A stretch of DNA of 64,000 bases from Sphaerolaimus hirsutus (Eukaryota > Nematoda > Chromadorea > Monhysterida > Sphaerolaimidae). Position numbers and translations under genes: made by a program. The notes below the pieces were generated by a model. The model ran no database searches, was not told where the DNA came from, and saw only the letters and a program-made list of their open reading frames with translations. The DNA lies in the NCBI GenBank assembly GCA_964036195.1, contig OZ038453.1:1116001-1180000 (forward strand), in the 5' to 3' direction. Positions 1-64,000 of the stretch are shown piece by piece (the stretch's first letter is position 1; each line of letters begins with the position of its first letter).

Positions 1-380
1 TTTTGATGTTCTTTGAGTATGTTGGGGTTTGGGGTCAGGGTTGTGACCAAATTTTTTTTTCTCTCAAATAGTCTCCCAGTCCCAAGATAAGGGGGGTCAA
101 GTCACAAAATTACACTAAAAACTGTGTGTTCCACAACTCACCCAAAATGTGGCCATTTGGGTTGCAAACTTCAGAATAGGTGTGCTATGGAGTCTACTCT
201 ATTGTGTTACAATTTCATTGTGAAAGCTCAACTGTAGCTCAAACTATCGCGTTTTTCCAGCGGTAACTGAAGATGCCCACCCCTGTATTTACGCCTTACA
301 GTCGTGGTTTTTGTTATGTTACAATAATTACACATTATTGGCATGTATTATTGGCATGCTGCCAGTGCAAACTATATATA
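1..380. other. Unassigned AT-rich DNA at window edge
   Basis: Nothing recognisable: no splice-bounded reading frame and no inverted repeat complete within the window. Confidence 0.5.
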
Positions 381-830
381 TACCGAATTACCTCAAAATA
401 CCCCCATGGGGGTTTATTATTTCGCCAGCAAAATTTGAGGGGGGGGGGGGGTAATTCGAGGGGGGGGGGGTTATTCGAGGGGAGGTTTTATTACTTCGTC
501 AGAAATTTTCGCAAGGATCGTAGTAAATAGTAGGCATTTGCATACCCAAAACAGATAATAAATGTGTCCAAACAGGATATATTTGGACATAAAAACGTAG
601 ATAGCTACACAAACTAGTCTACGTGTAGCTGCAATGCAAATTAACAGTAATATACATCATGTACATTGCATACATGACGTATTTATTATGTACATGACGT
701 ACATCATTCCAAAGGGGGGGGGGGTATTTCGAGGGGGGGTATTATTTCCCCAGCCCATTTTGAGGGGGGGGGGTTATTCGAGGGGGGGGGGTTAATTCAA
801 GGGGGGGGATAATTCGAGGTAATACGGTAT
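381..830. mobile_element. R1 hairpin element (TACCGTATTnCCTCGAA termini)
   Basis: Starts TACCGAATTACCTCAAAATA and ends TTCGAGGTAATACGGTA. The arms are alternating G-homopolymers and TATTTCGAGG/TAATTCGAGG units around an AT-rich centre with tandem ACATCATGTACAT-like repeats. R1 is the commonest family in the window. Confidence 0.8.
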
Positions 831-898
831 ATATAGTGAATTGATGCTACAGTATAGCATCAATTCACTGGAAACTGTCTTATATTGGAGCAGTGAAT

Positions 899-1550
899 AT
901 ATATTGAGGCGTCCAATTCTAAAAGTCGACAAGTCTAAATATGAAAATTTCGAGTTAGGCCCGGAAACGTCATCTGGGGCTACTTCCGCACATTTTTCAT
1001 CATTTTCCATAAATTTTTTGACCTCACATGCCCATATGGCATAGTGCCAAATTCGACATTTTTGGGGAAAAATGCAAAAAGTTTGGGCAAGAAGTCGACA
1101 AGTCCACTTAGTTTTGGGCTAAAAGGCGACAAGTCCATCCTCCGCTTCCTTTTTTTATGGGAAAAAACGCAAATGTGATAAGTCCACTATGGGCACCGAT
1201 TTCTAAAAGGCGACAAGTGCATAATTTTCCCATAAGGCAGCCCATATTTTCCCATGAACAAAACTGTTCTCGCGTGCAAGAAGGCGACAAGTCCATTTCC
1301 CTCCCAAAAACAGTTTTGCTCTGACCGAATGGAATTTTATGGACACCCCATTTTTCACATATACGTTGAGATTTGGGGCTGAAAATTTGACACTTTATTG
1401 TCAACATATGGAACTTAATGAAAAGCATGAGAGAGCCAAATTGGACACGCACCACGGGCCTGGAATTGGGTTTGAAACTTAAAATGCGATTTACTCAAAA
1501 TCACATTTTGTGGACTTGTCGACTTTTAGAATTAGACGCCTCAATATATT
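899..1550. mobile_element. R12 palindromic element (GAGGCGTCCAATTCTAAAAG ends)
   Basis: Inverted ends ATATTGAGGCGTCCAATTCT and its complement at 1520-1548. The interior repeats the end motif AAAAG(G/T)CGACAAGTCCA four or five times. Confidence 0.75.
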
Positions 1551-1761
1551 GGAGGAAATGAAGTAAAAAATCAACAGTTTTCGAGTCAACATTTATTTGT
1601 CAATGTGCAGTTGCAATGCTATCACAATATGGAGAAAAAAACAGGCCGAGTTTTTTATTGCCAACTCAAACACATCTCAGACAAAAAAAAAACACATTTT
1701 GAAATGAAGTCAACAGTAAAAACGTAAGAATCATGTCATGGCATGAGGTGATAGTTTTGCC

Positions 1762-2096
1762 TGCTGTCACTCCCAGCCCTGTGAAATGCCTTGTAAAATG
1801 ACAAAATGCCCTGTAAACTGACAAATGCCCTTTAAAGGTGTAAAGTCACGTATTTCAATGTATTTCATGTAAAATTTCAAAAGATCAATAAAAAAGACAA
1901 TTTGATGTCTTCCTGGCATTTTCTATCACTTTTGACACTTTGCATGGCACTTAACATTTTCCAGGGCATGTTCCATGATTTCTTTACATGTTGCAAGACA
2001 TTTTACATTTTCCAGGGAATTTTACATGACTTTTGACACTTTCCATGACATTTGATATTTTATGGGCTATTTTATCTGGTCTGAGAGTGACACCAG
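1762..2096. mobile_element. Family-A element, intergenic copy
   Basis: CTGTCACTCCCAGCCCTGTG at left; CTGAGAGTGACACCAG at right, an acceptor-like terminus. Arms are built of ATGTAAAATGNC units. Confidence 0.65.
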
Positions 2097-2479
2097 TGCC
2101 AGATTAGAATCGTGTAATGAACAGATAAATTATTGCGCATAATTTGAAAAAGACCCTGCGACAAAGGGTATTTAGATCGGTGAATTAATTACAAAAAATG
2201 CTTATGTAATTCCACTCTCGAATAACTCCTCAGTCAAAAAATGAACGGCAGATACTATGCGCACAGAGTTAATTCAGTGTTGACAGGCCTGGCAGTGTGC
2301 CAAAGAAGACGGATACATGCATGCAAGATGCAACATTAGGAAAAGATGAAAATATTCATTGCTGTTCAACTATTTTATGTTCACATCTTAGCAATGGTTT
2401 TCTCATTAAATTCAAACAGCATATGTGAGTAGCCATTGGCACACTGCCACACTTAACTGTATATTATACCTAATCTACA
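2097..2479. other. Unassigned DNA
   Basis: AT-rich, with no reading frame bounded by splice sites and no clear repeat ends. Confidence 0.45.
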
Positions 2480-2912
2480 TACCGTATTACCTCGAAATAC
2501 CCCCAGGGGGTTTATTATTTCGCCAGCAAAATTTGAGGGGGGGATAATTCGAGGGGGGGGGTTTATTCGAGGGGGGGTCTATTATTTCGCCAGAAATTTT
2601 CGGAAATTCCCCATACGCGGACGTAGAAAAATCGAACAATTACATTGATGTATATGTGTTTATACGCATATATAACTGTATATACACAAAAACCCTTCCC
2701 TAACGTCACTTAATCATCAGTTTTAACGTGTGTTCTGCATTGTACAGATCACAAACTGCGGTATTTGTCATGTACGTTCACGTTACACTCAATCTTAGGG
2801 GGGGTATTTCGAGGGGGGGTTTATTATTTCCTCAGCCGAAATTTAGGGGGGGGGGTATTTCGAGGGGGGGGGGGGTTAATTCAAGGGGGGGTTAATTCGA
2901 GGTAATACGGTA
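2480..2912. mobile_element. R1 hairpin element
   Basis: TACCGTATTACCTCGAAATA to TTCGAGGTAATACGGTA. It ends 30 bp from the stop of the candidate gene at 2943. Confidence 0.8.
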
Positions 2913-2942
2913 TATACAAATTTCATAATGGCAGCATAAAAG

Positions 2943-3577
2943 TCAAACAACACAATAAAAATGAAACAAAGACAACCCGGCAAAACACGAAATGAAAAAT
3001 CTCACAAAATTGTGAAAAATGCTCCCTGCCCCACTAGCAGCACTACCATAATCACCCGATCTTAACCCATCACTATTATATACTAAATCATCAGTACTGA
3101 CATCACTAAGTATATTAGGATGTTTAGATGTTTCTTTATGATAGCTCAAAGTTTGACTGTCAAATTTTGGCCAATGTCTGCACTCTGAAGCTAATCCTGG
3201 ACCTGTGAAATTTGGTGGGCTGGAGTCAATTAAGTCAATTGGCAGTGAAAACTTAAAACAAGTAAATTTGAAACTTTTATTTTTAAGTTGCTTGTCACTT
3301 GATATTAACCAGTACCACTTTTCTATCAGAATTAGCACCTGGGTGGTCTTTAGATTGATGTTTGACTGCCATTTGTTTCTTTTTTTTTGTGGACTGCAGT
3401 TTGGCAATTTGATCACAACCAACAACAAATTATAGACTACCAATTCATTAAAATAAATTTTTTTTAAACAAACCTGCAGCAATTGCTCTGACAATACTTC
3501 TCATTGCATTTTCCGTGGCATCAATTAATTCCCTCCAAAAAGTGGTTCTATTCACGTGGCAATGGTAGGCCATGGCG
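2943..3577 (-). CDS. Candidate 3' exons of an unrecognised minus-strand gene, one in-frame stop
   Basis: Three protein-like segments. 3577-3474 encodes AMAYHCHVNRTTFWRELIDA then TENAMRSIVRAIAA, flanked by TTTTAG and GTTTGT. 3393-3339 starts after CTGCAG and is Lys-rich (VHKKKETNGSQTSI). 3219-2943 encodes PPNFTGPGLASECRHWPKFD onward and ends in a hydrophobic tail (FVRFFISCFAGLSLFHFYCV) and TGA. A family-B element (3220-3338) separates the last two with good splice sites. Phases 1 and 2 connect all three, but exon 3393-3339 then carries a TAA near its end, just after a run of nine A. Either the protein ends there (…SQTSI), the homopolymer length is wrong (eight A opens a frame to a slightly different acceptor), or this is a pseudogene. 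I do not recognise the family. Confidence 0.4.
3220..3338 (-). mobile_element. Family-B element, probable introner (119 bp)
   Basis: 5' end CCCAG|GTGCTAATTCTGATAG followed by AAAAGTGG; 3' end TTAATTGACTCCAG|CCC. These are the B donor and acceptor termini seen in PPM1L and secernin. It is short because little interior remains. Confidence 0.6.
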
Positions 3578-3661
3578 CTAAAATGACACTTTTCAAATGA
3601 TTTGAAGTGCCTGCGTGAAATTGGTCGTAGTTTTCTACAATAAGATGTGAAATATTTCAGC

Positions 3662-3910
3662 TATACTCCGGTTACTTTACACCCTGCACGCGTGGTTCCC
3701 GCTGGAAGTGTGCCAACGATGGTTAACGCGTCCGAGTTTCATAAAAGATGACAAAATTGATTGTTGTTATAATGTTTTTCATTAACATATTCACATCGAT
3801 GAATTTTTTTCATATTTTTACGGAAATCGCATGATTTAAAAATCATTGGCACGCTTCCAACACGAGGCATAAATGAGTGAGAGGGCAGAGTATCATGTAC
3901 GCCGAGTATA
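3662..3910. mobile_element. R18 element (TATACTC termini), first of an inverted pair
   Basis: TATACTCCGG ... GCCGAGTATA. The interior is closely similar, in reverse orientation, to 11391-11612 (GCACGCGTGGTTCCCG; GGAAGCGTGCCAATGAT). Confidence 0.75.
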
Positions 3911-4435
3911 CCATTGGTGCAGCACACACAACTGCCAGTAAATATTTCGTCAACTCATAAATCAACTTTGGATGGCATTTAAGTTCACTGGTTTTAGGTG
4001 TTTGTCAACTACAGTCGATGAAGAGTAAAAATCACGCATCCCAGTAAACTCAAATGCACTCAAGACTGATTTATGAGTTTACCAAATTTTTCAACATTCA
4101 TTGGTCAACTGCCTAGTGTGTGCAGCAACATAAAGCTACCCCTCTGTCCCAAAATTGACCACCCAATGCCCTACACACTAGTTGACAAGGACACCAAATG
4201 TCAACTTCCAGACAAACTTAGCATGTTGCATTCCAAGCCATGCGAAAATAGTGTCAAGTGCCAAAAACCCCGGGGCGCTTTTCTAAAGGTGTGGTGTCAA
4301 GTGCAATGGCGCCACAGCAAAATAGCACACTGGGTGCGGTACTTCAAGGGAACAATTTGAGTAATTAGTGGACTAGAGACTAGACATGACTAAAGATGAA
4401 ATTTGACTAGTGATGGAAAAGCACCATGTGCTGAC

Positions 4436-4698
4436 TAGTGATGTTAAAGGCACCGGGAAAAATGGCACCGCACCGCACCGGCACCTTTGCCAACGCATGA
4501 AAAGGGCACCTGGCACCCTGGGGCACCGGCCAGAAAATGGCACCGCACCGCACCGGCACCGGTGCTATTCTGAAAAAAATGGCACCGGCACCGGCAGGGC
4601 ACCCCTGAAGATTGCAATGGCACCGCACCAGCACCGGTGCTGGTGCCCTTCGGTGCCCAGCACCGGGGCACCGGTGCCCCGGTGCCTTTACATCACTA
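4436..4698. mobile_element. R3 element with (GCACCG)n interior
   Basis: TIR TAGTGATGTTAAAGGCACCG and CGGTGCCTTTACATCACTA, flanked by the 8-bp duplication GTGCTGAC on both sides. The interior alternates GCACCG and CGGTGC, able to fold into one long hairpin. Confidence 0.88.
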
Positions 4699-4699
4699 G

Positions 4700-5425
4700 T
4701 GCTGACATCTGGCACCAACGTCAAATAAAAAAGCCCCATGGCTCTTCGGGTGCTTGGAAAAGTGCCATGGCACTTGTGGAGCTTATTCGATCACTACACT
4801 TTTCTCACCTGCAAGTTTCACCCAACTTTTGAGAATTGCTAATAATCTGATCTTGATTGGCTGGGTCTGCCAATAATTTATTCACGTGTGTCCTTTCAGT
4901 GCTGCAATATTCCCTGATGCCGTCTGAATTTGAATACAGACACTGGAAAATGGCATTGCCGTCTGGGAATTGTTTTGGGGGTGATTTTGATTTTTTTTTT
5001 TGCCTAGACAGGATAAAGGTACCACAGGATGTAAAACTGTCATGAAAAATGGCGAATAAAAAATAAAGGAAATGTAACTTTTTCCATGACACTTTGTGTG
5101 GCATTTTACATGACATTTACACAACTGTTGACACTTTGCATGACATTTTATAGGGCGTTGAACGTGACTTGAGACACTTTGTATGTCATTTTACATTTTA
5201 CAGGGTCTGTAAGTGGCCCCAAAAAGCATGGAAAAAGTGGTGAGTCCTCCAATTTGCCAAAAAATGCGAAAACATACCTCGATCAACCAAAAATGCCTGA
5301 CACATGATTTGTTTCGGTGACAATGCAGATATAAGCAGGCCTTGCGCAGCTGAAGGTGGACACTTCTGCAGACATAACTGGCACCTAATTACAGCCCTGC
5401 AAGTCAATTAAGGTGTCAATTACTT
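4700..5425. repeat. Family-A remnants and unassigned DNA
   Basis: Contains the family-A unit (GACACTTTGCATGACATTTT, CATTTTACAGGG) near 5085-5210 without clear matching left ends. No gene seen. Confidence 0.4.
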
Positions 5426-5620
5426 CTAAAAGTCGATAAGTCCAAATTAATTTTTTTAAACTGTGTTTTTTTAAAGCATACAAACGACACAGAATTGAGC
5501 CAACAATATTTCTCATTATTTTTGATCAAGTCCACACTTTTTGTGGAAATCTCCAGCAAGAAAGTTGATAAGCCCATTGTGAAACCCTGATTTCTAAAAG
5601 TCAATAAGTCCACAAGACAA
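5425..5620. repeat. R12-like fragment
   Basis: TTCTAAAAGTCGATAAGTCC and a second TTCTAAAAGTCAATAAGTCC, resembling the ends of 899-1550; boundaries unclear. Confidence 0.4.
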
Positions 5621-5698
5621 GTCAGGGGTCTCTCATTCGGCATACCCCAATCGGCCGGGTATCTATCAATTCCAAGGCAATTTTTTTGATTACCTATT

Positions 5699-5955
5699 GG
5701 CCCTACACACACTAGTTTTCACCGTGACCGATGTGAAAACTGAAATGGCCACATGGCGACATGGCGACATCCAGCCTACTCTTTTTGTATGCTATATGTG
5801 TATTAGTTTTAAAAAATTTTGAATATTAACTTTCATCAATTTAAATTCCAATTAAAATCGAATCAAATCATTTGATTGTGTTCATAAATTTGCATTTGAA
5901 AAAAATTCAGTTTTCACACGAAGTCACGGTGAAAACTAGTGTGTGTAGGTACAAT
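5699..5955. mobile_element. R10 element (CCCTACACACACTAG termini)
   Basis: CACACACTAGTTTTCACCGT at left and ACGGTGAAAACTAGTGTGTG at right; interior CTGAAATGGCCACATGGCGA. Close relatives lie at 13112-13345 and 35777-36013. Confidence 0.8.
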
Positions 5956-6318
5956 ACACCCTCAACTGGCCAGCTATCTACCTAACCATCAGAAGCAATG
6001 TTTTTAGAAATTTTGCCCCAATTTTAACTCAAAATCTCTTATTTTCATACTTTTTTTATCTCCACCACAATTAAAAATAAAAAGTAGAAACCAACTGGCA
6101 CAATTTGACCACTTTCAAAGTGGAATCCTTAAATGTCTCGGACTGTCTGAAAATCGTATCGAAGGGCATGAGAAAATCCAGGGAATTCTCGGCTACATCC
6201 TGCCCCAGGGCGCCCCTGGTGTCGATTCGATTCTGCAAGTGAAAAATGTCTACATTGGACGATAGACTGAGAAATCAACCGGAACACAGTCATGTGAAAG
6301 CCCGGATCTAGCGCCAAA

Positions 6319-6867
6319 TAGGGTTCAAACGGGATTGACTTTTCGGGATTGGGATCGGGATTCACTTTTTATGATTTCGGGATCGGGATTGGAGTTTCGG
6401 GATCGGGATTGTTTTTTTTGAGATTTCGGGATCGGGATCGGGATCGGGATTGGCCGGGATTGGGGTCACGGGATCGGGATTGGGATTGGCATTTTTCCGG
6501 GATCGGGATTGGGTTCTAGAGATAGAGATTTTGGCCATTTTTCTGGCATTCACAGTTGTTCATAAAGGTCTCAAAACACTGTTGGATGCCAGATAAGTGG
6601 CTTAAAATTGACACTGGGGGTTTGCATCCACTTTTTTGCATGCAAAAACGTCATTATTTCACTTTTTATAATTTCCAGTAATTTTTCCGGGATCCGGATC
6701 CCGGACTTGGGAGTTTCTCGGGATCGGGATTTGAAAATTTTCGGGATCGGGATTGGTGATTTTGGATTTCGGGATCGGGATTGGGGTTTTGGGATCGGGA
6801 TCGGGACTGGTAAATCCTAGAATTTCACGGGATCCGGGATCGGGATCGGGATCCCGTTTGAACCCTA
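6319..6867. mobile_element. R2 element with (GGGATC)n arms, 8-bp duplication
   Basis: TIR TAGGGTTCAAACGGGATTGA / ATCCCGTTTGAACCCTA. The flanking duplication is GCGCCAAA on both sides. The arms are runs of CGGGATCGGGATTGG; a 200-bp unique core (AAAGGTCTCAAAACACTGTT, GATGCCAG) is shared with the copies at 33678, 43134, 51817 and 56538. Confidence 0.92.
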
Positions 6868-7019
6868 GCGCCAAACCAAAATCAAACCCTAGAACCATGG
6901 CGTTTTCTGCGCTAAAACGCCTCAATTCCCGGCGCCAAATTGCAAATGCAACATAATGAAGGTAAATACTTTTCTCTAAATTTTGAACTCGTCACTTCTA
7001 AATTGTTTCTTTTTACTTC

Positions 7020-7440
7020 TCCACTGGCAGAAATGGCACCAGACCACACAGTAAAATGGCGCCACTATGAAATGGTGGCATGTTGTCAAGCGCCAAAAGC
7101 GCCATACTGATTTTTTGTTTCTAGTGCCAAGCGCTTTTATATTGATCACAATCGAAAAATGGTTTTCAATAGACAATAGAGATGGTGCCATGAGAAAAAC
7201 GCCAACAGCGCCATGGTAAAATGGCGCCAAAACATCAAAAGCGCCATGGCGCTTTTTGCTATGGCGTTAGTGGCAGGCGCCACTAGAGATTGAAAAACGT
7301 TAGGACTTTGGCACCAAGCGCCAGTAGCGCCATGGCTCTTTTCAGAATCCCAGCACCAAGCGCCAATGACGCCAAACCAAAAAAGGCGCCAAAAGACATG
7401 GCGCTTTTCGCCACTAAGCGCCAGTGACAGAGTGCATTTA
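7020..7440. mobile_element. R3-type (GCGCCA)n hairpin, degenerate
   Basis: Many AAAAGCGCCATGGCGCTTTT-like units in both orientations. The typical TAGTGATG ends are not intact. Confidence 0.55.
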
Positions 7441-8340
7441 AAACCATTTTTGATGTCGGACATCGATTAATGCCACAAATCGGGTTACCTTAAAAAATCG
7501 GGCAAAAAAGTGGATTGAAAATCACCTGATTTACGCAAAATCTTTCACATTGCGTGGCTCCATACGCTACGCTGCCTTCATAACTCACAGTTTTACTTGC
7601 TAGTGCAAATGTGAGTACATTTTTCGATGTGAAAGTGTCAAAAATAGATGTGAAAATGAAAATTAGAAATTTCGTCCTTTCATTGCATATGACCATAGTT
7701 TTTCTAATTCTAGGGTTATGGTAGTAGTTATTTGACGACAACTTTTGCCAAATGTGGCATTTTGATAATGATAAATATTTGTGCAGGATCTGAAAAAAAC
7801 GATAAATATTTATTGCACATTTTTATCCTACTCAACTTTTATTTTTTTCTTAAAACTAATTCTTATCCAATGAAAAAAAAACATATGTGACAAAAAATAA
7901 TCCATTCCTTAAGGTGATATCATCAGTAAACGTGAATAAAATCTGTAAATATGTATAAATAAATACCTAGAATCACGTATTAATTGGATGCATAAAAATA
8001 AGACACATGAAGAGGTATTTAAAAAAAAACTTTTTCAACCTACCTATTTTAAAAACATCCTCAACCAGGTACAAAATTAATCGGGCATATTTTCATATGT
8101 GTACCACAATAATCCACACAAATATACCTAGGTAATGCTATTTATTTATAAAGATTTAAGCTATGCATGCAAAACACAATACACACAGAAAACCTAATCC
8201 CAGAGACAAGTAAATTAGACTCATTTGTTCCCAGATATTTAAATCCTTCTGTACAAATGCATATTTATTTGTAAATATCTACCGTATTTGCTCAATTATA
8301 TTTGCATACAAACGTATTCACACCATTCCTAAGGGGGGGG
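7441..8340. other. Unassigned AT-rich DNA
   Basis: No gene or complete element seen. Contains part of a TACCGTATTTGCTCAATTAT end near 8281 and a poly-G run at 8331. Confidence 0.4.
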
Positions 8341-8389
8341 GGGGGTAAATCGGGGGTAAAGCTGAGAGTATTCCAAGGTGGGGGGGGGT

Positions 8390-8612
8390 GCACTGATACG
8401 CACATCTGCCCGTTACGCACATTTGCCCGTTTTTTCACTTGACACTTTTTAAAGTGATTTTCAGATATGAGTGAAGTGAAAAACGCTGCGCAATGACATT
8501 AGTGAACTTTTTTCACTTCACTCATATCTGAAAATCACTTGAAAAAGTGTCAAGTGAAAAAACGGGCAAATGTGCGTAACGGGCAGATGTGCGTATCAGG
8601 TCTGCCCCGGTG
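8390..8612. mobile_element. R7 long-hairpin element
   Basis: Left end GTGCACTGATACGCACATCT, right end GATGTGCGTATCAGGTCTGCC. Between them CACTTGACACTTTTT...AAAAAGTGTCAAGTG forms a nearly perfect hairpin of about 90-bp arms. Confidence 0.85.
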
Positions 8613-8788
8613 GGGGGGGGGGGGGGCTTAATTCAAGATGGTGTCATTTCCGGAAATACGGAAAATATTGTTATTTTTTATATTTATACAAATTATACCA
8701 GGACTTACTATATTTTTATAAGAACCATAGCTTTTCGGATATCTATCTGCCAAAGGGCATTCTACTAGATGAAATATGGTACACTCGG

Positions 8789-8972
8789 CGAACATCACAC
8801 TTAGTATGGAAAACTACCATAAACCATCTGAATAATGATCCATAAATTAGGTATACAGTTTTTCATCATATTATTTCGTTTTTACTATGGAATGATGATT
8901 GACGAAATTTATCACAAGATTATATTCATTTGATTATGGTAGGATTCTGCGCATACTTTTGACAGCGGAGTA
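8789..8972. mobile_element. R18-like element
   Basis: ACACTCGGCGAACATCACAC to GGAGTATACC; interior AAAACTACCATAAACCATCT resembles 19004-19197. Confidence 0.55.
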
Positions 8973-9209
8973 TACCTAGTGACATTTTTGGCAGGTGCAA
9001 AAACAATTTCTATTTACCACACAACAAACACACTTATAATGACGTGTAGTATATATTTACGTAAATAATTCATTTGAGAGTACAAATTTCGACATTGGAC
9101 AACAATAGGAAGAGTACAAAACACTATGAACAGGTGCTAATGTTGCCGCACAAACTAGTTCATTGACAGAACAAAACTCAAATTGTGTGCTCAGAAATCA
9201 GCTTTGAAC

Positions 9210-9434
9210 TAGGGTTCAAACGGAACCAGTTTTCGGGACCGGGACCGGGACCAGAAATTTTCCAATGTCGGGACCGGGACCGGGACTGGGTGGTCGGGAC
9301 CGGGACTGCGTGGTCGGGACCGGGACCCGGACCAGCAATTTTTGAATGTCGGGACCGGGACCGGGTCCGGGACCACCCCAGTCCCGACTTTTTGCCGAAC
9401 CGGGTACCGGGACCGCGGTCCCGTTTGAACCCTA
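9210..9434. mobile_element. R2 variant with (GGGACC)n arms, 8-bp duplication
   Basis: TAGGGTTCAAACGGAACCAG ... GTCCCGTTTGAACCCTA, flanked by CTTTGAAC on both sides. Here the arms are CGGGACCGGGAC, not CGGGATCGGGAT. Confidence 0.9.
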
Positions 9435-9715
9435 CTTTGAACGTACTCGAGTATACCACAATGAGATATTTTTAATCTCCGTCAACTGCAGTTGACAGAC
9501 ACCTCATTCTGGTAAACTCAAATGCATACAAATTTTATTTATGAGTTTACTAAAATGCGAGAACAGTGTGCGCAGCACCAATATAACAATGGAAGTGGTT
9601 TCAGTGAAATCAAGATGTATTTATTTAGGTCATTGTTATAATGTTAATACTCACTCACAGGGGAGAGGGTTAAGTATGGTCAAATTACTTCTAAAACACG
9701 TGTGCAGTGATGTAA

Positions 9716-9845
9716 AAAGCGCCAGAACTTCGGCGCCAAGCGCCAAAAGCGCCATAGCGCTCTTCTGACCACCAGCGCCAAGCGCCATGGCGCTCTTTGG
9801 TTTGGCGCTAGCGCCAGGCATTTTGGCCAGGCCAGGCTTCTATTG
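9716..9845. mobile_element. R3 (GCGCCA)n element, right end lost
   Basis: AGTGATGTAAAAAGCGCCAG begins it. It meets the R10 terminus GGGCCCACACACACTTG at 9847 without a CATCACTA end. Confidence 0.6.
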
Positions 9846-9846
9846 G

Positions 9847-10072
9847 GCCCACACACACTTGTTGACATGGGAAATTCGCGTCAACTCAGTGTCAATTGAA
9901 TAAAACGAGAAGTTTGTAAAAAGCATCACACTTAACAGGGACAATGAAAATGAAGTGTCATGATGTAAAATTAACTATGCTCTATCAGATAGATAAGTTG
10001 AAATCACAGTATCACTTAAATTCAGTTGACATTTAGTTGACACGAATTCAGTTGACATCCAGTGTGTGGGGG
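9847..10072. mobile_element. R10-type element
   Basis: GGGCCCACACACACTTGTTG to GTTGACATCCAGTGTGTGGG. The interior is nearly identical to 24877-25084 and, inverted, to 36274-36555 (TTTACAAACTTCTTGTTTTA). Confidence 0.8.
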
Positions 10073-10365
10073 GAAAAACCTCCAAACGCTCCAGTTATCT
10101 ATCCCGAGGCAAAAAAATACCCACCGCCTTAACCCCCTCCATAGTTACCTACCTAAGTGGGACAAATTTTGGGTGTTTACTTCTTATCTATTGCAAAGAT
10201 TGAAATTTTGCAGGCACTTGGTTTCTGATCAAATCGTAGCTCACACGCATTATATTTTATTCACTGAAATTCAATCATTTCCACGCACAAATTCAATTTG
10301 AATAAATAAATAAATATGCACTACGCTGGGCTCAAATCTAAGTTCATTCATATTTCGAATGTGAA

Positions 10366-10705
10366 TACCGTATTTGCGTGAATAATTCCCACTCTTGGAA
10401 AATTGCCAAACTGTTAGATGAGTGATAAAAATTATCTCTTTTGAATAATACCCACTTTCGAATAATTTCCCCTTTGATAAATAAATGATAAATTTGTTGT
10501 GTCCAATTTGAACAAAAATTTGAACAAAAGATAATTTGTTATTCTAACAAAGAGTTAGCAGTTATTTCGTTAACAAAAATACTTCATAAACTAAGTTGAT
10601 AAAAAAATATGCTTGAATATCTTGGTGAAATAATAATCCCTCTCCCTTCAAAAACGTCTGATGCAAAAACAATTCTCCATGGGAATTTTTCGAGCAAATA
10701 CGGTA
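10366..10705. mobile_element. R1 element, less G-rich copy
   Basis: TACCGTATTTGCGTGAATAA ... CGAGCAAATACGGTA; the arms carry AATAATTCCCACT and AATAATACCCACTT units. Confidence 0.7.
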
Positions 10706-11390
10706 GAAATATTGTAATGTAATGTGAAAACACAGTGACATAAAATACTAATATGTATTTGAGCCAGTCTAAGAAATCATTGTAAATACTATTTATTCAA
10801 GTGTTCAGAGTTGAAATGTCCTCAAATCAATTTTGTATATAAATAGGTCATGTTTCGGACAAAAAATTTGTAAAAAAACTTACAACAATGCATATAAAAC
10901 AGTGCATTCCACTTAGCTCACAAGCAAAAAATGAAGTAAAACCATCCCAAGCTGCATACACTTTCATGTGCATTTTGGGACTTGCAAAAGTTTTTTTGTG
11001 CGTGCGCACATTCCATTCTATCAAACGCACTGCACTCAAATTCAATAGTACCAGAGTTGTTAAAAATAAGGAACTTTTTGAGAAGTATAGTAAACTTCAG
11101 GTATTTTGAATTAAGTCAATGCCTTAAATTGAAAATGGGAAGTATTCCCTTCATTCGGGAAAACGTGAAATAAATGTAAAAATTCGAATTGCTCAGAAAA
11201 ATGTAAAAATGTACAACCTATGTATGTTTTCTTTTGTACTCGAGTAAATGTACTTTTGTCACAGGAAGAAACATGAAAGAAACTAGAAACAAAATTACAG
11301 TTATAAATGCAGAAAACACGATTTCCAGGGTGTTCACAAAAATGCGAGAAAAATACTAGAACATTTTTCAGTTTTCAATAAATAAATAAA
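10706..11390. other. Unassigned AT-rich DNA
   Basis: Open frames at 10888-11109 have no splice context or recognisable motif. Nothing else seen. Confidence 0.4.
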
Positions 11391-11612
11391 TATACTCGGC
11401 GTACATGATACTCTGCCCTCGCACTGATTTATGTCTCGTGTTGGAAGCGTGCCAATGATTATTCGATGTCAATCGATGTCAATATGTTAAAGAATAACAT
11501 TATAACAACCATCAATTTTGTCATCTTTTTATGAAACTCACACGCGTTAGCCATTGTTGGCACACTTCCAACGGGAACCACGCGTGCAAGGTGTCAAGTA
11601 ACTGGAGTATAC
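11391..11612. mobile_element. R18 element, inverted partner of 3662-3910
   Basis: TATACTCGGCGTACATGATA to ACTGGAGTATA. Confidence 0.75.
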
Positions 11613-11984
11613 ATGCGGTGAATTGGCATAGAAAATTACATTTTCTGTAGCCGGACATGTTTCGAAGAGTGTCCGTAAAACCGAGTACTAGTACCTATGT
11701 CAATGTATTTAATCAATACTCAACACATAAAAAGTATACATACTTTTTAAGTAAAAGTAAATACATTTTCACAGCTAAATTATAGCACATGCAGTGCGCA
11801 AATGTCCGAAACGGTACAAACATGCAAAAGACCCAGTAATTTTGTAAGCATTTCACCATTGAAAGGAGCCCATGTAATTTGTATAGATGTAAATTACGTA
11901 TACTCTGCGGACCGCAAAGTGTGCGTTTAAAATTACTTATGTCTTAGTCGAAAACGCGCGGGCAAAAACACTTTCACAAAAAAG

Positions 11985-12090
11985 TACCGTATTTCCTCGA
12001 ATTACCCCCCCCCCCCCCTCGAAATACCCCCCTCAAAATTCTCACTCTGAAAAAATAAACCCCCTGGGGGTATTTCGAGGAAATACGGTA
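11985..12090. mobile_element. R1 element, minimal 106-bp copy
   Basis: TACCGTATTTCCTCGAATTA, a C-homopolymer arm, then GGTATTTCGAGGAAATACGGTA. It is almost all arm with no core, which shows the minimum form of the family. Confidence 0.85.
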
Positions 12091-12309
12091 CTTCAAAAAG
12101 GCGGAGTCGCGAGCAAGTGACGAAATTTTTTCCTGGAACGATTTATCTTTTTCTTGGGACAACTTTTATCTTATTTACGATGACGTCATGATGGAGGGTT
12201 TCGTTCAGAAAAATGCATAGTATTTATGAGATCCTGTATTTTTGGCACAAGTTTACAAAAAAAATGGAAACTGATTAATCAGCATTGAGCTCATCTGAGT
12301 TGACCGGAA

Positions 12310-12599
12310 TCACAGCAAAAATGGGTGTGTGATGCGCGGTGAAGTGACTTCACGCAGACGCGCAATGTCAGCGTGAAGACACTTCACTGCATTCCAGATG
12401 CTTCACGGCACTTCACGAACCATGCAAAGTATGCTGTAAAGGTTCGTGAAGTGCACTTCACGAATTTCAGTCTTCGTGAAGCTAGGTGAAGTGAGTGGAA
12501 GACACTTCACAGAAAACTTCGTGAAGTGTGTAGAAGTGAGTGGAAGTGTCTTCACAGAGCGCACTTCCACACACTTCACGAACCCATTTTTTGCTGTGA
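12310..12599. mobile_element. R13 palindromic element with GTGAAGTG/CACTTCAC units
   Basis: TCACAGCAAAAATGGGT at left and ACCCATTTTTTGCTGTGA at right. The interior is an irregular mix of GTGAAGTG, CTTCACG and CACTTCCAC units in both orientations. Confidence 0.75.
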
Positions 12600-12872
12600 A
12601 TGAGTGAAATTTATGTGTTTAAATCAAATTAATCGGTTTCCGAAATTTCGACTGTAAATTATAACAAAATATTGTGTTTAACAATTGCGTAGAAGAAACG
12701 TCTTGAAAATATTTCTCGGTTTTTATTTGCTCAACAGAAATATCTAGCAAGTGTTGTTTCCATGTTTTGAACAAAATAAAAGTAAATCATAATGTGTGTC
12801 TTCGATTTGCATCACGAGACGAATGTTGTTGTTAGCACATCACAGAATCATGAACTTTTGAATTCAGTGGAA

Positions 12873-13021
12873 ATCACTCCCAGACGCTGTAAAATATAGT
12901 GTCACGCAAAGTGCCTAAAGTCATGTATTTACATGGCATTTTACATGACTTTTGACACTTTGCATGACATTTTACACTTGACATTTTACAGGGCATTTTA
13001 CAGGGTCTGGGGCGGCACAGG
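12873..13021. mobile_element. Family-A element, intergenic copy
   Basis: ATCACTCCCAGACGCTGTAA ... TTTTACAGGGTCTGGGGCGG CACAG. Confidence 0.65.
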
Positions 13022-13111
13022 TGATAAAATTTGGAGAAAATGTCAGAATCCCCCCTTCAACATCAGAAATGACCCTTAAGATTGAACACAAAGATTTCAT
13101 GATTTAATGGC

Positions 13112-13345
13112 CCTACACACACTAGTGTTCACCGTGACGAATGTGAAAACTGAAATGGCCACATGGCGACATCTAGCCTACTCTTTTTGCATGCTATTTA
13201 TGTTTTAGTTTTCAAATTTTAACCTCCATTAATTTTAATTCAAATTTAATTTAAATTAAATCATTCAACCGTGTTCATTAATTTGTATTTTGAAAAAATT
13301 CAGTTTTCACACAAAGTCACAGTGAAAACTGGTGTGTGTGGGCAC
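13112..13345. mobile_element. R10 element
   Basis: CCCTACACACACTAGTGTTC ... CAGTGAAAACTGGTGTGTGT. Same interior as 5699-5955. Confidence 0.8.
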
Positions 13346-13749
13346 AATATTGAAGGTATAATCAATAGTATATGGTAGTTACCATATACTTTCATTACTG
13401 ATGGTATCCACTTTAGCAAAAATTTACATTAGCTCAACTGAAGTAAATCATGAGAAAGTCATCAACTAGAAATATAAGCTAAAATGTTTCTAATGTCAAT
13501 AAATGCATTATGATGTGGGACACATTTGGCTCTGTATTCATGTATACTCATGAAATTGAATGCTTTACAAAGAATGTTACCGTATTTTGATGAATAAAAT
13601 CACAGAGAAAAAATGCACCAAATTTACTCATACTTCACTTCATTCACTTGACCAAACCATAGAAATAATACTTTTAGTTCTTTATTCAGACGGAATACGG
13701 TAGATTTTATAGTAAAGTATGCACTCAACGGAACAAATATATATCTACA

Positions 13750-13996
13750 TACCGTATTTCCTCGAATTACCCCCAGGGGGTTTATTTTTTCATAGTGAAA
13801 AGTTTGAGAGAAAAACGAGAAAAATGCAACAATAACCACCATTTATAAGTTTTTACAGCCTTATATAAGGATGTAGATGGTATAAACGATGTTCTAACGT
13901 AACACAGTAAGTGTTTTGAACGTCTGTTATGCATTCCTCGGACCACAAATTCATAGTGCCCATTTTGTGGGGGGGGTATTTCGAGGAAATACGGTA
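13750..13996. mobile_element. R1 element, subfamily with unique core
   Basis: Core (CCACCATTTATAAGTTTTTA; CGATGTTCTAACGT) is shared with the copy at 20994-21239, so these two are a young subfamily. Confidence 0.85.
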
Positions 13997-15575
13997 TGTG
14001 TATTCATATGCAACAAAATGCATTTTCATGTCATGAGATATGTAGCTGAAATTTACAATGAAAAAAGCGCGGCACGTAATGCAAACTTGTGAAATTTCAA
14101 GCACTGGATTATTAAGCATTTTATACAACTCTAAGGATAAAAATCTTTTTAAAGAAGTCATGTAACAAATACAAAATTGTTGAAATACTTAGCAAACTGT
14201 TCGCAATGCAAACATGCTATAAATAAACAAGAAATCTAACAAATACCAAATACCCGGGTACCAATGTCACTTTGTCAAGTGACTATACAGAGTTGTCAAA
14301 ACAAACTTTAAAAAAGAAGTAAAGTCTACATGAATAAAATTGTAATCACTTTCAAAACACAACATTTTACGTCATTGTCACTTGACAAAGTGCAGAAAAG
14401 TTGTCACTTGACACCATGCATGCAACTTGAATTGAGTCACACTGTAAACACTAGACTCCAAATTCAGCACACGCTGAATCAAGCAAATTTGGGAAGGCCC
14501 TGAAGCGCCCGACTGTATGAAATGACATGAAAGCTTGATTTTTGCGTGCTGTGTGGAGATGGAAAACACTTTTTTGGTAATTTTTTGAAAAAAAATATTT
14601 TAGAGAAAAGTGGTAGATTTACTTTTGTAGTGTTTCACCAAATAGGTTTTTGTAAATTTGCTTTCACAATTTGAACAAAAAACTAAATGGTTGAAAACTT
14701 TATCTTAGGAACATGTATGTCAAAGTACTGATAAAATACACATGTGCACAGTTTCATTGAATGTCATTATAGATATCTGAATTGGCTTACAGGGAATTCC
14801 AAATATCATCAACCCCAATAGAAATGTATATTAATTCATTAACATTAAAATGAAATTTCACACAAACGTTATTATCGCACTTACTATGTATATCAAAATA
14901 ATTTTTGATGTGATCATATTTATTTCTAGCCATATCCCATGACTACAGCGTTCAAAAAACTTAAAATAAAGAAATTTCTGGGTTTTCCAGAAAAAAAGTA
15001 ATAAGTTAATTGCATGGGGCCATTTCCACACTCCGTATGACATATCAAATCAACCCGAAATGTATGCCATTTTCCCAATTAATTTTACATACTCAACTTC
15101 TCAAAACAGAAATGTACCTGTGTGAGTTTTCTGTCCAAAATGAATGTGAAAATATTCAATATTTACATTTACATTTACACTTTCCAAAAATACCAGTACA
15201 CTCAATTCGCTTGCCAACTCTAGGCAAATTTGAGCACGAGTGCAGATGTGCTGTGTGCCACTGAAGAAAGTTCTTTATGTGTTGGCAATAAATTAGAGCC
15301 AAAGCCATCATACTCCGCAGTTACAGCTTTATTCAACTGACTGCACACTTTACAATGAAATCTACCATATTCCATCTGAATAAAAAGACAAAATATACTG
15401 TTTTCTGATCTGTTTATGAATTGCTCTACTCGGTGCAGGTGAATTTAGTGCACAATTTTCATTGCGGCTTTATTAATAAGAATACGGTAACATTCTTTGT
15501 ACAGGATTCAATCTGATGTATACACACTAGTGGGTCCAGGTGAAGCGTGAGACAAATCGAAATAAATATTTTACA
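13997..15575. other. Unassigned AT-rich DNA
   Basis: 1.6 kb without a recognisable gene or complete repeat. Contains GTCACTTGACAAAGTG-type stretches (14260-14410) that may be eroded hairpins. Confidence 0.4.
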
Positions 15576-15958
15576 TACCGTAAATCCTCAAATAAGTCCC
15601 CCCCTCGAATAACTCCCCCGTGTAAACTGACTGAGGAAAAAATAAACCCCCCCCCTCGAATAACTCCCCCCTCTTTTATGGGTAGGAAAGAAGTCCATGT
15701 ATAAAAAACGTATGTATGTATATGTTCATAAAAAATTGCATTATTTTGCAGTTGATGCACACTAGCATTGATTTCATTGCATGGTTTACACGTTTATGCT
15801 ACCTATTTGTATTTGACCCCATTCAAATGATATATGGATCACGCTTTTTACTCAATTTTCCGTCGAAAAAATACCCCCCCCCCCCTCGAATAAGTCCCCC
15901 TCAAAAAATTCTGAGGAAAAAAAAACTCCCCTGGGGACTTTTTCGAGGATTTACGGTA
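15576..15958. mobile_element. R1 variant (TACCGTAAATCCTCAAATAA)
   Basis: C-rich arms with CTCGAATAACTCCCCC units; ends TTTCGAGGATTTACGGTA. The sequence of the ends and the units change together (AAATCC/GGATTT), suggesting homogenisation between arms. Confidence 0.75.
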
Positions 15959-16298
15959 TCCACAAATTTCAAAGAATGAATACCTATATCACAAATTTAC
16001 GTGTTTGCAGCTCGCAAATAGCCTTTACGTCAGAAGAGAAATTGGTGCAATCGTGCAATAACTTTAACAATTTTTTTGCAAATTACGTAAAATGTAGACA
16101 TTACCATTTTAAAAACATGGTGTGAAAAAAATCACCCGACGGAAATGTGAAAGGCAGAAAATTTGCACCCATCAGAAAACGGAACTGGAAAAAGTGAAAC
16201 ACCGGAAAACGGAATTTGGAAGGTGTAAATTGTGCCTACAGAAATGGAAAAGTTGACACCAGATACTACAGAGCCTTGCTACTTGATGGGAAATACGG

Positions 16299-16610
16299 GT
16301 GCCAGTTCCTCAAAACGAGAAGTGAGAAGTGAAATGGCAAAGGCGAATTGATATGGTAAATGCGAATTGATATGGTAAAGGTGAAGTGATATGGTAAAGG
16401 CGAAGTGAAATGGCACGTGAATTGGCCAGGGAAATGGCAAGTGAAATGGCAAAAGAATTGGCAAGTGAAATGGCGAAAGCGAAGATAAATTAGATTTTAT
16501 TTTTTTACTTCGCTTTTGCCCATTCCCTTGCCGTTTCACTTGGCCTTCACGCTTTCACTTCGCTTTTGCCATTTCACTTCTCACGTCTCATTTTGCGGAA
16601 CTGGCACCAG
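16299..16610. mobile_element. Family-B element with tandem interior
   Basis: GGTGCCAGTTCCTCAAAACG ... TTTTGCGGAACTGGCACCAG. The interior is GAAATGGCAAAGGCGAA-like tandem units in both orientations. The right end is an AG acceptor-like terminus. Confidence 0.8.
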
Positions 16611-16759
16611 GTCACTTTAAAGCTAAAAAATGACTCGACTGACTAACCCTCACTGCCCGCAACGATGCGGAGTTTTTTTCTGAACGAAACACGTGATTAA
16701 TAAAAAAAAGTTGAAGACATGATTTCAGACACACAACACCCGCTTTTTCATTTTTAAAA

Positions 16760-17072
16760 TACCGTATTTGCTCGAATAATTCCCCTGGGTAATTATTTTT
16801 TGATCAGACTTTTTTGAAGGGGAACTTTTGCAAGGGGGGAATTATTCAAGGGGGGATTTTTATTCTGTCAAAATTGTCAGGCATGCTTCTTTCAACTCAT
16901 TTTATCAAATACGCTGTATTTACAACATAACAAGCCATTTTTGTCGTTACAATTACAAACAATAAATTTGACATATGCCCAATTATTCAACCTCACTCAT
17001 TATTATTCATAGAATTATTATTTTTCAAGAGGGGGAATTATTCAAGGGGGAACTCTCCATGCAGATACGGTA
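16760..17072. mobile_element. R1 variant (TACCGTATTTGCTCGAATAA)
   Basis: GGGGGAATTATTCAAGGGGG units; ends GCAGATACGGTA. Confidence 0.75.
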
Positions 17073-17850
17073 CTTTCTTTTTTTTGTGAAAGTGGGTGCA
17101 TAAGTATACTGCTCGCGCGACCATGACACAAGTAATTTTGGACATAAGTATCTTGTTACGTGTATTTACTTGCGAAATTGATGCCCAACAGAGTTTAAAA
17201 GAAAACGGAAAAAAACGGAAAAAAAGTCACGGCAGCGCTAAAAAAGCCCGGAAATTTCCGAACGCCAATTCAGCGAACAACGAACATGGATCCGGCACAA
17301 ACAAACTCTAACGAGTGTCCAAACTGAAATGTGTGATTTTCAGCTGATTGTGAACATGCAAAAAAGTGGGAAATGCATGGATCTCTGCAAAGATTTTGAA
17401 GGGAGATTTTTGAGTACCGTATATTCGTGAATAGCGTCTCCCCTTGAATAAACCCCTGTGTGAGCGATATGAGAGAAAAGATCCACTTATCTGCCGCACA
17501 TAGCGTTGAAAACCCCCCGTTAATTTTCAGAAAATATAATTAATTGTAATTTCAGAAACATTTCCAAAAATAAAGAAATAATGAAACTCTCTAAAAAAAA
17601 CCTGGTCAAATATACGTAAATAACAATCTTATACGTTTGATGGATTTTCTGATATTTTCAAATATCTCTCAAGAGACTATCTTTCACAAACAAAATACAA
17701 TTTGATCTCATTGGAAAATCTTGAAGTTTTTTATAAAGTCAGATATTTTTTCAATGCATGTCTCACATAAGCTTTGCAAATATTTAGAGTGATATTCAAT
17801 TAGTAAACTAAATACATCATGGATCATGATAAATATTGAACATTTTAACG
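17073..17850. other. Unassigned DNA with one basic open frame
   Basis: A 71-codon frame at 17096-17311 ends KENGKKRKKSHGSAKKARKF followed by about 18 residues. It has an AG (CCAACAG) before the basic part, but no other exon was found. Confidence 0.2.
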
Positions 17851-17852
17851 GG

Positions 17853-18058
17853 CGTGCCCGATACGCACATATGCCCGTTTTTTTCGTTTGACACTTTTTC
17901 AAGTGATTTTCAGAAATGAGTAAAGTGAAAAAAAGTTACGCAATGACATTAGTAAACTTTTTCACTTCACTCATATCTGAAAATCACTTGAAAAAGTGTC
18001 AAGTGAAAAAAACGGGCATATGTGCGTATCGGGCACGTGTGCGTATCAGGCCTGCCCC
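17853..18058. mobile_element. R7 long-hairpin element
   Basis: GTGCCCGATACGCACATATG ... GTGCGTATCAGGCCTGCC; about 80-bp arms with core GCAATGACATTAGTAAAC. Confidence 0.85.
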
Positions 18059-18284
18059 CATTTTAACAGCCTCAAGTTTTACAAACATAAAGTAATAAAA
18101 AAGATAGAAAAAAGGTAGACTAGAAATTAGTTATTGGACTGAACGCTATACAAGGAGTGTCACCGTATTTTGAATATTAAAGGGGCGTGGAAAACTGCAT
18201 CAAATTTACAATCTAAGTGTGAAAAAATTTTTTTTTTTTCATGGAATATCAGAATAGGTTTCAATGCAAAATGTGTGGTGTCTG

Positions 18285-18641
18285 GACTATTGACGGAAAA
18301 AGCGCCAGGAGTTTGGCGCCAAGCGCCAAAAGCTTCATGGCGCTTTACCAAACACGGGGGTCAAGCGGCAAAGGCGCCAGAGCAAAATGGCGCCAAGCGC
18401 CAGAAGCGCCATGGCGCTTTTTGCTTTGACGCAAGCGCCAAGCGCCAGCGCCAGGCATTTTGTTCCTGGCGCCAGGCAAAAATAGCGCCAAGCGTCAGAA
18501 ACGCCGTGGCGTTCTTTATGGCTGTGGCGTCAAGCGCCAATAGCGCCACAGAAAAATAGCGCCATGCGCCAAGTGCCATGGCGCTTTGTCATTTGGCGCT
18601 AGCGCCAGGCGCCAGCGCCATGGCGCTTTTCCATCACTAGA
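18285..18641. mobile_element. R3 (GCGCCA)n hairpin
   Basis: Left end degraded (TTGACGGAAAAAGCGCCAG); right end GGCGCTTTTCCATCACTA. The interior is a mosaic of AAGCGCCAAAAGC and TGGCGCTTTT. Confidence 0.75.
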
Positions 18642-19003
18642 CTATGGACCATAGCTCACTAAAATCACTATTTATTTATCTTTAGCTCGGAGACGCTAAT
18701 TAAGCTGATATTAGCATGATATTTAGCATTTTTGAGTAAATATGCCTAGGTTAAAAGTCTGGCATAAAAAATTATTACTCGGGGATATATTCAAAACAGA
18801 TTCTATCTGAGATTATTACGTTACACGCGTTAATACAGTACAGAAGCATCAATGTGCCTCTACACAATATCGAAATTTCATAACTTTTTGTAAACTCAGA
18901 CCAGCCCTGGGTTCACCGAAACGGGTTATTTTTCTCTCCGTCAACTGCAGTTGACAGACTTGTCATTCTGGTGAACTCAAATGCGTTCTATTCTTAAATA
19001 TAC

Positions 19004-19197
19004 TCGGTGGACAGCACACTTAGTATGAAAAATTACCATAACCCATCTGAATAAGGGACCAAAAATTATACAGCTTTTGACCAAAATACGTATTTAGTTT
19101 TTACTATGGAATAATGAATTGTAACAAATTATCACAAGATTTTATTCATTAAATTATGGTAGGTTTCCATACTAGGTGTGCTATCCGCAGAGTATAC
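19004..19197. mobile_element. R18-like element
   Basis: TATACTCGGTGGACAGCACA ... GTGCTATCCGCAGAGTATA. Confidence 0.65.
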
Positions 19198-19511
19198 TAA
19201 TTACAATTCAGAAATCAACGTCACAAAATTAAAACCTCGGTCAGCTGAGAGATCAAATGAACATTCAGGTGTCGATTTTCAGCAGCTATAATTTAGGGGA
19301 CAGAATGGCACAGAATGTTACCATAATATTGTGAATTAAGTGACGTGGTAATAAAAACTGTGTTAAATCTTCCCATATTGAAACCAATTTATTGTGGTGA
19401 AAAAATGTTTCACTTTTGCTTTACTATTCAGATGGTACTATTACTAATTAATACATTGTGTACATTGCATGCATAATGCACATCATTGCAGATTTTCGAC
19501 TGGAAAGAGGG

Positions 19512-19976
19512 GCAGGGTTTTAGTAGGGGGGGTGGGGGGGGGGGGGGGGGTTACACCCCCCAAATCCGCCAGCTATCTATCTATCCCGGAGGCAAAATTT
19601 TGGGCTACTATCCCCTAAACCCCCCCCCCCCCAAATCGGCCAGCTATCTATCTATCTGGAGCGATTTTTCAGAAACTATACCCCAATTTTCGCTCAAAAT
19701 CGCTATTTTTCATACCTTTATATAGATTTTCACCTCCAAAATCACTAGTTCATGCATCTAACTGCCTATTTTCAGCCATTTTTAGTACTATATGTCCTTA
19801 TATACCCATTTTTCACCTACTTTTAGCCATTTTTCTCCTTTTCCTCCCTTCTATGCCTATATATTGAACCCCCCCAACCCCCCCCCCAGAAAATGTTCAG
19901 CTATGTATCCCTCCGGAGGAGCGATTTGCTATCTATATGAACCCCCGCGCAGGGGTCCAAATCTACAAAACCCCTG
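19512..19976. mobile_element. R5 element (CAGGGGTCTC-type), divergent left end
   Basis: Contains the family blocks CCAGCTATCTATCTATC, TTTTGGGCTACTA, CAAAATCGCTATTTTTCATA and CTCCGGAGGAGCGATTTGC. Confidence 0.7.
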
Positions 19977-20039
19977 AGGAGGAGGGTATTACGATTCAAA
20001 GAGGAGGGATATTACGAGAAAATACGGTACCTACATAAT

Positions 20040-20361
20040 GCCTGCTTCAAGTATTTAGTAAATGTAAAACTGCAATAACTCATGCTCATAGAATGGACAC
20101 AATGCAAATGCTAATTAAATACACAAATATAACAATGTTTAGTAATCAATGGTTAGCTAATTATAAATCATTATTTAACTAAAAACAGCTTTAATTATTT
20201 TGCATGCACTTATATTCACAATATACCACAATTTGTCAGAATACCATATAGCAATTTCAACCTACACAAACACAAAAGGCCAAACATTTGAAAAAGTGAC
20301 TATGAGTGATGGATTATGCAGTTTTAACCACTAAAATCCAGGATTTCTGTGTGGATGTGGA
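20040..20361. other. Unassigned AT-rich DNA
   Basis: Nothing supported. Confidence 0.4.
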
Positions 20362-20668
20362 TAGCGTTCCAAAAATATGTTTTTTTTTCAGAACATATAA
20401 TTTAATATAATCATAGAAAATCTCTCTAAAAAAATAAGATAAAATCAAATCTGCCTGAAGAAAATCCAGAGAAAATCCAGAGACAAAATCCAGAGAAAAT
20501 ATAATAAAATATAAAGGAAAGATTTGTTTATATGTATTTTCTCCTCATCAAATAAATTTTTTTTAATCTCTCCGAAAAAAAACAGAAGAAAAAAATATAT
20601 AAATAAAAGATTGTTATAGTTCCTGATATTTGAAAAATATAAATCTCCCAGAGATTTTTGGAACACTA
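20362..20668. mobile_element. R6b element (TAGCGTTCCAAAAAT ends)
   Basis: TAGCGTTCCAAAAATATG ... GATTTTTGGAACACTA, with an AT-rich interior of AAAATCCAGAG units. Confidence 0.65.
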
Positions 20669-20867
20669 GATGCAAATTATATTCGGGACCCAGACAACGG
20701 GGGGGTGGGGGGTGAACTCACAAAAAATCCTCAAAACGTACTTCAGATGGCAACTATATTAACTTATTTATTTCATGCCTCACCCGGGAAGGAAATAGCG
20801 GCCACCCCCCCCCCCCAATCCCCCTACGTTCTTGCTAATAACTACCGATTAGATCTGTATTGAAAAG

Positions 20868-21735
20868 CGCCATGGTGATGGCGTCTTGCTGTGGCGCCAT
20901 TGGCGCTACTGTTTGAATGGCGCAGGTGCAAAAGCCCTGTCGCTGGCGCTCGGTCAGGGGTCTTCTAGATTTTGACCCTCTGGGGGGTCCATATACCGTA
21001 TTTCCTCGAATTACCCCCCGGGGGTTTATTTTTTCAGAGTGAAAATTTTGAGATGAAAAACGTGAAAAATGCAACAATAACCACCATTTATAAGTTTTTA
21101 CAGCCTTATCTAAGGAGGTAGATGGTATAAACGATGTGCTAACGTCACACAGTAAGTGTTTTAATCGTCTGTTATGCATTTCCCGGACCACAAGTTCATA
21201 GTGCCCATTTTGAGGGGGGTATTTCGAGGAAATACGGTAGAAAGCAAATCGATCTTCCGGAGGGATCGTTAGCTGAAACAAAATTTTGAGGGGGGGGGGG
21301 GGTTTGGGGGGGTTCAATATATATGCTTTTTCGAGGTATAGAAGGAAGAAAAGGGAGAAAAATCGCTCAAAGTAGGTGTAAAATAGCTAAAAATGGGTAT
21401 ATAAGCACATGTAGTACTAAAAATATCTGAAAATAGGCGGTAGACACATGAAATAGTGATTTTGAAGGTGAAAATCTATAAAAAGGTATGAAAAATAGCG
21501 ATTTTGAGCGAAAATGGTGGTATAATTTCTCAAAAATCGCCCCAGATTGGTAAATAGCTGGGCGATTGGGGGGGGGGGTTAGGGGGTAGTAGCCCAAAAT
21601 TTTGCCTCCGGGATAGATAGATAGCTGAGCGGTTTGGGGGGTAACCCCCCAACCCCCGTTGCTACCCCTGCGCTTGGTGCTAGCGCAAAAGCAAAAGACG
21701 CAATGACACTTGGCGCCAAAGCCCTGTTAACATCA
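20868..21735. mobile_element. R3 copy carrying nested R5 and R1 insertions
   Basis: Left AAAAGCGCCATGGTGATG and right GTTAACATCACTA are R3 halves. Inside lies R5 20955-21670 (duplication CGCTCGGT/CGCTTGGT), which in turn contains R1 20994-21239. Three-layer nesting. Confidence 0.7.
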
Positions 21736-21739
21736 CTAT

Positions 21740-22048
21740 TACCGTATTTGCTTGAATAATCCCCCTGGGGGATTATTATTTCGCCAGACTTTTTTGAGGG
21801 GGAACTATTCGAGGGGGGGAATTATTCAAGTGGGGAAATATTATTTCGTCAAAATTTTCAAGCATCCTTCTATCAAGTCATTTCACGAACTATGCATTTT
21901 TATAACAAAAACGTGCCATTTTTGATGAAATATTTTTAAGGGGGGATTATTCGAGGGGGGGAATTATAATTTCCTCACTCGTCTTACAGGGGGGATTATT
22001 CGAGGGGGGGGAATTATTCAAGGGGGAACTATTCAAGCAAATACGGTA
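21740..22048. mobile_element. R1 variant (TACCGTATTTGCTTGAATAA)
   Basis: Arms of GGGGGGAATTATTC units; ends CAAGCAAATACGGTA. Confidence 0.75.
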
Positions 22049-22363
22049 TTTACCAATATTCAATGTGCACGCAAAAGCAGAGCGGGGATAAAATGCCTAA
22101 ACACAAAATGAACATGGATTAGGAAAATATAAATACCAGGGATTAATGGAAAGAAAATGATGTACAGTTTCAGTGGAATTTCCGCATGAATTGCTATTAT
22201 TTATGTGCCTGCAAAAGTTGCAATATTCGTAAACAGTTGGTGTAGAGTACGGAATTAATTGAAGCAAAAACCGAGGGTCAAGTTTTATGCTTCAGTTACA
22301 GAATTTTTGTCCACACCATTACCGTTCATTTATCAGCTTATGAGTTTATCGTCATTTGTCTTA

Positions 22364-23184
22364 CAGGTGACAACTTAAAAGTGCCCTTTGAAATGTAAAA
22401 TGTCACGCAAAGTGTCAAAAGTCATGTAAAATGTCACGCAAAGTGTCAAAAGCAGGGGTCTCCAAGATTTTGGCCCTCGCGGGGGCTGGATAGATAGCAA
22501 ATCGCTTCTCCCGAGGGATAGATAGCTGGAAAAATTTTCTGGGGGGGCTGGGGGGCAAAATATATAGGCTTTTTCAGTGCATAGAAGGCCGAAAGGGGAA
22601 AAAATCGCTAGTACTTCGTTCAAAGTGGCTAAAAGATGGTTTAAAATGGCTAAAAACAGGCATATAACCATGCATATAGCCGGATAACAAGATTTTGAAG
22701 GTGAAAAACTATAAAGAGGTGCGAAAATTGGTGATTTTGAGCGAAAATAGGGGCAAAATTTCACAAAAACCACTCCAGATAGATAGATAGCTGAGCGATT
22801 TTGGGGGGGTCTTTGGGGGTAGTAGACAAAAATTTTGCCTCGGGATAGATAGATAGCTGAGCGGCCTCCGGGATAGATAGATAGCTGGCGGATTTGGGGG
22901 GGGGGCAGCCCCCCCCCCCAGCCCCCCCCCCCCCCTAGGAGACCCCTGGTCAAAAGTCATGTAAAATGCTCTGTAACATGTAAAATATCATGCAAACATC
23001 AGAAGTCGTGTGAAATGTCCTGTAAAATGTCATGCAATGTGCCAAATGTCATGTAAAATGTAAAATGCCATGCAATTGTCTTAAGTAATGTAAAATGGCC
23101 TGGAAAATAGTAAACATGCAATTTTCCATGACTTTGACACTCTGAATGGCATTTCAAATTTTACAGGGTTTGAGAGTGGCACCT
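22364..23184. mobile_element. Family-A element interrupted by R5
   Basis: Donor-like left end ACAGGTGACAAC, right end GAGAGTGGCACCT, arms of GTAAAATGTCA. R5 22453-22948 sits inside with the duplication GTCAAAAG. Confidence 0.75.
22453..22948. mobile_element. R5 element, 8-bp duplication
   Basis: CAGGGGTCTCCAAGATTTTG ... TAGGAGACCCCTG, flanked by GTCAAAAG. Contains (GATA)n-like TAGATAGATAGCTG blocks and CCGAGGGATAGATAGC. Confidence 0.9.
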
Positions 23185-23189
23185 ACTGA

Positions 23190-23970
23190 CCACAATCTGT
23201 AACTGGCATGAAAAGTGCTAAGTGGTAGAAAAATATAAAAGAAAGTTAAAAAAAAGAAACTGATAGTAAACTAGTGTATGCGGCAAAAATACGCGCACTA
23301 TTCCTATCCCATATTTACTTTTTTTGTCAGGCAACTTAGGTTAAAATTGAATTTGGGGTCAGGGTTGAAAAAGCTTAAAAATGAACACAAAGTAAATACC
23401 TGAATTAAGCAAAAAACGATAGCGCTGAGGAATTTTCATAAAGATTACCCATTCAATGAATAAATTCCCCCAAGAACTTCTTGGAAAAAGTCGAAATATA
23501 GGTAAAAATTACAATGACTATATTAAAAAGATGAAAAATGGGAGCTTGCGACCAAAAAACTTTCATAAAACTTTCATAAACTTTCAAAAACTTTCATAAA
23601 CTTTCATTTATATTTACTATTATTCCATAAAAATAATAGTAAATATAAATATCATAATAATAAAATTGCATTTAGCAGATGGCAGCTGGCACGCATAGCC
23701 AAAACAGCAAAATAAGCATTCCAAACATTGATTGATTGACAATGTGACACATTTACAGTGATGTATAACTGGTCATAAAGGTGTAGATTAGAGTGTAGAG
23801 TCCACTTTATAATGGAATATACCATATCCCATCTGAATAAAGAAACGAAACATTTTATTTTTCCCCCTCACAATTGGCATTGAAAAAACTCGGGAGTTAT
23901 ATATTTAAAAAAAATTTTTCCAGAGATATTTCTATATTGTCGTTTTCTCTACAGCTTACAATGGGGTTGA
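23190..23970. other. Unassigned DNA with a small ACTTTCATAA tandem
   Basis: ACTTTCATAAA is repeated about four times at 23560-23605, followed by a short palindrome ATTTATATTTACTATTATT / AATAATAGTAAATATAAAT. Confidence 0.45.
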
Positions 23971-24404
23971 TACCGTATTTCTTCTAATAGAAGAGCGCCG
24001 TTCTATTTTTTTCGTCAACTTTTTTACCTGCCGTTCTGTTGGAGGTGCCGTTCTATTGGAGGCTGCCGTTCTATTTTTCTCACCGATTGTTTCACACATT
24101 TCTCATGTGAACATGAGCCTTATTTTTAATGGAGCTTGAGCAATATTTTAATGTAAGAGCATCAATTTGACATTTAGCAGCTAATTGAATGCTTTGAACA
24201 TTCTCACAATCCATTTTCTACTTATTTTTGTGTTTTGGCACACTCCCAACATAATTTATACCTGCCGTTCTATTGGAGGTGCCGTTCAATTGGAGGCTGC
24301 CGTTCTATTGTTTTCGTGAGCGCAAAAATGTGCCAAAACCTGCCGTTCTAATTGGAGGTGCCGTTCTATTGGAGGTATGCCGTTCTATTAGAAGAAATAT
24401 GGTA
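23971..24404. mobile_element. R1b element (TACCGTATTTCTTCTAAT ends)
   Basis: Arms of GCCGTTCTATTGGAGG units; ends TTAGAAGAAATATGGTA. Same outer ends as R1 but a different arm unit. Confidence 0.8.
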
Positions 24405-24876
24405 TATATGTATATTCTTTAATCTGGTGCACACTGTTCCCTCTGACTTAATTCATAAAAATACGGTAGCATTCTTCGTATAGCGTCCAGCAAGGCATCA
24501 TTTCAGGGGGCGTGGCGGCAATAAAAATCTGGCAATAAATAAAGATTTCCGCGGTCAATTCACCTTGATTTACACGAGCGAAGAAATTTTTCGGGAGAGT
24601 TTACCTGGATATAAATATTTTGTTTTGTACAACAACAAATGTTTTTAGAGTTTTTGTGCCTACCTACACACACTCGCTACCTCCGGAAATTTTCATAAAT
24701 TTCGAAAATTTCTATTTGAACACATTTGAGTTTACCGGAATTTTTATCTCCATCAACAGCAGTTGACACACACCTCATTCCGGTCAACTTAAATGCGTTA
24801 AACTCTGATTTATGAGTTTTCAAATTCCCAATTTCCAAAAGTCTCAGTTGAAAACTAGTGGGCCTAGGGCTTATGG

Positions 24877-25084
24877 GCCCACACACTCGCGTCAACTCAG
24901 TGTCAATTGAATAAAACAAGAAGTTTGTAAAAAGCATCACACTTAACAGGAACAATGAAAATGAAGTGTCATGATGTAAAATTAACTATGCTTTATCAGA
25001 TAGATAAGTGGAAATCACAGTATCACTTAAATTCAGTTGACATTTAGTTGACACGAATTCAGTTGACATCCAGTGTGGGGGGCC
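24877..25084. mobile_element. R10-type element
   Basis: GGGCCCACACACTCGCGTCA ... TCCAGTGTGGGGGGCCC. Confidence 0.75.
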
Positions 25085-25097
25085 CTATATATTGCAT

Positions 25098-25145
25098 TAG
25101 TGATGTGAAAAACGCCACGATTTTGGCACTTTTGCATCACTATAC
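25098..25145. mobile_element. R3 solo mini-hairpin (48 bp)
   Basis: TAGTGATGTGAAAAACGCCA then TTTTGGCACTTTTGCATCACTA: two inverted ends with nearly no interior. Confidence 0.65.
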
Positions 25146-25605
25146 TAGAAGACAGGAAAGTAGTGACTAGAAATGGGAATAGGGCCAGGAACAAAACCTT
25201 GGGTTTGGACAAAAGTTGGGATGTAAAAAAGTGAGAAGGTAAAATTTGAAGTAAGGTAAATTTAGAAATGAGAAGTGGAATTTGAAAGAAAACTAAATTT
25301 AGAAGTGATAAGTAAATTTAGAAGCAAAAACTTCAGCGACAACATCTAAAAATACTCTCTTAAAAAACTGTCATTTTACATTCCATGCATTTTTTAATCA
25401 GTACAAAAGCAGTGTAGAAACAATGTAACTAAAGTGAACTGGAAACAGTTTTGTTCATTGTCAAGTGTCAACTGACAAGAAAAGTTGCAAGTGTCACTTA
25501 TTCATGTGAGGATGTGGATGTATTTATTTGAAATTAGTCGATTTGTTGGCAATTTTTCATCTACACACATTATTTGTTGTCAAAGCTGATGAAAGTGAAA
25601 CAAGC

Positions 25606-25729
25606 CCAGGGGGCACTCCCGTACATTAAAACCCCAGTTTTCTAAAGTAAAAACCATTTTAAAAACTTGGCATCTCACACAGCACTTTGCACGAGACTTG
25701 ACACTTTACAGGGTCTGGGAGTGCACCAG
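25606..25729. mobile_element. Family-A element abutting a B element
   Basis: CCAGGGGGCACTCCCGTACA ... CTGGGAGTGCACCAGG; a B terminus (GACCAATTCTTTGAG) follows at once. Confidence 0.7.
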
Positions 25730-26381
25730 GGACCAATTCTTTGAGTAGACAAGTGACTTGTAAGTATAAAAGAAATTACAAGTAAACTGATGAGTATACC
25801 CAGCCAGTATAACGGGTTTTAAGTGGACTTGTCACAAACAATGACGTATCCAGGGGGGGGGGGGCGGGTGGGCTCCAGCCCCCCCCCCCCCCGTTCCCGG
25901 GTGAGACATGAAAAAGTCGGTGAAAATGCAACTTCTGGTACCACTTTTGAACGTGTAATGGAAAAAATTTTGCGCGCAAGCGCGCATTTACCCTTTCTGC
26001 AGATGTATTGTTGGTAAACCGGTCCCCGTACTCTCATTTCACCATTTGTTTCACTAATTGGCGTGTTTTTTGCTCTATACGTATGTATATTTACATACAT
26101 ATAAGCGATTTCTGGCGCCAACGCCAACGCCAATGGCGTCATGGTGTTGCGCCTACGAATGGCGCCAGCGCCATGACGTCATTCGCTACCACGTAGGTAA
26201 AATTTTAGGGGGAGGGGGCTGAGCCCCCCCCCCCGTTCGCCGGGCTCCGTAAACAAGCAGCCCCCCCCGCTCAAAGTCACAAACAAGTAATTCCGTGAAT
26301 GAAAATACATGTCACTTATATGTACCTTATCACCACTTACCACTTGTCTTGACACTTGTCAACTTCTGGAATTGGCTCCAG
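25729..26381. mobile_element. Family-B element with R4 insertion
   Basis: Left GACCAATTCTTTGAGTAGAC, right AACTTCTGGAATTGGCTCCAG, the same acceptor-like terminus as the PPM1L intron. R4 lies inside at 25842-26275. Confidence 0.7.
25842..26275. mobile_element. R4 element (GACGTATCCAGG), right end eroded
   Basis: ATGACGTATCCAGG, G/C homopolymers, TTTGCGCGCAAGCGCGCA, CCAACGCCAATGGCGTC block, then AGCAGCCCCCCCCGCTCAAA. GTCACAAACA flanks both sides. Confidence 0.75.
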
Positions 26382-27083
26382 AACTGACATCCTACGAGTA
26401 GTGCCAAATAATGGCTCAAAAAAGCATCTCATAAATCTTGCATCTTAAACATGGCTGTTTTTAGCAATGTAAATAGAACAAAAGGTGCCATTTAGTACAC
26501 TTTGGTATATTTTACTTGACTTTATGTTAATATGTTTAGATTTTCAGTGTTTTTGAGACCCATTAGCTTAAGTATATCAGAAGAACTATATTTAGGTTTT
26601 AAATGCACACAACTGCATGATTAGCTTTTTATCAAGAAAATAGCAGATAAATGAAAATTTATGCAAAGCTGTGTACATATCAACAAAAATGTCTACATTT
26701 CAATAAAAAACTTCACTTCAGATAAACTTTCTAGAAGTAACTAAATTTCCATGCATATTTTCTGTGCTAAAAAAGCGTTTCATGCATGCAGCATTATTAC
26801 TATTTAAGACAGTGAGGGGTCTCCAATTTAAATTTACTGGAAAATTTTTTGGAGCCATGACTCAAACTTGAGGATTTAATTTAGTAATTTTTAAAATGGA
26901 AAATTAATAGAAGTTAATAGAAATTTATTCAAGTACCAATTCAAAAAATTCAAGATAGGTACATCCATTTCAAAACGTGAAATTATAAACAATTCTACTT
27001 CTGGGTGGAATGCATATAAAAATCTGACTACCTAGGTACCTATTAAATATTTCATTGTTTAAATAAAGATATCTGAATCTACA
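26382..27083. other. Unassigned AT-rich DNA
   Basis: No gene or complete repeat seen. Confidence 0.4.
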
Positions 27084-27488
27084 TACCGTATTTCCTCGAA
27101 ATACCCCAAGGGGCTTTATTTTTTCAGAGTGGAAATTTTGAGGGGGGTATTTCGAGGGGGGGGGCTTATTCGAGGGGGGGCTTATTCGAGGGGGGCTTAT
27201 TCGAGGGGGGTTTATTATTTCGTCAGAAATTTTCGTGAAATTCATAGTAAAGAGTGCGCTTTTATATACACAAAACAGGTAATCAACGTGTCCAAGTAGG
27301 GTATATTTGGACAAATCAACGTCTATAACTACACAAACTAGTACATGTGTAGCTGCGATGCAAACTGCGACCAATATATACATAATGTACACTGCATACA
27401 TCATGTACATAATTCCAGACAAGGGTATTTCGAGGGGGAGGGGGGGGGGTTAATTCAAGGGGGGGGGGTAAATCGAGGAAATACGGTA
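27084..27488. mobile_element. R1 hairpin element
   Basis: TACCGTATTTCCTCGAAATA ... CGAGGAAATACGGTA, with the ACATCATGTACAT core of 381-830. Confidence 0.85.
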
Positions 27489-27732
27489 TTTAGGTATTCT
27501 AAATGAAACTAAATACATATTTGTATTTTTGTGGATGGTAATACGTGATACAGGGTGAAGTATTTCATCATTTTCAACTCAAAACGTCAATTTCAGTACA
27601 GTTTGCCATTTCAAGGAAGACATGAGTGCAATGTTTGGCTTTGTATTTATTCTAATTTTACAATAAGATTTCATTTCAAGTGAAAATTCACATTCAAAAC
27701 ACAATTACACCATTCTAAATGGCATTTGAAAC

Positions 27733-28122
27733 GGGCAGGCCTGATACGCACACGTGCCCGATACGCACATATGCCCGTTTTTTTCACTTGACACTTTTTC
27801 AAGCGATTTTCAGATACGAGTAAAGTGCAAAAAAAGTTGCGCAATGACATTAGTAAACTTTTTTCACTTCACTCATATCTGAAAATCACTTGAAAATGTG
27901 TCAAGTGAAAAAAAAAACAGTGAAAAATAGCCATTTTTCACTGTTTTTCATTTGACACATTTTCAAGTGATTTTCAGATATGAGTGAAGTGAAAAAGTTT
28001 ACTAATGTCATCGCGCAACTTTTTTTCACTTTACTCATATCTGAAAATCACTTGAAAAAGTGTCAAGTGAAAAAACGGGCAAATGTGCGTATCGGGCACG
28101 TGTGCGTATCAGTGCACGCCCT
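27733..28122. mobile_element. R7 element, doubled hairpin
   Basis: GGCAGGCCTGATACGCACAC ... GTGCGTATCAGTGCACGCC. The hairpin occurs twice head to head, with AACAGTGAAAAATAGCCA and its complement at the centre. Confidence 0.85.
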
Positions 28123-28198
28123 TTGAAACTTGTCTTTTTTGCAACTTGAAACTTCATTATATTTATAAAAAGTCATTTAAACTGGCACACCCTGCATC

Positions 28199-28937
28199 TA
28201 GCGTTCCAAAAACTAATTTTCAGAAAAAAATTTAAATCTAATCTCAGAAAATTTCTAAAAAAATATAGAATTTATGTCTCTGGCAAGACAGCAGCGAAAA
28301 TATACATAAATACAAGAGATACTTGCTCATATTTTCTTATCATAAGATAAATATACCGTATTACCTCGAAATACCCCCAGGGGGTGTATTATTTCGCTAG
28401 CAAAATTTTAGGGGTGGGGTAATTCAGGGGAGGGGGGATAATTTGGGGGGGGGGGGGGATAATTCGGGGGGCGGGGGATAATTCGAGGGGGGTCTATTAT
28501 TTCGAAGAAATTTTTGGAAATTCTCCATACTCAGACGTATAAAAATCAAACAATTACATAGGTGTACATGTGTTTATAGTCATATATGACTGTATATACA
28601 CATAAACCCTTCCTTAACGTCACTCAATCATCAGTTTTAACGTGTGTTCTGCATTGTACAGATCACAAACTGTGGTATTTGTAAGTACGTTCTCATTACA
28701 ATCAATTTTAGGAGGGGGGTATCTCGAGGGGGGGGGGGTATTATTTCCTCAGCCATTAGGGGGGGGGGGGGGGGTATTTCGAGAGTGGTTAATTCAAGGG
28801 GGGCTAATTCGGGGTTATAATACGGTAATTAAATCTATCCGGAAAAAAACCTGAGGAAAATATAAATATTAAAATATATGTTTTTAAATTATCTTCTATT
28901 TAAAAAATACAAATGTCTCAAGATTTTTGGAACGCTA
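28199..28937. mobile_element. R6b element (TAGCGTTCCAAAAA) with nested R1
   Basis: TAGCGTTCCAAAAACTAATT ... ATTTTTGGAACGCTA. R1 28354-28827 is inserted in it. Confidence 0.7.
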
Positions 28938-29208
28938 CCAGCATTCAACGCGATGCACACTCAATTGGCTATAGATAAGCATGCGACATTCCGTGATAAA
29001 CCGCGCAAAAATTAGAAATGCACCTTTACATTAATCTCGAAGGCTGGCCGGGGTGTTTGCAAAATTACAAATTGGTTTTCAAAGCTGCTACAATGAGAAT
29101 TTGTTAATTAAAAATATTAACAGCACACATAGGTGTGTTTGTTGTGCGGTGCCAATCTCTCAAACAAAACTGGTGACAAGACAATAAAAAGGAAAGGGAT
29201 GTGACGGA
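28938..29208. other. Unassigned DNA
   Basis: No supported feature. Confidence 0.4.
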
Positions 29209-29409
29209 CCAGGGGGCAGTCCCAAGCCCTGTAAAGTGTAAAGTAAAGTGTCAAATGTAAAGTCTAATGCAAAGTAAACTGTCAAATGTCATGCAAAGTT
29301 CAGTAATAAAATCTTTTTCTTTTTTGTTTTGATTGACACTTTACTTTGCATTTGACTTTACATTTGACACTTTACTTTACACTTTACAGGGCGTGGGACT
29401 GCCCCCTGG
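29209..29409. mobile_element. Family-A element, best-preserved intergenic copy
   Basis: Perfect ends CCAGGGGGCAGTCCC / GGGACTGCCCCCTGG, arms CCCTGTAAAGTGTAAAGTAA, centre TTTTTGTTTTGATTGAC. It serves as reference for the secernin intron 44676-44870. Confidence 0.9.
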
Positions 29410-29889
29410 GGCCAGTTCCGCAAGTGGAAAAGTTAAGAGTTAAAACATAAGAGTTGAGTAAAATGACAAATGGCAAGTTAAGAGTAAAGTTAAATGATAA
29501 ATGATGAGTTAAGAGACAAGAGTAAAGTTAAATGACAAATGATTAGTAAAGAGATAAGAGTAAAGTTAAGAGTCAAGCAAGTGTATCAAAATTTTATTTT
29601 TTCGTATCCAAGTCTTATTTTTTTGTATCTAAATCTTATGTTGTAAAATAAGATTTGGATACAAAAACACAAGATCTGGATATGAAAACAAAGATTTGGA
29701 TACACTTGCTTGACTCTTAACTTCACTTTTATCTCTTAACTAATAATTTGTCATTTAACTTTACTCTTAAATTTACTTTTCTCTTAACTCATCATTTATC
29801 ATTCAACTTTACTCTTAACTTGCCATTTGTCATTTTACTCAACTTTTAACTTTATACTCTCAACTTTTCCACTTGCGGAACTGGCCCCA
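29408..29889. mobile_element. Family-B element, best-preserved intergenic copy
   Basis: GGGCCAGTTCCGCAAGTGGA ... CCACTTGCGGAACTGGCCCC. Arms are GAGTAAAGTTAAATGACAAA units; centre ATAAGATTTGGATACAAAAA. Confidence 0.9.
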
Positions 29890-30083
29890 TGTATACTCTG
29901 CAGACACGATACTCTACAAACAGATAGGAGTTATGTCTTCGGCTGGCAGACGGCCAGCCGAGAACTTATGGAAGACGCGATGACGACGAAGTGATGACGT
30001 CGTGAAGACTACGTGATGGCGACGAAAGTGACATGATGGAGTGTTTCCTCTGGAAAAATGTACGGCGTAATGTCATCCGAGTA
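29890..30083. mobile_element. R18-like element
   Basis: TATACTCTGCAGACACGATA ... CATCCGAGTATA. Confidence 0.55.
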
Positions 30084-30196
30084 TAGTGATGTAAAAAGGG
30101 ACGGAATTTTGGCGCCATGGCGCTTTTGAATAGCAGCGCCATGCGCCATTGGCGCCTCAGCAAAAGAAGGCGCCAAAAAAGGCTTTTACATCACTA
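30084..30196. mobile_element. R3 short copy
   Basis: TAGTGATGTAAAAAGGGACG ... GGCTTTTACATCACTA. Confidence 0.75.
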
Positions 30197-31256
30197 GACT
30201 TAGGTATTTAGTGGCGGATTAAGTGACATGTAAGTTACGTTACAGGTATTTTATAGAAATTTAGTTGCAGCTTACAACTGTCGCGGCATAAAACGAAAAA
30301 GGCGGAGTCGAATGTCTTCTTTACTGAAAGATTTTTCTTTTTTGAAGAATTTTGATTTTATTAACGATGACGTCATGATGGGTTGTTTCCTTCAGAAAAG
30401 TGCATAGTATGCGGTATGTGCGTATCGCATTACATAAAATATTACCCTAATTTTATGAATAAAAGGCAGCGATTAAAAACAGCGGCATGCAGTGAAACAA
30501 TCAATGTTTAAAAGAAATTGCTAAATTTTTATTTTTCATTATTCTGATAGGATATGGTAAATTTCCATGCGATTTGATCAATATTTTAGAACAATCAGAA
30601 AAGTAATTCAAGTGTTGAACAAAAGAAGGTGGTGTTAGAATTTAGCTTTGTGTCAATAACATGTAATCAAGTGTTCTTTTAATCACGCTTTTCGCACACA
30701 AAGACGATATAATATGAGCTTCTGTACTTAAAATAATTCAAAAATTATCCAATCTACAACCCACCCAAAAATAGTGAAAAACAAATTCCATAGAAATCAT
30801 TCAAAAATCAAAGTTTAATCATGAAGCCATCATAGCCAATGATTCCCTAGATTTTAATTTCATTTTTGAACAAAATTCATTCTCACCTAATTCTGGAGCA
30901 TTTGACTGCGTTGGCAAAGTTCCAGGAATCTGCGAAAAATGAATCTTGAATTTTTATCACGGAGGCTTTTTGGGCTTTTTGGTGGTGTAGGAGTAAGAAA
31001 AAGGAGAAAAATCGCTCAAAGCAGGTGTAAAATAGCTCAAAATGGGTATACAAGAGTATATAGTACTAAAAATAGGCACATAGGAACAAGAACTAGTGAT
31101 TTTGGAGGTGAAAATCTATTAAAAAAAGTATGAAAAATAGCGATTTTGAGCGAAAATTGTGGTTTAGTTCCTCAAAAATCGCTCCAGATAGGTAGATAGC
31201 TGGGCGATTTGCAGGGGGGGGCATTGGGGACCCCAGCCGTTGCCCCCAAGAAAAAT
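30197..31256. repeat. Unassigned DNA, then R5 fragment next to DHDDS stop
   Basis: 30197-30960 holds nothing recognised. 30960-31240 carries R5 interior blocks (AAAATCGCTCAAAGCAGG, TAGCGATTTTGAGCGAAAAT, GCTCCAGATAGGTAGATAGC) without its ends. Confidence 0.5.
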
Positions 31257-34200
31257 CTAACAAACCATTCCACTCTGGTCTCCAATTTTCAATGTCCACT
31301 GATAATGCAAAATCGCCTTGGCCAAGTGCCAAAATCCGAAATCGGGCCACAAAACATCGGTAAAGTGCATAACTGTTTCATCCGTAGTTATATGCCACAA
31401 AAGAAAATCGCTCAGGCGTTTTTCTCCTGACGTTCTGATCAATAAATTTGGTTTTTCATCGGGACACAAATCCATACAATGCGACAATATCGATTCATTT
31501 ATTTCGCTGCGAATTTTGGAAGTCAGTGTGATCACTGTGTTGGTACCATGTTTCACGGGGGGTGCACTGATACGCACATCTGCCCGTTACGCACATTTGC
31601 CCGTTTTTTTCACTTGACACTTTTCCAAGTGATTTTCAGATATGAGTGAAGTGAAAAACGCTGCGCAATGACATTAGTGAACTTTTTCACTTCACTTATA
31701 TCTGAAAATCACTTGGAAAAGTGTCAAGTGAAAAAAACGGGCAAATGTGCGTATCGGGCAGATGTGCGTAGCAGGCCTGCCACGTTCCACGTGCCCCAGT
31801 TGGAAAATTTATTTCAAAAATAGGTTTAAAAAAAAATTTACTTGCTCAAAACTTAGGTAATCTGGAAGCACTGGAAACAATTTTATGTATTGCGGCTTAC
31901 TAATGTGGAAATTTTTGCACTCAAAATTGCACAACGGTAATAAAAACAGCCTTCAATGTCAATTTGTATGTGAAATTTATTGAACGCCTTCGCAGGTAAT
32001 TGACAAAAACGTAATCAATCCCCAGATAAAATATTGAAAAATTTTAACTTTGAAAATATGATTTGACACAAAAAAAAGAGAAAGTGAGAAATCAAGTGCC
32101 ATCCTTAGTAATTAATCACAAGGTATTATAAAAAACTCACCTCACATCAATTGTGCCATCCTGCACGCAGCCCAACACTTTCTGTACACCCCTAAGCATT
32201 TCATTTTGACCCGTATAAGCCAAACAAACGTTAAGGGTGCATTTAGTATTTTTCTCAGTTTCCAATTGAGCCCGAGATATCAATTTTGTTAAATCGTCCG
32301 GAAGTTGGCTCAAATCGCCGAAAATTCTCATTCGAACGCCGTGTTTTTGCATCGCCAATCTGTGAGCAATTTGTAATTCTGCCAGTACATCAGAGTACCG
32401 TATTTCTTCTAATAGAACGGCAACCTCCAATAGAACGGCAGGTAGATATTACGTTGGGACTTGGGAGAGTGCCAGAACACATAGCAATATAGAAATGGGG
32501 GTGAGAACGTTCAAAGCATTCAAATATTGATATTATTTTACAAATTGATCTTTTGATACTAAAATGTTGCCATGTTTCATAAAAATATAACTGTGTTCAA
32601 ATGAAAAATCTGTGAAAAAATATAACGGCAGCCTCCAATAGAACGACAGGTAAAAAGTTGACGAAAAAAATAGAACGACGCTCTTCTATAAGAAGAAATA
32701 CGGTATGCGTACTTAAGTCTCACCCGCCAACTTCATAAATACTTATGCACAGATTTGCACAAAAAATATTTTAAAAGGCGGAGTCGAGTACAACAAACAC
32801 GTTTCGCGCCTGAGACCATGTTTTCTTTATGGAACCCCTTTTAGTGATGACGACATTGGGTGTTTTGGATGCATAGAATGCGTGTCGGGGAGTAAAGCGT
32901 TCAAAACGACCAGGGCCGTATCCAGGGAGGGGGCGGGGGGGGCTGCAGCCCCCCCCCCTCCCGGGGTGAGACCTAAAAAGTCCCGGAAAATGCAATTTTT
33001 CCTATACATTTTTAGATGTTTCTTAAAAATTTTGCGCGCAAGCGCGCAATTCCTTCCCCATACATTGTATTTTTAGCGGATCGGTCCCCGTAAACAAATA
33101 TCCTTGAAAATGAACAGATTTTGCGACTTTCGCCGCTTATGTATATCTATATAAAGCGGTTCCTGGCGCTGGCGCCAACGCCAATAGCGCCATGGCGTGG
33201 CGCCTTGGTATGGCGCTAGCGCCAAAACACCTTTCCGTCCCTATGTAGGGAAAAAATTTAGGAGCCCCCCCCCTCGCCGGCCCCCCTAAACAAGCAGCCC
33301 CCCCCGCTCAAAAATCCTGGATACGTCCCTGAAAACGACAGGCGCCACACACTGGATGTCAACTGTCAACTGCCAATTCGGCGTCAACTCATTTAAGTTC
33401 AATTTAGGTCCAATTGGACTAAAATCGAGTTGACACAGAAACCACTTGAACCAAGTGTGTGTATGTCGCCATTACAGCTAAAAACATTACCAAAACTAAC
33501 AATTCATCCTTTCCTAGTAGTTGTTTAAACTTTTCCCTCGCCAACTGCATAAGTCCGTCAACTTCCGATTTGGATCGACGGAAATTGTCCAAACTCAGTG
33601 CGTAAACTGTTACTGTTGTGATGCCCAGATCGGAACAGTACTTGAGCACCTGCGACCGATTTTCTAGGGGGTAGTATTAGGGATTGACTTTTCGGGATCG
33701 GGATTGGTTTTTTGAGATTTCGGGATCGGGATCGGGATTGGCCGGGATTGGGGTCACGGGATCGGGATCGGGATTGGCATTTTTTCGGGATCGGGATTGG
33801 GGTCTTGGGATAGAGATTTTGGCCAAGTTCTGGCATTCACAGTTGTTCATAAAGGTCTCAAAACACTGTTGGATGCCAGAAAAGTGGAATAAAATGGATA
33901 CTGGGGGTTTTTCGTTCACATTTTTGCATGCAAAAACATCATTTATTCACGGTTTTATAATTTCATAAATTTTTCCGGGATCGGGATCCCGGACTTGAGA
34001 GTTTCTCGGGATCGGGATTTGAAAATTTTCGGGATCGGGATCGGGACTGCAAAATCCCGGACTTTCACGGGATCCGGGATCGGGATCGGGATTCCGTTTG
34101 AACCCTAAGTACTATGCACGGATCTAGTGGGGGTTGGTGATTAAGCGCCACCCCCCCCCCCAAAAAAAAAAGTTTCGCTGTGTTTATCTATCTTTTGGGA

Positions 34201-34985
34201 AACTTTACCCCAATTTTAGTACAAAATCGCTATTTTCCTACCTTTCTACTAGTTTTCGCATAAAAACTCCCTAGTTGATGTGCTTTGTTACATTGTGCCT
34301 GCGCACACTAGTTTTCAAACGAAATTTCGAAAAATAACAAATCAGCTTAAAACGCATCTGAGTTTTCTACAATGAGGTGGCTGTCAACTCAGTTGACGGA
34401 GATTAAAAATGACACTTTGTGGAAAACTCAAACACGTTCAAAGCTCATTAATGAGTTTTCGAAATTTCGTGTGTAAACAGCAGCAGTAGTGCGCGCAAGG
34501 CCATATTTTCAGCCGTCTGCTAGGCACCCATTTTTAGCGGTTTTCACCTATCGTTTAATCACTTCCGATCTCCATCAACTGTAGTTGACGTACACCTCAT
34601 TCCGGTAAAATCAAATTCACCCAATGAAAATGTTAGTTTTTCAAAATTCCGTAGACAATAAGCGAGGGTCTTTCTTCGGAAACACTGCGCACATTTCCGC
34701 AATTTTGTCAATGACAAACATAGGTAATCATATTGTTGAAAAATAAAAATTCAAACAAACCTTGCTCAACTGCTCAAATCCGAACTTATGCCCCACCAAA
34801 ACTTCATCAAAACCATTTTTCCTCGCCCATCTTCTATTTCCGTCCATAATAAAAGCAACATGTTTTGGCACTGCGCCAGAAATGAGAATTTTAGCCGCCT
34901 GGCGCTGGAAAAACGAAAGTTCGGTTTTTGAAATCCACGGTGATTGGTCGGTGAGATCGATATTTTCGGATGAATTTTCAGCCAT
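31257..34985 (-). CDS. DHDDS: Dehydrodolichyl diphosphate synthase catalytic subunit (cis-prenyltransferase), 4 exons, complete
   Basis: Makes long-chain polyprenyl diphosphate for dolichol by adding isopentenyl units in cis to farnesyl diphosphate; in animals it acts at the ER with a NUS1/NgBR partner (family knowledge). Exons on the minus strand: 34985-34761, 33649-33501, 32359-32141, 31506-31257. Junction phases are 0, 2, 2, all with GT..AG, and the stop is TAG; total 280 aa. Seen: FIMDGNRRWA around residues 45-54, with the catalytic Asp at 48; TVYALSLDNFRRSKSEV in exon 2; FGDL and LNVCLAYT in exon 3; LLIRTSGEKRLSDFLLW in exon 4. The start at 34985 gives an N-terminus slightly longer than human (start MSW); the frame stays open upstream to 35144 but runs into a repeat. 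The C-terminus ends soon after the WHLAKAIL segment, so the protein is shorter than human (about 333 aa). The USP14 stop is 1.08 kb upstream. Confidence 0.93.
31555..31785. mobile_element. R7 hairpin in DHDDS intron 3
   Basis: GGGGTGCACTGATACGCACA ... GTGCGTAGCAGGCCTGCC, about 50 bp from the exon-4 acceptor. Confidence 0.85.
32396..32705. mobile_element. R1b hairpin in DHDDS intron 2
   Basis: TACCGTATTTCTTCTAATAG ... AGAAGAAATACGGTA, about 37 bp from the exon-3 acceptor. Confidence 0.8.
32911..33331. mobile_element. R4 element, complete, 8-bp duplication
   Basis: CAGGGCCGTATCCAGGGAGG ... CCTGGATACGTCCCTG, flanked by AAAACGAC. Contains TTTTGCGCGCAAGCGCGCAA and a GCGCCAACGCCAATAGCGCC block. 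Confidence 0.92.
33347..33465. mobile_element. R10-type fragment in DHDDS intron 2
   Basis: CCACACACTGGATGTCAACT ... CCACTTGAACCAAGTGTGTG; 35 bp upstream of the exon-2 donor region. Confidence 0.5.
33678..34107. mobile_element. R2 (GGGATC)n element in DHDDS intron 1, left TIR deleted
   Basis: TAGGGATTGACTTTTCGGGA lacks the TTCAAACGG of the usual left end; the right end is complete. It starts 28 bp from the exon-2 acceptor. Confidence 0.85.
34133..34735. repeat. Eroded R5 and R10 pieces in DHDDS intron 1
   Basis: ATCTATCTTTTGGGAAACTT with CAAAATCGCTATTTTCC (R5 blocks); then TCAACTCAGTTGACGGAGAT palindromes. Confidence 0.4.
34761..34985 (-). CDS. DHDDS: DHDDS exon 1 (active-site exon)
   Basis: Residues 1-75. 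Carries the MDGNRRWA catalytic motif and the following GHKFGF stretch that matches the family's GHSQGF. It ends in GAG CAG TTG AGC AAG at a GTTTGT donor, phase 0. Joining to exon 2 gives QLSKVLKYCSDLG, the same length as KLAETLRWCLNLG in human. Confidence 0.92.
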
Positions 34986-35057
34986 TCTTAATTTTTGGTT
35001 GACGCTGCGAACACTGGTTGATAAATTTCGGCGATGTAAACTTTTCAATGTGAATGG

Positions 35058-35215
35058 GCCCACACACGCTAGTTGACATCGACACCAAATGTCAACTGGT
35101 CCCGATCCCGATTTAAAGCTTGCTGACGAGCCGACGAACGACATTCAAACGCAAGCTTTGAATTGGGATCGGCACCAGTTGACATTTGGTGTCCATGTCA
35201 ACTAGTGTGTGGGGC
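35058..35215. mobile_element. R10-type palindrome upstream of DHDDS
   Basis: GGGCCCACACACGCTAGTTG ... CAACTAGTGTGTGGGGCC; the inner arms ACACCAAATGTCAACTGGT pair around the centre GACGAGCCGACG. Confidence 0.85.
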
Positions 35216-35512
35216 CAATGTAACGACGGAAGTACAGCCATGAGTGTTTATGACCACGGGATCAGTGTGCCTAGTTTACGCGGTGTTAGCTGATTTCAAC
35301 TGTCAATTGAACTTTTTATACCATTAATAATCTTCATTATTCACATTGTGAATTGCAGTTTAAAAAATTGGCAATTCGCATCAACGAACCCGCGTCAATT
35401 ACCTAGTGTGTAGGTAGATACACTGAAAAGATCTAGTCAAGGTGCTATTTATAATTATTTTATTGAATTGATTTGAGACCATTACGTCACTTACCATCCA
35501 TACCGATAAAAA

Positions 35513-35775
35513 ATGTACGCAGCGCCAAAATATTTTACGAAAATATTTTATCACGAAAATTCAGTTTCCATCTACTTTGTGGATAACAAATACGGTTTAA
35601 ACGAAATCCCTTTGCGATATAAAAATGCTTGAGGTTTTATTAGATTCCAAAAAAAACCGGCCAAATAAATATTCGACAAAACACTCAAACATCCAACACC
35701 GGGTTTTCGATGCACTGCACACGGAAAATTATCTGGACTTCAATTTTTACGCCAGACAAACAGTAAAAACAAAGG
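35513..35775 (+). other. Short unassigned reading frames between DHDDS and USP14
   Basis: This is the only non-repeat part of the DHDDS-USP14 interval. An ATG at 35513 opens 39 codons (MYAAPKYFTKIFYHENSVSI... ending LRYKNA), followed in another frame from 35625 by KNRPNKYSTKHSNIQHRVFD and on. Composition looks coding-like, but no splice pair links the two frames. It could be a short gene's exon, a relic, or chance. Confidence 0.2.
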
Positions 35776-35776
35776 C

Positions 35777-36013
35777 TCTACACACACTAGTTTTCACCGT
35801 GACTTATGTGAAACTGAAATGGCCACATGGCGATATTCAGCCTACTCTGATTGTATGCTGTGTTTTATTTTTTAAATTTTCCCATTTATACTTACATTAA
35901 TTTAAATTTACATTAAAATTAAATAACCTCATTCAACCATGTTGATTAATCTGCATTTGAAAAAAATTCAGTTTTCCCACGAAGTCACGTTGAAAACTAG
36001 TGTGTGTAGGCAC
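35777..36013. mobile_element. R10 element downstream of USP14
   Basis: CTACACACACTAGTTTTCAC ... GTTGAAAACTAGTGTGTGTAG; ends 49 bp from the USP14 stop. Confidence 0.8.
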
Positions 36014-36061
36014 ACAACAACAAAAAAAGCAATTCATTAATCAAAAAGACAATATTTCAAT

Positions 36062-39000
36062 TCAATCAAGCTCAATCCCATCGGCGTGATCCCCGGCGCC
36101 ATTTTGACTTTTTGCATTTTTATTTTCCGACGCAGTTTTCGGTTCCGCTTCCGGGTACCCGTTTTTCGGCTCGTGCAAAATTCGGGGGCCGTATAAAAGT
36201 ATGTAAGCCGTGTGCCAGTCCCCGCCGCCAGAAAGTCTGTAAATTGTTTTTTAATGCCCGGGATTCCTTCATTGGGCCCCCACACACTGAATGTCAACTG
36301 AATTCGTGTCAACTAAATGTCAACTGAATTAGTGTCAACTAAATGTCAACTGAATTCGTGTCAACTAAATGTCAACTGAATTTAAGTGATACTGTGATTT
36401 CAACTTATCTATCTGATAGAGCATAGTTAATTTTACATCATGACACTTCATTTTCATTGTTCCTGTTAAGTGTGATGCTTTTTACAAACTTCTTGTTTTA
36501 TTCAATTGACACTGAGTTGACGCGAATTTGCCATGTCAACTAGTGTGTGTGGGCCCAATATATTCTTAAAATTGCCTTCCAACCTACAGGGTGATTTTGA
36601 CAAAAATACTGTTTTTACGTGACCATTTAGAAAATATATTTTTTTTAAACCTATTTAAACAACCTGCCCCAACCCCATCAGAAACTTTTCTTAAAAACGA
36701 GTTTAAAAAACATTCCCTTTAAAAACCTGAGCACATCATCTGCTTGCACCTGGGCGACAGTTTCATCATCACACATGAGCCAAGTGTCGTGTTTACCATC
36801 TTTGGAAGTGCGTTTCACCCACGCCACATAATGCCCAGATGTACTTGAACGACCCTTGTGGGTGAGAACCGCCTGGGAATGGGGGGGGGCGATATAAATG
36901 TAGATTTTGTGGAAAAATAGTGCAAAAAATGCACTGCCGATGGCGGGAACCGAACCCGCGTGTTCAGGTGGCGCGCAAGGCGATTGCATTGGCATAGCTT
37001 TAACTGTTATCACTTTAACTGTTATCATCTACCATGTTAGATAAAATACCGCAAGTGTACAATGACAGTAAAGTGGGAAGTAAGTAATGAGTTGTGAAAA
37101 ATAAATTTATAAAGTCACTTGCCGATTGGGTGCTTTGTCCAGAGACAAGCAAACTTATCAATAAGTAAAAAGTATTTTCATTTGTGAGTACTTTACAATA
37201 AAACTTTTCAATTACAGAAATTGCGTCAGGTGTTTGTAATTTGCACAGGGCGGGGCAAATTCGCACAGAAATAATTCAGCATCACCACGGAAATAACCGA
37301 AAATGCAGCAAACGAAAAGGAGCACAAACCTGCAGTTCATAAAATCCGGAATTATTAGAACCAGGGTCATCTTCAAATGAAAACGGTATCTGAATTTGCT
37401 CGATTTCATCCAAATCCTCACCAGCTTTTGCCTGTAATTTTTTTAAACTTTAAAAAGTGTTGTTTTATAAAGATTGTTTGAAATAGAATTTACATATAAA
37501 AGCGAGTGACTTATTTTTATACACATTTAGACCAATTATGTATTAATACTGATAGTTTAAGCGAATTTTTTGATCATTTTGACTCATATGTACTTATACG
37601 GAATTACATAAATTTGAATCAGTGCCAAGTTTTCATTCGCATTTGGCCGTGTTAAGGATAGCGCTGTCATGTAAAGTGTTAAAAGTATGTAAAATTTCCT
37701 GAAATGTTCACAAAATTTATTTCATAAAATAAAGATACAAAACCAGCTTGAAAACGATAAAAATACCAATTTCTTTCTGTCCATCTCAAAATCGTCGGCG
37801 CGCTTCAATCTGCTCCGCATGGGGATCAATTTCTGTTTCAATTCTTCCGTACAAAATTCGAACACATCCAGTGCCATCGTGAATTTCACGTCTTTCAGTA
37901 TTTTTGCGTTGATCTGTAAAAGAGAATGGTAGAATTTTGGATGTGAATATAATAAATAAGGAAAGTTAAAAGATGACAAGTTCAAGTGTCAAGTCTTTTC
38001 ATTTATTTACTACTGATAAGTTTACTTGTCACTTTTATTCTTACTTAACATTTGAATACCACTTTTCTTGTCACTTAACCAATTTAGAAATTGGAACTTT
38101 GCCAGTCAAAAGTCCCAAAGTCTCCTAACCCCAGATTACAGCACACTTCCTTGAAAAAAAAAATCAATCTAGATTTTTTCACCGAACAAACCTTCTCTTT
38201 TTCCTTGTAATGGAATCTCATTATTGTAATGGGCAAAAATGCGGGCAAGCGATCTAAAAGCGACTCCTTCGAATATAACGCGTCCCTGCCCAATTTTTCG
38301 CTACGTTTCGTGATTTCTTCGGTAAGGCGCGCCTGTAAAACGAAAATGGAACTTTTAAGTTGAAACTTTAAAAAAAACTGAAAAATAGCCCAGATGTGTT
38401 AGTGAAAATGGATAGCTCGGAAATTTGGTTCATCAAAATTGTAGAAGGAAATTATTTCCCCATAAATTAGGTAACTGGCCGATTTGGCAGTGGTTTAGGA
38501 CATGAAAAGTCGCTGAAATTGTTTGCATTGACTTCGTGATCTATTTACAGCGGGGGGGCTATCCCGTAAAATGCCTGTAAAATGTCATGTAAAATGACAC
38601 ATGAAATGTAAAATTTATCGCTGAATTTTTGACATTTTAGATGACATTCGACACTTTACAGGTGCGTGACTGCCCCGTTGTGCCAATTCCACAAATATAT
38701 AAATGATAAGAAAGGTAGTACATAAGCTGAGGTAAGTCACATCACGAGTAAATCCCTTCATGATAATACTAGTCACTTTCGAGCTCACTTGTCAAGTCAC
38801 TTGACCAGGGGTATCTTGAATTTTGACCCTCCGAGTGGTTGGATAGATAGCAAATCGCTCCTCCGGAGGGATAGATAGCTGAAAAATTTTCTGGGGGGGT
38901 TGGGGGGGGTGTGGGGGGGGTGTGGGGGGGGGGGTTGTGGTGGTTCGATATATAGGCTTTTTCGGGCATAGAAGGAAGAAAAGGGAGAAAAATAGGTGTA

Positions 39001-42000
39001 AAATAGCTCAAAATGGGTATACAAGAGCATATGGTACTTAGCATTCGAAAAACAACCCGTGATTTATATTTTCGAAAATCACAATAAATATAAATAACCC
39101 GTGATTTATATATATTTATATTTTTTCCAAATTCTGAGTGATATATTTATATATATTTTTTAAATTTGAAAAAAAATCACTGAGAAAATCACTCATACTT
39201 GTTACATTGTGGTGCAATTATAGCGCTTTATGACTAAAACATGTAATCTGTACAAGAGAAATTTGCAAGTTATTTTCTGCAGAAAATCTCTCTGTTCATG
39301 TAGAGCCTTATTGGGTTAAAATTGTATTTGGAGCGGTACATTTATCTACTGATATACCAAATTTCAGCACTTTTCATTCAAAATTGACGTGTTGGGAGCA
39401 GATTGAAACTGTGCGTTTGACGTGTGCCACCCGGTATGTTCAGTTTTCACAAATGGCATGAATTTTGGTGGGTGGTGTTGGCAAATCACTAGTTTGATTA
39501 CAACTCAAACTCAAATGATGACAAATGGTGACATCACCATCAATTAGTTTTCATTTTGTATGTGACAAAAATGTAAACTGTTTTAGTAACTTTTTATTTA
39601 TGTCATTCTGCTATGAATTCTATGGTTATCTTTTAGGTATAAAGCATCTCACTATCCTATAACATACTTTTCTGAAATAAAACATGACTTTGAATCAAAA
39701 AATACCGATTTGATGTGATCAAAATTTATCTACAGTAATTGAAAGCTCAGTTTACCATTTTTGAAAACTGACAATGCTTGGTGACATGCACCTGTACCAA
39801 TGTGAGCTGTTTTCAAATATGGGGAACAATTGTGGAAAACTGTCACTATGGTGTATCACCAGTGCCACTAGTGTCATCACAATGTTGCCAAAATGTAGCC
39901 ATGTGTCCAAAAATGAGTTTTCACAGCACATCACCATTGAAAAAGTGCTGAGCATGAGCACCTATTTAGTCAAACATCCATTGCCACAACCAGGTGCTAT
40001 AGGTTGAGTGCTAAATATTTGCAGTGCAAAATATTTTTGAAGTTTTCATTGAGGTTGAACTGAAGGTTGAATTTTTCTGTGATATTTGCTTGATGTTTTC
40101 ACTTGTAAAATATTGGATAACTGAATACTGCTTGCAGAATGATAATAAATGGACTGTGGTATATTAGAGTACATTTTTTGTGCTTGCAAATTGTAAATAA
40201 AGCCCAGAATATTGCTTGAAATTGAAATAAAGTGCAAGTGATTTTTTGAGATTTTGTTTGAGCTTTGAGTTATTTTTTCAGTAATTTAATTATATTTTCT
40301 GGAGACCTAGAGTGATTTATATATATTTATATTTTTTCCAATATTGGAGTGATATATTTATATATATTTTCCAAAAAATCGGTGATTTTTTCAAATGCTA
40401 ATGGTACTTAAAATAGCTGAAAATAGGCAGTTATACGCATGAACCAGTGATTTTGGAGGTGAAAATCTATATATAGGTATGAAAAATAGCGATTTTGAGC
40501 GAAAATAGTATAGTATAGGGGTATAGTTTCTGAAAAATCGCTCCAGATAGGTAGATAGCTGGGCGATTGGGGGGGGGGGGGGGTTTAGGGGGTAGTAGCC
40601 CAAAATTTTGCCTCCGGGATAGATGGATAGCTGGGCGGTTTGGGGTGCAACACCCCCCCCCCCCATTCGAGACCCCTGCACTTGACCAACCACAACATTA
40701 GCCTTCTTATCACTTTTCTTGCCACTTCTCCACTTACTAAAGTAACCCCACAATAGTTTCAAGTGCAACCCACCTTCAATCCAGAATGGATATACTTGAC
40801 ATCTTGGGACAAAAAACACGGCAGCATGTAGAAAGTTTCCTCGCTGAAACTCGGCGATTCACTTTCATCTTCCTTGCATTTCAGAGTGACTTTTAGCTTG
40901 CCACTCACAAATTGAGTAATTATATCACCCGAATTTTCAGTTGACAGTTTCAAATTGCTCTGTCGCAGATAATCCATTATGGTTGTCCAGCATTCCTGTG
41001 AATAATGTGAAAAGATTTTTCTGAAAAGATGTGAAATTATCTGAAATGTTTTCTTTCAGTTGTTTATTTGACGTGACACCCTGGACTAGGGTTGGCCGAT
41101 GTTTTTTTTTAAACGTTTTTTTTTTTTTTAAACATGACGTCCGAAATGTTTTTTGTTTTTTTAAAACATTGGCCGAAATTTTTAGTACTAAGCACTAGGT
41201 ATTTTGCAAAATTTTTGCGCGCAAGCGCGCAATTTCACACACAAATTGACATTGGTGGTTGTTTTCATTGGTTTTGTTGCATTTTTAGTATCAAAACATC
41301 CATTTCTATGTGCTACCATGGGTGAATAAGCCGACATATGTTGCTGTAATATATAATATAGAGGTAATGTGCTTCCATGTACCTCCACAGTGTGTAACTT
41401 CACTCCCAAAGTAACAACCTCCTTTTATAACCTTGTTTGATCACCATTCCGTGCCAAACTTTACCTGATGTCATGAACATTCGACTATAAGGCGATATAC
41501 GAACGATATGTCGACGAAAAATGGATATTTTTGACACAAATCACCAATTATAATGCTATCCCATGGCTCCACAGCCATTATATGGTCATATTTAACATCA
41601 CAGAGTATTGCCAGTGTCTGATATACCTATATATGTTGACACTAGGTCATATCTGGGAGCTTTTAAAAAAAAACGTTTTTAAAAAAAAAAACGTTTTTAA
41701 AAAAAAACAACGTTTTTTTATAAAAAAAAACATCGAGTTAAAAAAAACGTTTTTTTTCCAACCCTACCCTGGACAACGGCGTAATTTGTGTTTTTTTTCG
41801 TTGCACACTAAACTTCATTAATAAACTTATAAATCAGCCTTGAACGCATCTGAGTTTACTTAAATGAATTGTTTTACTCTNNNNNNNNNNNNNNNNNNNN
41901 NNNNNNNNNNNNNNNNNNNNNNNNNNNNNNNNNNNNNNNNNNNNNNNNNNNNNNNNNNNNNNNNNNNNNNNNNNNNNNNNNNNNNNNNNNNNNNNNNNNN

Positions 42001-44257
42001 NNNNNNNNNNNNNNNNNNNNNNNNNNNNNNNNNNNNNNNNNNNNNNNNNNNNNNNNNNNNNNNNNNNNNNNNNNNNNNNNGAGTTAAAAAAAAACGTTTT
42101 TTTTCCAACCCTAGGTAGGGGTGTACAGAAATGTGTCCACGAACACTTCTGTTATAGTTCTCTTTGGTATTTTCTTGATTGAAAAATAAGTCAATCAAAA
42201 AATATTTCATAAAACGAGTGAATTTGAAAAAATTCATCGTTACAGAAATCTATCAATCCCAGGGTCAACAAACGATCGATCTATTTACGTCTATTGTGCT
42301 GACATCGACTGACAGTGCCACATGTGTAGGGTTCAATCGGGATTGACTTTTTGCGATTTCACATGGTGGCATGTGATACATGGTACTCTTATCAAGTATT
42401 CCATGCGTTTCTGAAGATATTTCCCCTCTTTTTCGAACACACAATTTTTTTACGCTGCGTTTACACTGCGACTTGTGCCGACAATTCGAAAAGTGAAGAC
42501 GTTCCATTATTTTGGAATAAAGTTCCATATCTGCGAGAAAATGCAGTTAAGTATACTCACTAGTTAAGTGCACTCACATGCCAATTTGCAGATAAATCGT
42601 CCATGTCGTTCCAGAGTTATAAGCATTTCAAAAATATTTCGCTTGACGGTTCGCTTTTTTGGAAATATTTTTAAAATGCTTATAACATGGAACGACATGG
42701 ACGATTTTTCTGTAAATTGGCATGTGTCTGCAGTTAACTAGTGAGTATACTTTACTGCATTTTCTCGCAGATATGGAACTTAATTCCAAAATAATGGAAC
42801 TTCTTCACTTTTCGAATTGTCGGCACAAGTCGCAGTGTAAACGCAGCTTTACCAAAAACAACAAAAAACGAACCTGATTAGCCTTGAGCGCGTCACAGAG
42901 AGGCGGCACAGTTTTCAAACATTGCAAGGTGGCGTTCATGTAACAAGTGTTACCTAAATTGCGCAGGCCCAGGGGCAGGGAAAATGCCGCCGACAGCTGA
43001 AATTTTGAATTTTTTAAAAGGGTTTTTAAGAAAAAATTGTGAATTTATAGGAGTTTTTTTCTGGTTTAGCACGGTCTGGTCCCGATACTACATTTGGAGA
43101 AGTAAAAATCCAATGGTTGGAGTTAGGGTTCAAACGGGATCCCGATCGGGAAAAAGTGAAAAAATGACATTTTTGCATGCAATTCAATTTTGAGACCTTT
43201 ATGAACAACTGTGGATGCCAGAACATTGGCCAAAATCTCTATCCCAAGACCCCAATCCCGATCCCGAAAAAATGCCAATCTCGATCCCGTGACCCCAATC
43301 CCGGCCAATCCCGATCCCGATCCCGAAAACTCAAAAAAACAATCCCGATCCCGAAATGTCAATCCCGTTTGAACCCTAGTTGGAGTGAGAAGTAAAAAAT
43401 TGAAACAAAAATAATTTTTCACTGAAATTTATTTTATTAATCACATCTTTATTTAAAGAATTTGAGTATCATAGCAATAAAAAATACATTTTCGCAAGCC
43501 ACCTCAATATCATAAAACAAAAATCAAAACATAATCGGCAAAAAATACCTGCGCCTCAGTCAAATCCTCAACAAAAACAGTTTTCTTTGAAGGTGCCGCT
43601 GGGACGGCTTCCGAAGAACCGATCATCATTATTTGGGTACCCGGTTTCAATCCGGCCGAAATGAATGGCGTCCAAGTGTCGTCTTTGAGTTGTTTGCCCT
43701 GAAATTGGATCAGTGCCAAGTGTTTTTGTGTAGCATAGAAAAGTGAATTTCAACTGTTTTATGGACTATTTGGGTAGTGAATCAAGTGATAGAACTTTTT
43801 TTGTAAAAATTCAGGAATGGGCGTTGTAAGAACGTTATGCACTCTAAAATAGCCAAAACATCATGACAATTTTGACAAGTGGCATGTGGGCAGTAAGGTA
43901 ATGTGACACATAAAGTGACTCATACCAGTGTAGTGACCGTAAAAAGTTCCTCATACAGACATTTACTTGTCACTTTTGCCTGACATGCCTGTCTTGCCTG
44001 GCATTTACTTGACATATGAAATAGTGCACACGCAAAACTCCGCAGCGAAAAATATAACAACATGCTGTTAAATTTACATTTAACATTTACATACAAACAA
44101 ATCCAGAAAAACTTCAAACCTTGAACATAATCTTCATTCTATCTGGCGGCACTCCAGTCAAAGCGAAAAGTTGAGCTTTAAATACAGCCGGAGATTCTTC
44201 TATATCCGCATCTACATCCAAACGTTGCTTGCCCCATTTTACAGAGACTGAAGTCAT
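36062..44257 (-). CDS. USP14: Ubiquitin carboxyl-terminal hydrolase 14, 8 exons found, one or more missing
   Basis: Proteasome-associated deubiquitinase (family knowledge). Exons on the minus strand: 44257-44120, 43698-43549, 42996-42874, [missing], 40995-40774, 38332-38192, 37913-37767, 37431-37330, 36872-36727, 36236-36062. All junctions are GT..AG; phases are 0 except 2 before the last exon. Seen: N-terminal ubiquitin-like domain (SVSVKWGKQRLDV, VFKAQLFALTGV); Cys box GLRNLGNTCYMNATLQCLK with Cys114, the same number as human; ECW at the start of exon 40995; VKYIHSGLK; MRFHYKEKEK; PGSNNSGFYELQ; His box GRSSTSGHYVAWVKR; GGGDWHTAYILLYGPR; TGA stop. The visible exons encode 446 aa. About 65 residues expected between CDALKANQ and ECW (human YITAALRDLF...QQDAN) are absent; the 200-N gap at 41881-42080 lies in that intron. 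The start at 44257 was chosen because it matches the family N-terminus; the open frame upstream (to 44434) is basic and unlike the family. Confidence 0.93.
36272..36556. mobile_element. R10-type element in the last USP14 intron
   Basis: TTGGGCCCCCACACACTGAA ... CTAGTGTGTGTGGGCCCAA. Four tandem GTGTCAACTAAATGTCAACTG units near the left end. It occupies most of the intron between 36236 and 36727. Confidence 0.85.
36727..36872 (-). CDS. USP14: USP14 exon with catalytic His box
   Basis: 146 nt, enters in phase 0 and leaves in phase 2. Encodes AVLTHKGRSSTSGHYVAWV then KRTSKDGKHDTWLMCDDETV; the His of SGHYVAW is the catalytic base, and the DD pair supports it. The acceptor is preceded by a weak pyrimidine tract ending CCCAG. 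A tRNA-like remnant sits 60-120 bp upstream in the intron. Confidence 0.92.
36935..36995 (-). tRNA. tRNA-like remnant (box B) in a USP14 intron
   Basis: On the minus strand the stretch reads GCGGGTTCGGTTCCCGC, a perfect T-arm with the GGTTCGGTTCC box B, followed by CATCGGCA, which pairs with TGCCAATG about 60 nt upstream (one mismatch). The span between the acceptor halves is only about 60 nt and I cannot fold a D-arm, so this is a tRNA pseudogene or the head of a tRNA-derived SINE, not a working tRNA. Confidence 0.45.
38551..38680. mobile_element. Family-A element in a USP14 intron
   Basis: GGGGGGGCTATCCCGTAAAA ... ACTTTACAGGTGCGTGACTG CCCC. It is internal to the intron, not its boundary. 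Confidence 0.6.
38806..40678. mobile_element. R5 element split by R6, 8-bp duplication
   Basis: CAGGGGTATCTTGAATTTTG ... TTCGAGACCCCTG flanked by CACTTGAC. Its two halves are separated by the R6 insertion; all within one USP14 intron. Confidence 0.88.
39039..40400. mobile_element. R6 element, 1.36 kb, 8-bp duplication ATGGTACT
   Basis: TAGCATTCGAAAAACAACCC ... GATTTTTTCAAATGCTA, with ATGGTACT on both sides. Subterminal GTGATTTATATATATTTATA repeats; the 0.9-kb central region has no transposase-like frame. Confidence 0.85.
41097..41766. mobile_element. R2-superfamily element with A/T (AAACGTTT) arms, 8-bp duplication
   Basis: TAGGGTTGGCCGATGTTTTT ... TTTTTTTTCCAACCCTA, flanked by CCCTGGAC. 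Contains TTTTGCGCGCAAGCGCGCAA, also found in R4. Confidence 0.88.
41881..42080. other. Assembly gap of 200 N inside USP14
   Basis: An exact run of N. The right flank (42081-42113) repeats the final bases of the AAACGTTT element at 41097-41766, so the gap is bordered by two copies of one low-complexity element. A USP14 exon (about 200 nt expected) is unaccounted for in the same intron. Confidence 0.99.
42454..42847. mobile_element. R11 palindromic MITE in USP14
   Basis: GCTGCGTTTACACTGCGACT and its complement at the ends; long arms throughout (AAAATGCAGTTAAGTATACT / AGTATACTTTACTGCATTTT). TTTAC flanks both sides. Confidence 0.85.
42874..42996 (-). CDS. USP14: USP14 exon 3, catalytic Cys box
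   Basis: 41 codons, residues 97-137, phase 0 at both ends. Encodes LSAAFSLPLG followed by LRNLGNTCYMNATLQC; Cys114 is the thiol nucleophile. The donor is CAG|GTTCGT. Directly 5' of the donor's intron sequence on the plus strand lies a palindromic element (42454-42847), so nearly the whole following intron is repeat. Confidence 0.92.
43134..43378. mobile_element. R2 (GGGATC)n element in USP14 intron 2, 8-bp duplication
   Basis: TAGGGTTCAAACGGGATCCC ... TCAATCCCGTTTGAACCCTA with GTTGGAGT on both sides. Confidence 0.9.
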
Positions 44258-44630
44258 TTTCTTCCGTCTATTTTTATCCAAATTTGATTTTGACCCGAAA
44301 TTTGGTGACGTTTTTTTATTTTTTTGTGTTTTTATTTTCGAATGGTGAAATCGTTTTTGGATACCGAGGTGAACATTTTGTCGATTTTTTGAGGTACGAA
44401 ATTTACGGAAGGAAGCCCGAAGCATCTTCTTCATTTTAAAAATTTACTTTTGATAGTTATGATTGTTATTGATGCATGTATCTTTTTCACATATGAAATA
44501 AAGTCATCCTAATGAAAGGAATTCTGAATTCTGGCACAAAGCCAATTATAATTTGCGCCAAAAAGAAATTTACACAAAAACTAGCGTGCTAAACTTCAAC
44601 AAAAATTACGGCACCAAAATCACAGTGAAA

Positions 44631-47600
44631 TCACAGTTTTCGAAGGTTATCAGAATCATAAAGTGCTATTTCTTCCTGGGGGCAGTCCCAAGCCCTGTAA
44701 AGTGTAAAGTAAAGTGTCAAATGTAACATCAAATGCAAAGTAAAGTGTCAATCAAAACAAAAAAGAAATGATTTTATTACTGAACTTTGCATGACAATTG
44801 ACAGTTTACTTTGCATTTGACTTTAGATTTGACACTTTACTTTACACTTTACAGGGCTTGGGACTGCCACCTGGACACACTTAGCAAAAAGTTCACCATT
44901 TGCACCATAACTTGCATCACCATTTGTCACCGCTTCGGAACACTCATCAAAATATTTTTCTTGTATTTTCTTTTGCTTATTGATGATGTCATTTCTTGTA
45001 TTTCCATAGAGCAAATAGTTCTGATGGATTTTGTATAGGCCATGTCTCCTGTCTGGCAACCACAAAAATCTTGGTTTTCTCTGTAATTTTTCAATTTTAA
45101 AATTAAATTTAAATGTCATTTTTCCAAAAAAAATTGAATTACATTTTTACCTTTGCTGGATCATTTTCAATTTCTGGGCACAGAGCCAAATCACTCATTT
45201 TCATTTCCACAGCATTTTGAGGCAAAACAGCAGGCTTAAAAACTGATATTGATGGGTCTGGAGTCAATCCTACATCCTGTTTTGTGACCTGTCAAGTGAT
45301 CATTCATATGAAAAAGTTGCAAATTGTGATAAATATTGCAGACATTTCCAAATTTTCTTGCAGTGACAAGGAAAATATGTTTTAAACCTGCATTAATTGA
45401 TCACTTGACATAGCACTTTACAGGGTGTGGGACTGGTCCCTGGTGTGGCTGTGAAGAAATGCACTGGTGGAGTTTCACTGGCACTTAGAGGGATGACTGA
45501 AATCTGTAAAAATAACATTTTATTTTCAATTTTTCAATCAACTTCACACATATTTTAGGTATCAAGTTGTTCTCACTTGGCTTGCAACTGTAAGCATGGA
45601 CATTTTGAAATCGTGTCCACAACAAATGCCAGATTCCTTGTTGCCAAGGATGTTTGCAAAATCAGAGACTTTGAGTTTCCCTGTAAGTTGTGCTATGGCA
45701 ATGGAAAATATTGGGTCAAAAAATAAATGTAAAAAGTTTTTTTTTGCATTTGAAACAGAAACAAACTATTTTCCAAGCACTTTTCCATCAATGACTTTGC
45801 ATTTTCAGCCCTTATGTCTGAGGTATCTCTGGATTTCAGTTTCATTCTAACCACTTCCATCCAATTAAATGGTTCAGTACCATCCCATAATTTATTATTT
45901 AAACATATCTGTTTTACCCTTGCACTGAGCAATGTGTAGTTTGTGGTGATTGAATGGTGATTTGACAAATTGAAAATAGGCTCTGTAAAATACGAGTAAG
46001 TGGATTATACTTGAAAGTTTACATGTGTATAAAATATGAACCTGTGCTTTTTGAGGACAGTCCTATCCTCTCAGGTATTTATCATACCAGTGATTTTGAA
46101 ATATCATTTATAACATTGAAATAGATGTGTTGCTTTTTTGGTAAATATCCAAGCAATTTTAAACATTTTTTTAGAATAATTTATAACAACCTTTAACAAG
46201 TATAAGCTAAGCCAAGCTCTTTTGGGAAAGGACTCAAGTCATGAAACAAGTGGAAAAAAATGTGAAAAAACTTGTATTTTGAAATACAAAAGGTGTAAGA
46301 ATCTTCAACACTACCATCAATCCTTCTAGCAGCCCAATGCCTGCCAGCAGTCTCAATCAGCCAACAATCCCCCAGCCTGTCAGCTGCCACAATGCCACAA
46401 TCATATGAGCCAAAATGGAAGCTGAATTCTGACATTGCACCACCCTGGCCATGGATTTCTAGCAGCTCACCTATTGTTTCCACTGCCTCATGTGAGCTTT
46501 TGCACCTTTCTAGTGATAACCTGTGAGGTTTTCAGGGTGGTTACAGATAAATAAAAATAATATTTATGAAAAAGGCTATATGAAAAATACATGTATAATA
46601 CAAACCTGACAAAATCAACATCTAATAAATACTCTTTTTCATCAGTGTAATCTCTCAAATTTGAGTAAAGTGCCACAGTCATCACAGTCAATCCAAACTG
46701 ATTTGAACCCATTTCACAGCCCCACTGCCCTCCAGTCCTTGGGGCACTCCCAGACCCTGTAAAATAGCCTATAAAATGTAAAATGTGTCAACAGGTGTCA
46801 TGGAAAATGCTTGGAAAATGATGAAAGTTTTCCATTGTACATGACTTTTGACACTTTACATGACATCTTACATTTTACAGTTCATTTTACAGGGTATGGG
46901 AGTGACACCTGGACATAACCAATGCATTGGTGTGTGCAACTTGAGGAATGCTTATGTAGGTGCACTGAAAAAGTGGCTTTCTGTATGAGGAAAAACAATT
47001 GAAATACCGTATTTCCTCGAAATACCCCCCTTGAATTAACCCCACCCCCCTCTAAATACCCCCAGGTGTTTTCGAGCTGAGGAAAAATCCCCCCCTCGAA
47101 ATACCCCCAGGTGTTTTCAAGCTGTGGAAAAATGACCCCCCTCCCTCGAAATACACCCCGTCTGGAAAAAGGTACATCATGTATAGTGATGGAAAAAGCG
47201 CCAGGACTTTGGCGCCAAGCGCCAAAAGCGCCATGGCGCTTTTCCGAACCCCAGCGCCAAGCGCCAATGGCGCCAGAGCAAAATGGCGCCAAGCGCCAAA
47301 AGCGCCATGGCGCTTTTCTAGACCACGGCGCCAAGCGCCAATGGCGCCAGAGGATATTGGCGCCAAGCGCCAATAGCGCCAGCGCCAAAAAATTTTTGCT
47401 TCTCATATATGCAGCCATGCTGATGCACTGCTATTAATTTGTTTTTGGCGCAAGATAAAAGTCATAGTTAACTGCAGTCACTTTTGTTCTTTTTGTCTTG
47501 ATATTTTGCAGCTGGGTGTTTGGGCTTAAGTATAGCACACCATCTGTAAAAAGTGCTAAGATTTTTTAGCTGTTTTTTAAAATTCCTTTTGAATTTAGTT

Positions 47601-49386
47601 GTTTTTTCCCAAAAATAATTTTCAAATGAAGTTTTCAATTTAAAAAAAAATACTTTTGATTTTTCTACAAGAGTATTGCAGTTTCGAGTTTTGCTAGTCA
47701 CTTTTGAACATAGGATTTTGAAGTTTCAAATTTTGGATTGCTATTGTTGGAATGGCTTCAGAAAGTGATTCCACACCCTGTAAAATCAAGTGTCAAATGT
47801 CAATAAGTAAATGTGATGTAAAATGTTAATCAAAATAAAAAAATAAAATTTTGATTGAACTTTTGACATTTCGCATGATACCTAACAAAGTTGTATTTAT
47901 GAAATATTGGATGATGTTTATTACTCAACTTCACACTTTTCAGGGTCCTTTGACCCGGCTCAAACAAAACTGCAAGGAACGAGCTCAGTATAGCGATTGA
48001 GCTAAAACCTATGTGAAGAGTGTTACGAGTCTGATGAATAGTCACATAAAGTCTTACATAATTCTGATTAGATGGGACAAATGTTGAATACCCATGCAAT
48101 CACAAGGAAATTGTTTATAAAGTAATCAAGAATAGGGTATATTGATCCGGGAATACACTGACAGTAGCACATATACTTACGTAAATTATACTTAACAGGT
48201 CTTTCTGCATAAAATAATGATGAATTTTGAGTAAACTTCATGGCGCTTTTTTGGCGCTTTTTAAAACACTAGCGCCAAGCGCCAATGGCGCCACGGAGTC
48301 ATAGCGCCAAGCGCCAAAGGCGCCATGGCGCTTTTCCAAACCCCAGCGCCAAGCGCCAATGGCGCCACAGCAAAAAGGCGCCAAGCGCCAAAAGCGCCAT
48401 GGCGCTTTTTGCTTTGGCGCTAGCGCCAGGCGCCAGCGCCATGGCGCTTTTCCATCACTAATCATGTATATAAAGTACATGATGTATTCATTGATGTAAA
48501 TTTGCATCGCAGCGACACATAGACTAGTGTATGTGTACCTATCTACGTTGATATGTATAGAAATATCTTGTGAGGTCACCTTTATCACTGTTTTGGGTAC
48601 GTCAAAACCCATTCTTTACTACCACCCTTCACGAAAATTTCTGGCGAAATAATAAACCCCCCCCCCCCCTCGAAATACCCCCCTCAAAATTACCACTCTG
48701 AAAAAATAAACCCCCCTGGGGGTATTTCGAGGAATACGATATGTGGAAAAATTCCGCACACAGACAAATTCAGTGTAAAGTGACAAGTTTCATATTTTTA
48801 CATGTTCACAGGGCAGCTGGAATTTTACTAGATCTCACATTTCTTAAACATTTTAAAAGCATCTTAACACATTAGATTTTTTGAATGACTTGACATCTTC
48901 TAATGCAACACTTAGCGGTGAATCTAAAACAAAGTTGCAGAAATTAGCACTTGACAAGATACTTAACCGTGACCAGAACAGGTGCCGGTTCCGCAAGTGG
49001 AAAAGTTAAGAGTTAAAAGTTAAGAGTTGAGTAAAATGAAAAATGATAAGTTAAGAGTAAAGTTAAAAGTTAAGAGTTGAGTAAAATCATTTGTCGTTTT
49101 ACTCAACTCTTAACTCTTAACTTTACTCATAAAGTGTCATTTGTCATTTTACCCAACTCTTAAGTTTTAACTCTTAACTTTTCCACTTGCTGAACTGGCC
49201 CCTGGTAGGTCAAAAACTCACATCAAGCATGTCACCAATACCAAAATCTTTCTGTGGAATGTAAACTACCTCATTGACACTCCACAGAGGCAAATCTGCA
49301 TTTTTTGCAATTAAAATGCAATTATTCTCTGTCACTGGGGGTTGTGCTAAAATTATGTCACACTTGTGAGTTTCTGGTAGGGACAT
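44631..49386 (-). CDS. SCRN: Secernin (peptidase C69-like), 10 exons, complete
   Basis: Secernins are N-terminal-nucleophile-type relatives of dipeptidases (family C69); mammalian SCRN1 affects secretion, but the activity is unsettled. Exons: 49386-49222, 46964-46909, 46737-46606, 46520-46315, 45982-45767, 45680-45577, 45503-45434, 45257-45151, 45080-44871, 44675-44631. Phases run 0,2,2,1,1,0,1,0,0; 436 aa with a TGA stop (SCRN1 about 414). Seen: KCD with the candidate nucleophile Cys9; EVVYIPQ; CTYISIPQVAHTNALVMS; WGCEMGSNQFGLTV; GQGG then DCWLIETAGRHWAARR; NLSNHHSITT; LWDG; ILGNKESGICC; PVHFFTATP; PSISVFKPAV; KPRFLWLPDRRHGLYKIHQ. These match the secernin order throughout. Three of the nine introns are built from hairpin elements (separate entries). 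The exon-7 donor is uncertain by 6 nt. The stop lies 374 bp from the USP14 start. Confidence 0.9.
44676..44870 (-). mobile_element. Introner: family-A hairpin forming a complete secernin intron
   Basis: This 195-bp intron is exactly one family-A element. The donor CAG|GTGGCAGTCCC is the element's 5' terminus; the acceptor GGGACTGCCCCCAG|GAA is its 3' terminus. Its arms (CCCTGTAAAGTG...CACTTTACAGGG) pair. It is near-identical over most of its length to the intergenic copy at 29209-29409. Removing it joins LFAKCVQ to EEIALYDSDNLRKL-stop in phase 0. Confidence 0.88.
45258..45433 (-). mobile_element. Hybrid introner (A-type 5' end, B-type 3' end) in secernin
   Basis: The 5' side reads CCAGGGACCAGTCCCACACC then CTGTAAAG (family A); the 3' side ends GTAGGATTGACTCCAG, like the B terminus GTAGAATTGGCTCCAG of the PPM1L intron. 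At the family-typical junction (after CCAG, 45440) the intron would begin GGACCA, not GT. The nearest in-phase GT is 6 nt inside (45433), which adds two residues. Joining at 45440 would give TATPDPSISVFKP, identical in spacing to human secernin. Confidence 0.72.
46738..46908 (-). mobile_element. Introner: family-A hairpin forming a complete secernin intron
   Basis: 171 bp. The donor is TCCAG|GTGTCACTCCC and the acceptor GGGAGTGCCCCAAG|GAC; the arms ACCCTGTAAA and TTTACAGGGT pair. Splicing at these termini rejoins ALVMS-R-TGGQWGCEMG in phase 2, the conserved secernin WGAEMG region. Confidence 0.86.
47005..48742. mobile_element. R1 element split by R3 in secernin intron 1
   Basis: Left TACCGTATTTCCTCGAAATA (47005-47160) and right GGGGTATTTCGAGGAATACG (to 48742). 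The R3 insertion 47184-48461 lies between them. Confidence 0.65.
47184..48461. mobile_element. R3 element, long copy (1.28 kb), 8-bp duplication
   Basis: TAGTGATGGAAAAAGCGCCA ... GGCGCTTTTCCATCACTA, flanked by ATCATGTA. It has (GCGCCA)n only at the two ends and 0.8 kb of other DNA in the middle, including family-A-like stretches around 47755-47960. Confidence 0.85.
48979..49205. mobile_element. Family-B element in secernin intron 1
   Basis: CAGGTGCCGGTTCCGCAAGT ... CTTGCTGAACTGGCCCCTGG; stops 17 bp from the exon-1 donor but is not the splice boundary. Confidence 0.85.
49222..49386 (-). CDS. SCRN: Secernin exon 1 with candidate nucleophile Cys9
   Basis: 55 codons starting MSLPETHKCDIILAQPPV and ending FGIGDMLD at a strong GTGAGT donor, phase 0. 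In family C69 the Cys-Asp pair follows a short leader that is removed to expose Cys; here the leader would be MSLPETHK. The next exon is 2.26 kb away because intron 1 holds nested repeats. No in-frame upstream ATG gives a better fit. Confidence 0.85.
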
Positions 49387-50854
49387 GTCCTTTAATTTAG
49401 ATTGTTAATAATACTTTTGTCCCTGAGTTTGTAATTTGTCAATGTTATCCAAAACATTGACAGTTGTTATCAAATGAGCTATTTATCAATCAGAATTCAG
49501 TAAACAAGTGTTAATAAAAGTACCCTGTTCTTATCAATAAGTTGTAGACACAATGAATGAAATTATTTGATAAATTGTGTAAAAAGTGTGTATTTCATTA
49601 CACCATGGATATTGTAGCTCTGGATTCAGCTGCCACTGTGTTGACTTCATGACTTTTTCTTGAAAATATGATTTTTTCCTGCAAGCGCCATGTGTAAAAA
49701 AGTGTATCGTGCAATAATTTACCTGTTTCTGCGGTACTGGGGGTTTGTGCAAATAACAGTGAACTTTTAAAATGTTTTGAGCTGTCTTTACTCATAACTA
49801 ATACATGCAGTTAAACAGTTAATGCAGTTAAATTTATAGTCATTTGAAAGCAATGTTCTATTAATAATTACTTTCAATGTAATTAATTCACCACAAAGAT
49901 TATGTTCCCATAAAATGATGCTTCCGATGCAACCTGGACCAAAATCCGGAAGAATTTTTGTACAAGTGTTACTACCCGCCACAAAAAAGAAAAATGTGCG
50001 GTTTTTATGGATCAGGTTACATATGGGACTTGGCCCACATCCAAGTTACCAGTTGCGTGTTATACGAACCAGAGTGAAAGCATTCAAAGTGCCCAAAATC
50101 GCTAAAATTACATAAGTTCTGCCAATTTTCACCTTCATGGTCGCTACTTTGGTAATGTACTAGGTTATATCATTTTCTTAGCAAGTTTTATCCGGGTTTT
50201 TTATATATGTATAACGATTTCGAAATTTTGGCAGGCTGCCAAGTTCCTATACGGAGACTCTTCCGTTTTTATGTAAATGTTTACTGCGTGCATGTTTACT
50301 TATAAATTTTGTGATATGTTCTTTTCTATTTTTGAGTATATAGCGCTGTTTGATAACGCGACCGATTCATGTAATGCGTTCACAATTTTTAATGACGATA
50401 AATGCGTCAAAAATAGCATCCCGCTGTTTCGGTAATTTTTCGACATTTTTGGAGCTCAAAATTTAGTTATTTTTTTTGGGGGGGGGGGGCATTGAATACT
50501 CTATCAATTGCACCCTGTAAATTGACTCGTAAAATGACGCTAAAGACGATTTTACGGACGCTGCACATTTCACATGATATTTTACAAATTTGTGTAACAT
50601 TTTACATTTTACTTGGGATTTCATTGGGTGATGGCCCCTTTTTGACTTTTTTATAATTTGAATTTTTGTAGAATACCCCCTGTGTGTTTTGTTTATATTC
50701 CGGGAACAATTTTCCGCCGATTTTATTGAGAAGCCACGCGCACCAGCTGTTTGTAGACAAAAACGGCTTTGCAAAAACATAACTGCATTTTTTTCGGTAT
50801 CCGTCCATTGAATTAAAAAAACTGCATCGTGATACTCTACTGAATAGAAATGCA
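49387..50854. other. Interval between divergent secernin and PPM1L-like genes
   Basis: Largely non-repeat; probably holds both promoters. Contains an ATG followed by GTCGCTACTTTG and a GTAATG donor at 50137-50152 (possible PPM1L start exon). A family-A-like stretch (CACCCTGTAAATTGAC ... CATTTTACATTTTAC) lies at 50510-50620. No TATA or other promoter motif is claimed. Confidence 0.4.
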
Positions 50855-51389
50855 CAGGGGTCTCGAATGGGGGGGGTTGGGGGGGGGTTACCCCCCCCCC
50901 CCCAAACCGCCCAGCTATCTATCTATACCGGAGGCCGCTCAGCTATCTATCTATCCCGGAGGCAAAATTTTGGGCTACTACCCCCTAAACCCCCCCCCCC
51001 CAAATCGCTCAGCTATCTACCTATCTGGAGCGATTTTGCAGAAACTATACCCCAATTTTCGCTCAAAATCGCTATTTTTCATACCTATATATAGATTTTC
51101 ACCTCCAAAATCACTGGTTCTTGCGTCTAACTGCCTATTTTCAGCTATTTTAAGTACTATATGCTCTTGTATACCCATTTTGAGCTATTTTACACCTACT
51201 TTTAGCGATTTTCTCTCTTTTCTTCCTTCTATGCCCCGAAAAAGCCTATATATCAAACCACCACAACCCCCCCCCAAACCCCCCCCCCCCAACCCCCCCC
51301 CCAGAAAATTTTTCAGCTATCTATCCCTCCGGAGGAGCGATTTGCTATCTATCCAACCACTCGGAGGGTCAAAATTCAAGATACCCCTG
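50855..51389. mobile_element. R5 element, complete, 8-bp duplication
   Basis: CAGGGGTCTCGAATGGGGGG ... CAAGATACCCCTG, flanked by GAAATGCA. Confidence 0.92.
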
Positions 51390-51816
51390 GAAATGCACTG
51401 AAATGCTTCATCCTTCAGTTGTGGTTTTGCAGGACTTTTTGCATACGTAAATAAATTTACCTGAAAAATAGTATTTATTGACTTGGCAAAAATTTCCTGA
51501 CGTTTGTTTGTTTTCTTTTGATCAATTATGTATCTGGTTTAATGCCTCGCATACTGGATTAAACCGGACATTATTTATTTTTATATTTTCTTGTTATTAG
51601 TTTTGTGTAAAAATAACTACTGACAAATTTCGGATATTTTTTATTGCTGTGTTTCACTAAAATCTGTTTTTCAGGCTAAATTTAGAAGTTTTTTATAAAT
51701 GTGTCTGCACATAGTTTTCAACTGAAATTTCGAAAACTCATTTATAATCAATGAATGCACTTGAGTTGACGGGAATGAGTTATTTTGAACCTCTGTAAAC
51801 TGTAGGTGACGGCAAC

Positions 51817-52309
51817 TAGGGTTCAAACGGGATTGACTTTTCGGGATCGGGATCGGTATTCACTTTTTGAGATTTCGGGATCGGGATTGGCCGGGATTGG
51901 GGTCACGGGATCGGGATCGGGATTGGCATTTTTTCGGGATCGGGATTGGGGTCTTGGGATAGAGATTTTCGTCACTGTTCTGGCATTCACAGTTGTTCAT
52001 AAAGGTCTCAAAACACTGTTGGATGCCAGAAAAGTGACATAAAATGGACGCTGGGGTTTTGCGTTCACATTTTTGCACGCAAAAATGTCATTTTTTCACT
52101 TTTTATAAGTTCCACTATTTTTTCCGGGATCGGGATCCCGGACTTGGGAGATTCTCGGGATCGGGATTTGAAAGTTTTCGGGATCGGGATCGGGATTGGT
52201 ATTTTTGGATTTCGGGATCGGGATTGGGGTTTCGGGATCGGGATCGGGACTGCTAAATCCCGGAATTTCACGGGATCCGGGATCGGGATCGGGATCCCGT
52301 TTGAACCTT
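51817..52309. mobile_element. R2 (GGGATC)n element, 8-bp duplication
   Basis: TAGGGTTCAAACGGGATTGA ... GGGATCCCGTTTGAACCTTA, flanked by ACGGCAAC. Confidence 0.92.
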
Positions 52310-52579
52310 AACGGCAACTTAATTCCAAAACTCAAATTTTTGTTCAAAGCAGATTTTTTTATTTAACAAGATTACGGTTGAAAACGTGTGTGTAGCTTTC
52401 ATAATAAACATTACGTGTCTTTTTCTATGTTTCTTTACTTGAACATTTGTCTGCATAATTTTTAGAGGGTTGAAAAATACACTATAAAAACCAAAGTTTT
52501 TGAATGCTTAATACAAGGAACTTTCTCAAAATAGCACAACATTTGCTTTTTTTGTTTACTTATGAATTCAATGTTATAA

Positions 52580-53678
52580 ACACCTTCCCGATCAAGTCCG
52601 GCCCCCTATTTCTATTTTCATATCGCACACCATATCTCTGGTTGTGGAAGGGGTGGAAAGCTAATACTTGTGGGGTATATAGGTGCTACCCCCCACTACC
52701 CCTCATAAATAAATGGGGCAGCGGCAATTCCGTATAAAGGGGGTCGCAGTACATGTGAAAAAAATTTGCTGCGATTTCACTGTCCCGCACAGGTCCGGCC
52801 CCTAGTTTTTTTCTTACACTAAGGCTTGAAAAAGGGCGTCAGGCGCCACTAACACAACATGAAAATGGCGCTGCGCACTACAAACATTCTTAAATGGCGC
52901 CAGTGCAGTGGCGCCATTCCATCACTAATCACGACGCCTCAATATTTTTCTCTATCCCAAACCCTAAATTTTAAAAGGCACTTTTTGCTTTTATTTTGTG
53001 ACAAACTTGACGCGTTGGTTTAGGGTGTTTTATAGAGGACAGTTTTAGGTTCCAAGTTGCATAAAGAACTATACCCCAAAAATGCCTCCATTAGAAAATT
53101 TGCTTGGGGTTAATTTAAAATTGAAAATTTTGATAATTGTTGTTCCTGTGGTAGTGTAATTTTGACATCATAAAGTTCACCCCAAGTAAATTTTCTAATG
53201 GTGGTGTTTTAGAGGTAAAGTTTTTTACACAACTTTGAAGCTTACACCCCCCTCTTAAATAAAAGCGAAAAGTGCATTTTAAAGTTTAGGGTTTGGGATA
53301 GGGAATAAATATTGAGGCGTCAGGATTAGTGATGGAATGGCGCCATGGCACTGGCGCCAGTTAAGAAGGTTATTAGCACTTAGCGCCATTTTCATGTGGC
53401 GTTACTGGTGGCTGACACCCTTTTTTCAAGCCATAGCGTAAGAAATAAACTGGGGGCCGGACCTGTGTGGGACAGTGAAAAGGCCGCAAATTTTTTTCCA
53501 CATAAAAGGCGACCCCCTATACAGTGAGTCGCCGCTGCCCCATTTATTCATGAGGGGTAATAGGGGGTTGCACCTATATACCCCCCAAGTATTAGCCTTC
53601 CACCCCTCCCACAACCGGAGATAGGCCATGCGAAGTGAAGAAAAAAAATAGGGGGCCGGACTTGATCGGGAAGGTGTT
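52580..53678. mobile_element. R14 nested palindrome (AACACCTTCCCGATCAAGTC ends)
   Basis: Outer arms GATCAAGTCCGGCCCCCTAT, then GGGGTATATAGGTGC, then R3-like GGCGCCATTCCATCACTA, then an inner palindrome GACGCCTCAATATTT...AAATATTGAGGCGTC (52926-53322). Each layer is present on both sides in order. Confidence 0.8.
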
Positions 53679-53857
53679 CAGGTAAAAATAATAAGTTTGA
53701 AAGCCAAAAAAATACGTGTGAAAGATTGTTTTGTTATTAAAGACATTGACAGTATTTTCTCGCTGGGAAAAAAGTAATATTTGTGATCTAAGTTCTCAAA
53801 TTTGCTGAATTTTTATAATTCCGATGCTTAAAAAAAGTTTGATGGATATCTTTTCAG

Positions 53858-54544
53858 GGTCCAGTAGAAAATATTCAAGAGTCACGCAGCAAATTAAAAA
53901 AATTACAATTTACCCATCTACGATTGAAGCCTGGCTTTATTGAGAGTAAGTGATTGTGTTTGTTTTTTTGGTTACAGGATTTTAAAAACGGAAATGAGAG
54001 CTTTAAAAACTGATAAATAATGGATTTTTGTTTTTTATTTTGCTTAAAAACTATTCTTAAAAAGCGCAGACGGTTGGCGGGTATCACACCCTATAAAGTG
54101 TTAAATGTCATGCAAAAATAAGTGATAACTTGATAAGTCACGTGATTTAAAAAAAGTATCTTTTCAGAAGCACATACAGTTGTGAGTCTCGTAGCCTGTA
54201 AAGTGTAAAGTAAAGTGTCAGATGTCTTACTTTTTTAAAATTTGTAATTTTTTTACTTTTTTATCAATTTAATAGACATTTTATATGGCGTTTGACACTA
54301 CACTCAACACTTTACAGGGTGCGGGATTACCCCCCCCCATCAATACAATAAAAATAATAACAAAAGTTAACCCCCTTTTTCAGTCACCCCGAAATATCCT
54401 GAATAACAAGGCGGGGCCAAATTGTATCATCCCCCTATCAATGAACAATGTGACGCGTCAGCGAAGATTTCCCGCCGCTGCAAGCAGAAAACTGGGAGCA
54501 TTATCTCTGACAGCGCCCGGCCCAATTTCAAGGCTCTCTACCAG
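53858..54544 (+). CDS. Probable extra 5' exons of the PPM1L-like gene
   Basis: Three candidate exons precede the annotated ATG in matching phase. 53858-53945 (TTTTCAG acceptor, GTAAGT donor) encodes GPVENIQESRSKLKKLQFTH then LRLKPGFIE. 54168-54181 is a 14-nt microexon (TTTTCAG acceptor, GTGAGT donor) giving K-AHTV. 54384-54544 (CCTTTTTCAG acceptor) encodes SPRNILNNKAGPN and continues in frame into MNNVTRQRRF at 54441. Phases 1 and 0 fit at each join. A possible start exon 50137-50151 (MVATL, then GTAATG) also fits in phase 0. The peptide is not recognised, and the microexon is the weakest link. Confidence 0.42.
54196..54335. mobile_element. Family-A element next to the candidate microexon
   Basis: GTGAGTCTCGTAGCCTGTAA ... 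CACTTTACAGGGTGCGGGAT. Its left terminus would supply the GTGAGT donor of the 14-nt exon. Confidence 0.6.
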
Positions 54545-57500
54545 GTGCCAATTTTGCAAGTGGAGAAGTGACATGAAAAGTTGTAAGTGTTAAGTAAAGT
54601 GACCAGGTATTATGGAAAGCTTTTAGATAAAATCGTTTTAATTTGTTGTGTTTTTTCCTAAAATGCTGTTGAATTGCGAATATTAAAAAAAAAAAGTTTT
54701 CTATTTTTCCTACTGTATCCTGAATTTTCCAATTTTTTGGACATTTTGAATTTATCAATTTTTTTTGGAATGGCATTTCGAATTTTTTTTTCGTAATTTC
54801 GTTTGCTATATCTTAATAGGAGCATGTTCGTAAGTGTTTAAGTTTGTATCCATTCACTAAAAGTTGTAAACAGCATGCTTATCACTAGGGTTGGGGAACC
54901 GAACCGACCCGAACCGAACCGAGAACCGAGCACTATTTTGGAACCGAGAACCGGAACCGAGCTTGAAAACCGAACCGAATAAAGAACAAACATAAAAAAT
55001 TTCATCATATTTATCAAATTGCTTTGATAAATATGTTGAAATTTTTCATGTATGTTCGTTTATTCAGATGGGATATGGTAGATTTCATTGTAAGGTGTAA
55101 TGTCGCTGCAGTATACACATTATCACTGGTAGTAGTTTTCATTGGTTATATGGCAGTTTTAACCGTAGTTGGCAAAAGTTATTTATGTTTGTACTCAAAA
55201 TAATACACGTACTCACTCGCGTACTACATAAATACATTTTCGTATCCTCCTGAAAAAAATGCCAGTACTCATTTACTCGTGTACTTTTTGAAAGTACGCA
55301 AGTACAGAAAACGTTTGCTTTCACACTTTTTTTAATACCAGTATTATTATAACAACTCTGATTTCTGCATTCTACCATGAAATAATAAGCTGTGAACTGT
55401 ACCAACCAATGTACTTACAAATGTAAACTTGGGTATATTGTCTTTCTGTTGTTCAGCCGATTATTACCCGATACCCGGTTATTTTATTACCCGGAACCGA
55501 AATTTTGATCATTTTAGAACCGAAAGAACCGAACCGGAACCGAGTTTAAGAACCGAACCGAGAACCGGAACCGAAAATTTTCAGGAACCGAAAACCGATA
55601 CCCGAACCGAAATCTTTTGGAACCGAGAACCGAGAACCGGAACCGAAAATTCCCAACCCTACTTATCACTTCATTGTACGACACACTTGACACACTTCAT
55701 TGTACGACACACTTCATTCTTGTCACTTGTCCACTTGTAGAATTGGCTCCAGCCCGCAGAGACCGAAAAACCAGTTAAATGAAAAATTGGCCTGCACTAA
55801 ATTATTTGCCGAAAATGTTGCAAAAAGTCCTATTATTGAACCTATAATCAAGCCCCGCCCACTTTTTGATTTGAACCCAAAAATTGCCGAAAATGGCACC
55901 GATTTTGAACTAATTAATCACATTTTTGCTATCATGTATGGCCAAAGGAGGCCGGCTACATTTTTGGGGTTGACGGGTCTGTGTTTGGCAACTGCGAGAC
56001 CATATTGCACATTGATTTATAGGATTATCAGGTGATGTTTTTTTTGGCCCAGCGCCAGCACATACTAGTTGACGATGAAACAAAATGTCAACTGGTCCCC
56101 AACCCAATTCGAAGCGTGCTGGCGAGTAGCACTACGCATTATTGTATAAATACACATATGAAGGGTGTGCTTCTAAAAGTACCGATCTACACACGTTTTT
56201 CAAAATTGTACTTCTAAATGTACCGATCTGCACTTTTTTTTGTGCTTCTAAAAGTACCGATGTCAGCTCGGCATCATCAGCAGCAAAAACTCAATTTGTG
56301 CTTTTTTACTATGGTAAAAGTACCGATCTACAGCTGTCTGATTTTGTGCTTTTTTACTATGGGTAAAAGTACCGATCTACATCTATCTGATTTTGTCCTT
56401 TCAAAGGTACCGATCTACATGCTATTACCAATTTGTTCCTTTAAAATGTACTGTATTACAAAAAATATGATTCACTAAATGTTATATAGCTAGTGTTATG
56501 TGTATAAACAATATTTTATACCCATGCATGTGGATTATAGGGTTCAAACGGGATTGACTTTTCGGGATCGGGATCGGGATCGGGATTCACTTTTTGAGAT
56601 TTCGGGATCGGGATCGGGATCGGGATTGGGGTTTCGGGATCGGGATCGGGATCGGGATTGGTTTTTTGAGATTTCGGGATCGGGATCGGGATCGGGATTG
56701 GCCGGGATTGGGGTCACGGGATCGGGATCGGGATTGGGATGGCATTTTTCCGGGATCGGGATTGGGTTCAAGGGATAGATATTTTGGCCATTTTTCTGGC
56801 ATTCACAGTTGTTCATAAAGGTCTCAAAACACTGTTGGATGCCAGTAAAGTGGCATAAAATTGACGCTGGGGGTTTGCATCCAGTTTTTTGCATGCAAAA
56901 ACGTCATTATTTCACTTTTGATAATTTCCACCAATTTTTCCGGGATCGGGATCCCGGACTTGGGAGTTTCTCGGGATCGGGATCGGGATTTGAAAACTTT
57001 CGGGATCGGGATCGGGATCGGGATTGGTATTTTTGAGATTTCGGGATTGGGATCGGGACTGGTAAATCCCGGAATTTCACGGGATCCGGGATCGGGATCC
57101 CGTTTGAACCCTATGTGGATACCCAACAATAGGGTTGGGAATTTCAAAATTTTCGGTTCCGGTTCTCGGTTCTCGGTTCTAAAAAAATTCGGTTCGGTTT
57201 TCGGTTCTCGGTTCCTCAAAATTTTCGGTTCCGGTTCTCGGTTCGGTTCTTAAGTTCGGTTCCGGTTCGGTTCTTTCGGTTCCAAATTGTCAAAAATTTC
57301 GGTTCCGGGTAATGAAAAAGTCGGGTATCGGGTAATGAAAAAATCGGGAATAAGAAAATAATATGCGGAACAAAGGAAAAACAACATAAAACAACCTCCC
57401 CCTACAATTTTGCCCCTGTAGTGGCGGAATGGTGTCATGGCACTCGCGCCATTCATAGGCACCACGCCATGGCGCAATTGGCGTTGGCGTAGGTGCCCCA

Positions 57501-60500
57501 GACGGCCAAAACTTGGTGTGCATGTAAACCCAGTGTGCATGTAGACCCCTTGCTTCGGGGGCCAGGTACATATCCAGGATTTATGAGCATGGTGTATGTT
57601 TGTTTACTGAGCCTGCTGTATGGGAGGGGGATTCAGCCACCCGCCCTAAAAGTTTACTTACATGGTGATGAAATGGCATCATGGTGCTGGCTCCATTGGC
57701 ATTGGTGCCAAAAATCTCTGATATGTATGTTTATACATGTACATAAAGAGAGACTGGCACCCCAGTTGCTGTATTTTTTGAGAGAATTACCAGTACGCTT
57801 ACCAATGTACTTCTAAAATATCAGTGTGATGGAAAAATGTGGGAAAATGGGCCTACATGCGCACCAGGTTTACATGCGCACTGGCACAGACCCCCACAGA
57901 CTGCTGTATATGTATTTGACATACATATACACATTTTAGGTGGGATCGTGAACACATGAGGCTGCGCGACCGGTGAGATGAAATCACCGGTCGCCTGAAG
58001 CAAGAATTGCGCGCTTGCGCGCAAAATTTTTTGACAAATGACCCTAAAATTGATGCCGGAAGTTACATTTCAATGCATATCCCTACTCTCACCCAGGAAG
58101 GGGGGAGGCGGCCGATTTTTTTATAAGTTCAGTTCGGTTCTTTAGTTCGGTTCCGGGTCTAAGTGCCGGTTCTCGGTTCCGGTTCGGGTATTTTTTTCGG
58201 TTCCGGTTCTCGGTTCTCGGTTCCAAAATTGTGCTCGGTTCTCGGTTCGGTTCGGTTCGGTTCGGTTCGGTTCCCCAACCCTACCCAACAATATGGCCGA
58301 AATACCCACACCCGAAATTCCAATAGCCAATACCCATCTATGGGTATTGCATACTCCAAACTTTCAATTGCGATTATCTCAAAATCGATTTTTTGTAGAT
58401 CGGTACTTTTAGAAGCACACCCTTCAAATACACATATGCTTCGTGCCGACCTTGCACATACCACAATATTTTTTCAACACTACAGCTTCATTTGCAACAT
58501 TATTCAGCACTTTTACATTTGCACGTCGTAGGTGGATTCGTGAGCAAACTTTGAATTGGGACGGGAACCAGTTGACATTTCGTGTCCTTGGTAACTAGTC
58601 TGTGTTGGGCCATTTTCGTGAGCTTTTGCGCATCTAAGTTCCCAAAATTATGCCTCGGGGGTAGAAAAATAGATATCTGGGGCGTTTGGGGGAGGGGTAA
58701 TCCCTCAATCCCAATACTGAAACCATGTTGGATACATTACCCCTCAATTTTTTTTAAAAACAATACCCCCCTTACTTAAACGTTCACGTTTGATTTTTTG
58801 CAGAACCTACGTTTTACGCTATGAAACGATAGTTACGATTTTGGTCCTATGGATGCTGTATCTTTACATTCGGTGGTACAGCGAAGCGGCCAGGTGAGAC
58901 ATTTTATTAGTATACTCGGCGGACCGCAAAGTATGCGTCCAAAATTATTTGTCTTGGTCGATAACGCGTGAGCTGGATACTTATGTACGCACTTTCACAA
59001 AAAGAAAAATATTTAAAAAAAGAAAAAGGCGGAGTCGCGTACAAACAAGGAATGTTTTTTCTTTTTTTTTGCTGCAATTATTTTTATTTTATTAATGATG
59101 ACGTCATGATGGAGTGTTTCCTCCGGAAAAATGTACGGCGTAATGTCATCCGAGTATATATATACTGTAACGCTGTATGAAGAGGGTTACCGTATTTTGG
59201 TGAATAAAGTCACGTGGAAAATTGTGCAACTAATTTACCCGTAGTGTCCGCAGTGAAATGCGATGGGTTTTGTTGTTAAAATTGGGTTTTAACTGGTTTT
59301 GTTGTTAAAATCTGGTTTTGTTGTTAAAATTGCAAATGGTAGATTTCGTTGCCTTTCATTTCATGTGAGTGCAATAAAGTGCGGCTTTCTCTTGTTAGAC
59401 AGTCTGAAAAAGCGAGCCAAAAAGCGTGCAAATTGTGAATCTGGTGCCAGTTCCGCAAATTGAGAAGTGAGAAGTAAAATGGCAAAAGTGAAGTGAAATG
59501 GCAAGTAAATTGGCAAAAGTGAAGTGAAATGGCAAAAGTGAAGTGAAATGGCAAGTAAATTGGCAAAAGTGAAGTGAAATGGCAAAAGTGAAGTGAAATG
59601 GCAAAAGTGAAGTGAAATGGCAAGTAAATTGGCAAAAGTGAAGTGAAATGGCAAGTAAATTGGCAAAAGTGACGTGAAATGGCAAGTAAATTGGCAAAAG
59701 TGAAGTGAAATGGCAAGTAAATTGGCAGAGGTGAAGTAAAAAGTAAAGATAAAAACATTTCTCTTCGCATTTGCTATTTTACTTCTCACTTCTCCATTTG
59801 CGGAACTGGCCCCTGGAAAGTGCGCAATCTTAGTATTGAGTGTAAGAGTGAGTTCTGGTGCCAATTTCGTATTTATCTGGATAAGTAATTAAAACTATCT
59901 TGAAGTGAGCAATAAAAAGTGAAACAGGGGTCTCCAAGATTTTGGCCCTCGCGGGGGTTGGATAGATAGCAAATCGCTCCTCCGGAGGGATAGATAGCTG
60001 AACATTTTTCTGGGGGGGGGGCTGGGGGGGCACAATATTAAGGCTTTTTCAAGGTTAAGAAGGCAGAAAGGGGAAAAATCGCTAATAATCAGTTAGAAGT
60101 AGCCAAAAGTAGCTTTAAAATGGTACAAAATAGGTATATCACCATGTATATAGCCGGAAAGCACGATTTTGAAGGTGAAAAACTATAAAAAGGTGCGAAA
60201 ATTAGTGATTTTGAGCGAAAATTGGGGCGAAATTTCTCAAAAACCACTCCAGATAGATAGATAGCTGAGCGATTTGGGGGGGGGGTCTTTTGGGGTAGTA
60301 GCCAAAAATTTTGCATCGGGATAGATAGATAGCTGGCCGATTTGGGGGGGGGCAGCCCCCCCCCCCCCCCTAGGAGACCCCTGAAGTGAAAATAAAAGTC
60401 AATTTATAAGTCAATTTATTTGAAGTTGAAGATTAAGTACTCCATTTACTTTACCTCTATGCTAATGCGCCCATTTCCGACATTTCAAATTTGCACATTT

Positions 60501-62774
60501 ATTTTGCAAACCCATTTAAATAGTTCTAAAATTCTTGATTTTTTTGCACAGAAATCCCGACAGCCTGAAACGGGATGGCAATTCTCCGTCAAAATCTTGG
60601 GTCAATTTTCCCGGTTTCACGACAGTTTTTGCATCGACATTTTCTCACCTTTTCGGCAGCTCCGAACACGTTCAAGCTTTTGAAGATTTGAAATCGAAAT
60701 TGAGTGAATTTTTCGACGATTTGACACAGGGAAAGGAGTTTCAGAGGGAGGCTTTTTCGCATGTGACAAAACAAGGTAAGTACTTTAAATTTCTTTTTTT
60801 GATAATTGTGCCGTCCGCTTCTAAAAGTCGATAACTTCAAAATTTCAAAAATTGTATTGTGCACGGAGTTTTCAGAACTCCAACGCAAATTTTCCGAATT
60901 TTTTCAGCGCCACTTGCCCCTTGTTTAAAGTGTCACATTTTGACACTTTTCGGACACTCCTTAATAATTTTCAAAACTCCACTTTTTGTGGAAACACACA
61001 CCAAGAAATGTGTTAAGTCAATGTGGAAAGAAAAGTCATATCGTTCCAAATTTAGACAGATTTCACAAGAAAATACAAAACAAAGAAAAACGGTATTTCT
61101 CCAAAATCACTTTTACCGTATTTCTTCTAATATAACGGCATACCTCCAATAGAACGGCACCTCCAATAGAACGGCAGGTTTTGGCACTTTTTTACACCCA
61201 CGAAAAGAATAGAACGGCAGCCTCCAATTGAACGGCATCTCCAATAGAATGGCAAGTAAAAAAGTTGACGAAAAAAAATAGAACGGCGCCGTTATATTAG
61301 AAGAAATACGGTAAAATAACCGAAACAATTTGTCACAGCGCCGTCACAAAGCTGGGAGGCGTCCGGCCATAATTGGGCGGTTTATGCGAGAACTGGCGCC
61401 AGATTGTCTATGGAAGACCGGTTTGAAATATTGCACAGCGACCAGTTTCAATTTTTCGGCGTTTATGATGGACATGGTGGGGAGGTTGGTTTTTATATAT
61501 TTATGTTGATTTTTTTGGGTGTATTTTTTATAACATGGGGCGGTGACGCACTCTGTAAAGTATAAATTAGACTTGTAAAATGTCTATTACAAATACCGTA
61601 TATCCTCGAATAAGACCCCCCCACTCGAATAACTCCTCCCCCTTGAATAACTCCCCCTCAAAAACACTGACGAAAAAATAACTCCCCTGGGCTCTTATTC
61701 GAGGATATACAGTATAAAAGGATATTGTTACAGAACTTTTGACATTTTGCGTTTGACAAATTTGTATGACATGCGGGGGGTTCAGACAGATTTTGAACGT
61801 TAAAATGGGGGAAAAATTCCTAAAAAATCGCTCGTGATCACTAGATAGCTGTGCTATTCAGGGGGTAGTCGAAAATCTAACCTCGTTTTATTTACAACTT
61901 TTTCAAACGTTATTTAACCATAAAAGTCCATTATTCGCAGCAAGTATCGACATTCCTCGAGCAGTATTTCGGTAAAACGTCACTTTTTAACTACCGTAAA
62001 ACATTGGAAAAGAGATCCAATTTTGACAGTAAACAGTGGAATTCGATTGTCAGTGAAAGTATAGAGAATTTGGACAAAATGTGTATGGCTACGGCTCAGA
62101 GAGCCGCGTATTATGCTGGTTGGTTTTTTTAGAGGGAGTTTTTTATTTTTTAAGAAAAAAAAACAATTTCAATAGAAAGAAAGAAAATGTGATGAATTTT
62201 GCTGGCATTTATCTGTGCGAATTGTGTGTAGAGTCCGTTCGTATTTTTGTGTCCTATTTTTTTACGGTGGCAGAATTGACAGCACGGCAAATAGCATTGA
62301 AAAATATTTTTAAATATCAAAAAAATACCTCAAAATATAGAATCTATATTGATTTATATTTTTACAAGGATAGATATCTTTTTGTCAAGAGATTTTCTGA
62401 GATTATATTTGTTCAAAATCCCCATTTTTCAATACAAAATCACCCAAAATGAAATTTTTTCCATTTACCGACAAGCCTTTTCATTAATTGTTTGTGATTC
62501 CGATAAAGTTCTATGTTCTATGCCAAAGGTTTGTTATTCTACAAAGTTATTTTAACTAGTTATGCAAATGAAAATGTTTAACAAGCTTTCAGAGTGTGTT
62601 TACAGTCATTTTTAAACTCAAAACATTTAAACTTCTGCAGGCTCCACATTGCTGGCGGCTACGATTTTGGAAGATCGCTATTTGACAGTGTTTAATGTCG
62701 GAGATTCCCGAGCTATTTTGTGCGATAAAAATGGAAATTCCACAAGTGTTACTACTGACCACAAGCCGAATTTG
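54441..62774 (+). CDS. PPM1L: PPM1L-like membrane PP2C protein phosphatase, 5' and central exons (3' end beyond window)
   Basis: Metal-dependent Ser/Thr phosphatase of the PPM family; PPM1L is a membrane protein acting on stress-kinase and ceramide-transport targets (family knowledge). Exons: 54441-54544, 55753-56031, 58804-58893, 60552-60775, 61339-61484, 61941-62118, 62641-62774. Phases run 2,2,2,1,0,1, all GT..AG; 385 aa so far. Seen: a hydrophobic segment around residues 137-153 (TIVTILVLWMLYLYI) preceded by VLRYE, as in the PPM1L N-terminus; RLSMEDRFE (254-262); FGVYDGHGGE (272-281), metal ligand Asp276; FNVGDSRAILCDKNGN (358-373); DHKPNL. The last donor is GTATGT at 62775. The following family block (KRAGGFI, metal-binding DG and DN) is not in the window. 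The N-terminus is longer than in PPM1L and its true start may lie further upstream. Confidence 0.88.
54545..55752 (+). mobile_element. Introner: family-B hairpin forming PPM1L-like intron, with nested insertion
   Basis: The intron begins AG|GTGCCAATTTTGCAAGTGG and ends CCACTTGTAGAATTGGCTCCAG|. These are the inverted termini of family B, with AGAAGTGACA and TGTCACTTGT subterminal. A (GAACCG)n element (54886-55662, target duplication CTTATCAC) later inserted into it. Exon phases on both sides are 2, and the join reads RLST-S-PQRPKNQ. Confidence 0.82.
54886..55662. mobile_element. R2-superfamily element with (GAACCG)n arms, 8-bp duplication
   Basis: TAGGGTTGGGGAACCGAACC ... GAAAATTCCCAACCCTA, flanked by CTTATCAC. 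Inserted inside the family-B intron. Confidence 0.9.
56155..56425. repeat. Irregular tandem array of AAAAGTACCGATCTAC units
   Basis: Six or seven units 30-70 bp apart, each GTGCTT(CTAAA/TTTTACTATGG)AAAGTACCGATCTAC. A single inverted unit (GTAGATCGGTACTTTTAGAA GCACACCC) lies at 58397-58424 and marks the other end. Confidence 0.75.
56538..57113. mobile_element. R2 (GGGATC)n element, longest arms
   Basis: TAGGGTTCAAACGGGATTGA ... GATCCCGTTTGAACCCTA; TGTGGAT on both sides. Confidence 0.9.
57130..58283. mobile_element. R2-superfamily (GAACCG)n element with R4-like insert, 8-bp duplication
   Basis: TAGGGTTGGGAATTTCAAAA ... GGTTCCCCAACCCTA, flanked by CCCAACAA. An R4-like part (57568-58115, CATATCCAGGATTTATGAGC, GCGCGCTTGCGCGC) lies inside. 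Confidence 0.88.
58912..59160. mobile_element. R18-type element in PPM1L intron 3
   Basis: TATACTCGGCGGACCGCAAA ... CATCCGAGTATA. Confidence 0.6.
59441..59816. mobile_element. Family-B element with minisatellite interior
   Basis: CTGGTGCCAGTTCCGCAAAT ... CATTTGCGGAACTGGCCCCTGG. The interior is about ten tandem GAAATGGCAAAAGTGAA / GGCAAGTAAATT units. Confidence 0.88.
59925..60383. mobile_element. R5 element, 8-bp duplication
   Basis: CAGGGGTCTCCAAGATTTTG ... TAGGAGACCCCTG, flanked by AAGTGAAA. Confidence 0.92.
61114..61313. mobile_element. R1b hairpin in PPM1L intron 4
   Basis: TACCGTATTTCTTCTAATAT ... AGAAGAAATACGGTA. Confidence 0.8.
61339..61484 (+). CDS. PPM1L: PP2C exon with MEDR and DGHGG metal-site motifs
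   Basis: Encodes SWEASGHNWAVYARTGARLS, then MEDRFEI, LHSDQFQFFGVYDGHGGE. The glutamate and aspartate of MED and the DGHGG aspartate belong to the binuclear metal centre. It enters in phase 1, completing Ala233, and leaves in phase 0 at GAG|GTTGGT. A hairpin with TACCGTATTTCTTC ends (61114-61313) stops 25 bp before the acceptor. Confidence 0.9.
61594..61714. mobile_element. R1 variant, short copy in PPM1L intron 5
   Basis: TACCGTATATCCTCGAATAA ... CGAGGATATACAGTA. Confidence 0.75.
62641..62774 (+). CDS. PPM1L: PP2C exon with VGDSR motif, last exon visible
   Basis: Completes Gly341 then reads STLLAATILEDRYLTVFNVG, DSRAILCDKNGNSTSV and DHKPNL. The donor is TTG|GTATGT. A hairpin of the GGCCACAGGCCTATTTCGC type starts 14 bp after the donor. 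Confidence 0.9.
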
Positions 62775-62787
62775 GTATGTTTTAATT

Positions 62788-63660
62788 GGGCCACAGGCCT
62801 ATTTCGCACATAAACCCTTTTCGCACATACGCCCGTTTCGCACATGGATGAAACGCGGACCGCACATACGCCCGTTTCGCACGTAACTGTTGCTATGTGC
62901 GAAGCGGGCCTACGTGCTTGTGTTGTGACCGGGCACTCCAACATTACCCCCTTTTTTCAAGTGAAAATGTGGAAAGTAAAGTGACTTGTCTTTTGAATTT
63001 TCACTTTTTTCACTGGAAAAAAGTGATAAATATGTTGAAAACTCATTTGAACCTTGAGAACTCGTTGTGCTGCGGGTGGGTGGGGGTGCCCGGTCACAAG
63101 CACGACACGCACATAGGCAGGGACGTATCCAGGATTTTTGAGCGGGGGGGGGGCTGCTTGTTTACGGAGGCCGGCGAGGGGGGGGGCTCAGCCCCCCCCC
63201 CCTAAAATTTTAGGTACATAGTGGCGGAATGGCGCCATGGCGCTGGCGCCATTAGTAGGCGCCACGCCATGGCGCCATTGGCGTTGGCGTCGGCGCCATG
63301 AAACGCTGTATATGTATGTAAATATACATACAAAACAACAAAAAGCACACCATTGAGTGCATTTATAACGATCTGCTGCCACATGGAGCAAATCTGATGA
63401 TAATACCTTATGTCTGGTGAAGAATGCGCGCTTGCGCACAAAATTTTTTACGCTGACGTTGAAAAAGTCGCATTTTCCGGTAACTTTCTGGTCTCGCCCC
63501 GGGAGGGGGGGGGCTGCAGCCCCCCCCGCCCCCCCCTGGATACGGCCCTGCACATAGGTCCGTTTCGCACATAGCATCAGTTATGTGCGAAACGGGCGTA
63601 TGTGCTGTCCGGGTTTCATCCATGTGCGAAACGGGTTTATGTGCGGAACAGTGCACCCCG
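62788..63660. mobile_element. R7b hairpin with R4 insertion
   Basis: GGCCACAGGCCTATTTCGCA ... TGTGCGGAACAGTGCACCCC. Arms of CGCACATACGCCCGTTTCGC; R4 63118-63550 is inside. Confidence 0.8.
63118..63550. mobile_element. R4 element, inverted, 8-bp duplication
   Basis: CAGGGACGTATCCAGGATTT ... CTGGATACGGCCCTG, flanked by CACATAGG. Confidence 0.92.
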
Positions 63661-63832
63661 TTTTAATTGTCATATCGATATCGAAATTTTTTGCAAAAGT
63701 CTATTTTCTCATATGAATGTTGGATATCGACCATATTTTTCTCTAAAATATTGAATATCGATATCGAATATCGCGTTTCATAAGAAAACATATTGAATGT
63801 CAAATATCGATATCGAAAAGTCATATCGTCCC
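63655..63832. repeat. TATCGATATCGA palindrome
   Basis: TCATATCGATATCGAAATTT ... ATATCGATATCGAAAAGTCA; short inverted units around an AT core. Confidence 0.6.
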
Positions 63833-64000
63833 TAGGGTTGGCCGATGTTTTTTTTTAAACGTTTTTTTTATTAAAAAAACGTTTTTTTTTTAAAAAAAAA
63901 CATGACGTCCGAAATGTTTTTTTTTTAAAAAAACATCGGCCAAAATTTTTAGTACTAAGCACTAGGTATTTTGCAAAATTTTTGCGCGCAAGCGCGCAAT
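63833..64000. mobile_element. R2-superfamily A/T-arm element, cut by window end
   Basis: TAGGGTTGGCCGATGTTTTT as at 41097, with the same AAGCACTAGGTATTTTGCAA core. Confidence 0.85.

Follow-up and report, generated by a model that had tools for sequence, protein, structure and literature searches.

Can a transposon that inserts into an exon provide its host gene with a new intron? This question is raised by a secernin gene in the window studied here, i.e., the whole 64,000-nucleotide stretch of DNA from the nematode Sphaerolaimus hirsutus. The stretch contains a gap of 200 N, presumably left by scaffolding of the assembly. According to the original prediction, one intron of this gene is, over its whole length, a dispersed hairpin element of a family (family A) that makes introns in this genome.

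The exons of the gene were located with secernin sequences (tblastn), from the first, near 49386–49213, down to the last, and those from the second onwards read as a single open frame when joined. The joined piece (387 residues, the first few of which may be intronic) matches Peptidase_C69 barely over the cut-off (23.7 vs. 23 bits) and is about 37% identical to animal secernins, the best identity among the named matches. Only two of the 162 combinations of exon borders that were tried give an open frame; both have identical borders for introns 2, 7 and 9, and the combination retained is the one supported by homology at exon 45680–45577. A tree built from 32 rows gives the window secernin no supported group and a branch of 3.07 changes per column, too long for the sequence to be placed; the gene is fast-evolving. 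The named matches of secernin and of DHDDS, another gene of the window, are animals except for one Chloroflexi row (for DHDDS, the best 120 of 7,992 matches, with a best identity of about 42%).

Table 1. Coordinates of the secernin gene, of its element introns and of related elements in the window.
Feature	Position	Strand	Remarks
Two-ended decayed related element	1760..2097		
Two-ended related element	25606..25730	+	outside modelled genes; CCAGG on both sides, direct repeat 5/5
Intact dispersed family-A copy	29209..29409	+	outside modelled genes; GG/TG at the places of GT/AG
Family-B inverted-repeat element	29405..29891		ends CCWGG + GGCCAGTTCCGCAAG
Secernin gene	44632..49386	-	ten coding exons; intron 1 borders provisional
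Secernin intron 9 (GT-AG)	44676..44870	-	195 nt; whole family-A element
Secernin intron 7 (GG-AG by homology)	45258..45439	-	whole decayed related element; 45257–45443 with ends
Secernin intron 2 (GT-AG)	46738..46908	-	whole related element; 46737–46912 with ends
Family-B element	48978..49205		within secernin intron 1, away from borders

Intron 9 resembles the intact dispersed copy of family A over its full length and up to both splice sites (191/201 identical positions, 9 mismatches and 1 gap), the copy aligning in the sense orientation of the intron. With its CCAGG ends, the element in the gene spans 44675–44874 (200 bp); on the minus strand, it is flanked as AAG TGT GTC CAG|GTGGCAGTCCC...GGGACTGCCCCCAG|GAA GAA ATA (in wider context, GTGTCCAG|GTGGCAGTCCC...GGGACTGCCCCCAG|GAAGAAATAG), and its end 5-mers are direct repeats (5/5). 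The tips are complementary at 21 of 22 bases, and the predicted fold of the whole intron is a single long hairpin (−121.2 kcal/mol; z = −19.07), none of 200 shuffles folding as well. The alignment and the fold thus bear out both that this intron is a whole dispersed hairpin element and that the same element stands, with the ends given for it, at the place of the intact copy. The further claim that the GT and AG of the intron are the termini of family A holds by position but not by letter, the intact copy having other dinucleotides there, and the splice dinucleotides account for 2 of the 10 differences that separate intron and copy. Excision at the element tips joins LFAKCVQ in frame to EEIALYDSDNLRKL-stop, as had been foreseen, and the length of this junction is kept in all 155 homologs scored (162 aligned, the rest missing the site), homologs that come from similarity searches, include isoforms and near relatives, and are therefore not independent of each other. 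The E...Y pair of the last exon is kept in 143 of these 155 homologs.

Introns 2 and 7 are whole elements as well, but their full-length alignment to the intact copy is weak (136 identities and 45 gaps for intron 2, 127 and 35 for intron 7), and it is only by their ends and hairpins that we tie them to the superfamily. Intron 2, which runs CCAG|GTGTCACTCCCATACCCTG...CAGGGTCTGGGAGTGCCCCAAG|G, has 19 of its 22 tip bases complementary (hairpin z = −10.09) and end 5-mers that agree as direct repeats at 4/5 positions; its excision yields NALVMSR-TGGQWGCEMG, with the length kept in 159/160 homologs. For intron 7, which runs CCAG|GGACCAGTCCCACACCCTG...GGATTGACTCCAG|ACC, the corresponding values are 14 of 22, z = −4.72 and 4/5, and excision yields HFFTATP-DPSISVFKP (length kept in 158/161 homologs); if it is spliced at the tip, its donor is CCAG|GGACC, a single case inferred from homology. 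Judging from their sequences, introns 9, 2 and 7 belong to the same superfamily at three stages of decay, and the hairpin scores, falling in this order, suggest that age increases from intron 9 to intron 7. Altogether, three of the nine secernin introns, i.e., 3 of the 19 introns tabulated in the window, are copies of one superfamily from end to end, all in one gene, so that transposons seem to make new introns in this host genome. The proposal that family A makes introns is supported, at the level of sequence, by these three tip-to-tip introns and by homologs that are uninterrupted at each junction.

The 19 tabulated introns comprise nine from secernin, three from DHDDS and seven from a gene with a Pfam UCH match, which we take to be USP14; the names of the latter two genes rest on similarity searches (tblastn among them) and on that Pfam match. 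The 16 introns other than 9, 2 and 7 have 6–12 of 22 tip bases complementary (vs. 21, 19 and 14), with tip duplex energies between z = +2.0 and z = −3.1 (vs. −14.1, −8.8 and −4.7, respectively), and no element makes up any of the ten introns from DHDDS and USP14. Decayed relatives of the element ends are found at 38560–38680 (minus strand) and near 61535 (plus strand), inside introns and off the splice sites; one of the two host genes is USP14, the other looks by eye like a PP2C phosphatase, for which a Pfam search gave no confirmation. As a separate observation, donors read GTTTGT in 5/19 tabulated introns and GTAAGT in 0/19, which is unusual for the 5′ splice sites of an animal.

The window also holds a second inverted-repeat family (family B), with copies at 16295–16611 and 59440–59816 in addition to the two of Table 1. 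Its ends are CCWGG + [TG]GCCAGTTCC, such CCWGG-like ends being common to families A and B, and one of its copies adjoins the intact family-A copy so closely that a single CCTGG is common to both. None of these four family-B copies was located at a splice site. The end motif CCWGG[TG]GNC[AC][CG]T[CT]CC has nine exact matches in the window vs. 0.0 in ten block-of-two shuffles, a control that is generous, since the motif was drawn from the same ends that it counts. Among these nine perfect ends, the base that follows CCWGG is T in three, the donors of introns 9 and 2 among them, and G in six. Regarding size, the elements are in the range of MITEs (176–200 bp for the three introns, 125–487 bp for the seven two-ended A and B copies outside them), and from these lengths we judge them to be devoid of coding capacity. 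Neither a transposase nor an autonomous partner was detected by Pfam in ten of the 527 frames of at least 50 aa; Rfam at gathering scores returned no match, nor did a search of viral contigs with two element patterns or of the window with a longer element pattern, and among 10 of the 714 papers matched by a literature search on CCWGG transposons, none names CCWGG. Much of the non-coding DNA consists of dense dispersed simple repeats (e.g., 381–835, 2479–2873, 6312–6737, 51810–52174), with units such as G-runs with TATTTCGAGG and CGGGATCGGGATTGG units.

Our best reading is that these elements are a new member, in an animal, of an already known kind of introner family, and it is very probable that such a MITE-type family made the three secernin introns, with transposition, target-site duplication, splicing and the role of the hairpin as the steps that we infer. 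Briefly, MITEs (short, non-autonomous DNA transposons), here with long inverted-repeat arms, would insert at CCWGG. Insertion into an exon at CCAG(G/A) would leave CCAG on both sides, the first remaining the end of the exon and the second giving the 3′ AG of the intron, while the 5′ splice site would be formed by the G after the first CCAG and the base that comes next in the element end (T giving GT, G giving GG). In the transcript, the hairpin may juxtapose the two splice sites, and the spliceosome would then excise the element, leaving the protein unchanged. Applied to the three introns, this puts the 3′ AG in the far CCAG (which reads CAAG in intron 2) and the 5′ site at the G after the first CCAG, giving GT in introns 9 and 2 and GG in intron 7. 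Since the CCAG(G/A) of the junctions codes for residues that align with homologs, one copy should pre-date the insertion and the copy at the far end should be new; likewise, the junction lengths kept in the homologs (155/155, 159/160, 158/161) argue that one CCAG(G/A) is ancestral coding sequence, which removal of the elements restores. Because the palindromic CCWGG confounds direct with inverted repeats, a target-site duplication of 4–5 bp is only deduced. The copy at 25606–25730 does have a 5/5 direct repeat, but among the 7 two-ended A/B copies besides the three introns only 2 share the middle base of their end 5-mers in direct orientation, so that this duplication is unproven outside secernin. 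The introner reading also has against it that no transposase or autonomous partner turned up in the ten frames scanned, that all three cases are in one gene, with none among the DHDDS and USP14 introns tabulated, and that intron 7 requires a GG donor.

The latter requirement would disappear if the same introners were spliced at their 3′ tip but from an internal donor, i.e., the GTAAAG or GTAAAA found 18 nt inside the donor tip, which is in frame in introns 2, 7 and 9 and would add six residues net (CHSHTL at intron 2, GTSPTPY for D at intron 7, VAVPSP at intron 9). There is a precedent for such additions, one Aureococcus introner family adding four residues according to passages of Gozashti et al. 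(2022; PMC9860276). We nevertheless regard this variant as improbable, given that the junctions keep their length in the homologs counted above and that the internal sites fall within the stem of the predicted folds. As for internal acceptors, use of the TTTACAG in introns 2 and 9 would retain 19 nt and so disrupt the frame, whereas an AG 12 nt inside the tip of intron 7 would keep it; as far as the homologs can tell, conservation argues against additions from internal borders at all three introns.

The remaining explanations fare worse still. That the secernin is a pseudogene, in which the elements are plain insertions that were never spliced, would agree with its very long branch, yet we hold it to be highly improbable, for the open frame from exon 2 and the conserved C-terminus require the exact removal of all three elements. 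Nor do we give much more than a token chance to old introns in which elements later replaced the interior or landed at the edges: elements do occur within other introns, such as the family-B copy in secernin intron 1, but here both tips coincide with the splice sites three times over and no older intron sequence remains. A similarly slight chance attaches to reverse splicing, in which copies would have moved as spliced introns into CAG|G sites rather than as DNA transposons. In its favour, CAG|G resembles a proto-splice site, and both routes leave an identical trace where CCAG flanks both sides; but copies like the intact one end in CTGG instead of AG, and the inverted-repeat structure of the elements, with a CCWGG-like end on either side, recurs in family B.

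With MITE-type introners as the preferred reading, the secernin introns can be compared with known systems. Introners with TIRs and/or TSDs have reportedly been described in algae and dinoflagellates, by Huff in 2016 and by Roy in 2023, and Gozashti and colleagues reportedly published a further survey of introners later. An introner origin of introns has rarely been reported in animals, and a single gene in which three such introns have decayed to different degrees, next to a near-identical dispersed copy, would display the steps from transposon to intron. According to passages of the 2022 survey (Gozashti et al. 2022; PMC9860276), introners with TIRs and TSDs take splice sites from their target, copepods being among the hosts, and introners were found in only two animal groups, animals and land plants making up 835 of the 3,325 genomes. 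Like the algal and dinoflagellate introners presented there, the secernin elements are short, have inverted-repeat ends, make up entire introns and use a splice site that the target provides; unlike the examples in those passages (mostly protists), their arms span nearly the whole element and their ends are CCWGG. Similarly, the introner elements of the dinoflagellate Amoebophrya (Farhat et al. 2021; PMC7789003), as portrayed in parts of that paper, are hairpins with inverted-repeat motifs of 8–20 nt and widely varying splice motifs; they share with our introns the inverted repeats near the intron ends, the short direct repeats over the exon borders, the hairpin and the occurrence of non-GT introns, but here two of the three introns are GT-AG and the host is an animal.

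Finally, GA and GG donors are documented in the copepod Eurytemora affinis (GA 31 vs. GG 5 of 297 introns), where the introns that carry them are thought to be recent, AG is obligate before the donor and the third base is nearly always A (Robertson 2017; PMC5714493). The AG|GGA of secernin intron 7 is like these GG donors, as a single case for which we claim no membership in the class; unlike here, the main text of that paper proposes no transposon origin for the introns. A bolder generalization, which we consider unlikely, would be that non-GT donors of recent animal introns, such as these GA/GG donors, begin as the raw tips of inverted-repeat transposons targeting CCWGG. Insertion would first produce an AG|GN donor, whose last base depends on the end of the element, and GT would arise afterwards by selection. 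If this were true, introns 9, 2 and 7, together with the intact copy and its GG and TG, would represent stages of the path to GT. The secernin case also makes it possible to test whether rare GG donors originate from transposon tips. Elsewhere in the window, an open frame on the minus strand (13853–14188) is perhaps an IFT122 exon, its match to the zinc ribbon of IFT122 scoring 22.7 bits, below the cut-off of 27.
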